Assembly (NCBI GenBank): GCA_022841825.1
Contig: JALHQT010000008.1
Span: 124,001-188,000 of the forward strand
Direction: 5' to 3'
Source of the DNA: Anaerolineae bacterium
Lineage (GTDB): Bacteria > Chloroflexota > Anaerolineae > Aggregatilineales > Phototrophicaceae
Length of the DNA: 64,000 nucleotides
In this document: positions 1 to 64,000 of the stretch, one piece after another
Position numbering within the stretch: position 1 is the stretch's first letter
Layout: every line of letters starts with the position of its first letter
The notes under the pieces: model-generated
The model's input: the letters and a program-made list of their open reading frames with translations, nothing else
Database searches by the model: none
Told to the model about the DNA's origin: nothing
Position numbers and translations under genes: made by a program

Positions 1-32
1 GTGACTCATTCTCCTGAGCACTCAGCCCTGCC

Positions 33-968
33 CTACCCCTTTACCGCGCCCTCGACAAAGCCTCGGAAGAAGGCGTTGCGCGCCAGCAGGAAGATTACGA
101 TGCCGGGGATCATGATCAGGATGCTCGCGGCGTTCAGCAGCTCGCTGTTGTTACCTGTGAGCTGATTCTGGAAGTCGAGGAGCGCGACGGTCGCCGTCTT
201 CAGCTCATCGCTGCGGATCAGCATCGATGCCGTCAAAAAGTCGTTCCAGTTAAAGACGAAATTAGTCAGGAAAACTGCGACCAATCCCGGAAGCGAGATC
301 GGAATGATGACGGTGAGCAGTGCTATCCAGGGTGTCGCGCCATCGACCGCCGCCGCCTCTTCCAGCTCTCGCGGGATCGAGTCATAGAAGCTTTTCATCA
401 CCCAGACGCCAAACGGGATGCCAAACGCGCCATACACCCCGATCACCAGCAGGTAGTTGACGAACTGGCGCGCGCTCGTATCGCCGAACAAAGTCACCCC
501 ATTGGGCACGCTCCCCAGGAGATCGCTGGAAAGCCGATAGAGTGGGATGAGATTCACGATGCCCGGCAGCATGATCATGCCCAGCAGCAGCAGGAGCAGC
601 CCGCGCCGACCGCCGAACTTGATGCGGGAAAAAGCATAGCCCGCCAGCGCGCAGGTCACAGTCGTCAACAGCGCGCCACCGACGCTCGTAATCCCGCTGT
701 TAAGGATATTGCGCATGAAGCGCGGCGTGGAGAGGAGCTGCTCATAGTGCCCCCAGTAGATGCCTTCACGAAAGAGCTGCACCGAGTTGCCAAAGCCGCG
801 CGGCTGGAGTGAGGTGATGAAGGTGTAGAAGATCGGGAACAGGAGCACGAGGCACAATCCGACCATCAGAACAACTGCGCCGTTGCGCGACCACCATGAG
901 CGGCTGCGCGAGGTGGTTTCGACCCCATGCCCGACCAGAGACTCGGTCTGCGAGACATTCGTCGCCAT
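33..968 (-). CDS. Carbohydrate ABC transporter permease, MalG type
   Basis: Inner-membrane permease of a sugar-type ABC importer (binding-protein-dependent transport family). The 311-aa protein has a charged cytoplasmic N-terminus, a first membrane helix at about residues 30-52, further helices at about 90-115, 122-145, 168-190 and 275-297, and the EAA loop (ELEEAAAVDGATPW) at about residues 195-215, which docks with the ATPase. It follows the MalF-type permease by 14 bp and the binding protein beyond that, so the three form one minus-strand transport unit. No ATPase gene lies next to it in the window; sharing an MsiK-like ATPase encoded elsewhere is common for such systems. Substrate unknown; the neighbouring hydrolases argue for a small nitrogenous compound or amino sugar, which is inference. 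Confidence 0.93.
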   Translation of the reverse strand: MATNVSQTESLVGHGVETTSRSRSWWSRNGAVVLMVGLCLVLLFPIFYTFITSLQPRGFGNSVQLFREGIYWGHYEQLLSTPRFMRNILNSGITSVGGALLTTVTCALAGYAFSRIKFGGRRGLLLLLLGMIMLPGIVNLIPLYRLSSDLLGSVPNGVTLFGDTSARQFVNYLLVIGVYGAFGIPFGVWVMKSFYDSIPRELEEAAAVDGATPWIALLTVIIPISLPGLVAVFLTNFVFNWNDFLTASMLIRSDELKTATVALLDFQNQLTGNNSELLNAASILIMIPGIVIFLLARNAFFRGFVEGAVKG

Positions 969-982
969 TGCCGACGCCTCCC

Positions 983-1855
983 TTAATCCAGCGCGTTCTG
1001 CGCGCGCATCCCGTTGATATAGACGAGCGCCAATCCAGCATTCAGAAAGAACATCAGCACCGAAACCGCCGATGCAAAGCCAAAGTTATTGAATTGCAGC
1101 GCCTGCTTGTACATTTGCAGACTGACCACCTCGGTCGTCCGCCCAGGTCCGCCGTCGGTGATTGACAGGAACATGCCGACGGCGTTGACCGCCTGAATCG
1201 TCAGGAAGACAATCGTCACCTGGGTGGTCGGCAGCATCAGGGGCCAGGTAATCTTCCAGAAGCGCTGCCAGCGATTCGCGCCGTCAATCGACGCCGCCTC
1301 ACCCAAATCGCCCGGAACGGTCTGCAACCCCGCCAACAGCAGCAGCAGCGAAAAGGCGATGCCGCGCCAGACCGTTCCCGCGATCACGACCGACATCGCC
1401 CCCGCCCCTTCGCCGAGGAACGAGTAATCGCCGAGCAGAGGACCGAACAGGTTCTGCAACACGCCGCGTTCCGGCAGAAACATCCAGCGCCACATCACCC
1501 CGGCGACAATTTCGGACAGCATCCAGGGGATGAAGACAATCGTCAGGAAGACACCGCCGAACTTGATACCACGATGAAACAGCAGCGCCAGCAGGAAGCC
1601 GAACACCATCACCAAGCCGATGTAAAACACGCCGTAGATGGCAGTGCGCCCCAAGCCATCCCAGAAATTCTGATTGGCAAGAATACGCTGGAAGTTTTCC
1701 AGTCCGACATAAATCAGGTCGCGGCGGCGGTTTTCGTGCAAACTGAGCCAGAAACTGAAAAGCGTAGGATAGAGGATGACCAAAAAGACGATCAAAAGGG
1801 CAGGTGCAATCAAGAAATATGGAAAAAAGCGGCTTACGCCGCGCTGTCCCTGCAT
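983..1855 (-). CDS. Carbohydrate ABC transporter permease, MalF type
   Basis: Second permease of the same importer, 290 aa from the chosen ATG at 1855 (residues MQGQRGVSRFF). A longer reading to 1894 would add 13 residues with no homologous character. Six hydrophobic segments are visible, beginning with FLIAPALLIVFLVILYPTLF at about residues 13-33, and an EAA-type loop (DLGEAASIDGANRWQ) lies at about residues 178-198. Heterodimer formation with the downstream MalG-type permease is expected from the family. It sits 135 bp after the binding-protein gene; that spacer carries a hairpin-forming repeat, which may lower expression of the permeases relative to the binding protein (inference). Confidence 0.93.
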   Translation of the reverse strand: MQGQRGVSRFFPYFLIAPALLIVFLVILYPTLFSFWLSLHENRRRDLIYVGLENFQRILANQNFWDGLGRTAIYGVFYIGLVMVFGFLLALLFHRGIKFGGVFLTIVFIPWMLSEIVAGVMWRWMFLPERGVLQNLFGPLLGDYSFLGEGAGAMSVVIAGTVWRGIAFSLLLLLAGLQTVPGDLGEAASIDGANRWQRFWKITWPLMLPTTQVTIVFLTIQAVNAVGMFLSITDGGPGRTTEVVSLQMYKQALQFNNFGFASAVSVLMFFLNAGLALVYINGMRAQNALD

Positions 1856-1916
1856 AAATCCCCCCTTGTGCCCAGGGAGTTGGGGCAGGCACAATGCCCA
1901 CCCCAGCGAACAATTG

Positions 1917-1985
1917 ACCTCACCCCCTGCTCCCTGCGTTCATGTCCCCCTCCGTGTATGGAGAAGAGGATTGGGGGGTGAGATT
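1917..1985. repeat. Spacer hairpin repeat (CTCACCCC/GGGGTGAG type)
   Basis: Between the binding-protein gene and the first permease, the words CTCACCCCCTGCTCCCTG (1919 on) and TTGGGGGGTGAG (1971-1982) form the ends of an imperfect inverted repeat of about 65 nt, with CCCCTCCGTGTATGGAGAAG in the middle. In the transcript it folds into a stem-loop. Repeats of this wording are familiar from spacers of many environmental bacteria. It may stabilise the upstream mRNA for the binding protein (inference). Confidence 0.55.
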
Positions 1986-1990
1986 CCCGA

Positions 1991-3229
1991 CTACCAGTAG
2001 GTTTGGAGGACTTCATCCTGCGCTGCCTGGAGCCGTTCCAGCGCATCAATGCTGGGATCGAGCAGCAGCTCCTGCCAGGCAATCGCCAGCAGGTCGAGGC
2101 TTTCGACATAGAACGGGCTTTGCTGCATGTACAGACCATTCTCGCCCAGGACCGTATCGACCTGCTCGAAGAACGGCGAAATCGCCGCGCCTTCTTCTGC
2201 GCCAATCGTCGGCACGCCGAAGCCTGCCTCTGCCCAACCCGCCAGGAAGGTCGGCTCGAGGAATGCCGAGATGAACGCGACTGCGCCTTCAGGGTTCGCC
2301 GCGCCTTCCGGCACGACCCAGCTTTCGCTGTTCAGGAAGACGTATGAGCCGCCGCCGAAATCGACATTCGGCGAGATCATGACATCGCCTGCATCGACCG
2401 CGTCGCGCAGACCCGGCACGAAGATTGCCGACCACGAGCCGCCACCAAACGACATCGCCTGACCATCGATCCAGGGCGCTTCCGCGTCCGAGAAATCGCC
2501 CGTCACGGTCACTTCCGGGATCAAGCCTGCTGCCAGCAGCGCGCGACCGTATTCGACCACGTCCGCAACTTCCTGCGTCGCCCAGTTCGGCTTGCCCTCT
2601 TCGTCGAACAAGCTGCCTCCGTTGGAGGCGATCAGGGGCCACCAGGCGATTTCAATCGCGCCATAGGAACGACCCGCGAAGAAAGTCGAAAAGACCTCCT
2701 TGCCTTCTGGCAGACCGCTCTCCGCATACGCCAGAACTTCGTCGGGTGTCGTCGGGAAGCCATCCGGGAAATCCGCAGCGTTGTAATAGCTCATGCTGCC
2801 GCGCACGAGATGCGCGACGCAGTAGCGCACGCCGTCGAAGACGCAGGCGGTCTGGTCGGCGGGGGCAAGCTGGCTGAGCCAGGGCTGATCTGCGACCAGT
2901 TCGTCAAGCGCCATCGCCGCGCCCGCATCCAGCACCTGCGGGATCTGCTGTGAGCCGATTTCGACCACATCCGGCACATCGCCACCCGCCTGCACGGCGA
3001 CCGACAGGCGTGTCGTCAGTTGATCCCAGGCAACCTGCTCGACATTCACCGTGATCCCGCTCGACTCCTGGAAGTTCGTGATGAACTCCGCGAGCGATAC
3101 CGAGCGGCTGTCTTCGGTGTTGGTCACGTCGATGCTCGTCCACAAGGTGATCGAGTCCTGCGCCATGACCGGTGCAATGCCAACAGCCAGCACCACCAAA
3201 GCTGTCAGGAAGATAAACCACTTCTTCAT
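1991..3229 (-). CDS. Extracellular solute-binding protein of ABC importer
   Basis: Periplasmic or surface binding protein (family 1 extracellular solute-binding) feeding the two adjacent permeases. The 412-aa product begins with a clean signal peptide (MKKWFIFLTALVVLAVGIAPVMA, shown here by its ends only: residues 1-23, cleavage after VMA); there is no lipobox cysteine. The body shows the usual pattern of sugar-binding proteins: SITLWTSIDV near the mature N-terminus, an EFITNFQESSGITVNVEQV stretch and PDVVEIGSQQIPQV at about residues 85-100. A ribosome site GGACGGAG lies just before the ATG at 3229. It is the first gene of the transport unit. The ligand cannot be told from sequence. Confidence 0.93.
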   Translation of the reverse strand: MKKWFIFLTALVVLAVGIAPVMAQDSITLWTSIDVTNTEDSRSVSLAEFITNFQESSGITVNVEQVAWDQLTTRLSVAVQAGGDVPDVVEIGSQQIPQVLDAGAAMALDELVADQPWLSQLAPADQTACVFDGVRYCVAHLVRGSMSYYNAADFPDGFPTTPDEVLAYAESGLPEGKEVFSTFFAGRSYGAIEIAWWPLIASNGGSLFDEEGKPNWATQEVADVVEYGRALLAAGLIPEVTVTGDFSDAEAPWIDGQAMSFGGGSWSAIFVPGLRDAVDAGDVMISPNVDFGGGSYVFLNSESWVVPEGAANPEGAVAFISAFLEPTFLAGWAEAGFGVPTIGAEEGAAISPFFEQVDTVLGENGLYMQQSPFYVESLDLLAIAWQELLLDPSIDALERLQAAQDEVLQTYW

Positions 3230-3341
3230 TCTCTCTCCGTCCTTCCATCAGCAACGAATGCAATAGGATTATCTGAAAAGCCTGCTCTGAACACTGGCAG
3301 AGGTCGCCAATGCCCAGACCGATACCCTGTGAAGAAATGCC

Positions 3342-3368
3342 AAGTCGGGAAGCTACTCTTCCCGACTT
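3342..3368 (-). terminator. Stem-loop, probable terminator of the 491-aa gene
   Basis: A perfect 11-bp stem, AAGTCGGGAAG (3342-3352) and CTTCCCGACTT (3358-3368), with a 5-nt loop, stands 77 bp beyond the stop of the minus-strand gene at 3445. On the minus strand it is followed by the weakly T-rich GGCATTTCTTC, so it is a plausible but not classical Rho-independent terminator separating that gene from the binding-protein gene. Confidence 0.55.
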
Positions 3369-3444
3369 TGCCCCTTCGACATTCACTAACTATATCCGTT
3401 TCAGGATTGCGAGACCAAATGAGAGTCTGTTGAGGAGCAGCGCA

Positions 3445-4920
3445 TTACGCCAATTCCAGCGACTGCCCCAGCGCCTCGGTCGCCAGGCGGTAAGCGCGCG
3501 TGTTCTTGCCCGCGTACCAGGCGATCCAGCGTGCGGCGGCGATCAGGTAGTTCCAGCGGTCGGGGTGCGTCGAAGCGCGGAATTCCATGACCATCGCGTA
3601 GAGATGCTTGAAGTTGTGCAGCAGCGTCCCGTCGTCGGTGCAGGCGACCTCCGTCAGCAGCGCGATCATCGCCTCGGCATCCGCGCCCTGGTCAGCGTAG
3701 ACGCGCACCGCCGCCGTGGCAATGCCGTAGTCGTGCTCATGAAGCGCGCTCCGCAGGCGCGTCAGCAGCATCTCCGGCGTGTAACCCGCCAGCGCCGCCA
3801 CATCCGCCGCGTAGGGATACGGTGTGCGGGGGGCGAATGGCACAAACTCGAACTTCTCGTTCAGCACGCTCGGACCGCGTTCGAGCAGGCTGCCGCCCTG
3901 GATGGCGCACAAGACCTGCGTGCGCGGCGTCATCATCGGCAGAATCTTGCGCATGGCATTGGTGCTGGTGCCGATGTGAATGGGGGCAACCTCGCGGCTG
4001 ACGGCGTCGAAGTCGTCATGCGGCACAGGCTCCGCCATCAGGTACATATCCGCAGCCGCCAGCGTCACCGCCGCCAGCACGGTCGCGGGCGACACGCCCT
4101 CGTGAGCCATCGCTTTGGCGGCGATCTCCGGGCGATCATGCGGCGCGGCGGCATGGAAACGCTGCCGCAGCATCTCGACATGCTCCAAATGCAGTGTACC
4201 TTCCGGCGCGCCGCTCTCCAGCCCGTACTGCTTCATGAGTTCAACGGCACGGTCGTAGAACTTGAAATCGCGGTGGAAGCTGGCGTTGTAGCGCAGCGTC
4301 GCCCGCAGCATCTCCCAACCGAATTCCCAACCGACGACATCCTCGATCATGCCAAGGCACAACTGCGGCGAGATCAGCGTGTGGTCGTCGGTAACGATGC
4401 CCTCTAAGCCGATGTCGAGCATCAGGTCGATGAACTCATGGCGCGGCATCTGCTTTTCGAGATGCACCATGCGCGCGTCAGCACGCAGATACTCGCCCAT
4501 CCGCACATCCAGCCGCATCCAGTGGATGTTGTCCTGTATGTCGCCGGTGCTGTATGGGCGCGCGGGCAGCATCTCGTAAGGCGATAAGCACGGGTCGTGC
4601 AGGTCGAAGACGACCTGATAGAGCGCCTGAACGAGCAGCAGCCAGCGCGTTTCCTGCGGCTGCCCCTGCGCCAGCGAGCGCGCATCCTCACAGCCGATCA
4701 TAGCGTGCGAAACGAAGCCGAGCAGGTTGTGCGCCTCGTTCTTAACGTAGTAACACGAGGTCAGCGCGCCCGCCGCCCACAGCACATCCTCGTCAACGCC
4801 GTCTTGCAGCGCGCGGATCGTCTCGCCGACGACCGTATCGAGCGTGCTGCCCCGCAGCCATGCGATGCGTTCGCGCACCTGCGCCCGAAACTGGGGATTA
4901 TCGCCTTTGATCTGAGTCAT
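3445..4920 (-). CDS. Conserved-looking unknown protein, alpha-helical, 491 aa
   Basis: I do not recognise this protein. The start at 4920 (MTQIKGDNPQ) is chosen because GAGG lies 8 nt upstream; a longer frame reaches 5016, but its extra residues (Cys/Pro-rich) are simply the translation of the CACGGAGG spacer repeat. There is no signal peptide or membrane segment. The composition looks helical and His-rich in places (NEAHNLLGFVSHAM at about 65-80, MPRHEFIDLMLDIGLEGIV near 160, HLEHVEMLRQRFHAAAPHD near 245, and an HEHDYG motif near 400). That pattern distantly recalls questin-oxidase-like helical proteins, but I cannot confirm it. Its place between an ABC importer and an amidohydrolase suggests a catabolic enzyme. 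Confidence 0.75.
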   Translation of the reverse strand: MTQIKGDNPQFRAQVRERIAWLRGSTLDTVVGETIRALQDGVDEDVLWAAGALTSCYYVKNEAHNLLGFVSHAMIGCEDARSLAQGQPQETRWLLLVQALYQVVFDLHDPCLSPYEMLPARPYSTGDIQDNIHWMRLDVRMGEYLRADARMVHLEKQMPRHEFIDLMLDIGLEGIVTDDHTLISPQLCLGMIEDVVGWEFGWEMLRATLRYNASFHRDFKFYDRAVELMKQYGLESGAPEGTLHLEHVEMLRQRFHAAAPHDRPEIAAKAMAHEGVSPATVLAAVTLAAADMYLMAEPVPHDDFDAVSREVAPIHIGTSTNAMRKILPMMTPRTQVLCAIQGGSLLERGPSVLNEKFEFVPFAPRTPYPYAADVAALAGYTPEMLLTRLRSALHEHDYGIATAAVRVYADQGADAEAMIALLTEVACTDDGTLLHNFKHLYAMVMEFRASTHPDRWNYLIAAARWIAWYAGKNTRAYRLATEALGQSLELA

Positions 4921-5288
4921 GGTTTTTTCCTCGTCCAACAGGGTTCTATCCAACGTAGAGCTGAGGCACGGAGGACACGGAGGTTTGCAGACGCAACACC
5001 GATTCGCATCGTGCATATTGCTGATGAGCGTTGGACTAATTGTTACAGAAAATGACGTGTAATTGCAAGAAGATTCTTGACAGCCAGATTTTCAATACGA
5101 GCGCACGGAGCACACTGAGATACACGGAGCAGGCTTTTCCTGGCGTCTTTGGCGTCATGGCGGTTGACATTCTTTTTTGAACCGCCACGACGCAAAGAAC
5201 GCCAAGAGAAGGATCACAGAGATGGCGCAGAGAACATATTCTTTTCTCCGTGTGCCTCCGTTTTCTCCGTCCCTCCGTGTTTCAATCC
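4921..5288. repeat. Gene-free spacer made of nested inverted repeats (CACGGAGG family)
   Basis: This 368-bp spacer contains no credible gene. It holds nested inverted repeats. Outer arms: GCACGGAGGACACGGAGG (about 4966-4983) and GCACGGAGCACACTGAG through ACACGGAG (5103-5126) on the left; CTCCGTGTGCCTCCG and TCTCCGTCCCTCCGTG (5246-5279) on the right, with a period near 9 nt. Inner arms: TCCTGGCGTCTTTGGCGTCA through GGCGGTT (5136-5164) against AACCGCCACGACGC through GCCAAGAG (5178-5206), about 85% complementary. Short frames inside it are translations of the repeat, not genes. Confidence 0.75.
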
Positions 5289-6785
5289 CTACTGTTCCCA
5301 CGCAGCGTAAAGGCGCCGGATATGCGGAGCGAGCTGCGCCGCCGCATGTCTGCGCTCGCGCAGCACGCCGCGATCCCGCGCCGCCAGCACCGCGCGGATC
5401 TCGCCTGCAATCGCCGCTTCGTCCAGCGTCACACACTGCCCATCGCGCACGCACCACCTGCCGCCGACCATGACATGCCGCACATGCGACTTGTTGGCGC
5501 GGTGGAGCAGAAATGCAGGCACGTCATCGAGTTCGGGATAGTCGTCGGGTGCCCACGCGCCGCGCACTGCATCGAAGTCGATGAGCTGCATATCCGCCGC
5601 CATTCCCGGCTCCATCCTGCCGAGCAGCCCTGTGTAGCCAAACGTGATGCGTGCGGATGCCATCAGCCCAAGTTTGAGAAACGCTTCCGCCAGCCCATCC
5701 AAACTGGGTAATGCGGGGCGCTTCAACATCATGACTTTCCAGGCAAGGCGCAGTTCCCGCCAGTAATCCTGGTCGTCGTCGAGCGCGTGCCCATCGAGAC
5801 CGATGGCGGTGTTATCGACCAGCAGGTAGCGCGTAGGAATGCCGCTGCGCAGCCGGAGATTGCTGCTGACATTGTGCACCATTCCAACCCGCCGATCTCC
5901 CAGAAGCTCGCGGTCTTCTTCATCCATCCACACCATATGCGCCAGCGTCAACCAGTTGCCGAGCGCACCGATGTCTTCGAGATGGCGGATGAACGACTTG
6001 CCCCATGTGCGATAGGCGTACAAGCGCTGGTACTGCGTCTCCAGCATATGCATCTGCACGCGCGTCCCCCGCCGCTTCGCCCATTCGACCGACGCCACGA
6101 TCAGGTCGTCACTGCACCACTGTCCGCCCGCCGGGCTGACCTGGATATGCACAGTGTGATGCTCGGCGTCGTGAAAGCGCGTGTAAAGATCCTCGCAAAG
6201 CGCGATGTACTCGTCTATCGTGAAGGGCGGCGGCGTGGCACGCCCGCGCGCGTCCGCTTGCAATTCAGGGGGCAAGCTGGCAATGAATGCATCCTGATCG
6301 GCATAGACAAGCGTGTTCTGGTCGATCATCGGCGGGTGAAACGCCACACGGATGCCTGCGTCGCGGTAGCCCTGGATCGACCGCGGGCACTCGTCGGGCA
6401 TGCCCTCCCAGCTCGCCGGGTTGTGGCTGTGCGCCGTGCCCGTGATGCCGCTCTTGAGCTGCTGAATGCCGTCATACGCCGCCGCTAGATACGGCGGGAT
6501 GTGCGGCTGCGCGCCCAGCATCGGCAGCCAGCATTCCAGAATGTCATCGCGGATGCCAAGCGAGGCGCTGCCGATTGCCCGCCCGTGATCGTGGGCGTTG
6601 ATGAAACCGGGCATCAGCAGATATTCGCGCCCGCCGAAGCGTTCGGCGTCGGGATACTGTGCAAACAACGTCGCACGGTCACCCGCCGCGACGATGCGCC
6701 CACCCTCGACCGCCACCGCATAATCCGTCTGCACCTTGCCCGGCAGCGGAAGCGCAAGTCCGGCGTATATGATGTCCACCATCAA
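5289..6785 (-). CDS. Amidohydrolase, cytosine deaminase/TRZ-ATZ-like
   Basis: Cytoplasmic metal-dependent hydrolase or deaminase of the amidohydrolase superfamily, 498 aa. An N-terminal beta-sandwich piece (AVAVEGGRIVAAGD) leads into the barrel. Metal-site elements are visible in order: INAHDHGR (HxH) near residue 62, VQMHMLET near 241, LTLAHMVWMD near 279 and GLDGHALDDDQD near 324 with the expected catalytic Asp. The C-terminal half ends with a second sandwich piece (GMAADMQLIDFDA, VRHVMVGGRWCVRDG). These features fit the TRZ/ATZ and guanine/cytosine deaminase subfamily. The start may be either Met1 or Met2. The spacer to the creatininase gene upstream carries a heptamer-bracketed repeat. 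Substrate unknown; deamination or ring opening of an imported N-compound is inferred. Confidence 0.85.
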   Translation of the reverse strand: MMVDIIYAGLALPLPGKVQTDYAVAVEGGRIVAAGDRATLFAQYPDAERFGGREYLLMPGFINAHDHGRAIGSASLGIRDDILECWLPMLGAQPHIPPYLAAAYDGIQQLKSGITGTAHSHNPASWEGMPDECPRSIQGYRDAGIRVAFHPPMIDQNTLVYADQDAFIASLPPELQADARGRATPPPFTIDEYIALCEDLYTRFHDAEHHTVHIQVSPAGGQWCSDDLIVASVEWAKRRGTRVQMHMLETQYQRLYAYRTWGKSFIRHLEDIGALGNWLTLAHMVWMDEEDRELLGDRRVGMVHNVSSNLRLRSGIPTRYLLVDNTAIGLDGHALDDDQDYWRELRLAWKVMMLKRPALPSLDGLAEAFLKLGLMASARITFGYTGLLGRMEPGMAADMQLIDFDAVRGAWAPDDYPELDDVPAFLLHRANKSHVRHVMVGGRWCVRDGQCVTLDEAAIAGEIRAVLAARDRGVLRERRHAAAQLAPHIRRLYAAWEQ

Positions 6786-6800
6786 AATCCTTCAGATATA

Positions 6801-6940
6801 TGTGCGAGGTGCGTAGTGCGTGGTGCGAAAAGGCGGTGTAAGAGTCTAGAGCTAAGCTGAATACTGAGACACACTTGACAAGTCAAGCCCCTGCCTTGCT
6901 TCCCGTTTGTTCGCACTGCGCACCACGCACTTCGCACTCT
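6801..6940. repeat. Heptamer-bracketed spacer (GTGCGNN/NNCGCAC), copy 1
   Basis: The left arm at 6802-6829 reads GTGCGAG GTGCGTA GTGCGTG GTGCGAA, four 7-nt units. The right arm at 6911-6939 reads TCGCACT GCGCACC ACGCACT TCGCACT, the same word inverted. The arms enclose about 80 bp. The left arm starts 16 bp from the amidohydrolase start codon and the right arm abuts the creatininase stop codon. The same word brackets two other spacers, at 10834-10903 and 16727-16839. Confidence 0.85.
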
Positions 6941-7750
6941 TCAGCCAAAATAATCGCGTTTGACGACGGTGCTGATCCAGTCGACGATCACGTCGTAGCC
7001 CTTGTTGCCCGTCTCCTCTTTCGCCAGCGTCGGGTCGCCAATGTGCCCATACGGCGTGTGTGCCTTGTACGAGCGCGTGGCATAAAAGATGCCGCCGCCC
7101 GTCTTGATGTGTTCGGGTCCCTGGATCTTGCGCATCACCTCCGGGTCAAGATGATGCGGGATGCCGCGTTCAGGATGCGTGATCTCAGGATGCGTGACCA
7201 GCAGGCGCGACGTTTCGCCTTCGCCGCCATGCCCCTCGCCCTTCTTGCTGGTCTGGATCGTCGCATAGACCTTACTCAACGGCGTCAGCCAGTTCAGGCA
7301 CATCACCTGCGCGTCGGGAGTCGCATCGACCACATCCTGCGCCGCGACCATCATCGACGGCAGGCTGCCATCATGCCCATGCACGAAGGCGAACTTACGA
7401 AAGCCGGTCGTGTACAGGCTCAGACAGACCTCTTTGAGCAGGCGGATGAGCGTCTCGGAGGTGAGCGTGATGGTACCGGGGAAACCCATGTGAAAGCTCG
7501 ACGTGCCGAACGGGATGACGGGACCAATCACGACCGGGCAGCCCAGTTCCGCCAGCTTAATGGCGCTGCGGCGGCAGATCTCGCGCGCCTCGAAGGTGTC
7601 GGTACCGAGCGGCAGATGCCCGCCATGCGCCTCAGTCGCGCCGACAGGCAGCAGCAGCACATCGCTGCGCGTCAGCGCCTCGCGCACATCCTCGCTGCTC
7701 ATCTCGGTCAGCGTCGCGGGTCCTTTTTGAACATACAAGACATCACTCAT
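6941..7750 (-). CDS. Creatininase-family amidohydrolase
   Basis: Creatininase/FAPy-deformylase family metal hydrolase, 269 aa, cytoplasmic. The family hallmarks are present: GATEAHGGHLPLGTDT at about residues 37-52 (metal-binding Glu and His, catalytic Asp), HGHDGS near 121, and GEGHGGEGETS near 167-175 with the metal-binding Glu. Members open lactam or cyclic amide rings (creatinine) or remove N-formyl groups. The protein is more divergent than true creatininases, so only the family is safe. It is the promoter-proximal gene of the minus-strand catabolic series and lies divergent to the RidA gene. Together with the amidohydrolase it suggests stepwise hydrolysis of a cyclic amide or ureide; this is inference. 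Confidence 0.9.
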   Translation of the reverse strand: MSDVLYVQKGPATLTEMSSEDVREALTRSDVLLLPVGATEAHGGHLPLGTDTFEAREICRRSAIKLAELGCPVVIGPVIPFGTSSFHMGFPGTITLTSETLIRLLKEVCLSLYTTGFRKFAFVHGHDGSLPSMMVAAQDVVDATPDAQVMCLNWLTPLSKVYATIQTSKKGEGHGGEGETSRLLVTHPEITHPERGIPHHLDPEVMRKIQGPEHIKTGGGIFYATRSYKAHTPYGHIGDPTLAKEETGNKGYDVIVDWISTVVKRDYFG

Positions 7751-7834
7751 CCGAGTTTTTTCCTTCCAGCATAGAATTTTGCGATGATACCGACGCTCGC
7801 ATAGAATTTCACACTCTTTCGCCTGAGTTCAAAG

Positions 7835-7905
7835 CAAGAAGTTGAGAGTATTGGGTGAAGCCCCATCGTGCTTCACCTCTTCAACACTTTCAACTTTCCA
7901 CTTTT
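7835..7905. repeat. Heptamer-bracketed spacer (AAGTTGA / TTCAACT word)
   Basis: GAAGTTGAGAGTATTGGGTGAAG (three repeat-like units, about 7839-7861) faces CTTCACCTCTTCAACACTTTC and the 7-nt series TTCAACT TTCCACT TTTGACT (about 7870-7905) in inverted orientation, immediately before the RidA start. It is the same arrangement as the GTGCG and GTAACGA bracketed spacers, with a different word. The rest of the 7751-7911 spacer shows no gene. Confidence 0.65.
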
Positions 7906-7929
7906 GACTTTATGTCCGAGGTTCGCCGT

Positions 7930-8322
7930 ATGTCCAAACGTCAGGTCATCCTCACCGAAGCCGCGCCCATCCCCAGCAGCGGCTACAGCCAGGCGCTCCG
8001 CGTCGGCAACATGATCATCACCGCCGGCTATCTCGGCACGCATCCTGATGGCTCCGGCGTCGTCAAGGGCGGCTTCGAGGCGGAAGTCCGTCGCGCGCTC
8101 GAAAACATTGGCGCGGTGCTGACGGCGGCGGGCTGTTCTTTCAGCGATGTCGTGCGCGTGAACGTCTCGCTGACCGACATCAACCGCTTCGCGGACATGG
8201 ATGCCATCTTCCGCGAGTACTTCTCCGCGCCCTACCCCACGCGCAACACGATTGGCGTCAAGGAACTCTGGGGCGGCGCACAGGTCGGCTTCGATGTCTG
8301 GGCGATCGTGGAGGAAGACTGA
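7930..8322 (+). CDS. RidA/YjgF-family enamine/imine deaminase-like protein
   Basis: Small RidA-family protein, 130 aa, expected to form trimers with active sites between subunits. The start at 7930 (MSKRQVILTE) is preferred, since GAGG lies 8 nt upstream; an in-frame ATG at 7912 would add six residues. The catalytic arginine region is present (YPTRNTIGV, near residue 102). The usual C-terminal Glu that positions water appears as Asp in VGFDVWAIVEED, so the protein may not be a canonical RidA deaminase. Its stop codon overlaps the ATG of the next gene (TGATG at 8320-8324), implying translational coupling. It likely hydrolyses or removes a reactive intermediate of the neighbouring pathway. Confidence 0.92.
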   Translation: MSKRQVILTEAAPIPSSGYSQALRVGNMIITAGYLGTHPDGSGVVKGGFEAEVRRALENIGAVLTAAGCSFSDVVRVNVSLTDINRFADMDAIFREYFSAPYPTRNTIGVKELWGGAQVGFDVWAIVEED

Positions 8323-9560
8323 TGGCGACGATCAACGACGCGCTTACAGGGGAAATCCTGGCAGGCTTCGACGAGGCGGAACCTGTTGCGCTGGCGCAGC
8401 AGCTCATCCGCATCCCCTCGTTCGTCTGGAGGGAGAGCGAGGTGGGCTACTGGATCGCCGACTGGATGCGTGCGCGTGACTTCGAGGTCGATCTTCAGGA
8501 GGTGCCGCTGCGCGATGGGCGCGTGACGCATCAGGCGATTGGCACGCTGAGGGGCAATGGGAGCGCGCCGAGCATCATGCTCTGTGGGCACACCGATACC
8601 AGCGACTGGGGCGGGCGACCCTTCCGCGAAAACGAGTGGTCTCATGACCCCTTCGGTGGCGACATCGCCGATGGCTACCTTTATGGGCTGGGCGCGATCA
8701 ACATGAAGGCAGGCGTCGCGGCGATCATGACGGCTGCCGACCTCGTGCGCCGCAGCGGGCGGACGCTCAAAGGCGACCTGATCGTCGCATGTGTCGTCGC
8801 GGAGACAGGCGGCGGAGTCGGCGCGCTGCATCTGATCGAAAGCGGCTTGCGCCCCGATTACTGCATCGTCACCGAGGCGGGCAATCTCGATGTCGGCGTC
8901 ATCTCGGTCGGCTATGTGCAGGGCAAGGTAAGGGTGAGGGGCGAGTTCAAGCATCGTGTCCCTTACATCAACCCCATCGAGAAGATCACGAAAGTGATCG
9001 CCGCCTTCAGCCCGTCATATGAACCGATACAGCCCGCCAGCGAAGGCGGCTGGCTGCGCTACCAGCGCCATCCATTGATCGAGCGTTACCCGGCGATGGC
9101 GGTGCGCAATATCGAGCATTACCAGGATACGACCACCCTATCGTTCGATCTCCGGATCGTTCCCGGCATGACGGAGCAAAGCGTGCGCCAAGACATGACC
9201 CGCCTGCTCGATGGCATCACTGCCGCCGACCCGGACTTTCGCTATGAGCTGATCATTCCGTTGAGTGATCAACAGCCCAATATGCCCGCCCGCGATGCCA
9301 CTCCCGTCGATGCCCCTGTCGTCGCCGAGCTGATCAAGGCGCACACGCTCGTCACAGGCGCCGCTCCCAACGTCGGCGCGGGGCACCGCGCGGGTGCGAC
9401 GGCGGACACCTGCCACTTCAAAGGCGTCGGCATCACCTGCGTCGAATATGGACCCGGCTTCATCCCGATCTGGCCGATGGTGGACGAACGCATCGAGATT
9501 TCGCAGATTGTGACGGCGACGAAGGCGCTGGCGCTGACAAGTGCGGCAATATGCACTTAG
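8322..9560 (+). CDS. M20-family peptidase/deacetylase-like protein with altered metal site
   Basis: A 412-aa member of the ArgE/DapE/CPG2 (M20) fold, coupled to ridA by a 1-nt stop/start overlap. The catalytic HxD is intact (GHTDTSDWG, His90 and Asp92). The usual bridging Asp in the GxGAxDMKxG motif is Asn127 (GLGAINMKAG). The usual Glu-Glu pair is Glu161-Thr162 (VAETGGG). The C-terminal region that should supply the last His reads GFIPIWPMVDERIEI without one. A Glu fitting the other ligand is present in VTEAGN near residue 187. So the second metal site appears lost while the fold and dimerisation region persist. It could be a one-metal enzyme, a non-hydrolytic binding protein, or a divergent hydrolase. 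By contrast, lysK at 26062 in this window keeps all ligands. Confidence 0.85.
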   Translation: MATINDALTGEILAGFDEAEPVALAQQLIRIPSFVWRESEVGYWIADWMRARDFEVDLQEVPLRDGRVTHQAIGTLRGNGSAPSIMLCGHTDTSDWGGRPFRENEWSHDPFGGDIADGYLYGLGAINMKAGVAAIMTAADLVRRSGRTLKGDLIVACVVAETGGGVGALHLIESGLRPDYCIVTEAGNLDVGVISVGYVQGKVRVRGEFKHRVPYINPIEKITKVIAAFSPSYEPIQPASEGGWLRYQRHPLIERYPAMAVRNIEHYQDTTTLSFDLRIVPGMTEQSVRQDMTRLLDGITAADPDFRYELIIPLSDQQPNMPARDATPVDAPVVAELIKAHTLVTGAAPNVGAGHRAGATADTCHFKGVGITCVEYGPGFIPIWPMVDERIEISQIVTATKALALTSAAICT

Positions 9561-9843
9561 TAACGAGTAACGAGTGACGGGTAACGAGGAAAGAGCAACT
9601 CAGAATGCGAGCGCACCAGCTTAGCGGAGCGTGTTGTGCGCAGAACTGCGTTCACAACTTACGCTTGCCCATGACATTGGCTATGTTTCGGATACTGACC
9701 ATTCTCAGCTACAATCTGCGGCAATCGAAGTCGGAAAGATGATCGGGGCGTTGATCGTTTCCGTTAAGGCACGGCGCAACTCCAAGCCATAACATACAAC
9801 CAATGTAGAGTCCAAACTCGTTACCCGTTACTCGTCACTCACC
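9558..9843. repeat. Heptamer-bracketed spacer (GTAACGA / ACTCGTT word)
   Basis: This 296-bp spacer between the M20-like gene and E1 alpha has no convincing gene. Its left arm begins on the TAG stop (9558-9560) and runs GTAACGA GTAACGA GTGACGG GTAACGA. The right arm at 9815-9843 runs ACTCGTT ACCCGTT ACTCGTC ACTCACC, inverted, ending 13 bp before the next ATG. A single arm of the same word (ACTCGTT ACTCATC ACTCGCT) fills 27896-27922. Inside, a TACAAT box at 9710-9715 could be a -10 element but has no good -35. Confidence 0.85.
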
Positions 9844-9856
9844 ACAAGAGGGCTTT

Positions 9857-10831
9857 ATGACTCCAAACCCTGCAACTATTCTCGACCTCTACACCCGTAT
9901 GCTGCGCATCCGCCGCTTTGAAGAAAAGGTCGGCGGGCTGTTCGCCCAGGGGCAGTTGCCCGGCTTTGTGCATTTGTATATCGGCGAAGAAGCCGTCGGG
10001 GTCGGCGTCTGCGTCGCCCTGCGCGATGACGACTACATCACCAGCACCCATCGCGGACACGGACATGTCATCGCCAAAGGCGGCAATTTTGACCGGATGA
10101 TGGCGGAACTCTTCGCCAAAGCGACGGGCTACTGCAAGGGCAAAGGCGGCAGCATGCACATCGCCGACTTCCAGATCGGTATGCTGGGCGCGTGCGGCAT
10201 CGTCGGCGGGGGCATCCCGGTCGCCACAGGCGCGGCACTCAGCGCCAAAACACGCGGCACTGACCAGGTAGCGGTCGCCTTCTTCGGCGATGGCGCGGCG
10301 AACGAGGGGAGCTTCCACGAATCGCTTAACCTGGCATCGGCGCTCAAACTGCCCGCCATCTACGTCTGCGAGAACAACCAGTACGGCGAATTCACGCCTG
10401 CCGAGAAGGCGATGAACATCAAGGACATTGCCATTCGCGCGCAGGGCTACGGCATTCCCGGCGTGATCGTCGATGGCACCGACGCGCTGGCGGTCTACGA
10501 TGCGGCGGAGGAGGCGGTCGCCCGCGCGCGGCGCGGCGAAGGACCGACCCTGATCGAAGCCAAAACGCATCGCAAAGGCGGACATGCCGAAGGCGAAATC
10601 GCCTTCCTCGCCGGGCAGAACTACCGCCTGCCGGAAGAAGTCGCGGCGGCGCAGGCGAACGACCCGGTGCTCAAGCTGCACACCTACATCGTCGAGCAGC
10701 GTCTTGTCGCCGCCGAGCAGCTCGAAACGCTCGATGCCGACATCGTCGCGCAGGTCGAGCGTGCCGTCGAATACGCCCGCGAAAGCCCGGAACCGGAGAT
10801 CGAGTCGATTTACGAGGATACCTGGGTCTAA
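9857..10831 (+). CDS. Thiamine-dependent 2-oxoacid/acetoin dehydrogenase E1, alpha subunit
   Basis: Alpha subunit of a heterotetrameric E1 of the pyruvate/acetoin/branched-chain dehydrogenase type, 324 aa. The thiamine diphosphate motif GDGAANEGSFHESLNLAS starts near residue 142 and ends in the cofactor Asn pair (ENNQYG near 172). The early RRFEEKVGGLFAQGQLPG and TSTHRGHGHVIAKG stretches match the family. The C-terminus keeps the loop THRKGGHAEGE; the usual phosphorylation-loop region is short, as in bacterial acetoin-type enzymes. The partner E1 beta lies at 12334, separated by a membrane protein and a minus-strand Uma2 gene, an unusual split. Substrate could be pyruvate, acetoin or a branched 2-oxoacid. 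Confidence 0.92.
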   Translation: MTPNPATILDLYTRMLRIRRFEEKVGGLFAQGQLPGFVHLYIGEEAVGVGVCVALRDDDYITSTHRGHGHVIAKGGNFDRMMAELFAKATGYCKGKGGSMHIADFQIGMLGACGIVGGGIPVATGAALSAKTRGTDQVAVAFFGDGAANEGSFHESLNLASALKLPAIYVCENNQYGEFTPAEKAMNIKDIAIRAQGYGIPGVIVDGTDALAVYDAAEEAVARARRGEGPTLIEAKTHRKGGHAEGEIAFLAGQNYRLPEEVAAAQANDPVLKLHTYIVEQRLVAAEQLETLDADIVAQVERAVEYARESPEPEIESIYEDTWV

Positions 10832-10833
10832 TG

Positions 10834-10903
10834 CGTGCGAGGTGCGTGGTGCGCAGTGCGAAAGAACACAGCATCGGTTTGTTCGCACCACGCACTTCGC
10901 ACA
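10834..10903. repeat. Heptamer-bracketed spacer (GTGCGNN/NNCGCAC), copy 2
   Basis: Left arm GTGCGAG GTGCGTG GTGCGCA GTGCGAA begins about 5 nt after the E1 alpha stop. Right arm TTCGCACC ACGCACT TCGCACA (10882-10902) ends 21 bp before the next ATG. The enclosed sequence is only about 17 bp, so transcripts would carry a long hairpin between the two genes. Confidence 0.85.
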
Positions 10904-10923
10904 TTAACCCGATTTGAAACGCG

Positions 10924-11508
10924 ATGTCTCGACTATCCGACTTGATGCATGTCCTCGATTTCACCGCCGACGATCTGGCGGCGAATCGCCAGGGTGTACT
11001 CAGCCCGCGCCAGCGCGCAAAACTGACCGAGCGCACGGCAGCCGCCCGGACGCGCGCGCTAGGGCAAAACACCGCCATCATCGCACTGGGCGGGTCGGCG
11101 GGCTTTTGTTCGGTCTTGGCGGGGGTTACGTCGTTCAGCAGCGCACTGCAAAGCGATCTGGAGCTGGCAGCACGCATTCCCGCGCTGCTGATCGGCGTGG
11201 CTGCGCTCATAGCGGCGGTGTTCTTTCTGCGCGCGGCGGTCAACACCTTCGCAGCACAGCGCTTCGCACCACCCAACACTGGATCGGATACTACCAGCAC
11301 GGCTGACACGGTAGCACGCACGGCGGGCGCAATCGTTTATGATGTTCCATTGTATCTGGATCGTGGGAGTGTGGAGACATTTGCGGTGGGCGGGGTCACA
11401 TTCGCCTTCGATGCCGAGCGTCACAGTGCGCTGCTCGACGCGGGCGATCTGATCGTCTACTACCTGCCGGGGACACTGGAGATCGTGGCGGCGGAGACGC
11501 TCTCGTAA
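10924..11508 (+). CDS. Unknown membrane protein with two transmembrane helices
   Basis: Unrecognised 194-aa protein. A helical, charged N-terminal part (DFTADDLAANRQGVLSPRQRAKL, rich in Arg, given here as a region at residues 12-34) precedes two hydrophobic segments at about residues 50-72 and 81-101. The C-terminal 80 residues look beta-rich and soluble (VYDVPLYLDRGSVETFAVGG, then FDAERHSALLDAGDLIVYYLPG). The layout, with cytoplasmic N-terminus, helical hairpin and folded C-terminal domain, resembles small membrane proteins common in Chloroflexota, but no family name is safe. No strong ribosome site is visible. It has no evident tie to the surrounding E1 genes. Confidence 0.7.
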   Translation: MSRLSDLMHVLDFTADDLAANRQGVLSPRQRAKLTERTAAARTRALGQNTAIIALGGSAGFCSVLAGVTSFSSALQSDLELAARIPALLIGVAALIAAVFFLRAAVNTFAAQRFAPPNTGSDTTSTADTVARTAGAIVYDVPLYLDRGSVETFAVGGVTFAFDAERHSALLDAGDLIVYYLPGTLEIVAAETLS

Positions 11509-11552
11509 CACGCATGTGCCCCTATGCGGGACTACACACGGGTCGTCCCCTA

Positions 11553-12140
11553 CTACCCCGCAAACACGTCGCCCACGCGCACGCTGAAGCCCGCGACCAC
11601 GTCACCGCCATCCAGTGTGTCATCCGCATGGAGGATAGTCGCCTGCGCGCTGCCCAGGGTGCGTGCAGTGACGGTCTGCGTGCGCGGCTCGAACACCCAT
11701 ACCAGCCGTACGCCATCGGTCATGTAGCTTTCGACCTTTTCCATCACATCGGCAAAGTCGTCGTTCTTGGAAACAACCTCGATACATAAATCGGGGATAA
11801 TTGCGTAGGGTCTGTCTTCCCAATCGGGGTTTGCTGACTTGTAAGCACTTATGCGAGAAAGATCGTAGACCACAAGATCAGGCACACGCGATCCCTTCAC
11901 CCAGTTACTGGTCTCAACCAGTACAAAGGGCATTTCAACCCTGACCAGTATTCCTGCTATTTCGCGGAGCTTGAGCCAGAGTTCAAAAAGAATTGCGACA
12001 ACATCTCCATGCTTTGGTAAATTGGGCATCAGCTCTCTCCTGCTGCCATTGATGAGTTCAAACGGAGCTTCGTCGAACTGGCGGATGAACTCCTCCATCG
12101 ACATGCCTTCGCGCGCCAGAACAGGTTCGTGTGCCAACAT
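11553..12140 (-). CDS. Uma2-family endonuclease-like protein (DUF820)
   Basis: PD-(D/E)XK-fold protein of the Uma2 family, about 195 aa from the ATG at 12140, which has GAGGGAG about 11 nt upstream; a longer frame runs to 12221. The family pattern is complete: MSMEEFIRQFDE at the N-terminus, ELINGSRRELMPNLPKHGDVVAILFE, then VPDLVVYDLSRI, the nuclease-core PDLCIEVVSKNDDF near residue 115, and GVRLVWVFEPRTQTVTAR. Uma2 proteins are very common, often multicopy, in Cyanobacteria and Chloroflexota, and their biological role is unsettled. It is transcribed against its neighbours and lies between the two E1 subunit genes, which suggests a later insertion. Confidence 0.88.
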   Translation of the reverse strand: MLAHEPVLAREGMSMEEFIRQFDEAPFELINGSRRELMPNLPKHGDVVAILFELWLKLREIAGILVRVEMPFVLVETSNWVKGSRVPDLVVYDLSRISAYKSANPDWEDRPYAIIPDLCIEVVSKNDDFADVMEKVESYMTDGVRLVWVFEPRTQTVTARTLGSAQATILHADDTLDGGDVVAGFSVRVGDVFAG

Positions 12141-12333
12141 ATGCTCTATCACTCCCTCGTGCCTGACGCTGATTATAGCCTGATTCGATTGCGCGCTTCG
12201 CTCATTAGATTCTTGTGGCATTCAGCGCCTGGACGTGGTAGTTTAAGCATCCTCTACTTCGCTTGATGGTGTTGTGTGATGTCCGCGTCGCTTGCCGCTA
12301 AGATTCTACTTTTGACTATTCAGGAGCCATTCC

Positions 12334-13305
12334 GTGCCACGTAAAACCTACATCGCCGCCATCAAAGAAGCGCTCACCGAGGAAATGCGCGATGACACAT
12401 CTGTCATCCTCATGGGCGAGGATGTGCGCATCGGCGTCTTCGCCGGGACACGCGGCTTACACGCCGAATTCGGCGATCTGCGCGTCGTCGATACGCCCAT
12501 TAGCGAGCTTGCCGTCGCGGGCGCAGGCGTCGGCGCGGCGGCGACCGGGCTGCGTCCAATCGTCGATCTGATGTTCGGCACGTTCCTCTATCTCGCCTTC
12601 GACCAAATCGCCAACCAGGCGGGCGCGATGCGCTACATGTTCGGCGGGCAAACGACGCTGCCGCTGGTCTACATGGTGCAGAATGGCACGGGATCGAGCG
12701 CCGGGCATCATCACAGCCAATCGGTGCATCCGTTTTTCATGAATATGCCGCTGATCAAGGTCGTCATGCCCAGCACGCCCTACGATGTGAAGGGGCTGCT
12801 CAAGGCGTCGATCCGTGATAACAACCCAGTCGTCTTCCTCAACCACCTGGCGCTTGGCGGGCAGCGCGGCGAGGTGCCGGATGAGGAATACATCGTGCCG
12901 CTTGGCAAGGGGGACATCAAGCGTGCGGGCAAGGATGTGACGATTGCGGCAGCGGGCTTGATGGTGCATCACGCGCTCAAGGCGGCAGCGGCGCTGGAGA
13001 AGGACGGCATAGACGCCGAAATTATTGACCTGCGCACGCTCAAGCCCTGGGATGAGACGCTGGTACTGGAAAGCGTCGCCAAAACGGGGCGCTTCGTGGC
13101 GGTGGATGAGAGCAGCCCGGTGTGCGGCGCGGCGAGTGAGTGGGCGGCGACGGTCGCCGAGAAGGGCTTCTCGTATCTGAAGGCGGCACCGCGGCGCGTC
13201 GCCAGCAAGCCTGTGCCGATCCCGTTTAGTCCCAAGCTGGAAAAAGCCGTCGTCCCTTCGCCCGACGACATCATCGCAGCGGCGAAAGCAACATTAGCGG
13301 ATTAG
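12334..13305 (+). CDS. Thiamine-dependent 2-oxoacid/acetoin dehydrogenase E1, beta subunit
   Basis: Beta subunit (transketolase-like pyrimidine-binding domain plus C-terminal domain) of the E1 whose alpha subunit is at 9857; 323 aa. It starts with GTG at 12334, preceded by AGGAG at a good distance. Family landmarks: VILMGEDVRIGVFAGTRGLHAEFGD near residue 25, VDTPISELAVAGAGVGAA near 50, the VYMVQNGTGSSAGHHHSQS loop near 110-128, and ALKAAAALEKDGIDAEIIDLRTLKPWD near 212. The gene is followed within 19 bp by the lipoyl domain and then an SDR, forming a tight operon. Its spacer from the Uma2 gene (12141-12333) shows no gene. Confidence 0.93.
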   Translation: MPRKTYIAAIKEALTEEMRDDTSVILMGEDVRIGVFAGTRGLHAEFGDLRVVDTPISELAVAGAGVGAAATGLRPIVDLMFGTFLYLAFDQIANQAGAMRYMFGGQTTLPLVYMVQNGTGSSAGHHHSQSVHPFFMNMPLIKVVMPSTPYDVKGLLKASIRDNNPVVFLNHLALGGQRGEVPDEEYIVPLGKGDIKRAGKDVTIAAAGLMVHHALKAAAALEKDGIDAEIIDLRTLKPWDETLVLESVAKTGRFVAVDESSPVCGAASEWAATVAEKGFSYLKAAPRRVASKPVPIPFSPKLEKAVVPSPDDIIAAAKATLAD

Positions 13306-13324
13306 CAAAGAAGCGAGCAACCCT

Positions 13325-13564
13325 ATGGCACTTATCCCCGTCCATATGCCCAAGTTCGGCATGACGATGACGCATGGAATCATCACGCAGTGGCACAAGC
13401 AGGAAGGCGAGCGCATCGAGCAGGGGCAGCCGCTGCTGGCGGTCGAGACCGAAAAGGTCAATGTCGATGTCGAAGCGCCCTCCAGCGGCACCATCGTCGA
13501 GATCAGCTTCGAAGTCGATGCAGAAGTAGAAGTCGGCGCAGTCGTGGCATACATCGAGGAATAA
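13325..13564 (+). CDS. Free-standing lipoyl-domain protein
   Basis: Complete 79-residue lipoyl/biotinyl domain and nothing else. The modifiable lysine is Lys44 in AVETEKVNVDV; the EK-V context fits lipoylation rather than biotinylation (which usually shows MKM). In known 2-oxoacid dehydrogenase complexes this domain is the N-terminus of E2, followed by a subunit-binding and an acyltransferase domain. Here translation stops right after the domain, at a TAA that is followed by the next gene's ATG 3 nt later. The protein would act as a mobile carrier accepting the acyl group from the adjacent E1. The partner acyltransferase and lipoamide dehydrogenase are not in the window. Confidence 0.9.
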   Translation: MALIPVHMPKFGMTMTHGIITQWHKQEGERIEQGQPLLAVETEKVNVDVEAPSSGTIVEISFEVDAEVEVGAVVAYIEE

Positions 13565-13567
13565 CCT

Positions 13568-14314
13568 ATGTCTCGTCTCTCTGGAAAAATCGCGGTTGTC
13601 ACTGGTGCGGGGCGTGGCATTGGGCGCGCAATCGCCCTGCGCTTTGCCCATGAAGGCGCGCTGCTCGCCCTGTGCGATCTCAACCTCGAACAGCTCGAAA
13701 CCGTCGCCGCCGAAGCGCGACAGGTTGGCGCACCGGCGGCATCGGCGGCGCGTGTCGATGTCGCCAACCGCGCAGAGGTCGAGGCGTTCATCGCGCAGGC
13801 GAGCCAGCAGCTCGGTACGCCCAACATCCTCGTCAACAACGCGGGTATCTTCTTCAATGCCTCGCTGCTCGACATGACCGACGAACAGTGGGATCGCATG
13901 ATGAGCATCAACACCAAAAGCGTCTTTCTGATGACGCAGGCAGTCCTCAAGCGATGGGTCGCCGAGGACATCAAGGGCAGTATCGTCAATCTCGCGTCGA
14001 TCAGCAGCGACATCGCCTTCACCAACTCTGCCGCCTACTGCGCGTCGAAGGCGGCGGTCTCGGCACTAACCCGCGTGACCGCGCTCGAATACGGACCGCA
14101 TGGTATCCGCTGTAACGCCATGGCACCGGGCATCATCGACACCAGTATGCTGCCCGATCCCGAAGGCGCGAAGGTGTGGGCGAACAAGATCCCGCTGCGC
14201 CGCCTGGGGCAGCCGGACGATGTCGCCGATCTCGCGCTCTATCTGGCATCGGACGAAGCGCGCTACATCACGGGCGCGACGATGTACGTCGATGGCGGGT
14301 GGATGATTGAATAA
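13568..14314 (+). CDS. Short-chain dehydrogenase/reductase
   Basis: Classical NAD(P)-dependent SDR, 248 aa. The cofactor motif TGAGRGIG lies at residues 12-19, the NNAG motif near 88-91, the active-site Ser in NLASISSDIAF near 140, and the Tyr-Lys pair in YCASK near 156-160. The end, ITGATMYVDGGWMIE, is typical. Asp in LCDLN after the second strand suggests NAD preference. It is packed 3 nt after the lipoyl-domain gene in the E1 beta operon, so it may oxidise or reduce a hydroxy/keto intermediate linked to the E1 substrate, for instance an acetoin or diol step; this is inference. Confidence 0.93.
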   Translation: MSRLSGKIAVVTGAGRGIGRAIALRFAHEGALLALCDLNLEQLETVAAEARQVGAPAASAARVDVANRAEVEAFIAQASQQLGTPNILVNNAGIFFNASLLDMTDEQWDRMMSINTKSVFLMTQAVLKRWVAEDIKGSIVNLASISSDIAFTNSAAYCASKAAVSALTRVTALEYGPHGIRCNAMAPGIIDTSMLPDPEGAKVWANKIPLRRLGQPDDVADLALYLASDEARYITGATMYVDGGWMIE

Positions 14315-14376
14315 CTTGGGCAATCCGCACAATTCAGCCTCGCCAAACTTCGTGCGCTTTGCGGCATTTGCGTCCC

Positions 14377-14405
14377 TTGACACACCCGCTCGCCTATGAC
14401 ATCCT
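14377..14405 (+). promoter_or_regulatory. Probable promoter of the lysine operon
   Basis: TTGACA at 14377-14382 is a perfect -35 box. After 17 nt comes CATCCT at 14400-14405, preceded by TGA, giving an extended -10 shape similar to the TGCTATCCT promoter in front of the cobalamin riboswitch at 42971. Transcription would start near 14412, leaving a leader of about 238 nt before lysW. The -10 match is only partial. Confidence 0.5.
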
Positions 14406-14440
14406 TGCACCTATCGTTTTTCACGCAGTACAGGCAGATG

Positions 14441-14548
14441 ATGAACGTTCTCGTTCGCAATGCACACATCACCAGCACACCCAACCAACGGATGATGGCG
14501 TGCCTGTCTGTCGAATTCAAGAAGCGTGGCAAACCCCAACAGCGATAG
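14441..14548 (+). CDS. Candidate leader peptide of the lysine operon
   Basis: A 35-codon frame in the lysW leader, 29 nt after the predicted transcription start; an ATG one codon earlier is also in frame. Near its end it carries lysine codons at positions 27, 28 and 31, amid arginine codons (EFKKRGKPQQR, stop). It ends 36 nt before the terminator hairpin at 14584. Leader-peptide attenuation has been reported for a lysine gene cluster in Thermus, so this is a reasonable candidate; but no strong ribosome site is visible and lysine density is modest. It could be chance. Confidence 0.35.
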   Translation: MNVLVRNAHITSTPNQRMMACLSVEFKKRGKPQQR

Positions 14549-14583
14549 CGCTGATGGTGTAGTTTGCGTTCCGTAGTGAACCA

Positions 14584-14622
14584 ACGCCCCGGCTGCAATC
14601 GCAGTCGGGGCGTTTTTGTTTT
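14584..14622 (+). terminator. Rho-independent terminator/attenuator upstream of lysW
   Basis: CGCCCCG (about 14585-14591) pairs with CGGGGCG (about 14606-14612), closed by a GCTGCAATCGCAGT top that adds further pairing, and is followed by TTTTTGTTTTCT. This classical terminator stands only 28 bp before the lysW ATG and about 290 bp after the SDR stop. It either ends the SDR transcript or, given the promoter at 14377 lying before it, works as an attenuator within the lysW leader. The rest of the 14315-14649 spacer shows no other gene. Confidence 0.8.
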
Positions 14623-14649
14623 CTCATCAGAGCACAAGGAGCTGAGGTC

Positions 14650-14814
14650 ATGAACACCTGTATCGAATGTGGCGCAGAACTGAACATCCCGACGGGCGTG
14701 ATGATGGGTGAAATCCTGCCCTGCCCCGATTGTGGCGTCGAGCTGGAGGTGACCAACCTCACACCGCTGACCGTCGAGCTTGCGCCGCAGGAAATGGAAG
14801 ACTGGGGAGAGTAA
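14650..14814 (+). CDS. lysW: LysW, amino-group carrier protein
   Basis: A 54-residue carrier protein that protects and carries the amino group of alpha-aminoadipate during lysine synthesis. It shows CIEC and CPDC zinc-binding pairs (Cys4, Cys7, Cys25, Cys28) and ends in the invariant EDWGE, whose final Glu54 gamma-carboxyl is joined to the substrate. The start ATG at 14650 has AAGGAGCTGAGG upstream. The gene is too short for many gene finders. It is first in the operon, with lysX starting 2 nt after its stop. The presence of LysW shows that the following ArgC-, ArgB- and ArgD-like genes act on LysW-bound substrates. Confidence 0.96.
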
Positions 14815-14816
14815 TC

Positions 14817-15683
14817 GTGAAGATCGCCATCCTCTGTTCCCGCGTCCGCGTTGAAGAAAAGCTGCTGTTCGAGGCGTTCGAGACGCTCGGTGCCCCCGCG
14901 CTGCGCATCGACGAGCGCGAGATCGCCGCCCGCATTGGCGAGTACGCGCCGCAGGTCGATCTGCTGCTCGAACGCAGCATCAGCGCCAGCGCCGGGCTGG
15001 TCGCCTTGCAGTTGTTCGAGGCGGCGGGTGTGACTACTCTCAACACCCATCGCACGTCCGAGACCTGCGCCGACAAAATCCGCACCTCCATCGCGCTTGC
15101 CCGCGCGGGGGTTGACCAGCCGCGCACCGAAATCGCCTTCAGCACGGACGCCGCCATCGAGGCAATCGAACGCATCGGCTACCCGGTCGTCATGAAGCCA
15201 CCCGTCGGCTCGTGGGGGCGTCTGCTGGCGCGCATCAATGACCGCGACGCGGCGGAGGCAGTGCTGGAGCACAAAGAAGTCCTGGGCGGCGTCGGTCACA
15301 ACATCTACTACATCCAGGAATTTATCGAGAAGCCGCAGCGCGACATTCGTGCCTTCGTCATCGGCAGCGAGACGATCTGCGCCATCTATCGCACGTCGCC
15401 CCACTGGATCACCAACACCGCGCGCGGCGGCGTGGCAACCAACTGCCCCGTCACCGACGAAATCACGGACATCTGCCGTCGCGCAGCGCTGGCGGTCAGC
15501 GGCGGCGAGGGCGGCATCCTGGCGCTCGATCTGTTTGAAGCGCCGGATGGTCGCCTGCTGGTGTGCGAGGTCAATCACACGATGGAATTCCGCAACAGCA
15601 TCACGACCACTGGCGTCAATATCCCTGAACGGATGGCGCGCTACGCCCTCGAACAGGCAGAAGCACGCGCGGTGCGTGTATGA
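14817..15683 (+). CDS. lysX: LysX, LysW-alpha-aminoadipate ligase (ATP-grasp)
   Basis: RimK-type ATP-grasp ligase, 288 aa, joining alpha-aminoadipate to the C-terminal Glu of LysW using ATP. It starts with GTG at 14817 ([14 protein letters not shown]), 2 nt after lysW; longer upstream readings overlap lysW. Visible ATP-grasp elements: [18 protein letters not shown] near residue 122, [20 protein letters not shown] near 163, [14 protein letters not shown] near 193, and the metal-binding [12 protein letters not shown] near 250-262. The NSITTTG sequence near the end resembles the SI-TTG signature that, to my knowledge, separates aminoadipate-specific LysX from glutamate-specific ArgX (GF-ATG), favouring a lysine role. 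Its last four bases overlap lysY. Confidence 0.93.
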
Positions 15684-16723
15684 GCGTGCGCGTCGGCATC
15701 GTCGGCGGCACAGGCTACGGCGCAGGCGAACTGCTGCGCCTCCTGGTCGATCATCCAGAGGTCGAGGTGACGCAGATCATCTCATCGAGCCAGGCAGGGG
15801 CATTCGCCCATGCGATGCATCCGCATTTGCGCGGACGAACGCTGCCGCGCTTCATATCGCCTGATGCGCTAGCGGACTGCGATGTCCTCTTCCTGGCGCA
15901 GCCGCATGGCGAGGCGCAGGGACACATCGCGGAGTACGCCGCGCGCGCTGAGCGCATCATTGACCTGAGCGCCGATTTCCGCCTGCGCGATGCCGCGCAG
16001 TATACGGCGACCTACAGCGAGGCACATGCCGCCCCTGAATGGCTGGAACGCTTCGTCTATGGGCTGCCGGAACTCTACCGCGCTCAATTACTTGGCGCGC
16101 GCTACGCCAGCGGCGTCGGCTGCAACGCGACGGCGACCCTGCTCGCGTGTTATGCGCTCGTCAAGGCAGGCATGATCAACGATGCGCAGCCGCTGATCGC
16201 CGATGCCAAAGTCGGCAGCAGCGAAGCGGGGCGAACGCCGACCGACAGCAGCCATCACCCGGCGCGCGCGGGCATCGTCCGCCCGTTCGCGCTCACCGGG
16301 CATCGCCACGAGGCGGAAGTTCGCCAGGCGCTCGCCCCCTACGGGTGGTTCGATGTACGCCTCGCCGTAACGAGCGTCGAACTGGTGCGCGGCGTCGCCG
16401 TCGCAATTTATGTCTCGCTGCCTGCGGGCATGGCGGAAAAGGACATCTGGGCGGCATATCGTGCGGCATGGAACGGGCAGCCGTTCATGCGCATCGTCCA
16501 CGACAAGAGCGGCATCCATCGCCATCCCGAACCGCGACTGCTGGCGGGTACGAACTATGCCGATGTCGGCTGGGAATACGACCCGGCGACCGGGCGCGCT
16601 GCCCTGCTGTGTGCCATCGATAATCTGGGCAAAGGCGCAGCGGGCAGCGCCGTCCAGTGCATGAACCTGATGTGCGGGTTCGAGGAAACGACGGGTTTAC
16701 GATTCGGTGGGTTTTATCCGTAG
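15680..16723 (+). CDS. lysY: LysY, LysW-aminoadipyl-phosphate reductase (ArgC-like)
   Basis: NADPH-dependent reductase of the ArgC family, 347 aa, converting LysW-gamma-aminoadipyl phosphate to the semialdehyde. The Rossmann motif [13 protein letters not shown] is at residues 6-18. The catalytic cysteine is in [13 protein letters not shown] near residue 149, and the catalytic His region is [23 protein letters not shown] near 195-215. The ATG overlaps the lysX stop by 4 nt, so the two are translationally coupled. Downstream, a heptamer-bracketed spacer precedes lysZJ. Length is normal for the family, and the role is read from the LysW context; ArgC activity in arginine synthesis is the alternative. 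Confidence 0.93.
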
Positions 16724-16726
16724 AGA

Positions 16727-16839
16727 TGTGCGCAGGGCGAAGTGCGTGGTACGAAAAAGCAGGGGCACAGGCAGCAATACTCCTATGTTGTTTCGTGACG
16801 AAGCTTGTTCCCACTTCGCACCACGCACGTCGCACTCTT
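16727..16839. repeat. Heptamer-bracketed spacer (GTGCGNN/NNCGCAC), copy 3
   Basis: Left arm GTGCGCA GGGCGAA GTGCGTG GTACGAA starts 4 nt after the lysY stop. Right arm CCCACTT CGCACCA CGCACGT CGCACTC ends 24 bp before the lysZJ ATG. About 50 bp lie between them. In the lysine operon transcript this would fold into a long stem-loop between lysY and lysZJ. Confidence 0.85.
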
Positions 16840-16862
16840 GAAGAACGAGAGGCACGCTTTCG

Positions 16863-19100
16863 ATGACAGTTTTCGTCCTTAAGGTTGGCGGCGGCGCGGG
16901 TGTGGATCATGCCGCTGTGATGAGCAATCTGGCGACGCGCATCGCGGCAGGTGAGCGCTGGGTGCTGGTGCATGGCTGTTCGGCGGAGGCAGATCGCATC
17001 GCGTCCGAAGCGGGCTACCCCTCACGCACGATCACCACGCAGGGCGGGCACACCAGCCGCTACACCGATGCGCGCATGATCGGCTACTTTTGCGAGGCGG
17101 CAGCCAACGTCAACCGCGCGCTCTCGGCGCAGCTCGAAGCAGCCGGGGCGCGCCTGCGCCGCTTCGAGACTCCGGCAGTCGTCCGTGCGACCCGCCATGC
17201 AGCGATCCGCGCGCTCGTCAACGGGCGTCCGGTCGTCATTCGCGATGATTACACCGGCACGATCAGCGGGGTCGATGGCGAGACGCTGCGCGCGGCGCTC
17301 GACGCGGGTGATACGCCCGTCGTCGCCCCGGTCGCCTGCGGGAACGAAGGCGAGGCGCTGAATGTCGATGGCGATCTGGTCGCGGCGACCATCGCGCGCG
17401 CGCTGAGTGCCGACGCACTCGTCATCCTGAGTAACGTGCCGGGACTGCTGCGCGATGCGAGCGACCCGTCGTCGCTGGTCACACACTTCAGCCGCGCCGA
17501 CCTGCCCAAACATGAGCTGCTGGCGCAGGGGCGTATGAAGAAGAAGCTGATGGCGGCGGCACAGGCAGGCGATGCGACCGTCATCCTGGCGGATTCGCGC
17601 ATCCCCCAGCCGCTCGATGCAGCGTTAGCGGGCGGCGGCACCCACATTGGCGAACCGATCAGCATTCCAACGGCGGTTGTAGGGACGCCATTGATGGCGT
17701 CCGCCGATTCCTCGACCGTCGGGACGCGCAACGGTGCGTCCAACGCGACCGACACGCCAGGAGGAGCGATGCATGCCCCGCCCGCCGAGCGCGGCACGAT
17801 AACACCGGACGCCGCCACAAATACGGACGCCATGCATGGCGTCCCAACACCCGGTCTTCTCGTTCCTCGCGCCTTCGCGGTTCACTCCGGCCCATCCAAC
17901 GCTGCCGCGCTAGAAGACACACACGCGGCAGGTGTCTACCTCAAGCGCGACATCACCATCGTGCGCGGCGAGGGCGCGACTCTTTGGGATGACGCGGGCA
18001 ATCGCTACATCGACTGCGTCGGCGGGCAGGGATCGGCGAACCTGGGACACTGCCACCCGGCTATCGTCGCTGCCATCCGCGCGCAAAGCGAGACGCTCCT
18101 CACCTGCCCGGAACTCTTCCACAATCCTGTGCGCGCCGAATATCAGGCGGCGCTTTGCGCGGCGGCGGGCATGGCGCGCGTCTTCCTGTGCAACAGCGGC
18201 ACCGAGGCGAACGAGGCGGCGCTCAAATTCGCCCGCATCCTGACAGGGCGCACAGGCATCGTGGCGACCATGCGCGGCTTTCACGGGCGCACGATGGGAT
18301 CGCTCAGCGCGACGTGGGAGAAGGCGTACCGTGAGCCGTTCGCGCCGCTCGTCCCCGGCTTCACACATGTACCCTACAACAACAGCGACAAGCTCGCTGA
18401 AGCAGTCACCGACCAGACCGCCGCCGTGATCCTGGAAGTTGTGCAGGGCGAAGGCGGCGTGCATCCGGCGCAGGAGGGCTACCTACAAGCCGCACAGGCG
18501 CTCTGCCGCCAGCGCGGCGCACTGCTCATCATCGACGAGGTGCAGACGGGTTTTGGGCGCACGGGCTATCTCTTTGCGCATCAGCACGACGGCATCCAGC
18601 CAGACCTGCTGTGCGTCGCCAAGAGCATGGCGGGCGGCGTGCCGATGGGCGCGGTGCTGATCGCGGAGCATCTGCCCGCGCTGACGCCTGCCGCACATGG
18701 CAGCACGTTTGGCGGCAATCCGCTGGCGTGCGCGGCGGGATTGGCGGCGCTGCGGGTGTTGACCGCCACGTCCGGCGGGTCGGCAGCGGACGCCATAAAT
18801 GGCGTCCCTGCGGGCGATCTCGTGCTGCGCGCGCGCGCGATGGGCGCGCGGGCGTTCGACTACCTTCGAGCGAACGTGCCAGGTAGCGCGGTGCGTGAGG
18901 TGCGCGGGCGCGGGCTGATGATCGGTGTCGAGCTGCGCGGCAAAGTCGCGCCGGTGCTCAAGGCGCTGCAAGCGCGCGGCGTGCTGGCGCTGCCTGCGGG
19001 GGCATCCGTGCTGCGCCTGCTGCCGCCGCTGGTCATCGAAGAGTCGGATTTGATGCGCGCACTGGAAATAGTCGCGAAAGTTCTGGAAGAAGCGAATTAG
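16863..19100 (+). CDS. lysZJ: LysZ-LysJ fusion: LysW-aminoadipate kinase plus aminotransferase
   Basis: One 745-aa frame holds two enzymes normally encoded separately. Residues 1-262 are an amino-acid kinase (ArgB-like): VFVLKVGGGAGVD at the start, VLVHGCSAEADRI near 34, VNGRPVVIRDDYTG near 120, and LNVDGDLVAATIA near 165. Residues about 335-745 are an ArgD-like class III aminotransferase with LCNSGTEANEAALKFAR near 443, DEVQTGFGRTG near 557, the PLP lysine Lys587 in CVAKSMAGG, and GSTFGGNPLACAAG near 613. The roughly 70-residue linker is translated palindromic repeat DNA, and another palindrome inserts about 16 residues (SAADAINGVPAG) into the aminotransferase near 640-648. The two activities are consecutive kinase and transamination steps flanking LysY. 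Confidence 0.88.
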   Translation: MTVFVLKVGGGAGVDHAAVMSNLATRIAAGERWVLVHGCSAEADRIASEAGYPSRTITTQGGHTSRYTDARMIGYFCEAAANVNRALSAQLEAAGARLRRFETPAVVRATRHAAIRALVNGRPVVIRDDYTGTISGVDGETLRAALDAGDTPVVAPVACGNEGEALNVDGDLVAATIARALSADALVILSNVPGLLRDASDPSSLVTHFSRADLPKHELLAQGRMKKKLMAAAQAGDATVILADSRIPQPLDAALAGGGTHIGEPISIPTAVVGTPLMASADSSTVGTRNGASNATDTPGGAMHAPPAERGTITPDAATNTDAMHGVPTPGLLVPRAFAVHSGPSNAAALEDTHAAGVYLKRDITIVRGEGATLWDDAGNRYIDCVGGQGSANLGHCHPAIVAAIRAQSETLLTCPELFHNPVRAEYQAALCAAAGMARVFLCNSGTEANEAALKFARILTGRTGIVATMRGFHGRTMGSLSATWEKAYREPFAPLVPGFTHVPYNNSDKLAEAVTDQTAAVILEVVQGEGGVHPAQEGYLQAAQALCRQRGALLIIDEVQTGFGRTGYLFAHQHDGIQPDLLCVAKSMAGGVPMGAVLIAEHLPALTPAAHGSTFGGNPLACAAGLAALRVLTATSGGSAADAINGVPAGDLVLRARAMGARAFDYLRANVPGSAVREVRGRGLMIGVELRGKVAPVLKALQARGVLALPAGASVLRLLPPLVIEESDLMRALEIVAKVLEEAN
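17683..17702. repeat. Coding palindrome, type A, copy 1 (lysZJ linker)
   Basis: GGACGCCATTGATGGCGTCC, a near-perfect palindrome, is preceded by GTAG and followed by GC. It is read in frame as GTPLMAS in the kinase-aminotransferase linker (about residue 274). It matches the copies at 17825, 18788, 21178 and 25930. Confidence 0.9.
17722..17741. repeat. Divergent type A palindrome in the lysZJ linker
   Basis: GGACGCGCAACGGTGCGTCC keeps the GGACGC and GCGTCC ends of the type A element with a changed centre. It lies 19 bp after copy 1 in the same linker. It could be a degenerate copy or a relative. Confidence 0.55.
17825..17844. repeat. Coding palindrome, type A, copy 2 (lysZJ linker)
   Basis: GGACGCCATGCATGGCGTCC is a perfect 20-nt palindrome in the same linker near residue 321, read as DAMHGVP, a different frame from copy 1. 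Confidence 0.9.
18788..18807. repeat. Coding palindrome, type A, copy 3 (aminotransferase domain)
   Basis: GGACGCCATAAATGGCGTCC lies in the LysJ domain, read as DAINGVP. It sits in a surface helix region after the ACAAGLAALRVL stretch, where ArgD/LysJ proteins normally have no such insert. Confidence 0.9.
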
Positions 19101-19230
19101 CAGATTAGCGAATTAGCTCAGTCGCTTTAAAGCCCATTAAATTGATAGCTCAGTGAGATAAGTGCCAAGCTCTCCAGTTGACTTTGATGCTGTCAAGCTA
19201 ATCTGCTAGTTTGCTAATCTGCTAGTTTGC
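19092..19230. repeat. Octamer-bracketed spacer (ATTAGCNN / GCTAATCT word)
   Basis: The 161-bp spacer before homocitrate synthase is bracketed by an 8-nt-period repeat. Left arm GCGAATTAGCAGATTAGCGA overlaps the lysZJ stop codon (TAG at 19098-19100). Right arm GCTAATCT GCTAGTTT GCTAATCT GCTAGTTT ends about 31 bp before the next ATG. It has the same layout as the 7-nt examples but a different unit length. Confidence 0.8.
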
Positions 19231-19261
19231 TTTTGACTCGAAAATCGTGAGAGGGGAACAA

Positions 19262-20404
19262 ATGCCATTTGACCACTTTTCAATCATCGAATCGACGCTG
19301 CGCGAAGGCGAGCAGTTCAGCACAGCGCACTTCACCACCGCGCAAAAGCTCGAGATGGCGCATCTGCTTGACGAATTCGGCGTCGAGATCATCGAAATGA
19401 CCTCACCTGTCGCGTCGCCGCAGAGTGAGGCGGACATCCGCGCGCTGACGAGCGCCGGGCTGCGCGCCCGCATCGTCACCCACATCCGTTGCAACCGCGA
19501 GGACGCCGCCCGCGCGCTCGACACAGGCGTGCATGGGCTGGACATCGTGATCGGCACCTCTCCGCAGCTCATCCAGCACAGTCACGGCAAGAGCATCCGC
19601 CAGATCATCGACCTGATGGAGGAGGTGACGAGCTGGGTGCGCACGCAGTCGCCGAACATCACACTGCGCTTCTCGACCGAGGATACCTTTCGCAGCCGCG
19701 AAGCCGACCTGCTGCGCATTTACCTCGCGGTCGCAGCGATTGGCACCGTGGATCGGCTGGGAGTGGCGGACACGGTCGGCGTGGCGACACCGCTTCAGGT
19801 CTACAACATGGTGAAGCAGCTCGTGCGGCTGACCGGGTTGGATGTCGAATTTCACGGGCATAACGACAGCGGCTGTGCCATCGCCAACGCAGCGGCGGCG
19901 CTAGAAGCGGGCGCGACGCATATCGACACGACGGTGCTCGGCATTGGTGAGCGCAATGGCATCACACCGCTCGGCGGGCTGGTCGCGCGGCTGTACACGC
20001 TGGACAAGCGCTATGTCGAAAAATATCACCTCCCGCTGCTGCCGCGAATCGACCGCATGATTGCCGACCTGTGCGAGCTGGAAATCCCGTTTAGCAACTA
20101 CATCACGGGGTCGAGCGCCTTCATCCACAAGGCAGGCATTCACGCCAAGGCGGTGCTTGCCGACCCCAACACCTACGAAATTCTGCGTCCGGAGGACTTC
20201 GGGCTGACGCGCGAGATCGCGATGGGGCACAAGCTGATGGGCTGGAACACACTCAAGGCGCGCTCAGAAACGCTGGGGTTAACTCTGACGGACGACACGC
20301 TGAAGGCGCTCACGCAGGAGGTCAAGCGCCGCGCCGACACACGCGCGCTGACGATTGAAGAGATCGACGCGCTGCTGCACGATGCGACGACGGTAGGGGC
20401 TTAG
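19262..20404 (+). CDS. lys20: Homocitrate synthase
   Basis: First enzyme of the alpha-aminoadipate pathway, condensing acetyl-CoA with 2-oxoglutarate; 380 aa, DRE-TIM barrel. The start at 19262 ([19 protein letters not shown]) has AGAGGGG just upstream; an earlier ATG at 19247 lies within that ribosome site. STLREGEQ (Arg-Glu rather than Arg-Asp) is typical of homocitrate rather than isopropylmalate synthases. The metal-binding EFHGHNDSG is near residue 199, followed by [17 protein letters not shown] and the C-terminal INKAG-like AGIHAKAV. It lacks the long regulatory domain of LeuA, as expected for Lys20-type enzymes. Feedback by lysine is typical of the family. Confidence 0.9.
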
Positions 20405-20415
20405 GAAAATCCGGT

Positions 20416-21723
20416 ATGACAACACAGCCCACCGCCTACACCTTTGCCGAAAAGGCACTCGCGCGCGCCGCCGGGGTGTCGTCGCTGCGCGCGGGCGACA
20501 TCGTGGATGTAACGCCTGACCTGATCTTCAGTCACGACAACAGCGCCGCCATCCGCAGGACATTCCTCGAAATCGGCGCGTCGCGCATCGCACGCCCCGA
20601 CCGCATCGCCATCACGCTCGACCACGCCGTCCCAGCGCCGACGACCGAACACGCGCAGAATCATGCCGAAATCCGCGCCTGGGTGCAGGAACAGGGCATC
20701 GCCCACTTCTTCGAGGTCGGGCGCGGCATCTGCCATCAGGTCATTAGCGAAGAGGCGCTCATCCTCCCCGGCGAAACGATCTTTGGCTCGGACAGCCATA
20801 CGCCCCACTTCGGTTGGCTGGGCGCGTTCGGCGCAGGGGTAGGACGTACGGAGATGGCGGCGCTGTGGGCGACCGGGACGCTGTGGTGGCGCGTTCCGGA
20901 GACGATGCGCATTACGCTCGACGGCGCGCTGCGCCCCGGCGTGACGGCGAAGGACATCGCCCTGCGCATCATCGGCGACCGCGGTGTCGAGGGTGGCGAT
21001 TACCGCGCGGTCGAATTCGCGGGCAATACCCTTTCATCGCTTTCGCTCGATGAACGCCCCGTCCTCCCCAACATGATGGCGGAGTTCGGCGCAATGAGCG
21101 CGTACATGCCGCCTGACCAGACGGTGTTTGATTATCTCGACATGCGACGGGAACAACGCGGTGGGCACGATACAAACGGACGCCATGAATGGCGTCCCTA
21201 CAGCGCGATTTATCCCGACGCCGACGCGATCTATGCCGACGAGTACCAGCTCGACGTGAGCAGACTGGAGCCGCAGATCGCCCTGCCGCACAGCCCCGCC
21301 AATGTCGTCCCACTCTCGCAGGCGGTCGGTCAGCCCGTCCAGCAGGCATTTCTCGGCACCTGCACCAATGGTCGTTACGAAGATCTGGAAGCAGCGGCGC
21401 GCGTGCTGAAAGGAAGGCACGTCCGCATCCGCTTCGTTATCAACCCCGCCAGCAGCCAGGTCATGCTCAAGGCTGCGCAGACCGGCGTGCTGGCGACGCT
21501 GATCGAGGCGGGCGCGGCGATCAACACGCCGGGCTGCGGTCCGTGTATGGGCAATCACATGGGCATCCCCGCGCCGGACGAGCAGACGATCAGCAGCGGC
21601 AATCGCAATTTCAAAGGACGGATGGGAACTGCCAGCGCAGGGATTTATCTCGCCAGCCCGTATGTGGTCGCCGCCAGCGCGCTCACCGGCTGCATTACCG
21701 ATCCAGCGGAATTTCTGGTTTAA
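20416..21723 (+). CDS. lysT: Homoaconitase large subunit
   Basis: Iron-sulfur dehydratase that, with LysU, isomerises homocitrate to homoisocitrate; 435 aa. Cluster cysteines are visible in LGTCTNGR near residue 315 and [11 protein letters not shown] near 374-384. Early motifs [17 protein letters not shown] and [25 protein letters not shown] fit the IPMI/homoaconitase family. Between FDYLDMR and [15 protein letters not shown] is an insert of roughly 16 residues ([16 protein letters not shown]) produced by a type A palindrome at 21178; it lies between conserved blocks and is probably surface-exposed. It follows homocitrate synthase by 11 bp and precedes lysU by 12 bp. Confidence 0.92.
21178..21197. 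repeat. Coding palindrome, type A, copy 4 (homoaconitase)
   Basis: GGACGCCATGAATGGCGTCC, followed by CTACAG, is read as GRHEWRPY inside LysT. This is the third reading frame used by the element. The same wording with CTACAG follows copy 5 at 25930. Confidence 0.9.
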
Positions 21724-21735
21724 GGAGCTTTCGAC

Positions 21736-22227
21736 ATGTCAACCCATCGCGTCTGGGTCTACGGCGACAACGTCAATACCGATGTCATCTTCCCTGGTAA
21801 GTACACCTATACCTTGAAGGCGAAGGAAGAGATCGCCTCGAAAGCCCTCGAAGATCTCGATCCGACCTTTGCCGCCAGTGTCCTGCCGGGTGATGTGATC
21901 ATCGCCGGGCGCAACTGGGGCAACGGCAGCAGCCGCGAGCAGGCGGTCACCGCGCTCAAGTTCTGCGGCGTGCGGGCGATCATCGCCGAGTCGTTTGGCG
22001 GCATCTACTTACGCAACTGCATCAACCAGGGCATCCTGCCAATCGTCTGCGCGGGCGTGCGCGAGGTCATCCGTACCGGTGAGACGGTCGAAATTGACAT
22101 CGAACAAGCGGAAGTCCGCGCGGCTGGGCAGATCTTCACCTTTCCGCGCCTGTCGCCCTCGGTACAGGCGATCTACGACGCGGGCGGGCTGGTGCCAATG
22201 CTGGCAGCACGATTTCAGACGACATAG
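21736..22227 (+). CDS. lysU: Homoaconitase small subunit
   Basis: Swivel-domain subunit of homoaconitase, 163 aa, completing the LysTU enzyme. It begins THRVWVYGDNVNTDVIFPGKY and has the substrate-binding loop GRNWGNGSSREQAV near residues 56-69, where isopropylmalate isomerases have NFGxGSSREHA. FGGIYLRNCINQGILPI near 95 is characteristic of this subunit. A ribosome site AAGGAG lies upstream of the ATG. The next gene starts 78 bp later and is not part of the pathway. Confidence 0.93.
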   Translation: MSTHRVWVYGDNVNTDVIFPGKYTYTLKAKEEIASKALEDLDPTFAASVLPGDVIIAGRNWGNGSSREQAVTALKFCGVRAIIAESFGGIYLRNCINQGILPIVCAGVREVIRTGETVEIDIEQAEVRAAGQIFTFPRLSPSVQAIYDAGGLVPMLAARFQTT

Positions 22228-22305
22228 CTCGGCATCTGTGTGGTATCGCATGAGGTTTCATCCTAAAATGGAACGATGCGTTTCCGTAACGGTGAGAACT
22301 CAATA

Positions 22306-23625
22306 ATGACCCACAAGAGATTTGGTTTCTTCCTCGCGCTTCTGCTTATCAGCCTACTGGCGTTCACTTCGATGGCGAGCGCGCAGGATGGCATCCTCGC
22401 CAGTGGTCAGCCGCTGGTCGCTGCGGTCGGGCAAGGCAGCAGTTTCAGCGCCAGTTACACACTCCCTGACGCGCGCGGCGTTTCGATCATCGCCATCAGC
22501 GACGCCGCGCCGCCCATCGTGAGTGTGCTGCTCGGCGACGAAGTGATCGCCGCATCCGTCAACCCCAATGCAGAAGCGGGGCTGACCCTGAACGCCTTTC
22601 TGCTCGCCGGCAGTTATACCGTGCGCGTCGCCACGCTGGATGGAAGCGCCGCGAATGTGGCGTTGAATATCGGCGCGGAAGTGCCCATCAATGTGGAAAT
22701 CCTCGCGCCGAGCGCGCTGACCAGCGGCGAGGTTTCTCCGCAGTTCCCAGTGGTGCTCTACCGACTGAATGCGCTGCCGGAGCCAGGTTTCCTGTATATC
22801 GAAAATGCACTGCTCGATACGGGGGCACGCATCCGCCTGGTCGATGCGGCGACTGGTGCCGTCAGCGGCAGTGTGGGCGCGGATCTGCTGGGTGCACGGC
22901 TCCTCATCGCTCCCGGCACGAACTCCTATCAAATCGAAGTCATCCAGAGCGGCTCGCCCAACCCTGAGCCGTTCAGCCTGTGTTTCGCACCGATCAGCGC
23001 GGATACCTGCGAAGGAAACAGCGCGCCGGTCACCGGCGCGACGCAGCCCGCGTTAGTCGAAGCAACGCTCGCGCCGACGGTGGTCTCCGCCTGTACGATC
23101 ATGCCAAACTCAGCAGGCGGCGCCAACATCCGCCAGACAGCGGATGTCAACTCGCCCCTCGTGGGTGCGATGCCCGCCAGCACGACGGCGGATGTGATCG
23201 GCATCTCGCCGGATCGGGCGTTCTATAACATCAACTTCAACGGGCGCGTCGGATGGGTTGCCGCGTCGGTCGTCACGACGACTGGCGATTGCAGCGGCAT
23301 CCAGACCGTTAACCCCCCGCCCACGCTGACGCCGACGCCCACCGCGACCAACACACCGTCACCATCACCCACACCCACGACGGCGGGACCATGCATCATC
23401 AGCTTCGCCTCGCCCACCTTTGTCTACACCCAACCCACTGCTGACCCGTCATTCCTGTTTGATCAGGCGCAGCCCGGACAAACCTATACGGCGAACGGGC
23501 GACTCGGCAGCGGCGGCTGGGTGCGTGCGACACGCAGCGACGGTGTGATCGTCAATGCCTGGATACCGACGATGCAGGTCTTGTCTAACGGAAGCTGCAA
23601 CAACCTGCCGGTGGTCTCGCCGTAA
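22306..23625 (+). CDS. Secreted protein with SH3-like domain and Pro/Thr linker
   Basis: Exported protein, 439 aa, with a signal peptide (MTHKRFGFFLALLLISLLAF..., cleavage after ASA near residue 26). Residues about 30-240 form beta-rich repeats resembling two pre-peptidase-like sandwich domains. A bacterial SH3 (SH3b) domain follows at about 265-335 (GGANIRQTADVNSPLVGAMP, then RVGWVAASVV). A Thr/Pro linker (PPPTLTPTPTATNTPSPSPT) and a C-terminal SH3-like domain (CIISFASPTFVYTQP) end it. The start at 22306 has GGTGAG upstream; an in-frame ATG at 22276 is possible. The role is presumably at the cell surface. It sits inside the lysine cluster without an obvious pathway link, and its stop overlaps the next gene's ATG (TAATG). 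Confidence 0.85.
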   Translation: MTHKRFGFFLALLLISLLAFTSMASAQDGILASGQPLVAAVGQGSSFSASYTLPDARGVSIIAISDAAPPIVSVLLGDEVIAASVNPNAEAGLTLNAFLLAGSYTVRVATLDGSAANVALNIGAEVPINVEILAPSALTSGEVSPQFPVVLYRLNALPEPGFLYIENALLDTGARIRLVDAATGAVSGSVGADLLGARLLIAPGTNSYQIEVIQSGSPNPEPFSLCFAPISADTCEGNSAPVTGATQPALVEATLAPTVVSACTIMPNSAGGANIRQTADVNSPLVGAMPASTTADVIGISPDRAFYNINFNGRVGWVAASVVTTTGDCSGIQTVNPPPTLTPTPTATNTPSPSPTPTTAGPCIISFASPTFVYTQPTADPSFLFDQAQPGQTYTANGRLGSGGWVRATRSDGVIVNAWIPTMQVLSNGSCNNLPVVSP

Positions 23626-24965
23626 TGCGCGCGTTCAGACTCGTCGCCTTCGGGCAGTTTATCTCGCTCACGGGCAGCGCCATGACGGCGTTTGCCCTCA
23701 GCATCTGGGCATGGGACAAGACGGGACAGGCGACTGCGCTGGCACTGGTCGGGTTCTTTTCGATACTCCCGCTCATCCTGCTTAGTCCCATCGCCGGTGC
23801 ACTTGTAGACCGTTGGGATCGCAAGCTGACGATGATGTTGAGCGACCTGGGTGCGGGCTTATCCACCATCGTCATTTTCATCCTCTTCAGCACCAATCAA
23901 CTCGAAATCTGGCATATCTACGTCTCGGCGTTCATCAGCGGGGCATTCCAGACCTTCCAATGGCCCGCCTACAGCGCCGCCATTTCGCTGATGGTCAAAA
24001 AAGAGGATTACACGCGCGCCAATGCGCTTTTCGGGCTGGCGGAAAGCGCGGCGGGCATCCTCGCGCCCAGCCTGGCGGCGGCGCTGCTGGCAGGGGTTAC
24101 GCTGGGCGCACTGGTGATCCCAGGCTTGGGGTTGGGCGGCATCATGACGCTCGACATCATCACATTTGTCGCCGCCATCGGCGCACTGCTGGTCATCCAC
24201 GTCCCCAACCCGGAACGACAGGCAGATACGACTGCGCAGCCGCTCAATCTCTGGGAAGAAGCGAAGTACGGCTTCAGCTTCATCTTCGCGCGCAGGAGCC
24301 TCCTTGGGCTGCAACTGCTGTTCATGGGGGGCAACTTCTTCGCCAGCATCGGCATGACCCTGCTTTCACCACTCCTCCTCTCCCGCACCAACAGTGACGA
24401 GGCGAGCATGGGGTTGGTCTACTCGGTGATCGGCATCGGCGGAGTCGTGGGCGGTCTCGCTCTCTCCGCCTGGGGAGGACCCAAGCGCAAGGTCATTGGC
24501 GTCGTACTCGGCTGGTTGATCGGGGGTGCGGGTGCGCTCTTCATCTTTGGGGTTGGGCGCGGGCTGCTGGGCTGGATCGTCGCGGCACTGCTGTTTTCAC
24601 TATCGACACCGCTCGTCAACAGCTCCAATCAAGCGATCTGGCAGGCAAAAGTCCCGCCAGAAATCCAGGGGAAGGTCTTCTCTGCCCGCCGCATGATCGC
24701 CTGGCTGGTCAATCCGCTCGCCTCACTGATCGCGGGACCGCTCGCGGATCGTGTGATGGAGCCAGCATTCGCGGGAGGCGGCGTGCTGGCGGGGTCGTTC
24801 GGCTGGCTGGTCGGCACTGGGGCGGGAGCAGGGATCGGCTTCATCATGGTGATCTGCGCCATCGCGGTCATGTTCGTGATGATGGCAGCCTATAGCACGC
24901 CAACCGTTCGAAACGCCGAGTCGCTGCTTCCGGATCATGATGCTGTGCCTATAGGAGTCTCATAG
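23625..24965 (+). CDS. MFS transporter, macrolide-efflux-like
   Basis: Major facilitator superfamily exporter, 446 aa with about 12 hydrophobic segments in two halves. The loop LVDRWDRKLTMMLSDLGAG after helix 2 (near residues 64-80) is the MFS motif A variant seen in MefA/MdfA-type macrolide exporters, and QFISLTGSAMTAFALSIWAW at the start is typical of that group. The start ATG overlaps the preceding stop codon. It lies 15 bp before homoisocitrate dehydrogenase, so it is co-transcribed with the lysine genes. Substrate unknown; a role in amino acid export cannot be excluded but the family resemblance points to drug-type efflux. Confidence 0.9.
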   Translation: MRAFRLVAFGQFISLTGSAMTAFALSIWAWDKTGQATALALVGFFSILPLILLSPIAGALVDRWDRKLTMMLSDLGAGLSTIVIFILFSTNQLEIWHIYVSAFISGAFQTFQWPAYSAAISLMVKKEDYTRANALFGLAESAAGILAPSLAAALLAGVTLGALVIPGLGLGGIMTLDIITFVAAIGALLVIHVPNPERQADTTAQPLNLWEEAKYGFSFIFARRSLLGLQLLFMGGNFFASIGMTLLSPLLLSRTNSDEASMGLVYSVIGIGGVVGGLALSAWGGPKRKVIGVVLGWLIGGAGALFIFGVGRGLLGWIVAALLFSLSTPLVNSSNQAIWQAKVPPEIQGKVFSARRMIAWLVNPLASLIAGPLADRVMEPAFAGGGVLAGSFGWLVGTGAGAGIGFIMVICAIAVMFVMMAAYSTPTVRNAESLLPDHDAVPIGVS

Positions 24966-24980
24966 GATACGCGCGCAAGA

Positions 24981-25940
24981 ATGACAATCATCACCCTCAT
25001 CCCCGGCGACGGCATCGGGCAAGAAGTCGTCCCCGCCGCCGCGCGCGTCCTCGAAGCGTTCGCCCTGCCGCTGACGCTACAGTATGCCGATGCGGGCTGG
25101 GCGACCTTTCAACAGGGCGGCGATGCGCTGCCACCCAGTACGCTGGCGCTCTGCGAAGCGAGCGACGCCATCCTCTTCGGCGCGACACAATCGCCGATGG
25201 ACAAGGTCGCAGGCTACCGCAGCCCAATCCTCGCGCTGCGCAAGCGCTTTGACCTGTTCGCCAATCTGCGCCCTGCCCGCGCAGGCGACATCGACCTGCT
25301 GATCGTGCGCGAAAACACCGAAGGGCTGTACAGCGGGCGCGAGCGCGTCGAGGACGACGGCGCGACTGCCATCGCCGAGCGCGTCATCACGCGCCGCGCC
25401 TCCGAGCGCATTGTCCGCGCCGCCTGTGAGCAGGCGCTGCTGCGCCGCCACAAGCTGACGATCGTCCACAAGGCGAATGTGCTGAAAGAGACCTGCGGGC
25501 TGTTCCGCCGCGTCGCGTTTGAAGTCACGGCGGGTTATGCCGATCTTGAGGTGGAGGAGATGCTGGTCGATACAGCGGCGATGCGGCTCGTGCAAGACCC
25601 GGCGCGCTTCGACGTGATCGTGACGACCAACTTGTTCGGCGACATCCTGAGCGATCTCGCCGCCGGGCTGACAGGCGGGTTGGGCATCGCGCCCAGCGCC
25701 AATCTCGGCATTGGGCGCCCCGCCGTCTTCGAGCCAGTGCATGGCAGCGCGCCGGACATCGCGGGCAAGGGCATCGCCGACCCGCGCGCAGCGCTCCTCA
25801 GCACTGCCATGCTGCTCGAATTCCTGGGATATCGAGCCGAAGCACAGACGCTCACCAACGCCTGCTATGGAATAGCACACATGGGAAGCACGGCAGCAAC
25901 GACCGATGAGATCATCCGAATACTTCAGCGGATGCCATGA
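24981..25940 (+). CDS. hicdh: Homoisocitrate dehydrogenase
   Basis: NAD-dependent beta-decarboxylating dehydrogenase, 319 aa, forming 2-oxoadipate. Family elements: [15 protein letters not shown] at residues 3-17, the substrate Arg segment [18 protein letters not shown] near 82-98, [12 protein letters not shown] near 112, [16 protein letters not shown] near 162, and [19 protein letters not shown] near 212-230, with [14 protein letters not shown] near 255. Isopropylmalate or isocitrate dehydrogenase are alternatives by family; position next to homoaconitase and LysK decides for homoisocitrate. Its last codons and TGA stop (25938-25940) lie inside a type A palindrome, so the C-terminus may have been trimmed or changed by the repeat. 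Confidence 0.9.
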
Positions 25941-25949
25941 ATGGCGTCC
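25930..25949. repeat. Palindrome, type A, copy 5, spanning the hicdh stop
   Basis: GGATGCCATGAATGGCGTCC followed by CTACAGG. The TGA within it is the stop codon of homoisocitrate dehydrogenase. Confidence 0.85.
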
Positions 25950-25965
25950 CTACAGGATCGTGTTC

Positions 25966-26036
25966 GTAGGGGCGCACCCGCGTGTGCGCCCGCGCAGATA
26001 CGTACCTTGGTGCCCTCCGTCTCTTCGTGTTTCAAT
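25966..26036. repeat. GTAGGGGCGCAC hairpin plus CTCCGT-type fragment
   Basis: GTAGGGGCGCACCCGCGTGT runs into GCGCCCGCGC, a hairpin of the GTAGGGGCGC family (25966-25995). Then TGCCCTCCGTCTCTTCGTGT (about 26010-26030) repeats the right-arm wording of the spacer at 5246-5285. The 121-bp spacer between hicdh and lysK is therefore almost wholly repeat DNA. Confidence 0.65.
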
Positions 26037-26061
26037 GCATTCTTGCTTTAGAAAGAAGATC

Positions 26062-27099
26062 ATGTCGCAGCTACTCGAAGCACTCGTCAAACGCTACAGC
26101 CCGACCACGCATGAAAGCGCCGCCGTCGCCTACCTGACGCAGTGGATGTCTGAACAGGGCTTTTCCGCGTATATCGACCCGGCGGGCAATGCCTGCGGAC
26201 TGCGCGGCGACCCCGACGCGCCCAGGACGCTGCTGATGCTTGGTCACATCGACACCTTCCCCGGCGAGCTGCCCGTGCGCGTCGAAGGCGACATGCTATT
26301 TGGGCGCGGCAGCGTGGACGCCAAAGGACCACTCTGCGCCTTCGCAGAAGCAGCAGCGCAGGCGAACATCCCGGAGGACTGGCGGGTGCTCGTCGTCGGT
26401 GCGGTCGAAGAAGAGGCGGCGACCAGCAAGGGCGCGAACCATGTCCTCGCCACCCTGCCGGAACCGACGATGGTCGTGATCGGCGAGCCGAGCAGCGCGG
26501 GGCGAATCACCCTGGGTTACAAGGGGCGCGTCATCTTCGATTACACCGTCACGCGCACCATCACCCATACGGCGGGAATTGAGGCGAGCATCACCGAGCG
26601 CGGTGTCGATTTCTGGAACGCCGTTAAGCGCTGGGCAGACGCGCACAACGAGGGAAAGTCGCGCGCCTTCGACCGCATACTGACCTATCTGCGCTCAGTC
26701 AACACCTCCACCGACCATCTGACCGAGACCTGCGTTGTTACCATCAGTCTCCGCCTGCCGCCGACCCTCACATCGGAAGAAGCGCTCGATGCGATTCGCC
26801 CGTTCTGCGGCGAGGGATCGTTCGTCGCCTATGGCGCAGAGCGCACCTACGTCGGTGGCAAAAACAATGCGCTCGTGCGCGCCTTCCTGGCATCGATTCG
26901 CGCGGAGGGCATGACGCCTAGCTTTGTCGTCAAGACCGGGACGAGCGATATGAACGTCGTCGGCACTCAGTGGACATGCCCGATGGTCGCCTATGGACCC
27001 GGCGACAGCGCGCTCGATCACACGCCGTACGAGCACATCTCGCTCACGGAATATCAGACCGCCGTGCGCGTGCTGCGGCGATTAATCGAGACATTGTAG
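26062..27099 (+). CDS. lysK: LysK, LysW-lysine hydrolase (M20 family)
   Basis: Last enzyme of the pathway, releasing lysine from LysW; 345 aa, M20 metallo-hydrolase. The start at 26062 ([19 protein letters not shown]) is placed after AGAAAGAAGATC; earlier in-frame codons are translated repeat. Metal ligands are intact: LGHIDTFPG near residue 61, [12 protein letters not shown] near 80, [13 protein letters not shown] near 113, and a late [17 protein letters not shown] segment with the His near 322. The TAG stop lies in a GTAGGGGCGC palindrome shared with the convergent SDR gene. In some organisms LysK also releases ornithine from LysW. Confidence 0.9.
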
Positions 27100-27120
27100 G
27101 GGCGCAATACATTGTGCGCG
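27095..27120. repeat. GTAGGGGCGCAATACATTG palindrome, copy 1
   Basis: TGTAGGGGCGCAATACATTG followed by TGCGCG is an imperfect palindrome. It contains the lysK stop and lies 7 bp from the SDR stop on the other strand, so it may serve as a two-way terminator. A near-perfect copy is at 47212-47239. Confidence 0.75.
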
Positions 27121-27126
27121 TACACA

Positions 27127-27888
27127 TTATGCATAAAGCCCCGCCTGCTGCCCGCCGTCGAGGACGAAGGTCTGCCCCGTGATCATGCGCGCGGCATCCG
27201 ACGCGAGATAGACCGCGAGCTGCGCGATCTCATCCGCCCGGATCACACCGGGCAGCGGCTGGTAACGCCCCAGGAATTCGTCACGCGCGTCGTCGGGCAC
27301 ACCCGCCGTCAACGGCGTATCGACATAACCAGGGCAAATCACATTGCAGCGAATGCCTTCCCGCGCATGATCGAGCGCGATGGCGCGCGTCAGGTTGATC
27401 ACGCCCGCCTTTGCCGCCGAATACGCCGCTTTGCCCTTCGCCGCTCGGATGCCGAACGTCCCGGCATTGCTCAGGATGACGCCGCCGCCGCGTTTCACCA
27501 TCTCCGGGATGGCATATTTCGCGCCCAGGAAGACGCTCTTCAGGTCGATGTTCAGACACTCGTCCCAATCGTCCTCGCTGATCTCCGTCACGCTGCCGGA
27601 CGGGCTGATGCCTGCGTTGTTGAAAAGGACATCAACGCCCCCAAAGCGCGCGACCGTCTCCGCGATCATCCGCCGCACATCCTCGCCGTGTTCGACCTGC
27701 ACCCCCAGCGCCAGCGCCTCGCCGCCCGCCGCCGCGATCTCGCTCGCGACCGCCTCCGCCTTACCCAGCGTGCGATTGGCGACGACGACGCGCGCGCCTG
27801 CCGCCGCGAACGCCAGCGCGCTCGCCCGCCCGATGCCGCTCCCGCCACCCGTGATGATGATGACCTTGCCTGTCAAGTCGATTTGCAT
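27127..27888 (-). CDS. SDR-family oxidoreductase with altered catalytic Ser
   Basis: NAD(P)-dependent short-chain dehydrogenase/reductase, 253 aa. The cofactor motif TGGGSGIG is near residues 13-20, NNAG near 90, and the Tyr-Lys pair in AAYSAAKAG near 153-157. The residue normally Ser, 13 places before the Tyr, is Gly in VILSNAGTFGIRAA, with Thr one place later; Thr may take the role or activity may be altered. It ends with the usual ITGQTFVLDGGQQAGLYA. It is convergent with lysK and lies 27 bp after the aldehyde dehydrogenase start on the same strand direction, so SDR and ALDH are probably a pair oxidising an alcohol through aldehyde to acid (inference). Confidence 0.92.
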   Translation of the reverse strand: MQIDLTGKVIIITGGGSGIGRASALAFAAAGARVVVANRTLGKAEAVASEIAAAGGEALALGVQVEHGEDVRRMIAETVARFGGVDVLFNNAGISPSGSVTEISEDDWDECLNIDLKSVFLGAKYAIPEMVKRGGGVILSNAGTFGIRAAKGKAAYSAAKAGVINLTRAIALDHAREGIRCNVICPGYVDTPLTAGVPDDARDEFLGRYQPLPGVIRADEIAQLAVYLASDAARMITGQTFVLDGGQQAGLYA

Positions 27889-27895
27889 GTGACCC

Positions 27896-27922
27896 TACTC
27901 GTTACTCATCACTCGCTACTCA
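27896..27922. repeat. Single heptamer arm between ALDH and SDR
   Basis: ACTCGTT ACTCATC ACTCGCT ACTCAAT, the same 7-nt word as the right arm at 9815-9843, fills the gap of 27 bp between the SDR start and ALDH stop. Only one arm is present. It runs into the last codons of the ALDH gene. Confidence 0.7.
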
Positions 27923-29406
27923 ATCTTCACCCACACCGACTTCAGTTCCGTATACATGTCCATCACATCCGCGCCAAGCTCGCGCCCGTAGCCGCTTTCG
28001 CCCATCCCGCCGAACGGCACCGACGGGTCGAACCAGTCGTAAGTGTTGATCCAGACGACGCCCGCCTTGAGCGCCGCCGCCATCCGGTGCGCGCGTCCGA
28101 GGTGATTCGTCCAGACGCCCGCCGCCAGCCCAAACCGCGTGGCATTGGCGCGGCGGATCACCTCGTCTTCGCTCTCGAACGACAGCACGGACAGGACGGG
28201 ACCGAAGATTTCTTCGGCGGCGATCTTCATCTCATCGCGCACATCGGCGAAGATCGTCGGCTGTAGGAAGTAGCCGCCTGCCAGATCGCCACCCAACCGC
28301 TCGCCACCTGTGACGAGCGCCGCACCCTGTGCCGCGCCCTGCCCAACGTAGCCCATCACGCGCTCAAGCTGCACCTGCGAGATCAGCGGACCCAACTGCA
28401 CGCTGCGATCCAGCCCACTGCCGACCTTGAGCGCGCGCGCCTTCTCCGCTAACGCAGCCAACACCTGGTCATAGACGGTCGCCTGCACGAACAGGCGTGA
28501 CCCGGCGACACAGTTCTGCCCGCTGTTGGCGAAGATCGCCCACAGCGCAGCCTCGGATGCCGCTGCTACGTCCGCGTCGTCGAAGATGATCAGCGGCGAC
28601 TTGCCGCCGAGTTCGAGCGAAACATGCTTGAGGTTGCCCGCTGCTGACCGCGCAATCGCCTTGCCGACCTCGGTTGAGCCGGTAAAGGCGACCTTATCGA
28701 CGTCATAGTGTGCTGTCAGCGCCGCGCCCGCCGTCTCGCCAAAGCCCGTGACGACGTTGAAGACGCCGGGCGGGATGCCGGCTTCCAGCGCCAGCTCCGC
28801 CAGGCGGATCGCGGTCAGCGGCGTCTGCTCGGCGGGCTTGAGCACGAGCGTGTTGCCCGCCGCCAGCGCGGGACCGATCTTCTGCGTCGCCATCACGAGT
28901 GAGTAATTCCACGGCGTGATCGCGCCGCAGACGCCGACGGGTTCGCGTCGCGTGTAGACGAGGAAACCCGGCGATGACACCGGGTATGTCTCGCCCGTGA
29001 TCTTGGTCGGCAGCCCGGCGTAAAAGCGCATCTGCCCGATGGCGACATTGATCTCGACATTGAACGCCACATTAAACGGCTTGCCGTTGTCGAGCGTTTC
29101 GAGCTGCGCCAGTTCCTCTTTGTGCGCTTCCATCAGGTCGGCGAAGCGATGCAGCAGGCGCTCACGCTGCGCAGGCATAAGCGCTGCCCATGCCGAGAAT
29201 GCCGCCCGCGCCGCCGCCACCGCGCGGTCAACATCTGCCTTGTCACCCGCCGCGCAGCGCGTCAGCGGCTGTCCGGTCGCCGGGTTGAGCGTGGCGAATG
29301 TCTCGCCGCTGGCGGCAGGCAGCCACTCGCCGCCGATCAGCAACTTCTGCGCGCGCGCGAGGAATGTTTGGACGGAGGGGAGGATGGGGATCAGGGAGTC
29401 GGTCAT
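27916..29406 (-). CDS. NAD(P)-dependent aldehyde dehydrogenase
   Basis: Aldehyde dehydrogenase superfamily enzyme, 496 aa, betaine-aldehyde/phenylacetaldehyde type. Visible features: [21 protein letters not shown] at residues 26-46, [20 protein letters not shown] near 163, the cofactor [14 protein letters not shown] near 243, the general base in LELGGKSPL near 266-274, and the catalytic Cys in [13 protein letters not shown] near 300. It keeps the C-terminal signature [22 protein letters not shown]. It is transcribed toward the SDR gene 27 bp away. Substrate not assignable. Confidence 0.94.
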
Positions 29407-29500
29407 GGTGAATGCGATCCATCGGTATAATGTGGAGGTGAGTGTAACGATTCAGGATCACCATGCGCAAAATCATCAAAAGCGTTCGGCGTGTAATCAA

Positions 29501-29538
29501 AAAGGGGCGGAACATCTGCGAGATGTTCCGCCCCTTTC
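29501..29538 (-). terminator. Strong terminator of the glycosyltransferase-NHL gene
   Basis: A perfect 17-bp stem, AAAGGGGCGGAACATCT and its complement AGATGTTCCGCCCCTTT, with the 3-nt loop GCG (29501-29537), stands 19 bp beyond the stop of the minus-strand gene at 29557. On the minus strand the stem runs into TTTTTGATTAC. It also has A/T flanks on the plus strand. This is one of the best terminators in the window. The rest of the 29407-29556 spacer shows no gene. Confidence 0.9.
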
Positions 29539-29556
29539 GTCCTTATCGAACGCCCT

Positions 29557-32500
29557 TTACCCCTGCGCGGCGGGCGCGACTGGCACCTCGAACGGCGCGA
29601 AACGCAGCACGCGGTTGCCCCGCGAATCCACCACGTAGACACGTCCCTGATCATCGACCGCCACGCCTCCCGTCGTCCCAAACTGGTTCGGCGCGAAGGG
29701 CGCGTCGCCCGGCTGCCCAAACGAGCCGATGCAGTTCCCGCGTGTGTCGTAGACCAGCACGCGCGCGGCATCCGGGTCGCTCACATACAGGCGGTCACGC
29801 CCTTCGTCCAGCGCCAGATACGGGCGGTTGCCCAGATCTTCGTACCACCCGCGCACCGGGAACGTGTACATCGGCGAGCCTTCGATGTCGAAGACGCTGA
29901 CGCGGCGGTTCCAGGTGTCGGCGACGAACAAGCGCCCATCGTTATGGATCGCCAAGCCTGCTGGCTCCTCTAACTGCCCAATGTCTGTGCCGCCGCTGCC
30001 AATATCACGCAGCAAGTTGCCTTCTGGGTCATAGACGCGGATGCGCTTGTTGCCCGTGTCCGCCACATAGATATTGCCTTCCGCATCCGTCGCCACATCG
30101 CGCGGACCCCACAAGCCATCTTCTGGCTCGGTCTGCGCCGCGACGCCAAACTGCCCAACCTGCCCCCAACCGCGCAGAGGCACGCCTTGCGCGTCGAGCA
30201 CCTCCACACGATAGTTCCAGGTATCCGCGACCACCAAGCCACCCTCAAGCCCGACGGCGACCCCATTCGGGCGCGTGAACAAGCCGCTGGCGCTGCCGGA
30301 GGTGTTGTATTCCGTCACATAGCGCCCTTCCTGGTCGAACACGATAACACGGTTGTTGAACTCGTCTGCCACATACACCTGTCCGTCATCGCCCAAAGCG
30401 ATGTCCACCGGCTTGTTGAGCGTCGAACTCGTCGGGGCGCTGAAGACAACGTCCGCCACCAGGGGCTGCCAGTTGGCGACGCACTGATTCACCTCGTCGA
30501 CAGCGGAGGCATCCACGATGCTTGTGTCGCCCACGCCGAGATTCCAGATTTGCGCGGCAACATCGCGGCGCACGTAAAAGCTCATGCCCTCGCTCACGGG
30601 CCAGGCGGTCAGGCTGTAGCTGCCGCCCGTCGCCTCGCCATAGCGGCGGTAGTCGCGCGCCCACCAGATGTCCCAGATGCCCTGCCGGATTTGCGACGCC
30701 TGCACATTGGTGGGTGTCAGGTCGAAAGCGTTGACGACGCGCGACGCCGTCAGGCTGAAATAATCCTGCATGGGCCACCACATGCGTGTGTACTCAAAGC
30801 GAACGAAGCGGTCCTCCAGCAGCGGTTCGACACGACTGCGAATGTCATCGCTGGCGTAGACCGCGACCGCGTCGGTAAAGACCTGAGGCGTCGGGTTATT
30901 GCCGAAAAAGGATGCATTGGGGAGATCGCGGAAGTACCAGCTTGCGGGCCAGGCGTTACCGCCCCATGCAAAACGGATGTCCATACCATTGGTCGTGCGC
31001 TGACTGATGTCCTCGACCTGCTCCATCATGAGGCGGAAGCCCGGCGCGCCATGTGCATAGACGAGATACTCGTTGGCAAAGTCATAGTTGATGAACGCGG
31101 CGACCCAGGCAGTGCGCAGCGTCAGCACGCTCAGAAGCGTAAATGCCGCCACCCCAATCATCCGTCGCAAATGCATGGCACCTGTCTGTGCCGTCACGCG
31201 CCAGATGAAAAAAGCGATCAACGCACCAACCGCCAGCACGCCGACGAACTCCATCGTTCGCTGAAGCGACACCACATCCAGCCCAAATGACTGTCCACCG
31301 AACACAAATGGGGAAAGCGCCTGGAACAGGATCACGAAGAACAGCGGCAGCAGAATCAGCAGCAGCCAACCGCGACGCAGGAAGGCTGTCCACTCGATCT
31401 TTTCGATCACCGTGCCGAAGTACCATGCGGTGATGATGATCATGGGCACTGTCAGGTGAGTGCCCAGCCAGGGCATCTTTTCGCCCGCCAGCGTAAAGGC
31501 GATCAGATTCATCACCGACATCCATGCCATGAAGAGCACGAACGACATGCGCGTCAGCATAAACGGCTTTTGCGCCGCGCGTTCTTCGAGGGTGAGCGCC
31601 AGATATTCCGCATGTGCGGGTGACGGCGTCTCAAAGGTTGTCAGCTTGTGCTTCGGCTTGTCCTCCTCGAACAACCCCGACGCGTCCTCAGGCGCGTCAA
31701 CGACGCTGAGTTTCCACTTCCCGCCCGTCTCAGCATAGAGTTCCTTCATGCGCGCGCGGCGGGCGAGTGTCTCTTCGCTGGCATTGACATCGATTTCGTC
31801 GCGGCGGCGGTTCCAGAACAACACTGTCCCAGCGAACATCGCCAGGACACTGCCGACGATCGGAAGATACTCATAGATCGGCATCACAATGAGCTGATAG
31901 TAATACTGCGGCTGGCTGCCTCGGCGCACGCCCTGCTGTTCCAGCCAGTAGCCCAGGCTGCCGATAACACCCGTCGCCAGCCCGTTAGGATTGGTGAACA
32001 TGGTTGTGAAAAAGAACACGAACGGGACATAAAAGCAGGCAGTGTAGATCAGCCAGCGCTTCCAACTCCAGGTCAGTCCCAGCACAGCGGCAATGATGAA
32101 CATCGGCGCGCCGAGCAGCACCGCGCGCTGGATGCCGCCGGGCGAGTAATCCGTCGGGCTGAAGCCCGTCAACTTGATCAGGACGGGCGTACACCAGGGC
32201 AGCACAAGCGACCCCATCATCAGCATCATATCGAATTCGCGGAAGCGGTGAAGCGTGCGCCACATCCCGCGCTGTGTGCCGTAGAGTACCGCGACGACGA
32301 CGACAGCGGCAGCTACCCAGGTTGCGACGATGACCGGCGTTTCCGCGCTTTGCGGCGTCGTCACGATTTCACTGGTTTCTGTGCCCGGTTCGGGCGCAGT
32401 GGTCGGCGTGGTGCGCGAGGGAACCTGAGAAAGCTCCTCGACGAAGATGAAGACCATGCAGACTGAGAACGCGATCAGGATTACCGCGATCAGTTCTGCC

Positions 32501-33471
32501 AGGGGAAAACGCCGCGCTGAACGTCGGAAGCTGAAGATCATCGTCCCGGCGAGGATGCCTACAAACGTGGCGATTGTCAGCAGCGTCCAGTTGATGAACG
32601 AGTTGAAGTCGATGCTGGTCGCCTGCCCGCTCAGGAGCGCGCTGAACGATGACCCCAGGTAAGCTGCGCGGTCTTCTAGCGTCGGATAGGGCTGCATGGC
32701 GATGCTGATGACGATATACATAATCAGCGCGACAGTACCGCCAAAGAGCGCACCGATGATGATCGATTCAAACAGCGTGCGCGATGGCGTCTTGCGGAAG
32801 TGCTGATACAGCCGCACAACCCAGTAGACTGTCATGAACAAGCCAATGATGGCGATGTACATGAAACCAGTCTCTTTCGACCCCTGCATCCACAGCAGCG
32901 CCACCGCGCCAATATAAAGCCAGCGCGCCTTCCGCCGCAGGTTGAGCGGTCCATCGACATACATCATGATGCAGTAGATCATCAGGAATGCCGCGAAGAT
33001 ATTGGGCGTGTCTTCGCGAATGTAGCGGTTGTAGAACAGCCAGATCGGCGAAATCAGCAGCATCACCGCCATCAACAGCGCGCCCCATGTGCCCAACCAG
33101 CGTTTGAACAGGATGGGGAACAGCACCGTCATGATGATGCCGAGGATGGCGGGGTACAGGCGCGCACTGAAGTCATTATCGCCAAACATGAAGTACGAGA
33201 ATGCGACCGCATGGAACAGGATGGGACCATGCATGAGCGGCGTATGCTGGAAGTTGCCATCGCGATAGAGATTGTACGAAAACTGCGTGTGCAGGCTTTC
33301 GTCATGGCTCATCACACGGTCGCCCAAGCCATAAAAGCGCGTGAAGATCGCCAACAGCAGGATGACGACATACGCTGCCGTCTCCCATGTGATCGGGATT
33401 CCCGCAATATGGGCGTTCGCGCGGCGTGGTCGCTCGCTCAAGACAAGATTGGGTGAGGGTATTGCAGCCAT
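29557..33471 (-). CDS. Membrane glycosyltransferase (TIGR03663/GT39-like) fused to NHL repeats
   Basis: Very large 1304-aa protein. The N-terminal 830 residues hold about 15 membrane helices and the GT39/ArnT-like first outer loop (MSHDESLHTQFSYNLYRDG near 53, PLMHGPILFHAVAF near 80; acidic DE pair), followed by YNRYIREDTPNIFAAFLMIY near 147. This matches the TIGR03663 group as I know it, probable lipid-linked sugar transferases of Chloroflexota and Archaea. Residues about 830-1000 form an extracytoplasmic globular part. From about 1015 on, at least five NHL repeats are visible (GQVYVADEFNNRVIVFD, GGLVVADTWNYRVEVLD, GNIYVADTGNKRIRVYD, GRLFVADTWNRRVSVFD, GRVYVVDSRGNRVLRF), a beta-propeller. 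It may glycosylate and bind surface polymers. Confidence 0.88.
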   Translation of the reverse strand: MAAIPSPNLVLSERPRRANAHIAGIPITWETAAYVVILLLAIFTRFYGLGDRVMSHDESLHTQFSYNLYRDGNFQHTPLMHGPILFHAVAFSYFMFGDNDFSARLYPAILGIIMTVLFPILFKRWLGTWGALLMAVMLLISPIWLFYNRYIREDTPNIFAAFLMIYCIMMYVDGPLNLRRKARWLYIGAVALLWMQGSKETGFMYIAIIGLFMTVYWVVRLYQHFRKTPSRTLFESIIIGALFGGTVALIMYIVISIAMQPYPTLEDRAAYLGSSFSALLSGQATSIDFNSFINWTLLTIATFVGILAGTMIFSFRRSARRFPLAELIAVILIAFSVCMVFIFVEELSQVPSRTTPTTAPEPGTETSEIVTTPQSAETPVIVATWVAAAVVVVAVLYGTQRGMWRTLHRFREFDMMLMMGSLVLPWCTPVLIKLTGFSPTDYSPGGIQRAVLLGAPMFIIAAVLGLTWSWKRWLIYTACFYVPFVFFFTTMFTNPNGLATGVIGSLGYWLEQQGVRRGSQPQYYYQLIVMPIYEYLPIVGSVLAMFAGTVLFWNRRRDEIDVNASEETLARRARMKELYAETGGKWKLSVVDAPEDASGLFEEDKPKHKLTTFETPSPAHAEYLALTLEERAAQKPFMLTRMSFVLFMAWMSVMNLIAFTLAGEKMPWLGTHLTVPMIIITAWYFGTVIEKIEWTAFLRRGWLLLILLPLFFVILFQALSPFVFGGQSFGLDVVSLQRTMEFVGVLAVGALIAFFIWRVTAQTGAMHLRRMIGVAAFTLLSVLTLRTAWVAAFINYDFANEYLVYAHGAPGFRLMMEQVEDISQRTTNGMDIRFAWGGNAWPASWYFRDLPNASFFGNNPTPQVFTDAVAVYASDDIRSRVEPLLEDRFVRFEYTRMWWPMQDYFSLTASRVVNAFDLTPTNVQASQIRQGIWDIWWARDYRRYGEATGGSYSLTAWPVSEGMSFYVRRDVAAQIWNLGVGDTSIVDASAVDEVNQCVANWQPLVADVVFSAPTSSTLNKPVDIALGDDGQVYVADEFNNRVIVFDQEGRYVTEYNTSGSASGLFTRPNGVAVGLEGGLVVADTWNYRVEVLDAQGVPLRGWGQVGQFGVAAQTEPEDGLWGPRDVATDAEGNIYVADTGNKRIRVYDPEGNLLRDIGSGGTDIGQLEEPAGLAIHNDGRLFVADTWNRRVSVFDIEGSPMYTFPVRGWYEDLGNRPYLALDEGRDRLYVSDPDAARVLVYDTRGNCIGSFGQPGDAPFAPNQFGTTGGVAVDDQGRVYVVDSRGNRVLRFAPFEVPVAPAAQG

Positions 33472-33496
33472 TCGCGTCCTTCTTCGGTTGCTCTGG

Positions 33497-34024
33497 TTAT
33501 GGTGTCTGGGTCGCGCTCAGGTCGGGCGCGTCATTACGGGCGAATGCCGGTGTCGCCTCAGTATACGGCGCACTGGCATGAATGGTGACCGCGTTCGGCG
33601 TCGCCATCGCAATGATGATAGCAGGATGTGTCACCAATTGCGTCTGCGTTTGCGGCGTCGGCGGCAGCGGTACCGTCATGGACTGCTGATGGTGCAGGAG
33701 CCAAGGGATCACCAGCGCCACGACGAGGAGCGCAAGCGCTGCGCCATAGCGCATTCGGAAGTGCAACCCGTGCCCCTCGTTGGGGGCAGCGATCTGTGTC
33801 TGTACGCCTGCCCAAACATGCGCCAACTGAAGCGGGCTAGGCACACCAAGCTGGGCAAGCGCGCCGCCAAGGTCACCCTCAAACGCCCGGATTCGGCGAT
33901 ACTCGGCGTAGCAGGTGGTACACGTCTCCAGATGCTGGGCGACAAAGCGTCGCTTGTTGGGGGTCAGCTCGCGGCGCACATACGGATAGAGCGCGGCGCG
34001 GCATTGACGACAGGTATGGGACAT
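33497..34024 (-). CDS. Zinc-finger anti-sigma factor with one membrane helix
   Basis: Putative anti-sigma factor, 175 aa. The N-terminal ZAS-type zinc finger shows CRQCRAALYPYVRREL and HLETCTTCYAEYRRI (His-x3-Cys-x2-Cys near residues 31-38). A single membrane helix (AALALLVVALVIPWLL) lies near 94-110, followed by a short Thr/Pro-rich outer tail ending in SATQTP. It overlaps the end of the ECF sigma gene by 1 nt (TGATG-type junction at 34024), the usual arrangement for a sigma factor and its membrane-bound regulator. The outer tail is too short to be a large sensor, so the signal may come through a partner. Confidence 0.88.
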   Translation of the reverse strand: MSHTCRQCRAALYPYVRRELTPNKRRFVAQHLETCTTCYAEYRRIRAFEGDLGGALAQLGVPSPLQLAHVWAGVQTQIAAPNEGHGLHFRMRYGAALALLVVALVIPWLLHHQQSMTVPLPPTPQTQTQLVTHPAIIIAMATPNAVTIHASAPYTEATPAFARNDAPDLSATQTP

Positions 34025-34626
34025 CAGTAACTCAACAATTCCTCTAACAAGCCTTCCCCACCACTGCTGTGCAGCACACCGCGCAGCGTTTCGTGCGCCA
34101 ACCGGACGCGGCTTTCCGCGGTCTTCGCCGGGCAGTCCATCACGTCGGCTATCTCGCGGTATGTCAAGCCATGCCCGTAGCGCAGCACCACCGCTTCGCG
34201 CAGCGTCGGGTTCAATCGCGTCAGGGCATATGCGAGCGCTTCACGCGCCGAGCGATGGGCATAGATTGCTTCTGGCGATTCGTGCTGGGGCGCGACAGGC
34301 GGCTGATGCCAGAGGTTGGCGAGATCGAGCAGCGGCACGCGATTGCGGCGATACTGGTTGCGGCAGCGCGAAATGGCGATGGTATACAACCAGGTCTTGA
34401 AAGCGGATTTGGCGGGGTCGTAGCGATGGAGGTTCTTGAAGGCGTAGACGAACGAGTCCTGTGCTACGTCTTCCGCGTCGTCGCGATTGAGCAGCAGGTT
34501 GTAGCACAGGCGGTACAGACCGGCGGCGTACAGGTCGAATAACTCCTGGAAAGCATGTTGATCTCTAGCGAGGCAGCGTGCCAGCAGGACATCAATGGTT
34601 TCCGATGGTTTTGGCTCTTGTGTCAC
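34024..34626 (-). CDS. ECF-family RNA polymerase sigma factor
   Basis: Extracytoplasmic-function sigma factor, 200 aa from the GTG at 34626 (VTQEPKPSETIDVLLARC). A longer frame to 34707 would run into a heptamer repeat arm, so the GTG is preferred. Region 2 is clear (HAFQELFDLYAAGLYRLCYN, then DAEDVAQDSFVYAFKNLHRY, then FKTWLYTIAISRCRNQYRRN), and region 4 shows NPTLREAVVLRYGHGLTYREIAD followed by the helix-turn-helix AKTAESRVRLAHETLR. It is coupled to the downstream anti-sigma factor. Target promoters are unknown; autoregulation is usual for the group. Confidence 0.92.
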   Translation of the reverse strand: MTQEPKPSETIDVLLARCLARDQHAFQELFDLYAAGLYRLCYNLLLNRDDAEDVAQDSFVYAFKNLHRYDPAKSAFKTWLYTIAISRCRNQYRRNRVPLLDLANLWHQPPVAPQHESPEAIYAHRSAREALAYALTRLNPTLREAVVLRYGHGLTYREIADVMDCPAKTAESRVRLAHETLRGVLHSSGGEGLLEELLSY

Positions 34627-34654
34627 GCGCGCCTCGGATAGTCGAAAGTAGTCG

Positions 34655-34725
34655 GTGATGCATGATGTGTGAGCGTCAAGGGCTGCAAAAGCCAACCCAT
34701 CGCTCAATCCTCATCACACATCACT
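34655..34725. repeat. Heptamer-bracketed spacer (GTGATGN / CATCACN word)
   Basis: GTGATGC ATGATGT GTGAGCG (34655-34675) and the inverted TCATCACACATCAC (34711-34724) bracket about 35 bp between the nrnA stop side and the sigma factor start. It is the fourth separate word with the same inverted-arm layout and a 7-nt unit. Confidence 0.65.
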
Positions 34726-34780
34726 TTGTCCATCAAGCATACTACATGCAAACAGGGAAGATTCCTCAAAAGAGCGTGCT

Positions 34781-35755
34781 TCAGCGCTTCAGCGCCGCGC
34801 GCAGCATCGGCTGCACACGGCTCACGACATCCTCAACGCTGCCAGGTATGTTCGCGCCTGCCGCCTGGACATGCCCGCCGCCGCCCAGCGCGACCGCCAC
34901 CGCCGCGACATCGAAGCCGAGTTTCGCCCGCATACTGACGTCAATGCTGCCATTCTCGGTCTCTTTATAGACGACGGCGATCTTTGCTTCGTCAGTCGAA
35001 ATTAGATAGCCCACCAGTCCGGCATCCGTCTCTTCGTGATAGCCGAGGGACTGCCAATCCGCTTTGAGCACCACCGCGCTGATGATGCCTTCTTCCAGCC
35101 TGGCGGTCGAAATAACCCGCTGCCAGAGGAGGATTGCCCGATACGACTTACTGTTCAGCGTTCGCTGCACGACTTCTGCATACGGCGCGCCTGCGTCGAT
35201 CAACAGCTGACCGAGCGCCAGCGTTTCCGCTCGAACATTGTCGGTGCGGAAGCCAATCGTATCCGTCAGCAAGCCGGTCAGCAGCGGTGTTGCGATTTCG
35301 ACCGTGAGCGGGATGCCGAGACGCACGAACCACCGCTGGAGGATCTCCGTCGTCGAGACAGCAGCGGGGATAACGATGTGATAATGCCCGTAGTAGGTGT
35401 TGCTGGGGTGATGATCGACGTTGATGATCGTGCGGCTGTGCGCCATCGCATACGCACCGCAGCGCCCCAGACGTTTGACATCGCTGCTGTCGAGGGCGAC
35501 CATGACGTCCCAGTCGCCCGTATCGAGACCGGTCTTGACCCAACAGGCACCAGGAAGGAAGTCAGCGAAGTCTGGCACGCCACCGTCCACCGCCATATCG
35601 ATGTCTTTGCCGCGCAGCTTGAGCGCGTTGCCTAATGCGAGGATCGAGCCTATCGCGTCCCCATCCGGGCTGACATGCGCCACGATCACGATGCGATGGG
35701 CACACTCGATTGCAAGGCTCGCTTCAATCCAGTTCGGAGTCGTCGTCTGCGTCAT
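34781..35755 (-). CDS. nrnA: DHH-family phosphoesterase, NrnA type
   Basis: Bifunctional nanoRNase/pAp phosphatase-like protein, 324 aa, expected to degrade 2-5 nt RNAs and 3'-phosphoadenosine 5'-phosphate or cyclic dinucleotide breakdown products. The DHH domain shows VAHVSPDGDAIGSILALG near residue 25, the Asp-containing VALDSSDVKRLG near 86, and VDHHPSNTYYG near 110. The DHHA1 domain ends with the RNA-contacting GGGGHVQAAGANIPG near 290. It overlaps the 3' end of rbfA by 32 nt, an operon link seen in many bacteria, where rbfA and nrnA follow infB. Confidence 0.93.
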   Translation of the reverse strand: MTQTTTPNWIEASLAIECAHRIVIVAHVSPDGDAIGSILALGNALKLRGKDIDMAVDGGVPDFADFLPGACWVKTGLDTGDWDVMVALDSSDVKRLGRCGAYAMAHSRTIINVDHHPSNTYYGHYHIVIPAAVSTTEILQRWFVRLGIPLTVEIATPLLTGLLTDTIGFRTDNVRAETLALGQLLIDAGAPYAEVVQRTLNSKSYRAILLWQRVISTARLEEGIISAVVLKADWQSLGYHEETDAGLVGYLISTDEAKIAVVYKETENGSIDVSMRAKLGFDVAAVAVALGGGGHVQAAGANIPGSVEDVVSRVQPMLRAALKR

Positions 35756-36119
35756 CTGCGTCGTCGTCTTTCAGCTTGGGCGGAATCTCCAACTGATTGA
35801 TCAGAATATCCATACGAGCGCCGCGATCCAGCGACTCATCCCAGTAGAAGCCCATATCCGGGACGCGACGCAGACTCAGGCGTTTGCCCACCTCACGGCG
35901 CAAGAAACCCTTCGCCTGCTTGAGCGCGCCCATGATCTCCGGCATACGCTCCTCTTCACCGAGCGCATTGACGTAGACCCGCGCATACATCAGCTCTGTG
36001 TCGATTTCGACATCTGTGACCGTCAAGCCCTGCAAACGCGGGTCTGCGACTTCGCGCAGGATGAGCACACTGAGGATCTGGCGGATGCGCCCGGCGATTC
36101 GATCTTGTTTGATGCTCAC
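35724..36119 (-). CDS. rbfA: Ribosome-binding factor A
   Basis: 30S maturation and cold-adaptation factor, 131 aa, a single KH-like domain. Typical elements: RIAGRIRQILSVLILREVADPR at residues 9-30, LTVTDVEIDTELMYARVYVNALG near 34-56, AKGFLRREVGKRLSLRRVPDMGFYWDES near 69-96. The C-terminus is an acidic tail (DDDADDADDDSELD), longer than usual, whose coding DNA overlaps the start of nrnA. It follows infB by 2 bp. Confidence 0.95.
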   Translation of the reverse strand: MSIKQDRIAGRIRQILSVLILREVADPRLQGLTVTDVEIDTELMYARVYVNALGEEERMPEIMGALKQAKGFLRREVGKRLSLRRVPDMGFYWDESLDRGARMDILINQLEIPPKLKDDDADDADDDSELD

Positions 36120-36121
36120 CG

Positions 36122-37927
36122 CTAACTCACCCGCTCCGTGACATAGAACTCGATCAAGTCACCGACCTGGAACGCCTCGAAATTCGCCAAGCCAATGCCG
36201 CACTCGAAGCCCTGTCGAACTTCTCGCACGTCTTCCTGTAAGCGCTTGAGTGAGCTGACGCCCTGGTTATCGGCGACGATCTGCCCACCACGTTTGACAC
36301 GCGCTTTTGCGTTACGACGACCCTCGCCCTCGCGCATCATGCATCCGGCGATAGTGCCAACCTTCGAGATGCGGAAGACCTGGCGGACTTCGGCAACACC
36401 GACCGTCTTATCAGCATAGACCGGTTCGAGCATGCCCTTGAGCGCCAGTTCGATCTCCTCGAACAGCTTATAGATGATGGTGTACGAACGAATATCCACA
36501 CCCTGGGTATCGGCAGAGCGGCGCGCGGCGCTGTCCGGCTCAACATTAAAGCCGATCAGGATTGCCTTGGTGGTTGCCGCCAGCATCACATCGCTTTCAC
36601 TGATGTTGCCAACCTCTGCCGAAAGAATGCGAATGTGGATGCCATCCGAGTTGCTCTCAGAGATGTGGTTCAGTTCGTCCACAATCGGTTGGAGCGAGCC
36701 GTTAACATCGACGCGAATGATCAGGTTGAGTTCCTTCGCTTCGCTCGCCTGGAACTGGCTGAAGAGATCTTCCAGCGTCAGCGACTTGCGCACGCCCTGC
36801 TGCTTCAGAGCGCTCACCTCTTCCTCGCGTCCCTCCACAATGCTGCGCGCCAACTTCTCGTTCTTGACGACCTCAAAGCTGTCGCCTGCCTGCGGCAGGT
36901 CATGCAGACCAAGCACTGAGACAGGCTGGGATGGTGCTGCCGTCCTGACGGGCTTGCCCTTCTCGTCATACATCGCCTTGACGCGACCGTAGGTCATGTT
37001 GGCGACCAGATCTTCGCCGACGTTGAGTGATCCATTCAGGACCAACAGGGTCGTCATCACGCCGCGGTTCTTGTCCATTTCGGACTCCAGCACGACACCC
37101 TTCGCCGTACTCTTGGGGTTGGCGACGATCTCAGACTCGTCGCTAACCAGCAGGATCGCCTCCAGAAGGTCGTCAATCCCTTCGTTCTGCTGCGCCGAGA
37201 CAGGCACGACGATGGTGTCACCACCGTAATCGTCCGGTACCAACCCCAGGTCATTCAACTGCTGTTTCACGCGGTCAGTATTGGCATTGCGCTTGTCGGT
37301 TTTGGTGATGGCGACAATGATCGGCACGTTCGCTGCCTGGGCGTGCGCCAGCGCCTCGCGGGTCGTCTGCATCACGCCGTCGTCCGCCGCCACGACCAGA
37401 ATGACGATGTCCGCACCCTGCGCCCCACGCGCACGCATGGCGGTGAACGCCTCGTGACCTGGGGTATCGAGAAAGGTAATCTGGCGTCCGTTATGCTGGG
37501 CGCGGTAAGCGCCAATGTGCTGGGTAATGCCGCCCGCTTCGCCTTCGGCGACATGCGCCTTGCGAATGGTATCGAGCAGCGTGGTCTTGCCGTGATCGAC
37601 ATGACCGAGGATGGTGACGATGGGCGGGCGAACCTGGAGACTTTCCGGCTTCTCGTCGCGGTACATCTTACGCCAGGTCTGCGCAGTCGCGGCGCGGCGT
37701 TCCTTTTCCGCCTTCTGCGCGACCGCCGTTGCCGATTGTGCCTCGAAACCCATCTCTTCGATGATGATCGAAGCAGTATCGAAGTCGATTTGCTGGTTGA
37801 TCGCCGCCATGATGCCGTTGGCAATCAACCGCTTCATCACTTCAATCGGGTTTGCGCCGATGAGTTCCGCCAGATCGCGGACACTCAGATAGTCGGGGAC
37901 AAGTATTACCTGCTTTTCCTGAGCCAT
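36122..37927 (-). CDS. infB: Translation initiation factor IF-2, short form
   Basis: GTPase that places initiator tRNA on the ribosome; 601 aa from the ATG at 37927 ([20 protein letters not shown]), which has GGAGG upstream. The first 95 residues carry only one IF2-N module ([20 protein letters not shown]) and a short link; the long variable N-terminus found in many bacteria is missing. The G domain begins at about 103 with [15 protein letters not shown], then [17 protein letters not shown] near 150 and [10 protein letters not shown] near 205. Domains II-IV follow in normal order to the C-terminal tRNA-binding domain. A 122-bp non-coding gap separates it from ylxR. Confidence 0.97.
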
Positions 37928-38049
37928 TCTTTCCTCCACAAAGCGGGAGGAGAACGGCGCCAACGCATTTAGATGCGCAGCAGTCCCCGACCCGCGTTAA
38001 GTCGCATATGCAATTCGGTGTGGGCAAACAGTGCCGGGCGTACCATGAG

Positions 38050-38319
38050 CTACGGTGCCGCTTGGCGCTGACGAGCGCTCAATCGCTCGCGGTCTTCGGA
38101 TGTCAACGTCGTCTTCAGGGCTTTCGCCAGGACATCGGTGTTCATCGCACGTTCCCAACACTCAGGGCGCTCGCACAAATAAGCGCCACGACCGTTCATT
38201 TTACCACCAGGATCGACCATGATCCCATGCTCAGTTCGGACAATCCGCACGAGCGCGCGCTTTCCGGCTTTTTCGCGGCACACCACGCAGGTTCGGATCG
38301 GGATTTTCTTCGGCGGCAT
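38050..38319 (-). CDS. ylxR: YlxR family RNA-binding protein
   Basis: Small basic RNA-binding protein (DUF448/RnpM), 89 aa, recently linked in the family to RNase P regulation. It has the conserved IRTCVVCREKAGKRALVRIVR at residues 8-28, a K-M-N-GRGAYLCERPECWERA motif at about 40-57 and the basic C-terminus. It lies 3 bp after nusA. The L7Ae-like ylxQ gene that often follows is absent here; the next 122 bp (37928-38049) show nothing coding. Confidence 0.94.
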   Translation of the reverse strand: MPPKKIPIRTCVVCREKAGKRALVRIVRTEHGIMVDPGGKMNGRGAYLCERPECWERAMNTDVLAKALKTTLTSEDRERLSARQRQAAP

Positions 38320-38322
38320 GGC

Positions 38323-40263
38323 TTACAACTCATCGTCCCAATCCTGCCAATCACCGCGCCCAGCCTTGCGCTGGCGCTTGACAAACGTCTCGCCACGTTC
38401 TTCGTCGAACATGACCTGACGCCCCTTCTTGCCTTTCTTGTTCTTGCCCGCTTTGGTGCCCTTCTTGTCCAGAACCGAGTCCACGTCTTCGTCTTCTTCG
38501 GTCTCGACGACTGCGGGCGCGGGAGCAGGCTCAAAGGTGCGCTGCGGGCGCGCCTGTGGCTGCGGCTGTGGCTTGGGTTTGGCAGGTGCGACGGCTTCCG
38601 GCAGATCCGGGAAGGCATCCGGCAGTGCGGCGAGTTCCTCGCCCTCGTCCGTCACCGGTGCCACCATCGGCGGCTCGGCGACCACAGGCTGCGCTTCGAG
38701 CTGTGCGTCGGCGATGAGCGCTTCGTCGAGCACAAGCGCTTCCTCGCCAACTTCAGGCTCGACATACTCGCTGATAACGACGCGCGCCAACGCATCCTGT
38801 ACAAGCGCCAGTGCGTTATCGTCGAACTCTGCAAGCTTCGCCTTGATGCGACGTTCGTCCAGAAGCGCGACCAGCATGACATCGCCGACGGTGCTAAAAG
38901 CACGCAGGGCTTCTTTCATGTCATCTGGCAGGTCAAGCGCGTCAATCGGCGTCTGGAACGCACCGGGCGGCAGGGTATGCTTGACCGCTTCGATCTGAGC
39001 GCGGCGTTCCTTGCGCACGACCTCGCGCGACTGCATCCACTTGCGCTGCACCGCGTCCGCCAGCTTGCCCAGCAGCGCGAATTCCTCTGGCTGGACCGCG
39101 CGGTTGAGCGCCTTCTTTTCGAGGATGCGCTCCGCCTCCGCGAACATATCCATCTGCGGCTTTGCGAGCGTGTTCAGCGGCGCGGTATCCAGGTTTTCGA
39201 GCGCTTCCTGAACAGCCTCGGTGACACTCTTGATGTCGATGCGCCAGCCCGTCAGCTTGGCGGCGAGGCGTGCGTTCTGTCCCTCTTTGCCAATGGCGAG
39301 CGAGAGCTGGTCATCCGGCACGATGACGACGGCGGTGCGCCCGCTGTCCGGATCATCTTCCAGGTAGACGCCCGTCACACGCGCCGGACTGAGCGCTTTG
39401 GCGATGAACTGCTCCTGGTTCGGATTCCATTCGATGACATCGATCTTTTCGTCGTGGAGTTCCTTGACGATGTTCTGAATGCGCCCGCCGCGCATCCCAA
39501 CACACGCGCCGACCGGGTCGATGCCATCCTGGAGTGCGGCGACGGCGACCTTAGAGCGGTAGCCCGCCTCACGCGCGATTGACTTGATCTCAACCTGTCC
39601 GTTGTAAATTTCCGGCACTTCGTATTCCAGCAGGCGGCGCAGCATGTCGCGGTGCGCGCGGCTGAGGATGATTTGGGGTCCGCGGTTGGATTTCTTGACT
39701 TCCATGATGTAGGCGCGCAGCTTGTCATGCGGCTTGAACCGCTCGCCAGGGATCTGCTGGGTGCGTGGCATAATCGCCTCGGCACGTCCGAGGCTAACAG
39801 TGATCAGGTTCGTGTTCAGGCTCTGCACGGTGCCGTTGACGAGATCGCCCTCGCGGACGCTGAATTCTTCAAAGAGCTGCGTGCGCTCCGCCTCGCGTAT
39901 TTTTTGCAGGATGACCTGCTTGGCGGTCTGCGCGGCGATGCGCCCGTACTTCTTCATCGAGCCTTCGACCATCACCATGACGATGTCGCCGACCTGCGCC
40001 TCCGGCTCATAAAAGCGCGCCTTATCCAGGTCTACTTCTGTGCGCGGATCGAGGACTTCTTCGGCGACTTCTTTCTCGACGAAGACGCGGGCGCGCCCGG
40101 TGGTGGGGTCGATATTCGCCTCGATGCGCTGGGCATTGCCGATGCCCGCATCGCGGCGATACGCCGACATCAGCGCGTTGGAGAGCGCTTCCAGCACGAT
40201 GTCGCGCGGGAGATTGCGCAGCTCCGCAATTTCATTAAAGGCGACTTCAAATTCGCTTCTCAT
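38323..40263 (-). CDS. nusA: Transcription factor NusA with long C-terminal extension
   Basis: Transcription elongation/termination/antitermination factor, 646 aa, against about 350-500 in most bacteria. The N-terminal polymerase-binding domain ([19 protein letters not shown]) spans about 1-125, an S1 domain follows from about 130 ([19 protein letters not shown]), then two KH domains ([16 protein letters not shown] near 252; [20 protein letters not shown] near 320). Residues 350-646 are a non-standard tail with helical stretches, Pro/Gln-rich and acidic segments ([23 protein letters not shown]) and a basic [10 protein letters not shown] patch. It heads the nusA-ylxR-infB-rbfA-nrnA operon; rimP, usually just upstream, is not present. 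Confidence 0.96.
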
Positions 40264-40362
40264 AGCTCAGACTACCAGGCTCCAGTAAAACGTAAAATCA
40301 GAGGAAGGAAGAAGGGTCGGGAAGCATCACAGGGGGTGCGATAGACCCGCGACATAAACGAA

Positions 40363-40383
40363 AACGTGGGGGCTGCCCACGTT
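40363..40383 (-). terminator. Hairpin in the nusA leader
   Basis: AACGTGGG and CCCACGTT form a perfect 8-bp stem with a 5-nt loop, followed on the minus strand by TTTTCGTTT. It lies in the predicted 130-nt leader of nusA, about 100 nt before the start codon. It could be an attenuator controlling the operon or a simple structured leader. Confidence 0.5.
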
Positions 40384-40402
40384 CTGCTCAATGACGACAT
40401 AC

Positions 40403-40431
40403 AGTGTAGCACGAGTTGGGCGGGTTGTCGA
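40403..40431 (-). promoter_or_regulatory. Probable promoter of the nusA operon
   Basis: Read on the minus strand: TCGACA (40431-40426), 17-nt spacer, TACACT (40408-40403). Both boxes are good sigma-70-type matches with ideal spacing. Transcription would begin near 40396. The 387-bp spacer 40264-40650 contains no gene and holds this promoter back-to-back with the one at 40462. Confidence 0.7.
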
Positions 40432-40461
40432 GAGGTGAATGCGAGGCGTACGCTCGGCGTA

Positions 40462-40491
40462 TTGACAGTGGAAGCATATCAAGGATAGACT
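40462..40491 (+). promoter_or_regulatory. Probable promoter of the secreted-protein pair
   Basis: TTGACA at 40462-40467, 18-nt spacer, TAGACT at 40486-40491, pointing toward the gene at 40651. It is divergent from the nusA promoter, with the -35 boxes only about 30 bp apart. The leader to the GTG start is about 150 nt. Confidence 0.6.
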
Positions 40492-40650
40492 CGCGCCCCT
40501 TCTTGTTTCTAGCACACGACTCTGACGGTTGCCCTCCTGATAGCTCGGGTAAATGCTGTCGCCGAAGTACATGTCAGGAAACGAAGATTATTTTCTCAAC
40601 CGACGCCGATTGAGGGCGACGGATGAACGACACGCCAAAGGAGATATTTT

Positions 40651-41295
40651 GTGAAGCGATTGGGTATCCTTTTCACCTGCTGCCTGACACTTTTTATGAC
40701 ATGGGCATTAATGCCACATGCGGTCAGGGCACAGGACCCGAGTGTAGAGGGAGAGTATGTTCCCTTAATTTTCGGGGACAACATTTTCTCGCTGCTCTAC
40801 CCGTCCAAATGGACCTTCGACTCCCGATATGTAGACAACAACGCTTTTGTCTTCACCAGTGATGCAGCGATCTTGACCCGTCCGGGAACTCAGCCCTACG
40901 CCCCAGGTGAGATTACCGTCTGGCTCAGTTTACTGTTCGCTGAAAACCAGGTTTCCAGTGACAGCGAGCTTGACGCCATGCTGATGGGGTTCCTGGACTA
41001 CATTGGGGCAAATCAAGCGCTTAGTTTAGATCGGTCCATCGCCAGCCCGATGCCACAAATCGAGGGGCAGCCAACAATTACGCGCGCAACGGTTTCGGCT
41101 CCCGATTTCTTCGATGGTGGATTTTATTTATGGACTATCAATGAGCGCCTCTTAGGGCTTGTATTCGTCCAGACATCGAGCGGCGAAATCCCCTTGCAAG
41201 AACCCGATGTGCTGACGCTCATTCAGAGTGTCCAATTCAACAGCACAATAGAAGATCTCGCCGACGCCGTGCAACAAATAGGTGGTGGCTCATGA
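40651..41295 (+). CDS. Secreted protein of unknown function, 214 aa
   Basis: Exported protein starting with GTG at 40651, with AAAGGAGA 5-12 nt upstream. The signal peptide covers residues 1-27 (KRLGILFTCCLTLFMTWALM..., cleavage after VRA). The mature part looks like a single alpha/beta domain (FSLLYPSKWTFDSRYVDNNA, then ARATVS-like strands and ILTLIQSV-like final helix), the pattern of small stress-protein or PsbP-like folds, which often contain a YPxxW motif; this likeness is tentative. Its last four bases overlap the start of the next secreted protein, so the two are translationally coupled and probably act together at the cell surface. Confidence 0.8.
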   Translation: MKRLGILFTCCLTLFMTWALMPHAVRAQDPSVEGEYVPLIFGDNIFSLLYPSKWTFDSRYVDNNAFVFTSDAAILTRPGTQPYAPGEITVWLSLLFAENQVSSDSELDAMLMGFLDYIGANQALSLDRSIASPMPQIEGQPTITRATVSAPDFFDGGFYLWTINERLLGLVFVQTSSGEIPLQEPDVLTLIQSVQFNSTIEDLADAVQQIGGGS

Positions 41296-42788
41296 ACCGT
41301 CGGCACATGCTTTCGGTCTTCCTGGTAGCAATGGTGCTGGTCGCCTCAGCAATCGCGCCTTTCTTACGCACCGCCGATGCGAGCGCTGGATGTAATTCGG
41401 TAGGCGGATTGAGCGGCTCATATGATGAATTTATCAGCCGAAACTCAGGAGCTTTCTTTTTCTCAGCAGGCGAGACTATCGCGGCAACCGTGACCGCTTC
41501 TACCGGCAACCCAGGAGATCCCAATCTAATTCGTCTGGCAGTCACCGGACCATCCAGTTTTGATGCGGTCGGCGCGTCAACCCTGAGTTACACGATTCCG
41601 TCTGACGGGACATATGATGTGACCGTTCAGAGTCAGAGCGGTTGGATCTTAACCATCAGTGTTTCCTGCGGCGCACAAGGGAGTGGAGCCGGTTCGTGGG
41701 GGGGATTTACCGATGGACGCTTGAGCCCCAGTATGGCAGAAAACTATTCACTGTGGTGCCTGCGAAACAATCTTGATGTGTATCATGCGCGCGGGGGGCT
41801 TGGCGTGCTCATCGTGTCGATTCCACTTGTCGATCTCATCTCGATGCCCGTACCATCGAGAAAGATATTTACCACGCCCAACGGACCCATTGTCACCTTA
41901 AGAGACTCGTCGGACGGCTTCCGCGTGACGGGGAACAATGGCAATAACGCCCCCCAATACGCGGAAAAAGCATTCTCACTCTACCTATGCGGCGTGAACA
42001 ACGGCGGATTACCAGCCGCTCCAACCCCAACGCGTACGCCAGTGCCTGCGACACCTACCGCGACGACCACGCCGGTTTCGACCTCTGGCAGTAGTGGGAC
42101 ACAATTGGTTTCATCACTGGGTTCGCCGACTTCAAACGACCTCGATGGCGATGGCGTTCGGAATAGCCTTGACCTGTGCCCATCTGTCTACGCACCCCCT
42201 CCGCAATTTCAATTTGGTTGTCCGGATGATGATGGGGACGGGTTCAGTAATCCGTATGACCGGTGTCCGCGAGAAGCGGGGACAATTTTAGGATGCCCGG
42301 ACCCCGATGGAGACGGCATCGTAGGGACTTACGACTATTGTCCCAGTTATGCGCCGCCGGCTGGCACACCCAGCATCAATGGCTGCAGTGATGGAGATGC
42401 GGATGGCTATGCAAACGCCCGTGATTCAAACGGTTTTCCTTTGGACTGGTGTCCGTTAGCAGGGAAAAGCAATGGGGTTCCCCATCTCCAGGGTTGTCCC
42501 GACCCGGATGCAGATGGGTTGGTCGCTGGACCACGCCCGTTGATACCGACCGCGTATTGGGACGACTGTCCGCTTGACCCAAGACCGGCTACAAACGGGC
42601 AATGTCCTCCGCCACTTGCCACGCCAATCCCTCTCGGCACGCTTCCCCCGCCCGTTATCAACTCTACGCCGTCCTTATTTGACTTTGCGTCCGCTGTAGG
42701 GTCATTTCCAGGACTTGTGGTGAATACGGCTTCCACAACATCGACGAATTGTGTCACAGGTAGTTTGGGATTCTGCGGATTGCGGTGA
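41292..42788 (+). CDS. Secreted protein with thrombospondin type 3-like calcium repeats
   Basis: Exported protein, 498 aa; signal peptide at about residues 1-33 (LVAMVLVASAIAPFLRTADA). Residues 35-140 form a beta-sandwich resembling a pre-peptidase C domain (FSAGETIAATVTASTGNPGD; TVQSQSGWILTISVSC). A Thr/Pro linker near 245-265 leads to five or more TSP3-type Asp-rich repeats at about 283-440 (DLDGDGVRNSLDLCP, DDDGDGFSNPYDRCP, DPDGDGIVGTYDYCP, DGDADGYANARD, DPDADGLVAGPR), each with the DxDxDG calcium-binding pattern and Cys-Pro. A short hydrophobic end with paired Cys follows. It is probably a calcium-stiffened surface stalk, coupled to the preceding gene. Confidence 0.88.
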   Translation: MNRRHMLSVFLVAMVLVASAIAPFLRTADASAGCNSVGGLSGSYDEFISRNSGAFFFSAGETIAATVTASTGNPGDPNLIRLAVTGPSSFDAVGASTLSYTIPSDGTYDVTVQSQSGWILTISVSCGAQGSGAGSWGGFTDGRLSPSMAENYSLWCLRNNLDVYHARGGLGVLIVSIPLVDLISMPVPSRKIFTTPNGPIVTLRDSSDGFRVTGNNGNNAPQYAEKAFSLYLCGVNNGGLPAAPTPTRTPVPATPTATTTPVSTSGSSGTQLVSSLGSPTSNDLDGDGVRNSLDLCPSVYAPPPQFQFGCPDDDGDGFSNPYDRCPREAGTILGCPDPDGDGIVGTYDYCPSYAPPAGTPSINGCSDGDADGYANARDSNGFPLDWCPLAGKSNGVPHLQGCPDPDADGLVAGPRPLIPTAYWDDCPLDPRPATNGQCPPPLATPIPLGTLPPPVINSTPSLFDFASAVGSFPGLVVNTASTTSTNCVTGSLGFCGLR

Positions 42789-42796
42789 GGCGTTTG

Positions 42797-42826
42797 GGTG
42801 GGCGTGTAGATTTCACGCCCGCCCCA
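42797..42826 (+). terminator. Hairpin after the TSP3 protein
   Basis: GGGTGGGCGTG and CACGCCCGCCC form an 11-bp stem (one G-T pair) with a 7-nt loop, 9 bp after the stop codon at 42788. No T-run follows, so termination efficiency is uncertain. Between it and the promoter at 42971 I see nothing coding. Confidence 0.5.
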
Positions 42827-42970
42827 CGAAAGCAGAGCGGGCAACTACCGTGGTGTGCTGTCTGTTTTGGTCACCCCAAGGTGGCTGAACAGGCAGCGCA
42901 GATCGTGGCGGAGATGGGTGTGCGAAGCTAGGCGCGCGGTGTACATCTATCGCGCAGTGCGGGTGCGTGA

Positions 42971-42999
42971 TTGACTCGCGCCCCCCTTCCTGCTATCCT
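42971..42999 (+). promoter_or_regulatory. Probable promoter of the cobalamin-riboswitch operon
   Basis: TTGACT at 42971-42976, a 17-nt spacer and TATCCT at 42994-42999 preceded by TGC (extended -10). The predicted start, near 43006, lies just before the riboswitch. Confidence 0.7.
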
Positions 43000-43020
43000 G
43001 CGAACATCAATTCGATAGAA

Positions 43021-43146
43021 CGAAAGCGTTGGTGCGCAGAGACCCGGATGTCCTGCGCACAAGAGGGGAAGCCGGTCAAAGTCCGGCGCTGTCGCGCAAC
43101 GGTAGGGAGCCTCCGCTCCAAGCCCGATTACCTGCCCCGCTTTCGC
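43021..43146 (+). ncRNA. Cobalamin riboswitch
   Basis: The conserved B12-box architecture is readable: closing stem CGAAAGCG (43021-43028) with CGCTTTCG (43138-43145); GGTGCGCAGA; GAGGGGAAGCCGGTC then AAAGTCCGGCGCTG (about 43064-43091); CGCGCAACGGTAGGGAGC (about 43093-43110, matching the CGCAACTGTA element); and the final GATTACCTGCC (43126-43136). It lies 34 bp before the GTG start of the transporter gene, so translational or transcriptional repression by adenosylcobalamin is expected. This identifies the downstream ABC system as a corrinoid (or cobalt-related) transporter. Confidence 0.93.
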
Positions 43147-43179
43147 TCGGTATACCCTTCGCAGAAAAGGGAGACGAGC

Positions 43180-44262
43180 GTGCTGGCACAACCCACCCAT
43201 CCCCCAATCTCATCTGTCCATTCTCACCTGCGCATCCGCAGGATGCCGTTCGTCGTGCTGCTGATCGCGCTCGCCGTGCTGTTCGTGCTGGCGCTGGCGC
43301 TCGGCTCCGTCAGCATCCCGCTCGACCAGATCGTGACCGTGCTGCTGGGCGGCGAGGCGGAACGCGCCTCATGGACGAACATCGTCATGCAGTTCCGTCT
43401 GCCGCGCGCCATCACCGCGATGTTGGCGGGCGCGGCACTTGGCGTCAGCGGGCTGCTCATGCAAACACTCTTCCGCAACCCGCTCGCGGCACCAGATGTC
43501 CTCGGCATCAACAGCGGTGCCAGCCTCGGCGTGGCGCTGGTCGTCCTGACGACGGGCGTCGGCAGCGGCGCGCTGCTGGCGGGCTTGGGGCTGGCGGGCG
43601 ATCTGGGGATGGCGGCAGCGGCTAGCATAGGCGCGGCGCTGACCGTCGCGCTCATCCTCCAGTTCGCCCAGCACATCCGCAGTGGCGCGACGCTGCTGAT
43701 CGTCGGCTTGATGGTCGGGCAGATCACCTTCGCCGGGGTCAGTCTGCTGCTCTACTTCAGCATCCCGGAGCGCATTCAGGCATATATCAACTGGGGCTTC
43801 GGCTCGTTCAGCAGCGTCACCTGGGCGCAGCTTCCGATTCTGGCGTCCACTGTCGCCGCCGGGCTTGCGCTCGCGCTGGTCATGATAAAGCCCCTCAACG
43901 CGCTGCTGCTCGGCGAAGTCTATGCCGAAAGCGTCGGCGTTCATGTCCGCCGCCTGCGCATCACCATCATCGCCGCCACCGCTTTGCTCACGGGCACGGT
44001 CACCGCCTTCTGCGGACCCATCAGCTTCATCGGCATCGCCGCGCCACACCTCTGCCGGGGCATCGTGCGCAGCGCCGATCATCGCGCGCTTGTGCCAGCG
44101 GTCGCGTTCGTCGGGGCGCTGCTGGCGCTCGCCGCGACTCTGATCGCGGAAGCACCGGGCACGGCACTCACGCTGCCTCTGAACGCGGTGACAGCCCTGT
44201 TCGGCGCGCCCGTCGTGCTGCTCGTCATCATACGAAACCAGGAGCGCAGCGCGCATGGATAG
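43180..44262 (+). CDS. btuC: Cobalamin-type ABC transporter permease (FecCD/BtuC family)
   Basis: Ten-helix FecCD-family permease, 360 aa from the GTG at 43180 (VLAQPTHPPISS), with AAGGGAGACG upstream; a longer frame would translate the riboswitch. Landmarks: ALALGSVSIPLDQIVTVLLGG near residue 40, the FRLPRAITAMLAGAALGVSGLLMQ segment near 70-94, TLFRNPLAAPDVLGINSGASLG near 95-116, and FCGPISFIGIAAPHLCRGIV near 285, which is the ATPase contact. The riboswitch makes corrinoid the likely substrate, though siderophores are carried by the same family. No substrate-binding BtuF gene is present before or after. Confidence 0.9.
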   Translation: MLAQPTHPPISSVHSHLRIRRMPFVVLLIALAVLFVLALALGSVSIPLDQIVTVLLGGEAERASWTNIVMQFRLPRAITAMLAGAALGVSGLLMQTLFRNPLAAPDVLGINSGASLGVALVVLTTGVGSGALLAGLGLAGDLGMAAAASIGAALTVALILQFAQHIRSGATLLIVGLMVGQITFAGVSLLLYFSIPERIQAYINWGFGSFSSVTWAQLPILASTVAAGLALALVMIKPLNALLLGEVYAESVGVHVRRLRITIIAATALLTGTVTAFCGPISFIGIAAPHLCRGIVRSADHRALVPAVAFVGALLALAATLIAEAPGTALTLPLNAVTALFGAPVVLLVIIRNQERSAHG

Positions 44263-45307
44263 CCGCCTCTTGACCGCACAACCCCACCACCGCTCCGGGC
44301 ATGCAGGGGTGGCAGCAAGGCAACCGAGCGAGGGGGAGGTACTCAGCGCAGCCGATTTGGTCATCGGCTACAAAGGCAAGCCGATCACGCAGCCGCTTGA
44401 TTTCGTCCTCAACCAGGGCGAGCTTGTTTGTCTGGTCGGGATAAACGGCGCAGGCAAATCGACACTGCTCCGCACGCTCGCCGGAATGCAGCGCCCGCTG
44501 TCTGGGGTTGCCCGGACAGGCGACATGGTTCCTTATCATGCCACGCCTGCCGAGCGCGCGCGCCGCCTGAGCGTCGTGCTGACAAACCGTCCGGATGTGG
44601 CACTGCTGACAGGCTACGGATTGGTCGCGCTGGGTCGTCATCCGCATACCGATTGGCGCGGGCAGATCACAGCAAGCGATGAGGTGGCGATCCACAGCGC
44701 GATTGGGGCGGTCAGTGCGGAAGCATACGCAGGTCGTCCACTCAGTACCCTGAGCGATGGACAAGTGCAGAAGCTGATGATCGCCCGCGCGCTCGCGCAG
44801 GAAGCGCCCCTCATGCTGCTCGACGAACCAACCGCCTACCTCGATCTGCCGCGCCGCGTCGAGATCGTACAGCTTCTGCGACGGATCGCCCACGAACAGC
44901 AGCGCGCTGTTCTCCTCACGACGCATGACCTCGATCTCGCACTGCGCACGGCGGATCGCCTCTTCCTGATTGCTGATGGCAGCCTTGAGACAGGTGCGCC
45001 AGAAGACCTCATCCTCAGCCAAGCATTCGAGCGCGCATTTCGCAGCCAGGGTGTCGCCTTCGATCCGGCGACTGGCAGCTTCTGTTTTGGCGACCCGGCG
45101 GTGAAGATCGTCACGCTGGTGGGCGAGGGGCACGCGCGCGATTGGACGCGGCGCGCGCTCGAACGCACAGGCTACCGTGTGATAGAAGAGGCACCCTTGC
45201 GCATCCTGATCGCCGAGACGAGCGCGGGCACGCGCTGGCAGCTTTGGCAAGGCGAGCAGTGTCAGGAATTCGACAGCATCTATGCGCTGATGCAGGCGAT
45301 GCGATGA
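44255..45307 (+). CDS. btuD: Cobalamin-type ABC transporter ATP-binding protein
   Basis: ABC ATPase, 350 aa, overlapping btuC by 8 nt. Walker A is GINGAGKSTLLRTLAG near residue 64-79, the signature is LSDGQVQK (Asp for the second Gly of LSGGQ) near 168, Walker B is LMLLDEPTAYLD near 188 with the switch His in LLTTHDLDLAL near 226. After the nucleotide-binding domain (to about 250) a C-terminal extension of about 90 residues (AVKIVTLVGEGHARDWTRRALERTGY) looks like a small alpha/beta domain, as in some FecE-type proteins. The first 28 residues before the core are atypical. Confidence 0.9.
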   Translation: MDSRLLTAQPHHRSGHAGVAARQPSEGEVLSAADLVIGYKGKPITQPLDFVLNQGELVCLVGINGAGKSTLLRTLAGMQRPLSGVARTGDMVPYHATPAERARRLSVVLTNRPDVALLTGYGLVALGRHPHTDWRGQITASDEVAIHSAIGAVSAEAYAGRPLSTLSDGQVQKLMIARALAQEAPLMLLDEPTAYLDLPRRVEIVQLLRRIAHEQQRAVLLTTHDLDLALRTADRLFLIADGSLETGAPEDLILSQAFERAFRSQGVAFDPATGSFCFGDPAVKIVTLVGEGHARDWTRRALERTGYRVIEEAPLRILIAETSAGTRWQLWQGEQCQEFDSIYALMQAMR

Positions 45308-45433
45308 GGCTGCTCGTGGATAAAGGCGGGTACAGGCATCTGTCTGCTGGGATGTCCCCAACATCCGTGCTGCCTTCGTTTGCCTGGGATACCTGGCGAC
45401 GTGACGGTTCAGCGTACTTCAGGAGTCAATGGG

Positions 45434-45760
45434 ATGTCCACTAAACCAACAATGTCCCCCTACGCCCGCCACATCCTCATCTGCAACGGGCGCTACTGCG
45501 ATCCGGCGGGCAAGGCAGAGGCGCTCTATCGCAAGCTCCCGGCGCTTCTGGGCGAAATGGGCAACTACGACAATCCATGCCGGGTTAAACGCGGGCTGAC
45601 TCCGTGTCTCGGAGTATGCGGCGGCGGACCGCTGATGGTCGTCTATCCCGAAGGCGTCTGGTATCACCATATCGATGATGCGCTGCTCAAACGCATCGTC
45701 GAGGAGCACCTCATCGACGGGCAGCCAGTCGAAGAGGCGATCTTCCACCGGTTGGGTTAA
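45434..45760 (+). CDS. Thioredoxin-like [2Fe-2S] ferredoxin
   Basis: Small iron-sulfur protein, 108 aa. The start at 45434 has AGGAG 8 nt upstream. The four expected cluster cysteines are in [16 protein letters not shown] (near 16-22) and [23 protein letters not shown] (near 60-64), the pattern of the thioredoxin-fold 2Fe-2S family also found in NuoE and in ferredoxins of cobalamin loci. An additional Cys is in NPCRVKRG. It is the third gene of the riboswitch operon, 126 bp after btuD, so it may supply electrons for corrinoid reduction or cobalt-centre processing; this is inference. Its stop overlaps the convergent aldehyde dehydrogenase by 4 nt. Confidence 0.88.
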
Positions 45761-47181
45761 CCCAGATTCATCACCATTAGCCGCAGCTCGGTCATGTCCT
45801 CGATGGTGTACTTGACTCCCTCGCGTCCCAACCCGCTCGCCTTGATACCGCCGTACGGCATGTGATCCACGCGGAAGGTGGACGCGCTGTTGACCATCAA
45901 CCCGCCCACATCGATCCGCTCCCAGGCATCCATAATGCGCTTGATATCGCGCGTGAAGACGCCCGCCTGCAAGCCATACGGCGAGTCGTTGATGATGGCG
46001 ATGGCGTCATCCCAATCGCGATATGGACGCAGTGTGACGACAGGTGCGAACACCTCTTCGCAGTTGACACGCATCTCGCTCTGGGTCTGCCCAAGCACGG
46101 TTGGCTGGAAGAACGTACCACTCCGTTGTCCCCCATGCAGCAGCGTCGCGCCCGCTGCCAAAGCTTCGCCTACCCACGCTTCCACGCGCTGCGCCTCGCG
46201 CTCGTTGATGAGCGGTCCAATATCAGTGTCTGCGTCTCGCGGGTCGCCTACCTTGAGCGCCTTGACCGCCGAGATAAATCCATCGGCAAACTCCTCGTAG
46301 ACATCCGCCTGGACAAGCATGCGCTGCACCGAGATGCAGTTCTGACCGGCGTTGGCAAAGCCGCCCGTCGCCGCCTCGCGCACTGCCAGCGCCATGTCCG
46401 CGTCGTCATGAACGATGAAGCCCGCGTTGCCGCCCAATTCCAGCACGACCTTCTTGCGCCCGGCATTCGCCTTGATCTGCCAGCCAACCGACGCGCTGCC
46501 CGTGAAGCTGATCATGGCGATCCGGTCATCCTTGACCATTTCGCCCGCCTGCGCACCCCAACAGTTGACCATGCTGAAGGCTTCTGGCGGATAGCCCGCC
46601 TCCAGGATCAACTCCGCCAGCAGCACAGACGAAAGCGGCGTCTTTTCCGCTGGCTTGAGGATGAAGGCGTTGCCCGTCGCAATGGCAGGACCGATCTTGT
46701 GACACGCCAGGTTCAGCGGATAGTTGAACGGCGTGATGCACAAGATCGTGCCAATCGGCATCCGCTTCGTGAAGCCTTGGCGATTCTCCCCCGCAGGCGT
46801 CCAATCGATGGAGAACACCTCGCCGCCGATGCGATGCGCCTCCTCGGCGGAGACGGCGATGGTTTGCAGGGCGCGCGTCGCCTCGCCGACCGCCGTCTTA
46901 CGGTTCTTGCCGCCTTCCATAATCATCAGATCGACCAGTTTGTCGAAGTTTTCCCGCATCAGTCGATTGAGGTTTTGCAGAATTTCCGTGCGCTTGTGAC
47001 CGGGCAGCCTGCGGGAGACCGCGAAACCACGCTGTGCCGCTGCAATCGCGTCGTCGAGGTCGCGGTCGCTCGCCATGTATGCGCTGTCTACCCACGAGCC
47101 ATCATAAGAAAAATGCACATCCAGAACATCGTCGCTGCTGCGCCATTCGCCCGCGACCAGGAATTTTTGCGGCATAATCAA
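45757..47181 (-). CDS. Aldehyde dehydrogenase, GAPN/lactaldehyde type
   Basis: Aldehyde dehydrogenase superfamily enzyme, 474 aa, resembling NADP glyceraldehyde-3-phosphate or lactaldehyde dehydrogenases. Features: [20 protein letters not shown] near residue 150, [22 protein letters not shown] near 176, [16 protein letters not shown] near 230, catalytic base in [11 protein letters not shown] near 252, and the catalytic Cys in [15 protein letters not shown] near 285. It ends with [23 protein letters not shown]. It is convergent with the riboswitch operon and independent of the other ALDH at 27916. Just upstream lies a 28-nt palindrome. Confidence 0.93.
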
Positions 47182-47211
47182 CCTTTTGTCCTGAGGGACT
47201 CATCTTGCCTG

Positions 47212-47239
47212 GTAGGGGCGCAATACATTGCGCCCCTAC
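47212..47239. repeat. GTAGGGGCGCAATA palindrome, copy 2 (perfect)
   Basis: The 28-nt unit has arms GTAGGGGCGCAAT and ATTGCGCCCCTAC around a two-base centre: a nearly perfect palindrome. Copy 1 is at 27095. It lies 31 bp before the ALDH start codon. Nothing coding is seen in the rest of the 47182-47423 spacer. Confidence 0.9.
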
Positions 47240-47423
47240 GCTCACACAATTGAACCGCAAACGCGAGGCGAATTCAAATCCGAAGCGTCGGTACAGCGTA
47301 GGGTGAGACGGCGTAGCAAAATCCGTAGGGATATTGTAGCCTTATCGCCGTTTTGGTGCGCGATTAGGGCGCACCTCGTGTCCTCACGAGTCCAAGAAGG
47401 ATACTGCAAAGAGGTCTATCGTT

Positions 47424-48842
47424 ATGCAGAATACGTCTCGTTTCACCCGCCACACCTGGGGCATCGCGCTCGCCTGCGTGCTGCTGCTGGCGCTCCTCGC
47501 GCTGCAAATCGGCGCGGTACAGCCCGCGTATGCGCAGGCAGAACCGACCGCAACCCCGGCAAATGACCCCATCTGGCTGGCGTTCAGCGCCGCTCGTGCT
47601 GCTCTGGAGGAGAAATACTCCGCAGATCTGCGGACCGTCCGCAACTGGAACTGGGAGCAGGCGGAATTTATCACTGGCATCACAAGCTGCGTGGATAATC
47701 CGGAAGAACCGCTCCAGCTCTATTTTGGCTGGCGCTTCGTCATCACGGACTTGCGCGGACGCACATTTGAAGCGCGTACCAGCTTCGACCGCAGCGTCGT
47801 CCTTGCCTGCGACCGCGTGGAAGCACCGTCCGCCGCTGCGCCCGGCGGCACACCTGACCCCAGTCTGCCAACACCCGTCCCCGGCGCTGCCGCAACAGGT
47901 GCGTTCGAGCTGGGTGGGCATGTCCTCGAGTTGAACACCGGCACCGTGTCCGCCATGCGTCGCGCGGGGATGACATGGGTCAAGAAGCAGCTTCGCTACA
48001 ACCTCGGCGATGCCGCCGAAGCGTCTGCGGCAGTCCAATATATCAACCTGGCGCGTCAGAACGGCTTCAAGGTCATCCTTGGCATCGTCGGCAACCCGGC
48101 GCAAATGGGCGATTTCAATGGTTACATCGCGCAGTACGCGCAGTTCGTCGCTGGCGTTGCGCGCCTGGGTCCCGATGCTATCGAGGTCTGGAACGAGCCG
48201 AACATTGACCGCGAATGGCCAACCGGGCAGGTCAACGGCGCGAACTACACACGCCTGCTTGCTGCCGCTTACAATTCTATCAAGAGCGCCAATGCGAATG
48301 TCCTGGTCATCAGCGGCGCGCCCGCCCCGACGGGCTTCTGGGGCACCGCCGGATGCGGACCCAATGGATGCAACGACGATGTGTTCATGCAGCAGATGGC
48401 GCAGGCAGGCGCTACGCAGTATCTGGACTGCATTGGTCTGCATTACAACGAAGGCATCGTCGCGCCCGGCGCTGGCACCGGCGACCCGCGTGATAACTAC
48501 CCGACGCGCTACTTTGGCTCGATGCTCCAGCGTGGTCTTGCGCCCTTCGGCGGCAAACCTGCCTGCTTCACCGAGCTGGGTTACGTGACGCCAGAAGGTT
48601 TCGGCGACCCGCTCCCGGCAGGTTTTGCCTGGGGTCAGAACACGTCCGTCGCAGAGCAGGCTGCCTGGCTTGCCGATGCTGCTCGGCTTTCCGCGCAGAG
48701 CGGGCGTGTCCGCATGATGATCGTCTGGAACGTGGACTTCCCGTTCTATACGCCGACCGATCCGATGGGCGGCTATGCGATGATCCGCCCAGGCGGCGGC
48801 TGCCCGGCGTGCGACACGCTCGGTCAGGTCATGCGTCGCTAA
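47424..48842 (+). CDS. Secreted glycoside-hydrolase-like protein (clan GH-A fold)
   Basis: Exported protein, 472 aa. Signal peptide at residues 1-37 (ALACVLLLALLALQIGAV then PAYAQA). Residues 40-135 form an unrecognised small domain with two Cys; a Pro-rich link follows. From about 150 to 472 a TIM-barrel of clan A glycosidases is recognisable: GMTWVKKQLRYNLGDAAEA near 180, GFKVILGIVGNPAQMG near 213, the acid/base VWNEPNIDREWP near 256, and a Glu in CFTELGYVTPEGFGD near 383 fitting the nucleophile. MMIVWNVDFPFY near 430 fits strand 8. Substrate unknown. A strong terminator follows at 48896. Confidence 0.82.
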   Translation: MQNTSRFTRHTWGIALACVLLLALLALQIGAVQPAYAQAEPTATPANDPIWLAFSAARAALEEKYSADLRTVRNWNWEQAEFITGITSCVDNPEEPLQLYFGWRFVITDLRGRTFEARTSFDRSVVLACDRVEAPSAAAPGGTPDPSLPTPVPGAAATGAFELGGHVLELNTGTVSAMRRAGMTWVKKQLRYNLGDAAEASAAVQYINLARQNGFKVILGIVGNPAQMGDFNGYIAQYAQFVAGVARLGPDAIEVWNEPNIDREWPTGQVNGANYTRLLAAAYNSIKSANANVLVISGAPAPTGFWGTAGCGPNGCNDDVFMQQMAQAGATQYLDCIGLHYNEGIVAPGAGTGDPRDNYPTRYFGSMLQRGLAPFGGKPACFTELGYVTPEGFGDPLPAGFAWGQNTSVAEQAAWLADAARLSAQSGRVRMMIVWNVDFPFYTPTDPMGGYAMIRPGGGCPACDTLGQVMRR

Positions 48843-48895
48843 ACACAGGTAACGCGAGGACTGCGCGTCCGTAGGGCGCAGTCGCATCTCTGAAG

Positions 48896-48927
48896 AGGAG
48901 TGGCATTTTGTGGTGCCGCTCCTTTTC
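48896..48927 (+). terminator. Rho-independent terminator after the glycosidase-like gene
   Basis: GGAGTGGCA pairs with TGCCGCTCC (one G-T pair) around TTTTGTGG and is followed by TTTTC. It lies 55 bp after the stop codon. A further short stem GACTGCGC/GCGCAGTC lies just before it at about 48859-48882. Confidence 0.75.
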
Positions 48928-49055
48928 TATATGCGCCAAGCCCAGCACGCATTTCTTAGCAATCCTCTCATTTTTACCAGCGCTAGACTCTCTATACTCT
49001 TGTTTAGATCTGAACAGGACTAATGAAGTAGTAGCGACAACATCGCGGAGAAGCA

Positions 49056-50966
49056 ATGGCGGGATTAGTCGCACTTATCGCACATGCCTTAGGCTTGGGA
49101 TTGCTTATCCTGCTACTGCACCGCGTCAGCACGCGCTATGGCTTCACGCCGCTGCTCGTAACCATCGGTGCGCTGACGTTAATGCTCCAGAGCCAGCTTG
49201 GTCTGTTCTTCGAACCTTCGCCCGGCATCGTCTTCTTCTTCAGCCAGGTCGCGCTGATCCCCCCCATACTTGCGGCAATTCTCGTCATTTATGTCGCCAA
49301 CGGTGCCGGGGCAGCGCGGATGATCGTGATTTGTATCCTCCTCATCAGCCTGCTCGTCCTGCTGCTGGCACAGACCTACCGCTTTGCACTGGGTCTGCCC
49401 GGCGCACAGACAACCGCCCCCTTCACCATTGGGGCGGCGATGAGCTACATCACATTCAATCCGCGTATCGTTGTGGGGTCGATCATCGCATTTTTGGCAG
49501 ATATGGTGGTCATTAACCTTGTCTACCAGGGTTTAAGAAACCTCCGAGTAAGCGAATGGCTGATCGTCGGCATTGCGCTCCTGGCTGCATTCTGGACGGA
49601 CTTTGTCGTCTTCAGCCTGATCGTCGATGTTGGCAGCCCGAAGTTTGTCGCGGAAATTCCGGGCGGGGTGTTGAGCAAGACTATCGCCGCGCTCACCCTG
49701 TGGCTGCCCGTTGCGTTCTATCTGACCCGCATTGCCCCGGCGATGCCGAACTTCGTTGGCGGCGCGAACCGTCCACTATTCGACCTCTTCCTGAATCGGC
49801 TCACGACTATCGAGCGAGCCTTGGACGAAGCGAACGAGGCGCGGCAGCGAACCATGACAGAAAAACAGCGCGAGGCTATCTACTTCCAGCAAATCGTCGC
49901 CAACATCGGCGAAGCATTGTGGCTCGCCGATTCCCAACAGCAAACCGTCTATTATGTGAACCCAGCATATGAGCGTATGTGGGGACGCCCGGCAGCCGAT
50001 TTTCTCGGCACTTCTGGCGGCTTCGAAACATCGCTGCATCCAGATGACCGTGAGCGTGTCATCCGTGGTTACGAGGAACATGCGCGCGGGGGTTACATCA
50101 CCGAGTATCGCATCATCCGCCCGGATGGAACGACACGCTGGGTGCGTGACCGCGTCTTCCCGATCCGCGATGAGACGGGCGAGATCTATCGCTACGTCGG
50201 ATTTACCAGCGACATCACGGAGTTGAAACAGGCGGAGATCGAACGGCTCCAGCTCGCCGTCGAACAGGAGAAAGTGCGCCTCCTGCGCGATTTCGTGGCG
50301 GAAGTAACGCATGATCTCAAAACGCCTTTGTCGTCGATCAACCTCAAGATCTACCAGGCAACCAAGACGACGGTGGCGGAGAAGCGTGCACAGATCCTGA
50401 ACGAAGTCAGCGAACAGGCGGAGCGAATGGGCAGCATGATCAACGACATGCTGACGCTGTCACGGTTAGACAGTATGAGCGAGTTCACGCTCCACCGCAC
50501 CAATCTGAACGACCTTATCGCCGAAGTCAAACAGGATCGGCTCCAACTGGCACACAAAAAGAGCATCCGACTCCACGCAGCACTTGCCGACAAGCCAATC
50601 CAGATTCTTGCCGACCGTGATGACCTCGCGCGTGCGATTGGAAACCTGGTGGATAACGCCATCCACTACACGGCAGATGGAGGGCGCATCGATGTCGAAA
50701 GCTACACCAATGATTCAGAAGCGGTGATCGTCGTTCGAGATACAGGCATCGGAATCCCTGCGAATGACCTTCAAAGCATCTTTGAGCGATTCTATCGCGC
50801 CGAAAATGGGCGCGCGGCAGATCCCGGCGGGACCGGGTTGGGACTTTCGATTGTCAAGCGGGTCATCGAGGCACATGCCGGGCGCATCGAGGTAGAGAGC
50901 GTCGTCGGCAGAGGGACCACTTTCAGAGTGCTGCTGCCCCTTGCCCTGAACGGTTCAGCAGCATAA
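49056..50966 (+). CDS. Membrane sensor histidine kinase with PAS domain
   Basis: Sensor kinase, 636 aa. Seven hydrophobic segments occupy residues 1-235 (a 7TM-type sensor region), then a short coiled region (NEARQRTMTEKQREAIYFQQIV), a PAS/PAC pair at about 278-395 (IGEALWLADSQQQTVYYVNPAYERMWG), and a kinase core. The phosphorylated His is His419 in AEVTHDLKTPLSSINL. The ATPase domain has the N box GNLVDNAIHYT near 530, G1 VRDTGIGIPAND near 562 and G2 GGTGLGLSIVKRVIEAH near 594. The start has GGAGAAGCA before it. No response regulator is adjacent; the closest is at 55659 on the other strand. Confidence 0.93.
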   Translation: MAGLVALIAHALGLGLLILLLHRVSTRYGFTPLLVTIGALTLMLQSQLGLFFEPSPGIVFFFSQVALIPPILAAILVIYVANGAGAARMIVICILLISLLVLLLAQTYRFALGLPGAQTTAPFTIGAAMSYITFNPRIVVGSIIAFLADMVVINLVYQGLRNLRVSEWLIVGIALLAAFWTDFVVFSLIVDVGSPKFVAEIPGGVLSKTIAALTLWLPVAFYLTRIAPAMPNFVGGANRPLFDLFLNRLTTIERALDEANEARQRTMTEKQREAIYFQQIVANIGEALWLADSQQQTVYYVNPAYERMWGRPAADFLGTSGGFETSLHPDDRERVIRGYEEHARGGYITEYRIIRPDGTTRWVRDRVFPIRDETGEIYRYVGFTSDITELKQAEIERLQLAVEQEKVRLLRDFVAEVTHDLKTPLSSINLKIYQATKTTVAEKRAQILNEVSEQAERMGSMINDMLTLSRLDSMSEFTLHRTNLNDLIAEVKQDRLQLAHKKSIRLHAALADKPIQILADRDDLARAIGNLVDNAIHYTADGGRIDVESYTNDSEAVIVVRDTGIGIPANDLQSIFERFYRAENGRAADPGGTGLGLSIVKRVIEAHAGRIEVESVVGRGTTFRVLLPLALNGSAA

Positions 50967-50979
50967 TGCAGCGGCGGCG

Positions 50980-51876
50980 CTAACCCGAACCCACACCGTA
51001 CTTCTCCAGGCGAGCCAGATACTGCACAATCGCCGGATGCCCATGATCGCTGAAATGTCCCTTGACGTGCTGTGCGTCCAGACGAGCGCTCTTTGACTCG
51101 CCGGCAAGCGCCGCAAAGCGCCGCAGTTTCCGCTCACGCTCCCAATCCTCGACCGCATCGCCCAGCGCGCCGCCCAGCAGCGCCTCCAAAACACGTTTGA
51201 GCATCCTCCAGCCGACCACGTCTGGCACATCAACCGTGGGAGCGAAGGGTGTTTGCGCATTAGGGAGCTGCTCGGCAACCCAATTGTTCAGCGCGCGCAT
51301 TCGCAGGTAAACATCCTGACCCACCATCGGCACCATCTGCGCGATCTCGTGCGCCATATAAATGCTGTGCGACTCCTGTACCAGCGCGCACTCGGACAAC
51401 ACATAATTGGGACAAAGCTGAACTCCACGCAACCGCGCCAGCCGAACCACCAGAATCGCGCAGGCGCGTGCCAGCCATACCCGCCCCTCTCGCGTCACCA
51501 GCACGTAGTCAATGTCGTCCCCGTCAACAGCGTTACGAACGGCTAACGCCCCCGTCAACGCCACCATACGAACAAAGGGCAGCCTGCCAAACCAGCGCCC
51601 ATAGCGCTCTGCACTCGCCCACAGCGACCGAGAGGCGCGCTCGCGTTCCTGCCGCAGCGCCGCCAGTTCCTCGCGTCCCGCGATCATGAAGTAGCCATCG
51701 ACACACGCGATCAAGCTCCCCAAGCGGTCAGATTGCATCAGCGCGCCTTCGACCGCTGCCGCCGTTGTTGGCAGTGAAGCAATCAGGAAGTGCTGGATTT
51801 CTGGCAGGGTCATTGGAAAGTTGAAGACATCCGCATAGAGGAGGGTACGCAGGATAGAGTCTTCGAGGGATGTCAT
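50980..51876 (-). CDS. Nucleotidyltransferase-like protein with N-terminal helical domain
   Basis: Putative nucleotidyltransferase-fold protein, 298 aa from the ATG at 51876 (MTSLEDSILRTLLYADVFNFP); a longer frame to 52005 adds unlikely residues. The N-terminal 70 residues look like a winged helix (LPEIQHFLIASLPTTAAAVEGALM). The core has the beta-polymerase-like pattern MVALTGALAVRNAVDGDDIDYVLVTREGRVW near 120-150, where the usual GS motif is GA and the two acidic residues DDID are kept. The rest is helical (CALVQESHSIYMAHEIAQMVPMVGQDVYLRMRALNNWV). Such proteins occur in cell-envelope loci; the substrate is unknown. Confidence in the family is moderate. Confidence 0.72.
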   Translation of the reverse strand: MTSLEDSILRTLLYADVFNFPMTLPEIQHFLIASLPTTAAAVEGALMQSDRLGSLIACVDGYFMIAGREELAALRQERERASRSLWASAERYGRWFGRLPFVRMVALTGALAVRNAVDGDDIDYVLVTREGRVWLARACAILVVRLARLRGVQLCPNYVLSECALVQESHSIYMAHEIAQMVPMVGQDVYLRMRALNNWVAEQLPNAQTPFAPTVDVPDVVGWRMLKRVLEALLGGALGDAVEDWERERKLRRFAALAGESKSARLDAQHVKGHFSDHGHPAIVQYLARLEKYGVGSG

Positions 51877-51979
51877 GCGCACTATCCTGGTCTCGCAGCC
51901 TGTGCTGCGCCGCCCGACGAAGGTACCACTGTAGCGCGAAACACGCATCTGCGACAACCGCGATGTCGTTGGTCGTGAC

Positions 51980-53506
51980 TTATGGTACGTCCGCCAGCCA
52001 CACATCGCGGAAACGACAGGTCGTATTGAGCGGCGCTTCGTTTACAACCCCGATCCCTATGCCGCCTGTCGTCGTCGCCGCGTCCACCAGCGACCCCACC
52101 AATACGCCGCGCACAAAGTAATGCAGCCCATCGTCATTGACGACGACCATCAGATGCGCGGGTGGTGAAAGCGGGGTCGGCAGGACACCCGCGATACCGG
52201 GCGCGAAGATTTCGCCCAGGCGCGGCGAAACACCATAGCTTCCACCCTGCATCACATAGGCAAGCGTGTAATTCGTCTCATCCTGAAAGCCAAAGACCAA
52301 CCCACATCCTGCTGGTGCATTCTCGTATCCCGACTCCCACACGATGTTTGCCGCGTAGGCGAAGCGCGCATACGACTCGCCGCGCGCCAATGGCAGCACA
52401 GTGACGCCCGCCCGCGATAGATCGACAAAACTCTCCGCAACATTGAGTGCGGGCAGTGCAGACAGCACGCCGCGACGTTCCAGATCGCGCGTCATGACCG
52501 ACCCGTCAGAAGTCACCTGAACCTGATTGGGAAATATCGCGGGTGACACCGGGATCGTCACGCTGACCGAGTCGAGCAGCGCCATCACAGTGCTGTCGAG
52601 CGCGCCGCCCGTCCGCAGCCCAATTCCGATGCCGCCGGGGCGCGCGTACTGCCCGTCCCTGACGGTGCCAATGTACTGGTCGTTATAGAACAGATCGAGG
52701 TTTTCACCGTACGCGAGCATCCCCAGGCGAAAGCGGTCTTGACCAGCCAGAATCGCCGGGTGAGTCGTCCAGTCGCGGACTGCCTCTGCCTGGGTTCCGG
52801 TGCGGCGGGTGACACGCCACAAGCCTTGCGAGTTCAGCTCAAAAGCATAGCCGGTTCCCGTTACCATCCGCCCCAGCAGGGACACCTGCCATCCGCCCCG
52901 ACCGCGAACTTCGTCAAATTCGGCGCTGGCATAGAAGCGGTCGAATGTTGTGCTGAGGGTGTTCAGGACGCTGCCCGACTGTTCCAGACCGTTCAGGGTC
53001 AGCTCAAGCTGGCTGTTGACGGTCGCAAGCGCGATTTCCGACTGCTGCGAGTCCGCTTCCCACGCCCCCGGACTATCAAACTCATCGACCAGTGCATCAT
53101 CCCCATAACCCAGCAGAATAACGAGCGAATATGCGCCCGCCGTGCTGCCGAAGGCACTGACGCGAATTGTGTAGGTGCCAGCACGCGCAAGTGTGATCGC
53201 CTCAATACCGCTGTCGCGCGTTTCTGGATACGCATAATCATCATTGGCGATCAGCACATCCTCGCCTTCGAGCACACTCACTACCGGATCAAGCGTGCCA
53301 TCGCTGGAACGCGCAAAGAGTGAGATGACCGCGCCCGCTGCCGAAGTGTACGACCAGTCGTCACTTCCGCCGCTGGCAAGCGTGCCCGTGACAGGAGTGA
53401 ATGGCAGCAGAACACGATCGGACTGCGCCATGACGCTGGGCAGTCCTACCAGGAGCAGCGCAACCAAGAGGATCGAAACCCGACCGATATGGATAGACTT
53501 CAGCAT
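51980..53506 (-). CDS. Secreted protein with pre-peptidase C domain and two lectin-like modules
   Basis: Exported protein, 508 aa. Signal peptide at residues 1-27 (VSILLVALLLVGLPSVMAQ). Residues 30-135 form a pre-peptidase C-type sandwich (GGSDDWSYTSAAGAVISLFAR, EGEDVLIANDDYAYPETRDSG, GTYTIRVSAFGSTAGAYSLVI). Two modules with the fold pattern of LamG/DUF1080 domains follow at about 140-310 (FDSPGAWEADSQQSEIALATVN ... NLDLFYNDQYIGTVRDG) and 360-508 (FAYAANIVWESGYENAPAGCGLVFGFQDETNYTL ... GLHYFVRGVLVGSLVDA). No catalytic residues are evident, so binding of surface or environmental polysaccharide is inferred. It precedes a membrane protein gene by 9 bp upstream. Confidence 0.82.
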   Translation of the reverse strand: MLKSIHIGRVSILLVALLLVGLPSVMAQSDRVLLPFTPVTGTLASGGSDDWSYTSAAGAVISLFARSSDGTLDPVVSVLEGEDVLIANDDYAYPETRDSGIEAITLARAGTYTIRVSAFGSTAGAYSLVILLGYGDDALVDEFDSPGAWEADSQQSEIALATVNSQLELTLNGLEQSGSVLNTLSTTFDRFYASAEFDEVRGRGGWQVSLLGRMVTGTGYAFELNSQGLWRVTRRTGTQAEAVRDWTTHPAILAGQDRFRLGMLAYGENLDLFYNDQYIGTVRDGQYARPGGIGIGLRTGGALDSTVMALLDSVSVTIPVSPAIFPNQVQVTSDGSVMTRDLERRGVLSALPALNVAESFVDLSRAGVTVLPLARGESYARFAYAANIVWESGYENAPAGCGLVFGFQDETNYTLAYVMQGGSYGVSPRLGEIFAPGIAGVLPTPLSPPAHLMVVVNDDGLHYFVRGVLVGSLVDAATTTGGIGIGVVNEAPLNTTCRFRDVWLADVP

Positions 53507-53514
53507 TGAGGGAG

Positions 53515-54150
53515 TTATCCGAACAAGGTGTCGATATGTTTCAGTGCAGCTTCAAAGGCATCCGGCGTGAGTTCCGCGCCGCTGTTCCAGCGCCTGACTT
53601 CCGCCTCATGCAAGCGGCGCTGCTCACCCGCCAGGCGCATGTCCTCAGCGGCAGAACCTGTCTTGGCAGGCGGCAGCAGTGCCTTGAAGCGCTCACGTGT
53701 TGGCAGCGTGTCAAACCGCTCTGGTGACAGCAGGGTATATAGGACAATCGCGCGTTCATCATCGGCAACAAGCGCAACAGCGACGACAAACCAGCCTTTT
53801 GGGACACGCCGCTGCTTGCGCGACTGAAAGTGCCAGCGCAATACGTCGGCGCTTACGCCCGCATCAAGCGCAGTTTCGATTTCGGACTTACGCAGCAGCC
53901 GCACTCCACCAGCATCCAGGTGAAGCTCGCGTCCGCTCAACCACCGCCCTTTGAGTCCGCGTTCTGCCAATGCAGCAGCGCCAACGCCTGCCGCCAGCCC
54001 AACGCCGCCCGCGATCAGTACTCCCAGGTTAGGGGTGACCACTGTCGTCAGCCCGCAAACCAGTAGGGCAGCGGCGAGGAATGCCAGCAGGACCGCACCA
54101 CGCAGCCCGGCATGTTCAATATCAACTGGAAAGTGTAATGTTTCGTTCAT
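53515..54150 (-). CDS. Unknown protein with two N-terminal membrane helices
   Basis: Unrecognised 211-aa membrane protein. Two hydrophobic helices at about residues 16-38 and 42-62 form a hairpin. The remainder is a soluble domain with beta-rich start (LSGRELHLDAGGVRLLRKSEIE; the pattern resembles a PH-like YdbS/bPH domain) and a helical end (KTGSAAEDMRLAGEQRRLHEAEVRRWN). Its stop region lies 9 bp from the secreted protein start at 53506. It overlaps the methyltransferase stop by 1 nt, so these three minus-strand genes probably form a transcript. Function unknown. Confidence 0.72.
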   Translation of the reverse strand: MNETLHFPVDIEHAGLRGAVLLAFLAAALLVCGLTTVVTPNLGVLIAGGVGLAAGVGAAALAERGLKGRWLSGRELHLDAGGVRLLRKSEIETALDAGVSADVLRWHFQSRKQRRVPKGWFVVAVALVADDERAIVLYTLLSPERFDTLPTRERFKALLPPAKTGSAAEDMRLAGEQRRLHEAEVRRWNSGAELTPDAFEAALKHIDTLFG

Positions 54151-54917
54151 CAGCGCGCCGCAGGTCTCCGAGCCAGGAACAAAACCCGATCAGCATTCGT
54201 CACACCCACGTCAACCGGCTGGAGATCCGTTGTGATCGGCTGCAGGACATCATACCCAATGCGCTGCAACAAGGTGAGAATCGCTTGCACTGGGTAACCG
54301 CGAAGTGTACGCCGCGTTTCGGTGCGCCGCCACATGTCGCCGTCGCGCTCGAACACGCGCGAACGCATGTGCAGCACCTGGCGGTCATGATCGTAGTCGT
54401 GAGTCTCGATCAGCAGAAGCGCCCCATCATCGTATGCCACCCGATCCACAAGGCGTCCACGTTCGGACAAACCATGGATGGTATGCATATCAAAAACGAA
54501 CAGTTTTCCAGGCTCCAGAACCTGCAACACCGCCGCAAAGGTCTGTTCAAGGTCGCGCAGGCTGGATAATTCATTGAGCACATTAAGCGCAAGTGCAAGA
54601 TCGACCGGATCGAAACGGGAAGCCAGCGTACGGATGTCCAGTTGCTGCCAGGTCAGACTCAAGCCAGATGTCGCCAGTGACCCTCGTGCAAAATCAAGCA
54701 TTTCCTGCGACACATCGACGCCCGTCGTGGCGTAGCCGCGGTTCGCCAGCCAACGGATCGACGCACCAGTCCCGCATCCCAGATCGATCACGCGCCGACC
54801 CAGCCAGTCCTGACCCTGCAAATAATCGATCAGACGCGGGGTCAATTCACGGGCAAAGTCGTGCATACCTACCGTTTCATAAAGACCGACAAGCACGGCA
54901 TAGGGATTGGAGACCAT
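54150..54917 (-). CDS. SAM-dependent class I methyltransferase
   Basis: Class I methyltransferase, 255 aa. The SAM-binding motif VIDLGCGTGASIRWLANRGYATTGVD is at about residues 41-66, followed by SQEMLDFARGSLA and the post-I motif LTWQQLDIRTLASRFDPVDLALALNVLNE near 89-117. LEPGKLFVFDMHTIHGLSERG near 131 fits motif III. The C-terminal half resembles methyltransferases acting on small molecules, but substrate cannot be assigned. Its stop overlaps the start of the downstream membrane protein by 1 nt. A gap of 15 bp separates it from the DM13 gene upstream. Confidence 0.9.
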   Translation of the reverse strand: MVSNPYAVLVGLYETVGMHDFARELTPRLIDYLQGQDWLGRRVIDLGCGTGASIRWLANRGYATTGVDVSQEMLDFARGSLATSGLSLTWQQLDIRTLASRFDPVDLALALNVLNELSSLRDLEQTFAAVLQVLEPGKLFVFDMHTIHGLSERGRLVDRVAYDDGALLLIETHDYDHDRQVLHMRSRVFERDGDMWRRTETRRTLRGYPVQAILTLLQRIGYDVLQPITTDLQPVDVGVTNADRVLFLARRPAAR

Positions 54918-54932
54918 GACACACCTTGCTGC

Positions 54933-55586
54933 TTAGAAGCTCAGGATAAACAGAGTGGCAGTCGCATAAATCATGGGCAGCTCGGCGTTATAAATGACCA
55001 CGCTGCGGTATTCTCGCAAGTCAATCTCGGCGGGGATGGCATAGTTCTGATTGCCCGAGACCGCCTTTAGCGGGGCAACATCGACATCAAGATTATCCAG
55101 ACGCAGTTCATCGAGCGTCTGAGGGTTCGGGCTGGCACTCAGGGCAACGCGCAGATCGGGACCATTGACCATGATGAAGTTTTCGAAGCGCAGCACCCAA
55201 CTTCCATCGGCAATCTGATAGATGGTGACATCACCGGCAGCGGCGCGTAATCCATCAATCCCGCGCAGACCGCCTTGCGCCGCCAACCGACTGCCGACCA
55301 GCTCTGGCATCTGCGCATCGCTTGCAGGCGCGGTCGCACCAGGACTGAGGGCAGCATTCAGCATAGCCAAAGCAATCTCAGGCTCGGTCTCCCGCAGTGC
55401 AAGATATGCCGCCTGCTGATCGACGGGCAGTGCCCCGAAAGCACTTTGCAGCGCAGGCGCAAGCCCAGGAAACAGGTCTTGCGGCGCCATATCGCCACGC
55501 GGCAGCAGGGGATACCAGAAGGGGAATGCCCAGGTGCCAATAACCAGAAACATTCCAAGCGTGATCAAGAGCAGGCGAAAGCGCAT
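54933..55586 (-). CDS. Membrane-anchored DM13-domain protein
   Basis: Surface protein, 217 aa. An N-terminal hydrophobic segment (LLITLGMFLVIGTWAFPFWYPLL) serves as signal anchor. Residues about 105-217 match a DM13 domain: GLRGIDGLRAAAGDVTIYQIADGSWVLRFENFIMVNGPDLRVALSASPNP followed by VAPLKAVSGNQNYAIPA and YRSVVIYNAELPMIYATATL. DM13 domains are proposed electron-transfer or haem-like modules with a near-invariant Cys in the last strand; here that position reads IYNAEL without Cys, so redox activity is doubtful. It lies upstream of the methyltransferase in the same direction. Confidence 0.8.
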   Translation of the reverse strand: MRFRLLLITLGMFLVIGTWAFPFWYPLLPRGDMAPQDLFPGLAPALQSAFGALPVDQQAAYLALRETEPEIALAMLNAALSPGATAPASDAQMPELVGSRLAAQGGLRGIDGLRAAAGDVTIYQIADGSWVLRFENFIMVNGPDLRVALSASPNPQTLDELRLDNLDVDVAPLKAVSGNQNYAIPAEIDLREYRSVVIYNAELPMIYATATLFILSF

Positions 55587-55658
55587 GAGCGTGCAATTCT
55601 ATGCAGTACGAACACACAGGGAAGGGTAGCACCAGCGCAGCGAAGCGTCAAATCGCGG

Positions 55659-56369
55659 CTATGCCTTGCGCACAGGCATCGTATACCCCTGACCAGGTAC
55701 GGTCACGACATACGTGGGATGGCGAGGGTTTTCTTCGAGCTTCTGACGGAGGCGAGAAATGTTGACACGCAGGACGGAGTAATCGCCCTCATACCGCTCG
55801 CCCCAAACGGTGCGCAGCAGGTCATCGTGGCTGACGACGGACCCTGCCACACGCATGAGCGTGACCAGGATACCGTACTCTATCGGCGTGAGATGCAGCC
55901 GCTTAGAGCGCATCGTCGCCTGCCGTCGCGCGAGATCAAGTTCGAGCGAGCGGACGACCAGGCGCGGTTCCGGAATCGGTGTCCACTCGACGCGGCGCAG
56001 CAGCGCACCGACGCGGGCGACCAATTCCTGCGGGGAAAACGGTTTGACGAGAAAATCATCCGCCCCAGCTTCCAGCACGGTCACCTTGTCACGTTCCTGG
56101 CTGAAACCACTGAGGATAATCATCGGAAGGAAAGACTGCTCGCGCACCAGCTTGAGCACTTCCATCCCTTTCATGTCCGGAAGATTGAGGTCGAGGAGGA
56201 CAAGTGCAGGTGTCGAATTCTGGATCTCGGACAGCGCGGTCGAGCCAGTCTCAACGCTAACCGTCGAAAACCCGTGTGTCTCCAGAAGTTCTGAGACGTA
56301 CTCGGCAGTATCCGCATCATCTTCGACGATCAGGATCTGTCGATTCAGCTCGCCCTTTACACCGACCAT
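55659..56369 (-). CDS. OmpR-family response regulator
   Basis: Two-component response regulator, 236 aa from the ATG at 56369 (MVGVKGELNRQILIVEDD), chosen over the ATG at 56396 because the predicted promoter start lies at about 56399 and GGTGAG precedes 56369. The receiver domain has the acidic pair in VEDDAD, phospho-Asp60 in LVLLDLNLPDM, the Ser/Thr in IILSGFS and Lys in FLVKPFSP near 110. The winged-helix DNA-binding domain shows RLHLTPIEYGILVTLMRVAGSVVSHDDLLRTVWG and VLRVNISRLRQKLEE, close to KdpE. No kinase is adjacent. Confidence 0.94.
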   Translation of the reverse strand: MVGVKGELNRQILIVEDDADTAEYVSELLETHGFSTVSVETGSTALSEIQNSTPALVLLDLNLPDMKGMEVLKLVREQSFLPMIILSGFSQERDKVTVLEAGADDFLVKPFSPQELVARVGALLRRVEWTPIPEPRLVVRSLELDLARRQATMRSKRLHLTPIEYGILVTLMRVAGSVVSHDDLLRTVWGERYEGDYSVLRVNISRLRQKLEENPRHPTYVVTVPGQGYTMPVRKA

Positions 56370-56405
56370 AACTGAACTCACCAACGAACATATCACATGA
56401 TTTTA

Positions 56406-56433
56406 ACTATAACGCAACTTTTCCGTAATGCAA
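56406..56433 (-). promoter_or_regulatory. Probable promoter of the response regulator
   Basis: On the minus strand, TTGCAT (56433-56428), a 16-nt spacer and TATAGT (56411-56406). The predicted start is near 56399, placing the first ATG almost at the 5' end and favouring the second start codon at 56369. It fills the 51-bp spacer after acyl-CoA dehydrogenase. Confidence 0.65.
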
Positions 56434-56447
56434 GTTAATGCTTAGGC

Positions 56448-57647
56448 TCAGCGGGGATTGAAATTCTCAATCTTGGCGATGATGCCGAGCATGATTTCGT
56501 CCGCGCCGCCGCCGATGCTTTGCAAACGGACATCGCGGAAGAAGCGCGAAATCGGCGTCTCGTCCATATAGCCCATGCCGCCGAAGAACTGGATGCACGT
56601 GTCCGCGACTTCGCGCGCCAACCGCCCTGCCTTGAGCTTGCACATCGACGCCATGCGCGTCGTCTCCCATGAGGTCTCGTCCGCTTCGATCAGCGCGGCG
56701 CAGTGGTAGTTCATGTGGCGGAGCGCCTCAATCTCGGTCAGCAGCTCGGCGAGTTTGAACTGTATCCACTGGTTGGCGATCAGCGGCTTGCCAAACGCGC
56801 GCCGCTCCTGGCAATACCTGACGGTCGCGCGCACCGCCTGCTCGCTGCCGCTCACGCTCAGGAGCGCCGCGACCAGCCGTTCGCGCTGGAACTGCTCCAT
56901 CTGGTAGTAGAAGCCCATGCCCTCCTCGCCAATACGCTGCGAAACGGGGACTCGCATGTTGTCGAAGGCGAGGACGGCGGTATCGCTGCTGTGGTTGCCG
57001 AGCTTCTTCAGCTTCTTGCTGACGACAAATCCGGGCGAAGTCGTCGGAACGATCAGCAGCGACATGCCGCCATAACCTTCGCCGGGCGACGTGCGCGCGA
57101 GCAGACAGATCCAATCTGCTTGAGTGCCGTTGGTGATGTACATCTTGCTGCCGTTGACGATGTAGTCGTCGCCGTCGCGTTCCGCGCGCGTGATGATGCC
57201 CGCTACATCTGACCCGGCACCCGGTTCCGTCACGGCAATCGCGCCGACCATCTCGCCGCGCAGGGCAGGCGCGAGATAACGCTGACGGAGTTCAGGCGAG
57301 CCATACTTCGCCAGCGCGGGCGTACACATGTCGGTGTGCACGGTGACGCCCATCGGCACGCCGCCGCAGTGGGCACGACCGAGTTCTTCGCAGAGGACGA
57401 CAGTGAACCAGATGTCCGCCTCTGCGCCGCCGTCTTCCGCCTTATAGCTCAAACCCAGGAAGCCCAGGTCGCCCATCTTCCTGAGCAGCGCGTGCGCGGG
57501 GAAGATCTCCGCGCTTTCCCATTCCTCGACATAAGGATTGATCTCTTTTTCGACAAAAGCGCGCACGCTCTTGCGGAACATCTCATGTTCTTGAGTAAAG
57601 GGGGAGAGCAAAGCGCTATTTGCGGACGAAAGCGTCGAACCTGCCAT
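56448..57647 (-). CDS. Acyl-CoA dehydrogenase
   Basis: FAD-dependent acyl-CoA dehydrogenase, 399 aa, with normal three-domain length. Recognisable stretches: FVEKEINPYVEEWE near residue 30, LGFLGLSYKAEDGGAEAD near 58, GAIAVTEPGAGSDVAGIITRAERDGDDYIVNGSKMYITNG near 135-175 (FAD and substrate loop), QFQRERLVAALLSVSGSEQAVRATVRYCQERRAFGKPL near 250, and CIQFFGGMGYMDETPISRFFRDVR near 358. The short- or branched-chain group (for example isovaleryl-CoA) is plausible. The carboxyltransferase at 60426 resembles methylcrotonyl-CoA carboxylase, so a shared leucine-type degradation route is possible but the genes are not contiguous. Confidence 0.94.
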   Translation of the reverse strand: MAGSTLSSANSALLSPFTQEHEMFRKSVRAFVEKEINPYVEEWESAEIFPAHALLRKMGDLGFLGLSYKAEDGGAEADIWFTVVLCEELGRAHCGGVPMGVTVHTDMCTPALAKYGSPELRQRYLAPALRGEMVGAIAVTEPGAGSDVAGIITRAERDGDDYIVNGSKMYITNGTQADWICLLARTSPGEGYGGMSLLIVPTTSPGFVVSKKLKKLGNHSSDTAVLAFDNMRVPVSQRIGEEGMGFYYQMEQFQRERLVAALLSVSGSEQAVRATVRYCQERRAFGKPLIANQWIQFKLAELLTEIEALRHMNYHCAALIEADETSWETTRMASMCKLKAGRLAREVADTCIQFFGGMGYMDETPISRFFRDVRLQSIGGGADEIMLGIIAKIENFNPR

Positions 57648-57677
57648 CTCTATTCCTCAGCGATCTAACTGTAACAG

Positions 57678-58034
57678 TCACGCGGCAAAGCGGCGGAGCC
57701 TGAACTTTCTAACCGTCACGACGGCAATTGCGCCGACCAGATGCTCATGATGTGCCTGCAATAGTTCCACTATACGCAGACTTTTCGCGCTCTGGTGTGC
57801 GGATGGAATGCGGATATAGATGATGCTGTAGGCAGGCATCTGCGCCTGAAACACCATTGAAGAGAAGTCGGCATCTTCAGTCACGATGACACGCTCTTCC
57901 ACGATGTTGCGTTGCAGGATCGCAAGATCGGATGCACCCGGTGCAGATTCGGCGATGTAGTCCACATCGTGCCCGAAGTCACGCAGGGTTTTCACGACAA
58001 TAGGTTCGCAGTTTTCGTCCGCAAGGAATCGCAT
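57678..58034 (-). CDS. DUF5615 PIN-like protein (toxin-type)
   Basis: Small PIN-like protein, 118 aa from the ATG at 58034 (MRFLADENCEPIVVKTLRDFGHDV). The acidic core of the family is present: FLADENCE at the start, GASDLAILQRNIVEERVIVTEDADFSSMVF near 38-68, with Asp residues for metal. The usual partner is a DUF433 antitoxin just upstream, but none is found; the neighbouring small gene encodes a membrane protein. It may be a solitary toxin remnant or pair with a distant gene. Confidence 0.85.
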   Translation of the reverse strand: MRFLADENCEPIVVKTLRDFGHDVDYIAESAPGASDLAILQRNIVEERVIVTEDADFSSMVFQAQMPAYSIIYIRIPSAHQSAKSLRIVELLQAHHEHLVGAIAVVTVRKFRLRRFAA

Positions 58035-58094
58035 AAGCGTTCTACACCAACTCAATAGGTGCCGGAATCGTCATAGATTGCGATTATACCGCTG

Positions 58095-58292
58095 TCAACC
58101 GCGTCGCCGCATGCCCGCTTCACTCACCAAGCCGATGATGACGACGAGAACGCCGCCCCCACAACACACCAGCAGCGCTGTCTGCCCCAACTGCGTCGAA
58201 AAAACCGCATACAGCAGCCCTGCCACCAGTGCCGTAAGGATCAGCCAGAAGATGCCGCGCGAGGTCGTCGATAAGCCGCGAAACCGTTCCAT
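58095..58292 (-). CDS. Small membrane protein, two helices, 65 aa
   Basis: Short protein with two hydrophobic helices (GIFWLILTALVAGLLYAVFS and ALLVCCGGGVLVVIIGLVSE) and a basic end (MRRRG). The start at 58292 has GGAG 8 nt upstream; a GTG at 58301 would add three residues. No family recognised. It lies 60 bp upstream of the PIN-like gene on the same strand and is divergent from the glycosyltransferase at 58452. Confidence 0.65.
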   Translation of the reverse strand: MERFRGLSTTSRGIFWLILTALVAGLLYAVFSTQLGQTALLVCCGGGVLVVIIGLVSEAGMRRRG

Positions 58293-58451
58293 CCCACACA
58301 CTCCAAAACCTATTGCTATCCTAAGTGTATGTCCGCCAACGCCGCGCCGCCATGCCCATCGCGCTCACAATTCAAGGATGAATGTGCGCGCTCACGAAGC
58401 GATCTATACTGCACGCACTTTCACGCCCTGCCTCTGCAAAGGACACTTCTC

Positions 58452-59708
58452 ATGACTCGCATCCTGATCGTTGCTTTTGGTTCACGCGGCGATGTGCAGC
58501 CTATGATTGCGCTCGGTAAGGGGTTTCGGCGCGCGGGATACGAGGTTTCCCTGGCTGCGGGCATCAACAATAAGTCCTGGGTCGAAAGGGAGGGGCTGGA
58601 TTTCGAACCGTTCCACATCGACATCGAAGCTTCGATGCAGACCGATCTCGGCAAGGAGTGGTTGGGCAACAGCAGCGGCAACCCGATGAAAGAGCTGCAA
58701 AATATGAAGCGCATGACACTTGCGCACGGAAATCACGTCGCGGACAGCCTGATGCGCATGGCAGACCAAGCTGACATCTATATGAGCAGTTTTCTCACCA
58801 TCGAGCCCATGACAACGCTGGCGCGTATCCACCATAAGCCGCATGTCGTCGCGCTTTTGTCGCCCATCGCGCCGTCTCGCAGCGGTGCCGCAGGGATGCA
58901 GGCACTGCTGCCTGACATGGTCAGCATCATCAACTACTGGTGGGGGTACGCGATCGAGTCGATGCTGTATGGAGTCCTCAAACCGCCGTCGGATGCGCTG
59001 CGCCAGCGGCTCAAGCTCCCGCCCGCGACCCGCGAAGACTTCCTGCAAGCCGTCAATCAGACGCCCACACTTTTCGGCGTCAGCCCGCTGGTGGTGCCAA
59101 CGCCGCTCGATTGGGGCGCGCATATCCGCACGACAGGCTACTGGTTCAATACGGCACCCGCCGATTATGCGCCCTCGCCCGCATTGCAGGCGTTTCTCGA
59201 CGCGGGCGATCCGCCCGTCTACATCGGTTTTGGCAGCATGTCCAATCGCGACCCAAAGGGGACGACGCGGCTCATGATCGATGCGCTGCGCAGCACAGGC
59301 AAACGCGGCATCATCCACAGCGGATGGGCGGGGCTGCACGCTGAGGATCTGCCGCCCGAAGTTTTCCTGCTCGATTACGCGCCGCACGATTGGCTGTTCC
59401 CGCGCATGGCGGCGGTCGTGCATCACGGCGGCGCAGGCACGACGGCGGCAGCGCTGCGCGCGGGCGTACCGTCGCTGATTGTGTCGCACATGGGCGATCA
59501 GCCGTATTGGGGGCGGCGCGTGCGGGCGCTCGGCGTAGGCGCAATGCCCCTCCCGCGCCATCTTCTGAACGCGGATCGACTCGCCGCAGCCATCCGCGAG
59601 ATGACGACCGACCGCGACATGCAGGCACGCGCCGCCGCGCTGGGCGAACGCATCCGCGCCGAAGATGGCATCGGAAATGCCGTCCAGGGACTCAAGGAGA
59701 TGCTATAG
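58452..59708 (+). CDS. GT1-family glycosyltransferase (UGT/sterol-glucosyltransferase-like)
   Basis: GT-B-fold glycosyltransferase, 418 aa from the ATG at 58452 (MTRILIVAFGSRGDVQPMIALGKGF), with AAAGGACAC upstream. The GSRGDVQP loop is diagnostic of the sterol-glucosyltransferase/UGT group. The nucleotide-sugar site is AAVVHHGGAGTTAAALRAGVPS near 320-341, followed by VSHMGDQPYWGRRVRALGVG. Likely acceptors are lipids or terpenoid alcohols; UDP-glucose is the common donor. It is convergent with the B3/B4 gene, their stops 3 bp apart, so no independent terminator is visible. Confidence 0.92.
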   Translation: MTRILIVAFGSRGDVQPMIALGKGFRRAGYEVSLAAGINNKSWVEREGLDFEPFHIDIEASMQTDLGKEWLGNSSGNPMKELQNMKRMTLAHGNHVADSLMRMADQADIYMSSFLTIEPMTTLARIHHKPHVVALLSPIAPSRSGAAGMQALLPDMVSIINYWWGYAIESMLYGVLKPPSDALRQRLKLPPATREDFLQAVNQTPTLFGVSPLVVPTPLDWGAHIRTTGYWFNTAPADYAPSPALQAFLDAGDPPVYIGFGSMSNRDPKGTTRLMIDALRSTGKRGIIHSGWAGLHAEDLPPEVFLLDYAPHDWLFPRMAAVVHHGGAGTTAAALRAGVPSLIVSHMGDQPYWGRRVRALGVGAMPLPRHLLNADRLAAAIREMTTDRDMQARAAALGERIRAEDGIGNAVQGLKEML

Positions 59709-59711
59709 AGT

Positions 59712-60416
59712 TTATGCAGGCGAAGCGGTCGAGACAGAAGACTCGTAGCGCGTCTGGCTCCCACCCACATATTGCTTGAGCAGCGCCAGCACATCCGCCT
59801 GTGCTGCCTCCACGTCGCGCCGCCCGCGCTCGTGATGCGCCTCGATGGTGACAAGGATGTCGGTCGTCGTCTCGCGCGCCGCGCTCTGTGCGCTCTGTCG
59901 CCAGCACCATCGCCGCGCATGAACGACCCGCGTCTCGTCTGTGAAGATCACCTCGCCCACTTCTGGATGGATCGACTCACTGCTGCCCAGGTCGCTGAAC
60001 GCCTCGTCCCCCTGCGCGAAATGCACCGTGATCCCGCCCACAATGTTCGCCATGTCCAGCACCGCGACCGGCAGCCCATAACGGATGCTGACCAGGTTGC
60101 CGATGTCCACCAGCGTATTGATGCTGGGGATGTCGCCCTGCTTCGTCAGACGGCGCAGCAGCGACTCGGCGGCGGAGCGATACTGCGTCGGATCGACGCC
60201 GAACGCGCGAAACGCAGCGCGCCACGCCGCCAGCGAGGGCAGCTCGCTCAACGCCGTACTGCCGATGCGCGCCTTGATCGCTGCCTGCTCTGCGGCATAG
60301 TCGGCGCGCAGAGCGTCCGGCGTCACGCCATTACGCACGCCACGCGCGTGAATGACTCCGCCGACGATCAGCGGGTAGCGCGCAAGGATTTCAGGAGAGT
60401 AGCGAAAGTAATGCAT
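59712..60416 (-). CDS. B3/B4 tRNA-binding-domain protein
   Basis: Stand-alone B3/B4 domain protein, 234 aa, related to the editing domain of phenylalanyl-tRNA synthetase beta. Landmarks: YPLIVGGVIHARGV near residue 14, LPSLAAWRAAFRAFGVDPTQYRSAAESLLRRL near 59, IPSINTLVDIGNLVSIRYGLPVAVLDMANI near 95 and HPEVGEVIFTDETRVVHARRWCWRQS near 150. Free-standing proteins of this type are thought to edit or deacylate mischarged tRNA or act on amino acids; proof is limited. It lies 9 bp downstream of the carboxyltransferase gene, suggesting co-transcription. Confidence 0.9.
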   Translation of the reverse strand: MHYFRYSPEILARYPLIVGGVIHARGVRNGVTPDALRADYAAEQAAIKARIGSTALSELPSLAAWRAAFRAFGVDPTQYRSAAESLLRRLTKQGDIPSINTLVDIGNLVSIRYGLPVAVLDMANIVGGITVHFAQGDEAFSDLGSSESIHPEVGEVIFTDETRVVHARRWCWRQSAQSAARETTTDILVTIEAHHERGRRDVEAAQADVLALLKQYVGGSQTRYESSVSTASPA

Positions 60417-60425
60417 GTGTATCCC

Positions 60426-62036
60426 TCACATCCTGAACACACCGTAGCGTGGCGCGCCGTCACTTGCCCATTCGCCATTGTCGCACATTGATAAGCCCAT
60501 CGTCAGCGCTGCGCGCGTGTCGCGCGGGTCGATCAGTCCGTCATCCCAGATGCGCGCGGTCGCGTAGTAGGGGTCGCTCTCCTGCTCGAACTTCTGCGCC
60601 GTCATCGCCTTCAGCAGGGCGATCTGGTCGCGATCCGGCTCCTGCCCACGTTTGCGCGCCGCCTCCTCCTGGACAATCGCCAGCACGCCCGCCGCCTGCT
60701 CCGCCCCCATCACGGCGATGCGGCTGGTGGGCCACGCCAGCAGCAGACGCGGGTCATAGGCGCGCCCGCACATCGCGTAATTGCCTGCGCCATAGCTCCC
60801 ACCGATCAAGACCGTAAACTGAGGCACGCTGCTGTTGGCGACCGCGTTGATCATTTTGGAGCCGTGCTTGACGATGCCCGCCTCTTCGTATGCCCTGCCG
60901 ACCATGAAGCCGGTGATGTTTTGCAGGTAGAGCAGTGGGGTGCGCGACTGGTTGCACAACTGGATGAACTGCGCCGCCTTATTGGCGCTGTCCGGGAAGA
61001 GGATACCGTTGTTCGCCAGAACGCCTATGGGATAGCCATTGATGTACGCCTGCCCGCAGAAGAGCGTCTCGCCATAATCCGGCTTGAACTCCAGCCAGCG
61101 CGAGCCATCGACGATCCGCGCCAACACTTCGCGCATGTCGAGCGGCTTGCGGATCGTGTCGATGGGCACGATGCCGAGCAGTTCGTCGGCGTCATAGGCG
61201 GGTGCTTCTGGTGCCCTGCGGCTGACCGCCCTCGCCTTGCGCCAACCCAGCCGCGCGATGAAGTCGCGCCCGATGCGCAGCGCGTCGGCGTCACTCTGCG
61301 CCAGCGCGTCCGCCAAGCCGCTGGTCTGCGCATGCATCAGTGCACCGCCCAACGACTCCTCATCGACTTCCTCACCTGTCGCCATCTTCACCAGCGGAGG
61401 ACCGCCCAGGAAAACGGTCGCCTGGTCGCGTACAAGCACCGCATAATCGCTGAGTCCCGGCACGTACGCGCCGCCCGCCGTACTGCTGCCAAAGACCAGC
61501 GCCACCTGCGGGATACCGCGAGCGCTCATCCGCGCCTGATTGCAGAAGCCGCGCCCACCTTCTACAAATAGCTCTGCCTGATGGGGGAGGTTCGCCCCGC
61601 CGCTCTCGACCAGGTAGATGCAGGGCAGGCGATTGGTCATGGCGATGTCCTGCGCCCGCAGCGATTTTGTCACGGTGACCGGGTAGCTGGTGCCGCCTTT
61701 CACCGTCGCTTCGTTGGCGATGATCATGCATTCCACGCCGCTGACGACGCCGATACCTGTGATCATGCCCGCACCGGGCGATTCATCGCCATACATGCCC
61801 CACGCTGCCAGAGGGCTTAATTCCAGGAAGGGCGCGCCTGGATCGAGCAGGCGCTCGACGCGCTCGCGCGGCAGCAGTTTGCCAGCATCGAGGTGCTTTT
61901 TGATGGCGCGCTCGCTGCCGCCCGCACGAGCGCGCGCCTGCCGCGCCTCAAGCTGATCGATCAGGCTGCGATTGTGAGCGTACTGCTGCTGATATTCATC
62001 TGAACGCACACGCACGATCGAGCGGAAGGTCTGCAT
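60426..62036 (-). CDS. Acyl-CoA carboxylase carboxyltransferase (beta) subunit
   Basis: Biotin-dependent carboxyltransferase, 536 aa from the ATG at 62036 (MQTFRSIVRVRSDEYQQQYAHN); the longer frame to 62159 translates the leader. It matches the methylcrotonyl-CoA/acyl-CoA carboxylase beta family: KHLDAGKLLPRERVERLLDPG near 44, GGTSYPVTVTKSLRAQDIAM near 110, CIYLVESGGANLPHQAELF near 137, VFGSSTAGGAYVPGLSDYAV near 178, and NNGILFPDSANKAAQFIQLCNQ near 335, GGSYGAGNYAMCGRAYDPRL near 415. The biotin-carboxylase/BCCP subunit is not in the window. Alternatives are propionyl- or geranyl-CoA carboxylase. Confidence 0.92.
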   Translation of the reverse strand: MQTFRSIVRVRSDEYQQQYAHNRSLIDQLEARQARARAGGSERAIKKHLDAGKLLPRERVERLLDPGAPFLELSPLAAWGMYGDESPGAGMITGIGVVSGVECMIIANEATVKGGTSYPVTVTKSLRAQDIAMTNRLPCIYLVESGGANLPHQAELFVEGGRGFCNQARMSARGIPQVALVFGSSTAGGAYVPGLSDYAVLVRDQATVFLGGPPLVKMATGEEVDEESLGGALMHAQTSGLADALAQSDADALRIGRDFIARLGWRKARAVSRRAPEAPAYDADELLGIVPIDTIRKPLDMREVLARIVDGSRWLEFKPDYGETLFCGQAYINGYPIGVLANNGILFPDSANKAAQFIQLCNQSRTPLLYLQNITGFMVGRAYEEAGIVKHGSKMINAVANSSVPQFTVLIGGSYGAGNYAMCGRAYDPRLLLAWPTSRIAVMGAEQAAGVLAIVQEEAARKRGQEPDRDQIALLKAMTAQKFEQESDPYYATARIWDDGLIDPRDTRAALTMGLSMCDNGEWASDGAPRYGVFRM

Positions 62037-62130
62037 GAGATGCCCTCGAATCCGTCGCCTCATCACGAATCGGTCTGCGACTCTGCCGAAGAAGATACTG
62101 GGTTTTGTGCGATCATGCGAAGGGGGATAG

Positions 62131-62158
62131 AAACAAAAATGCCCAGAATATCTGGGCA
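62131..62158 (-). terminator. Terminator-like hairpin in the carboxyltransferase leader
   Basis: Read on the minus strand, TGCCCAGA-TAT-TCTGGGCA (8-bp perfect stem, 3-nt loop, 62158-62140) runs into TTTTTGTTTC. It lies about 95 nt upstream of the carboxyltransferase start in its own direction and no minus-strand gene is seen beyond it before 62505. This makes it a candidate attenuator or a barrier for transcription. Confidence 0.7.
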
Positions 62159-62315
62159 CATAAGAATGAACACTTTTTCACTCTATGAAAATGAGGTTAA
62201 CCAGAGATAGTAAATCGCGCAAGGGATTTAATGATTACAGTTTCTAAACCCTGTCATACTGCATAACGAAACGTTACGGCGGTATAGGCACTTTGTACGG
62301 ACATCCGAGTCACTC

Positions 62316-62344
62316 TTGACACAAACTTGGGGCAGGACTAGGCT
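62316..62344 (+). promoter_or_regulatory. Probable promoter of the APC-type transporter
   Basis: TTGACA at 62316-62321, a 17-nt spacer and TAGGCT at 62339-62344. The predicted start (about 62351) coincides with the beginning of the riboswitch-like leader. Between 62159 and 62315 no gene is seen. Confidence 0.7.
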
Positions 62345-62349
62345 AGAAA

Positions 62350-62487
62350 TGGGTTTCGCAAAGCAACGAGGGGGAACAGCGTAACCCGTCATGAATCGTC
62401 ATTATCACTTCCTGCGGCAGTGGATCACGCTGCCGTGTTCGATTCAGCTTCATCCCCACTTCGCAGTCACCCACCTGTAAGCAATCT
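62350..62487 (+). ncRNA. Probable c-di-AMP riboswitch (ydaO/yuaA type)
   Basis: The 150-nt leader of the APC transporter carries stretches in the order and wording of ydaO riboswitches: TTTCGCAAAGC then GAGGGGGAACAG (about 62354-62379), GTCATGAATCG (about 62388-62398), a hairpin GCGGCAG/CTGCCG (62414-62434), and the ending TCGCAGTCACCCACCTGTAAGC (about 62461-62482; given here as the match to the family's GTCAGCTAACCTCGTAAGC). The transporter family is a classical target. Alignment is by eye, so confidence is moderate. Confidence 0.65.
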
Positions 62488-62504
62488 AAGGATACCCATC
62501 CATC

Positions 62505-64000
62505 ATGTCTATCGATGTTAAACGAATTTTGCTTGGCAAGCGTCTACAAACCAAGGATTTAGCGCATCAGGCACTCAGCAAACCCATCGGGCTTGCCGTC
62601 TTTGCCTCGGATGCGCTCTCCAGCACCGCCTATGCCACGCAGGAAATCCTGATCGTGCTGTCGGCGGTCGCCGGACTGGCAGTCTGGTCGCAATCCGAGA
62701 CCATCGCCGGAACGACTACTCCCGTCGGTAATCTGGCACTGCCCATCGCGATTGCCATTGCCGTTTTGCTCACCATCGTCACGATCTCGTATCGACAGAC
62801 GATCTTCGCGTATCCGAACGGCGGTGGCGCGTATATCGTCGCGCGCGATAACCTGGGCGAGACGACCGCTCAGGTTGCTGGTGCAGCGCTGCTGACCGAT
62901 TACATCCTGACTGTCGCCGTCAGCATCTCGGCAGGTGTTGCGCAAATCGTGTCGGCATTCCCGGCGCTTTTGCCTTTCCGCGTCGAAATCGCATTGGTAG
63001 TGATCCTGTTCATCACCATCGTCAACCTGCGTGGCGTAAAGGAAAGTGGGATTCTCTTCTCAATCCCAACTTACTTCTTCCTTGTGGTTATGGGTATCAC
63101 CCTGATCGCTGGTTTCGTGCAATACTTCTCCGGCACTTTGCCACAGCTCCCTGGCACGATTGACGTCGAAGTGCATCACGCCGGAGAATTACAGGCGCTG
63201 TCGCTATTCCTCATTCTGCGAGCCTTCAGCAGTGGGTGTACAGCGCTAACGGGCATCGAAGCCATTTCCAACGGCATCACCGCCTTCAAGGATCCCAAAA
63301 GCCGGAATGCTGCCACGACGCTGGTCTGGATGAGCACCATCCTGATCACGCTCTTCCTGGGAATCACTTTCCTGTCCATCCAGGCACAGGTCTACCCGGT
63401 AGAGCTTCCAACCGTCATTTCACAGCTTGCACTCGCCATTCATGGGGCGGATAGTCTGCTGTACTTCCTTGTTATCGCAGGCACAGCATTGATTCTCCTC
63501 ATGGCGGCAAATACCGCCTATGCCGACTTCCCACGACTGGCGGCGCTGCACGCGGGCGATGGCTTCCTGCCGCGCCAGCTCACCTACCGCGGCGGGCGAC
63601 TGGTGTTCTCATGGGGCATTACCGCGCTGGCGCTGTTTGCAGGGCTGCTCATCATCATCAGTGGCGCAAGCGTGACGTTCCTCATCCCGCTCTATGCAGT
63701 CGGCGTCTTCCTCAGCTTCACCATCTCGCAGGCGGGCATGGTCGTCCGCTATAACAAAATCAGCAAGCTCAAGCCCGGCGAAGTGGTCAAGGGTCTGGAA
63801 ACTGACCTGCACTACGAAAAGAACTGGCGCTTCCATCAGATCATCAGCGGGGTCGGTTCTGCGCTGACGTTCGTGGTCATGATGGTCTTCGCGATCACCA
63901 AGTTCACCGGCGGTGCCTGGTTCATCGTCGTCCTGGTACCCGTGCTGGTGTTCATCTTCTTCCGTATCCACCACCACTACAAAGAAGTGGCGAAGGCACT
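62505..64000 (+). CDS. APC-superfamily (KimA/YdaO-like) transporter, 5' part
   Basis: Incomplete at the window edge: 498 codons are visible and the frame is open at 64000. The protein begins MSIDVKRILLGKRLQTKDLA and has the family entry SKPIGLAVFASDALSSTAYATQEILI near residue 26, YPNGGGAYIVARDNLGE near 105, LLTDYILTVAVSISAGVAQI near 127, LTGIEAISNGITAFKDPKSRNAA near 247 and MAANTAYADFPRLAALHAGDGFLPRQL near 330. About 12 helices are seen up to the ITKFTGGAWFIVVLVPVLVF segment near 465. KimA-type members are high-affinity potassium importers regulated by c-di-AMP, in agreement with the leader. Confidence 0.88.
   Translation, partial: MSIDVKRILLGKRLQTKDLAHQALSKPIGLAVFASDALSSTAYATQEILIVLSAVAGLAVWSQSETIAGTTTPVGNLALPIAIAIAVLLTIVTISYRQTIFAYPNGGGAYIVARDNLGETTAQVAGAALLTDYILTVAVSISAGVAQIVSAFPALLPFRVEIALVVILFITIVNLRGVKESGILFSIPTYFFLVVMGITLIAGFVQYFSGTLPQLPGTIDVEVHHAGELQALSLFLILRAFSSGCTALTGIEAISNGITAFKDPKSRNAATTLVWMSTILITLFLGITFLSIQAQVYPVELPTVISQLALAIHGADSLLYFLVIAGTALILLMAANTAYADFPRLAALHAGDGFLPRQLTYRGGRLVFSWGITALALFAGLLIIISGASVTFLIPLYAVGVFLSFTISQAGMVVRYNKISKLKPGEVVKGLETDLHYEKNWRFHQIISGVGSALTFVVMMVFAITKFTGGAWFIVVLVPVLVFIFFRIHHHYKEVAKA

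Follow-up and report, generated by a model that had tools for sequence, protein, structure and literature searches.

The locus analysed here raises the question of how a kinase and an aminotransferase came to be encoded in a single reading frame and whether anything is gained by joining them. The window, which is the whole 64,000-nt stretch of DNA that was analysed, lies in contig 8 of an Anaerolineae bacterium assembly (5.9 Mb, 21 contigs, 95.67% complete). An ORF on the + strand (16863-19100) starts with ATG and encodes 745 aa without an internal stop, and a Pfam profile search matched AA_kinase to aa 3-236 and Aminotran_3 to aa 364-741. This confirms the claim of an earlier note on this DNA that both enzymes share one 745-aa frame. 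We favor, with a probability of about 0.65, a lineage-specific fusion caused by the insertion of GTAG-tagged REP elements, along with one or more other palindromes, at a junction at which lysZ and lysJ were probably overlapping or almost in contact.

The kinase part (16863-17648, + strand, aa 1-262) passes the NCBIfam [LysW]-aminoadipate kinase model NF010659 with 247.3 bits (cut-off 223). The aminotransferase part (17898-19097, + strand, aa 346-745) passes the NCBIfam ArgD-type transaminase model TIGR00707 with 422.3 bits (cut-off 410.05) and at 432.8 bits falls below the cut-off of 700 for the LysJ equivalog model NF042418. The name LysJ-type thus rests on operon context, as the equivalog model is not satisfied. 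NCBIfam matches to LysW (14650-14814), LysX (14817-15683) and an ArgC/LysY-type reductase (15680-16723) precede the ORF and matches to homocitrate synthase (19262-20404) and two homoaconitase-type subunits (hacA-like, 20416-21723, and the second, 21736-22227) follow it, which makes LysZ and LysJ sensible names from context. A separate pair of matches to the two halves lies at nearby positions on contig 1 (243467-246010) and probably represents ArgB and ArgD. The nearest solved chains by sequence are 3wwm and 3u6u for the LysZ part and 1vef for the LysJ part, which we take to be the Thermus thermophilus LysZ and LysJ. Unlike the ORF described here, these are separate chains of 269 and 395 residues that have neither a linker nor a REP loop.

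The two conserved parts are separated by a linker of 249 nt (17649-17897, + strand, aa 263-345), or 83 residues rather than the approximately 70 estimated earlier. The two palindrome copies and the related unit previously reported in the linker are present. REP unit 1 (17679-17702, + strand) carries a GTAG tag and is translated VGTPLMAS, and REP unit 2 (17825-17848, - strand) has the degenerate tag CAAC and is translated TDAMHGVPT. The related degenerate unit (17718-17741, + strand) has a GTCG tag and a 6-bp GGACGC/GCGTCC stem with an 8-nt loop; it was recognised by eye and is not among the matches of the hairpin scan, since the scan demanded a stem of at least 7 bp. The linker also contains CGCGCCTTCGCGGTT (17868-17882, + strand), which is an arm of a different palindrome that is found again at the second fusion discussed below. 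The statement that the linker is made of palindromic repeats is correct in that several dispersed palindromic units are present, but it is overstated, as the four recognised units, of which three are degenerate or partial, account for only ~87 of the 249 nt (~35%). Two other kinds of repeat lie nearby. One has 22-nt inverted arms and lies between lysZ and the LysY-type gene that precedes it (16734-16836); 41 sites like its sequence TTCGCACCACGC occur in the 597 kb of this genome that was read throughout. The other has 44-nt inverted arms and covers the lysJ 3' end and the following gap (19090-19232).

The palindrome in the linker, GGACGCCATNNATGGCGTCC, is a GTAG-tagged REP element, placed at the level of the superfamily by its anatomy and not by a family consensus. 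A study by Di Nocera et al. (2013, PMC3733652) describes these elements in its main text as 20-40 nt long with an unpaired GTAG at one end, a stem of 6-13 bp and a usually short loop, present in high copy number, forming inverted dimers and in some copies located within ORFs. All of these features are shared by the palindrome described here, which has a 9-bp stem and a 2-nt loop. The window contains five copies at up to 3 mismatches compared with 0.06 expected, and the genome contains 101 sites at up to 1 mismatch compared with 0 for the reversed control. For 79 copies, drawn from the 597 kb and from the loci around exact sites among the matches listed, a one-sided tag (GTAG, or CTAC on the other side) was found in 68, tags on both sides in 0 and neither in 11; the same copies form 19 close pairs 30-50 nt apart, with the tags facing inward in the pairs that were read. 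Additionally, 75 GTAG-tagged hairpins with several stems were counted in the 597 kb compared with 5-8 for four permuted tags. The tagged pattern has 92 matches in this genome and is patchy in the family, as it was found in 10 of 98 genomes (this one included) from two genera; the genome G002 has 48 copies. REPs have been linked to RAYT transposases (PMC3116915). Here the palindrome differs from the superfamily in that no transposase gene was found beside this stem: the profile search gave five Y1_Tnp matches in the genome and none has the palindrome in its ~1.5 kb flanks, in an assembly that, at 95.67% complete, could be missing one. One of the five has GTAG hairpins with different stems on its flanks.

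These REPs are read through inside genes as well as found between them. Among the matches listed, 34 of the 79 copies are wholly inside ORFs (23 host ORFs), 42 are between genes and 3 are at gene ends, and the 23 copies in the 597 kb are divided into 11 inside ORFs, 10 between genes and 2 at ends; the ORFs come from our own codon-usage gene caller and some host ORFs may be spurious. A Pfam family was detected in 14 of the 20 host ORFs scanned and none in the other 6. The hosts include GMP synthase, PhnI, an AMP-binding enzyme, biotin carboxylase and methionyl-tRNA formyltransferase; at two loci (L119 and L132) the REP is near the N-terminus and the true start may be downstream. When an exact GTAG tag lies in the orientation of the gene it is read in a single frame, in which the TAG is avoided and the encoded peptide is VGTPFMAS-like (11 of 11 among the matches listed). 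A further palindrome copy, absent from the earlier note, is located inside the lysJ part at 18788-18807. It belongs to REP unit 3 (18788-18811, degenerate tag CTGC), which is contained in a 15-aa in-frame insert (18771-18815, + strand), and the site is empty in all 16 relatives aligned. The hacA-like gene likewise carries a REP unit (21178-21201, - strand) as a 13-aa insert, with an empty site in 10 of 10 relatives aligned, so that both conserved genes hold an in-frame repeat at a site where the relatives have none. GMP synthase (guaA) is shorter at the REP site in 13 of 13 relatives, by 6 to 11 residues. Repeats in frame within genes are already known, as PMC3733652 and PMC2229807 state in the parts that concern them; the latter covers palindromic repeats in conserved protein genes, namely the Rickettsia palindromic elements and other in-frame MITE peptides. 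The present elements share with these the in-frame palindromic insertion into conserved protein genes. They differ in that the repeat peptides described there are joined to one gene, whereas here repeats lie between two complete enzymes. The literature searched, which was one open-access library, contained no report of REPs joining two complete genes and nothing on point for palindrome-driven fusion or for a LysZ-LysJ or PyrD-PyrE fusion, and the main text of PMC3733652 does not contain the word 'fusion'.

Gene order and stop codons in relatives, a comparison that had been proposed as a check, show lysZ and lysJ unfused, with the genes mostly in different frames and in the majority apparently overlapping or touching. 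A fusion was found in 0 of 25 junctions and in 0 of 47 junctions of a second set, which partly overlaps the first and includes distant pairs (L056 repeats L024, and the contigs of L191 and G033 are equal in length). Many distant loci of the 47-junction set (~25-45% kinase identity) may be ArgB-ArgD pairs; one locus (L201) gave no line, two (L232 and L233) have lysZ after lysJ, and in three (L261, L262 and L276) the genes are ~700-790 nt apart. In 83 other genomes of the family (E up to 2.5e-43) the lysZ open frame is at most 356 aa compared with 752 here, with the junction not reached in G066 (match to residue 210 only) and G108 (ends near a contig edge). Two genomes, G010 and G038, first looked fused, and stops between lysZ and lysJ rule that out. 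Distant relatives with a fusion and an unrelated linker, which the earlier note had named as a refuting case, were searched for in the phylum sample and were not found; 20 genomes of this sample, among the matches listed, have long lysJ frames, none of which proved on reading to be a lysZ fusion.

The offset between the lysZ and lysJ frames was measured starting from 39 loci, which gave 28 rows after duplicate junctions were skipped and 26 relatives with an offset (L081 and L092 gave none). Twenty fall in class 1, four in class 2 and two in class 0, so that the frames differ in 24 of 26. Both class-0 relatives have a stop before lysJ; this genome is class 0 with 249 nt. The junction stretch is at most 64 nt in 18 of the 26 relatives compared with the 249 nt found here. 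Judged by eye from the start candidates, lysZ and lysJ appear to overlap or touch in 17 (an example is L024, ATGCCTGA) and to be separated by a gap in 8, with 1 unclear (L190). Judged from these junctions, the ancestral genes were likely overlapping or in near contact and in different frames. With this arrangement a frame-changing insertion suffices for fusion, and neither a gap nor a lost stop is needed. The earlier proposal that repeat insertion joined the genes is therefore retained in its main part, as dispersed repeats are present in the linker, the relatives have neither the fusion nor the REP inserts tested, and a second fused pair exists in the genome. Its other part, a former intergenic gap from which a stop was removed, is less supported by these counts, with 8 of 26 relatives having a gap. 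Repeats or long spacers occur at the junction of G004, G010, G038, L203 and L189, yet these are unfused, and the junction of G002 is unfused with 48 tagged copies in the genome. The nearest relatives are at most 64% identical over the whole LysZ part and at most 74% over the LysJ part, and for this reason we infer the order of the insertions.

The linker also contains the Shine-Dalgarno-like hexamer AGGAGG (17759-17764, + strand) and, 3' of it, an in-frame ATG (M303, 17769-17771, + strand), which we propose is a retained lysJ start. A 6-mer Shine-Dalgarno match precedes only 4 of the 3569 internal in-frame ATGs in the 597 kb, M303 among them, and a match of at least 5 precedes 33 of 3569 compared with 59 of 504 called starts. 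Several relatives have GGAGG-like sites before lysJ, which suggests that M303 is probably the old lysJ start. M303 is located 121 nt after the last LysZ codon, a distance that is mostly 17-50 nt in tight relatives; the distance from M303 to lysJ codon 346 is 129 nt here and mostly 18-57 nt in relatives. On these figures, roughly 70 to 105 nt would have been gained at the lysZ 3' end, upstream of the lysJ start, and roughly 70 to 110 nt downstream of that start. The insertions would have shifted the lysZ frame and, as the inserted sequence is poor in stops in the new frame, allowed it to continue into lysJ.

The ORF is predicted to yield a single polypeptide with an estimated mass of ~78 kDa, in which two folded enzymes are connected by a disordered tether and a second disordered REP loop lies in LysJ. 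With the AGGAGG and the in-frame ATG preserved at 17759-17771, internal initiation probably yields free LysJ besides the fusion; free LysZ would not be made. A related possibility, which refines the fusion rather than excluding it and which we consider somewhat doubtful, is that the DNA frame is continuous and the products are mainly separate, with LysJ translated from M303 and LysZ freed by proteolysis of the linker. The in-frame AGGAGG and ATG, the GGAGG-like site kept before lysJ in several relatives and a disordered stretch of ~76 residues are in favor of this, but ribosomes translating lysZ would meet no stop.

A comparable joining appears to have affected a pyrimidine gene pair of this genome. 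An ORF of 736 aa (contig 3, 339885-342095; 2774-4984 of locus L125) contains dihydroorotate dehydrogenase followed by orotate phosphoribosyltransferase according to Pfam, and its NCBIfam matches are all below cut-off (pyrE narrowly, 106.5 compared with 106.8). A REP pair is present at aa 76-96, together with another hairpin, and the junction of the two enzymes contains a 66-nt palindrome, imperfect at one base, AACCGCGAAGGCGC...GCGCCTTCGCGGTT. The arm of this palindrome, which is shared with the LysZ-LysJ linker, occurs in 9 copies in the 597 kb, a stretch that does not include the PyrD-PyrE ORF, and the full 66-nt palindrome has no copy matching the pattern there; its status as a repeat family thus rests on the arm. 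Four relatives have both genes: in G004 and G006 the two overlap and are read in different frames, and in G011 and G012 stops separate pyrD from pyrE. No clear case of a further two-enzyme fusion was found in 8 scanned ORFs that host other repeats, 2 of which have no family.

The second fusion bears on whether the LysZ-LysJ frame could be an artefact of assembly or base calling, in which the true lysZ stop is the TAG within the REP 1 tag or lies at some other position in the junction, lysJ starts at M303 and an indel mimics a fusion. The lysZ frame one base out stops at 17680, which is the TAG of the REP 1 tag, and an error of one base in the range from about 17640 to 17680 would suffice. REP tags are also reported, in the main text of PMC3733652, to supply TAG stops to neighboring ORFs, and M303 has a perfect Shine-Dalgarno match. 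An artefact is nonetheless unlikely: PyrD-PyrE would need its own separate error, REPs are read through in frame in 23 called ORFs, and the high coverage of three long stretches by called ORFs (about 85-90%) speaks against frame errors being common.

If the frame is a true fusion, it can be asked whether selection is needed to account for it. The GC content by codon position is 0.65/0.66/0.70 in the linker, 0.72/0.53/0.79 in the LysZ part and 0.73/0.50/0.80 in the LysJ part; without a codon-position signature the linker is unlike long-standing coding sequence. The linker frame stayed open in 3405 of 20000 shuffles, and 384 of 3382 intergenic stretches of 249 nt were open. In a rough model, in which a chance of one third for the frame is multiplied by the chance of an open linker, this corresponds to ~0.04-0.06 per junction. 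The sequence examined contains 23 unfused co-directional gaps with a REP, and for the 24 REP-bearing junctions this model predicts ~1 fusion, with 1 observed (the PyrD-PyrE palindrome is of another kind and was not counted). The LysZ-LysJ fusion therefore needs no selection, and drift suffices.

AlphaFold models are consistent with two enzymes on a tether. The LysZ part is modelled with high confidence to about residue 270, and pLDDT is below 50 for nearly all of residues 274-349. In the model from M303 onward, residues 1-42 and 335-348 (303-344 and 637-650 of the fused ORF) have pLDDT below 50 and most of the rest is high; the REP insert in lysJ is the sole internal segment of this model with pLDDT below 50. 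With shallow alignments of 14 and 17 sequences, disorder is thus predicted for the repeat-derived peptide at two places, the tether and the loop of LysJ.

LysZ and LysJ both act on LysW-bound intermediates, and they are not consecutive in the pathway, as the LysY step lies between them. A selected bifunctional enzyme, in which the repeat peptide serves as a flexible tether and the fusion gives better transfer of the LysW-bound intermediate or a fixed stoichiometry, would fit the shared carrier and the predicted disorder of the linker. It would also fit the LysJ-M20 peptidase frames of another Chloroflexota family (f37), which are 790-856 aa long in the six loci read, with M20 confirmed in both loci scanned. 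Those frames likewise join a LysJ-type enzyme to another probable pathway enzyme (M20 is probably LysK), and they differ in the partner, which is attached on the other side of LysJ. We nevertheless regard a selected enzyme as very improbable. A fusion that serves channelling should be conserved in relatives, and this one is confined to its own genome among those examined (the two junction sets and the 83 family genomes above). The LysY step separates the enzymes, the linker has no codon-position bias, the fusion count is about what chance predicts and the internal start has been retained. The suggestion that fusion could aid channelling is thus not supported. The joining of LysZ and LysJ is most likely neutral, and its features suggest a chance outcome of repeat insertion more than an enzyme built to be bifunctional.

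The origin of bacterial gene fusions is usually inferred long afterwards, and here the presumed agent is still legible in the linker, unfused relatives show the likely prior state and a second case is present in the same genome. It can be suggested, tentatively, that stop-poor palindromic repeats are a recurrent gene-joining agent in tight or overlapping operon junctions, giving fused enzymes with disordered linkers for which the downstream enzyme is still supplied in free form from a retained internal start; on this view one genome would hold two early cases, LysZ-LysJ and PyrD-PyrE. The locus is also a caution against reading channelling into a gene fusion. Should it be confirmed, the insertion of repeats at tight junctions would offer a concrete route to fused enzymes that can be tested, and young fusions could then be sought in REP-rich genomes.

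A second fused ORF is present in the source genome (G000) besides lysZ-lysJ. This ORF encodes PyrD-PyrE (736 aa; locus L125:2774-4984, corresponding to contig 3, 339885-342095) and contains a REP pair as well as other repeats, with a 66-nt palindrome located where the two enzymes meet. In the 4 relatives that have both pyrD and pyrE, the two are separate or overlapping genes.

The junction between lysZ and lysJ was also examined in relatives. In G004, a relative's genome (locus L028), a 58-aa tail of lysZ passes through other repeats and the lysZ stop overlaps the lysJ start; this is a case of repeats at the lysZ-lysJ junction without fusion. In the Chloroflexota family f37, the lysJ frame runs ~400 aa farther downstream at six loci (L257, L258, L259, L260, L270, and L271). 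The partner is an M20 peptidase in L257 and L270, the two f37 loci scanned by Pfam, and is probably LysK.

Other repeat types surround lysZ and lysJ in the window. An inverted-repeat element with TTCGCACCACGC-type ends lies between the LysY-type gene and lysZ (16734-16836); similar ends occur 41 times in 597 kb, in some cases near REPs. At the end of lysJ (19090-19232) lies a repeat of a third type, whose arms are 44 nt long; GCTAATCTGCTA occurs 5 times in the same 597 kb.

A REP with one mismatch (window 25930-25949) overlaps the 3' end of the called ORF 24981-25940 and supplies the TGA stop of this ORF from its loop. Separately, an internal GTAG hairpin was observed in an 828-aa ORF (L072:7562-10045) that matches aldehyde dehydrogenase in two stretches. 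A Y1 transposase gene of the source genome (L073; contig 5, 163101-163445) is flanked by GTAG-tagged hairpins with stems other than that of the lysZ-lysJ REP, and is a candidate RAYT.
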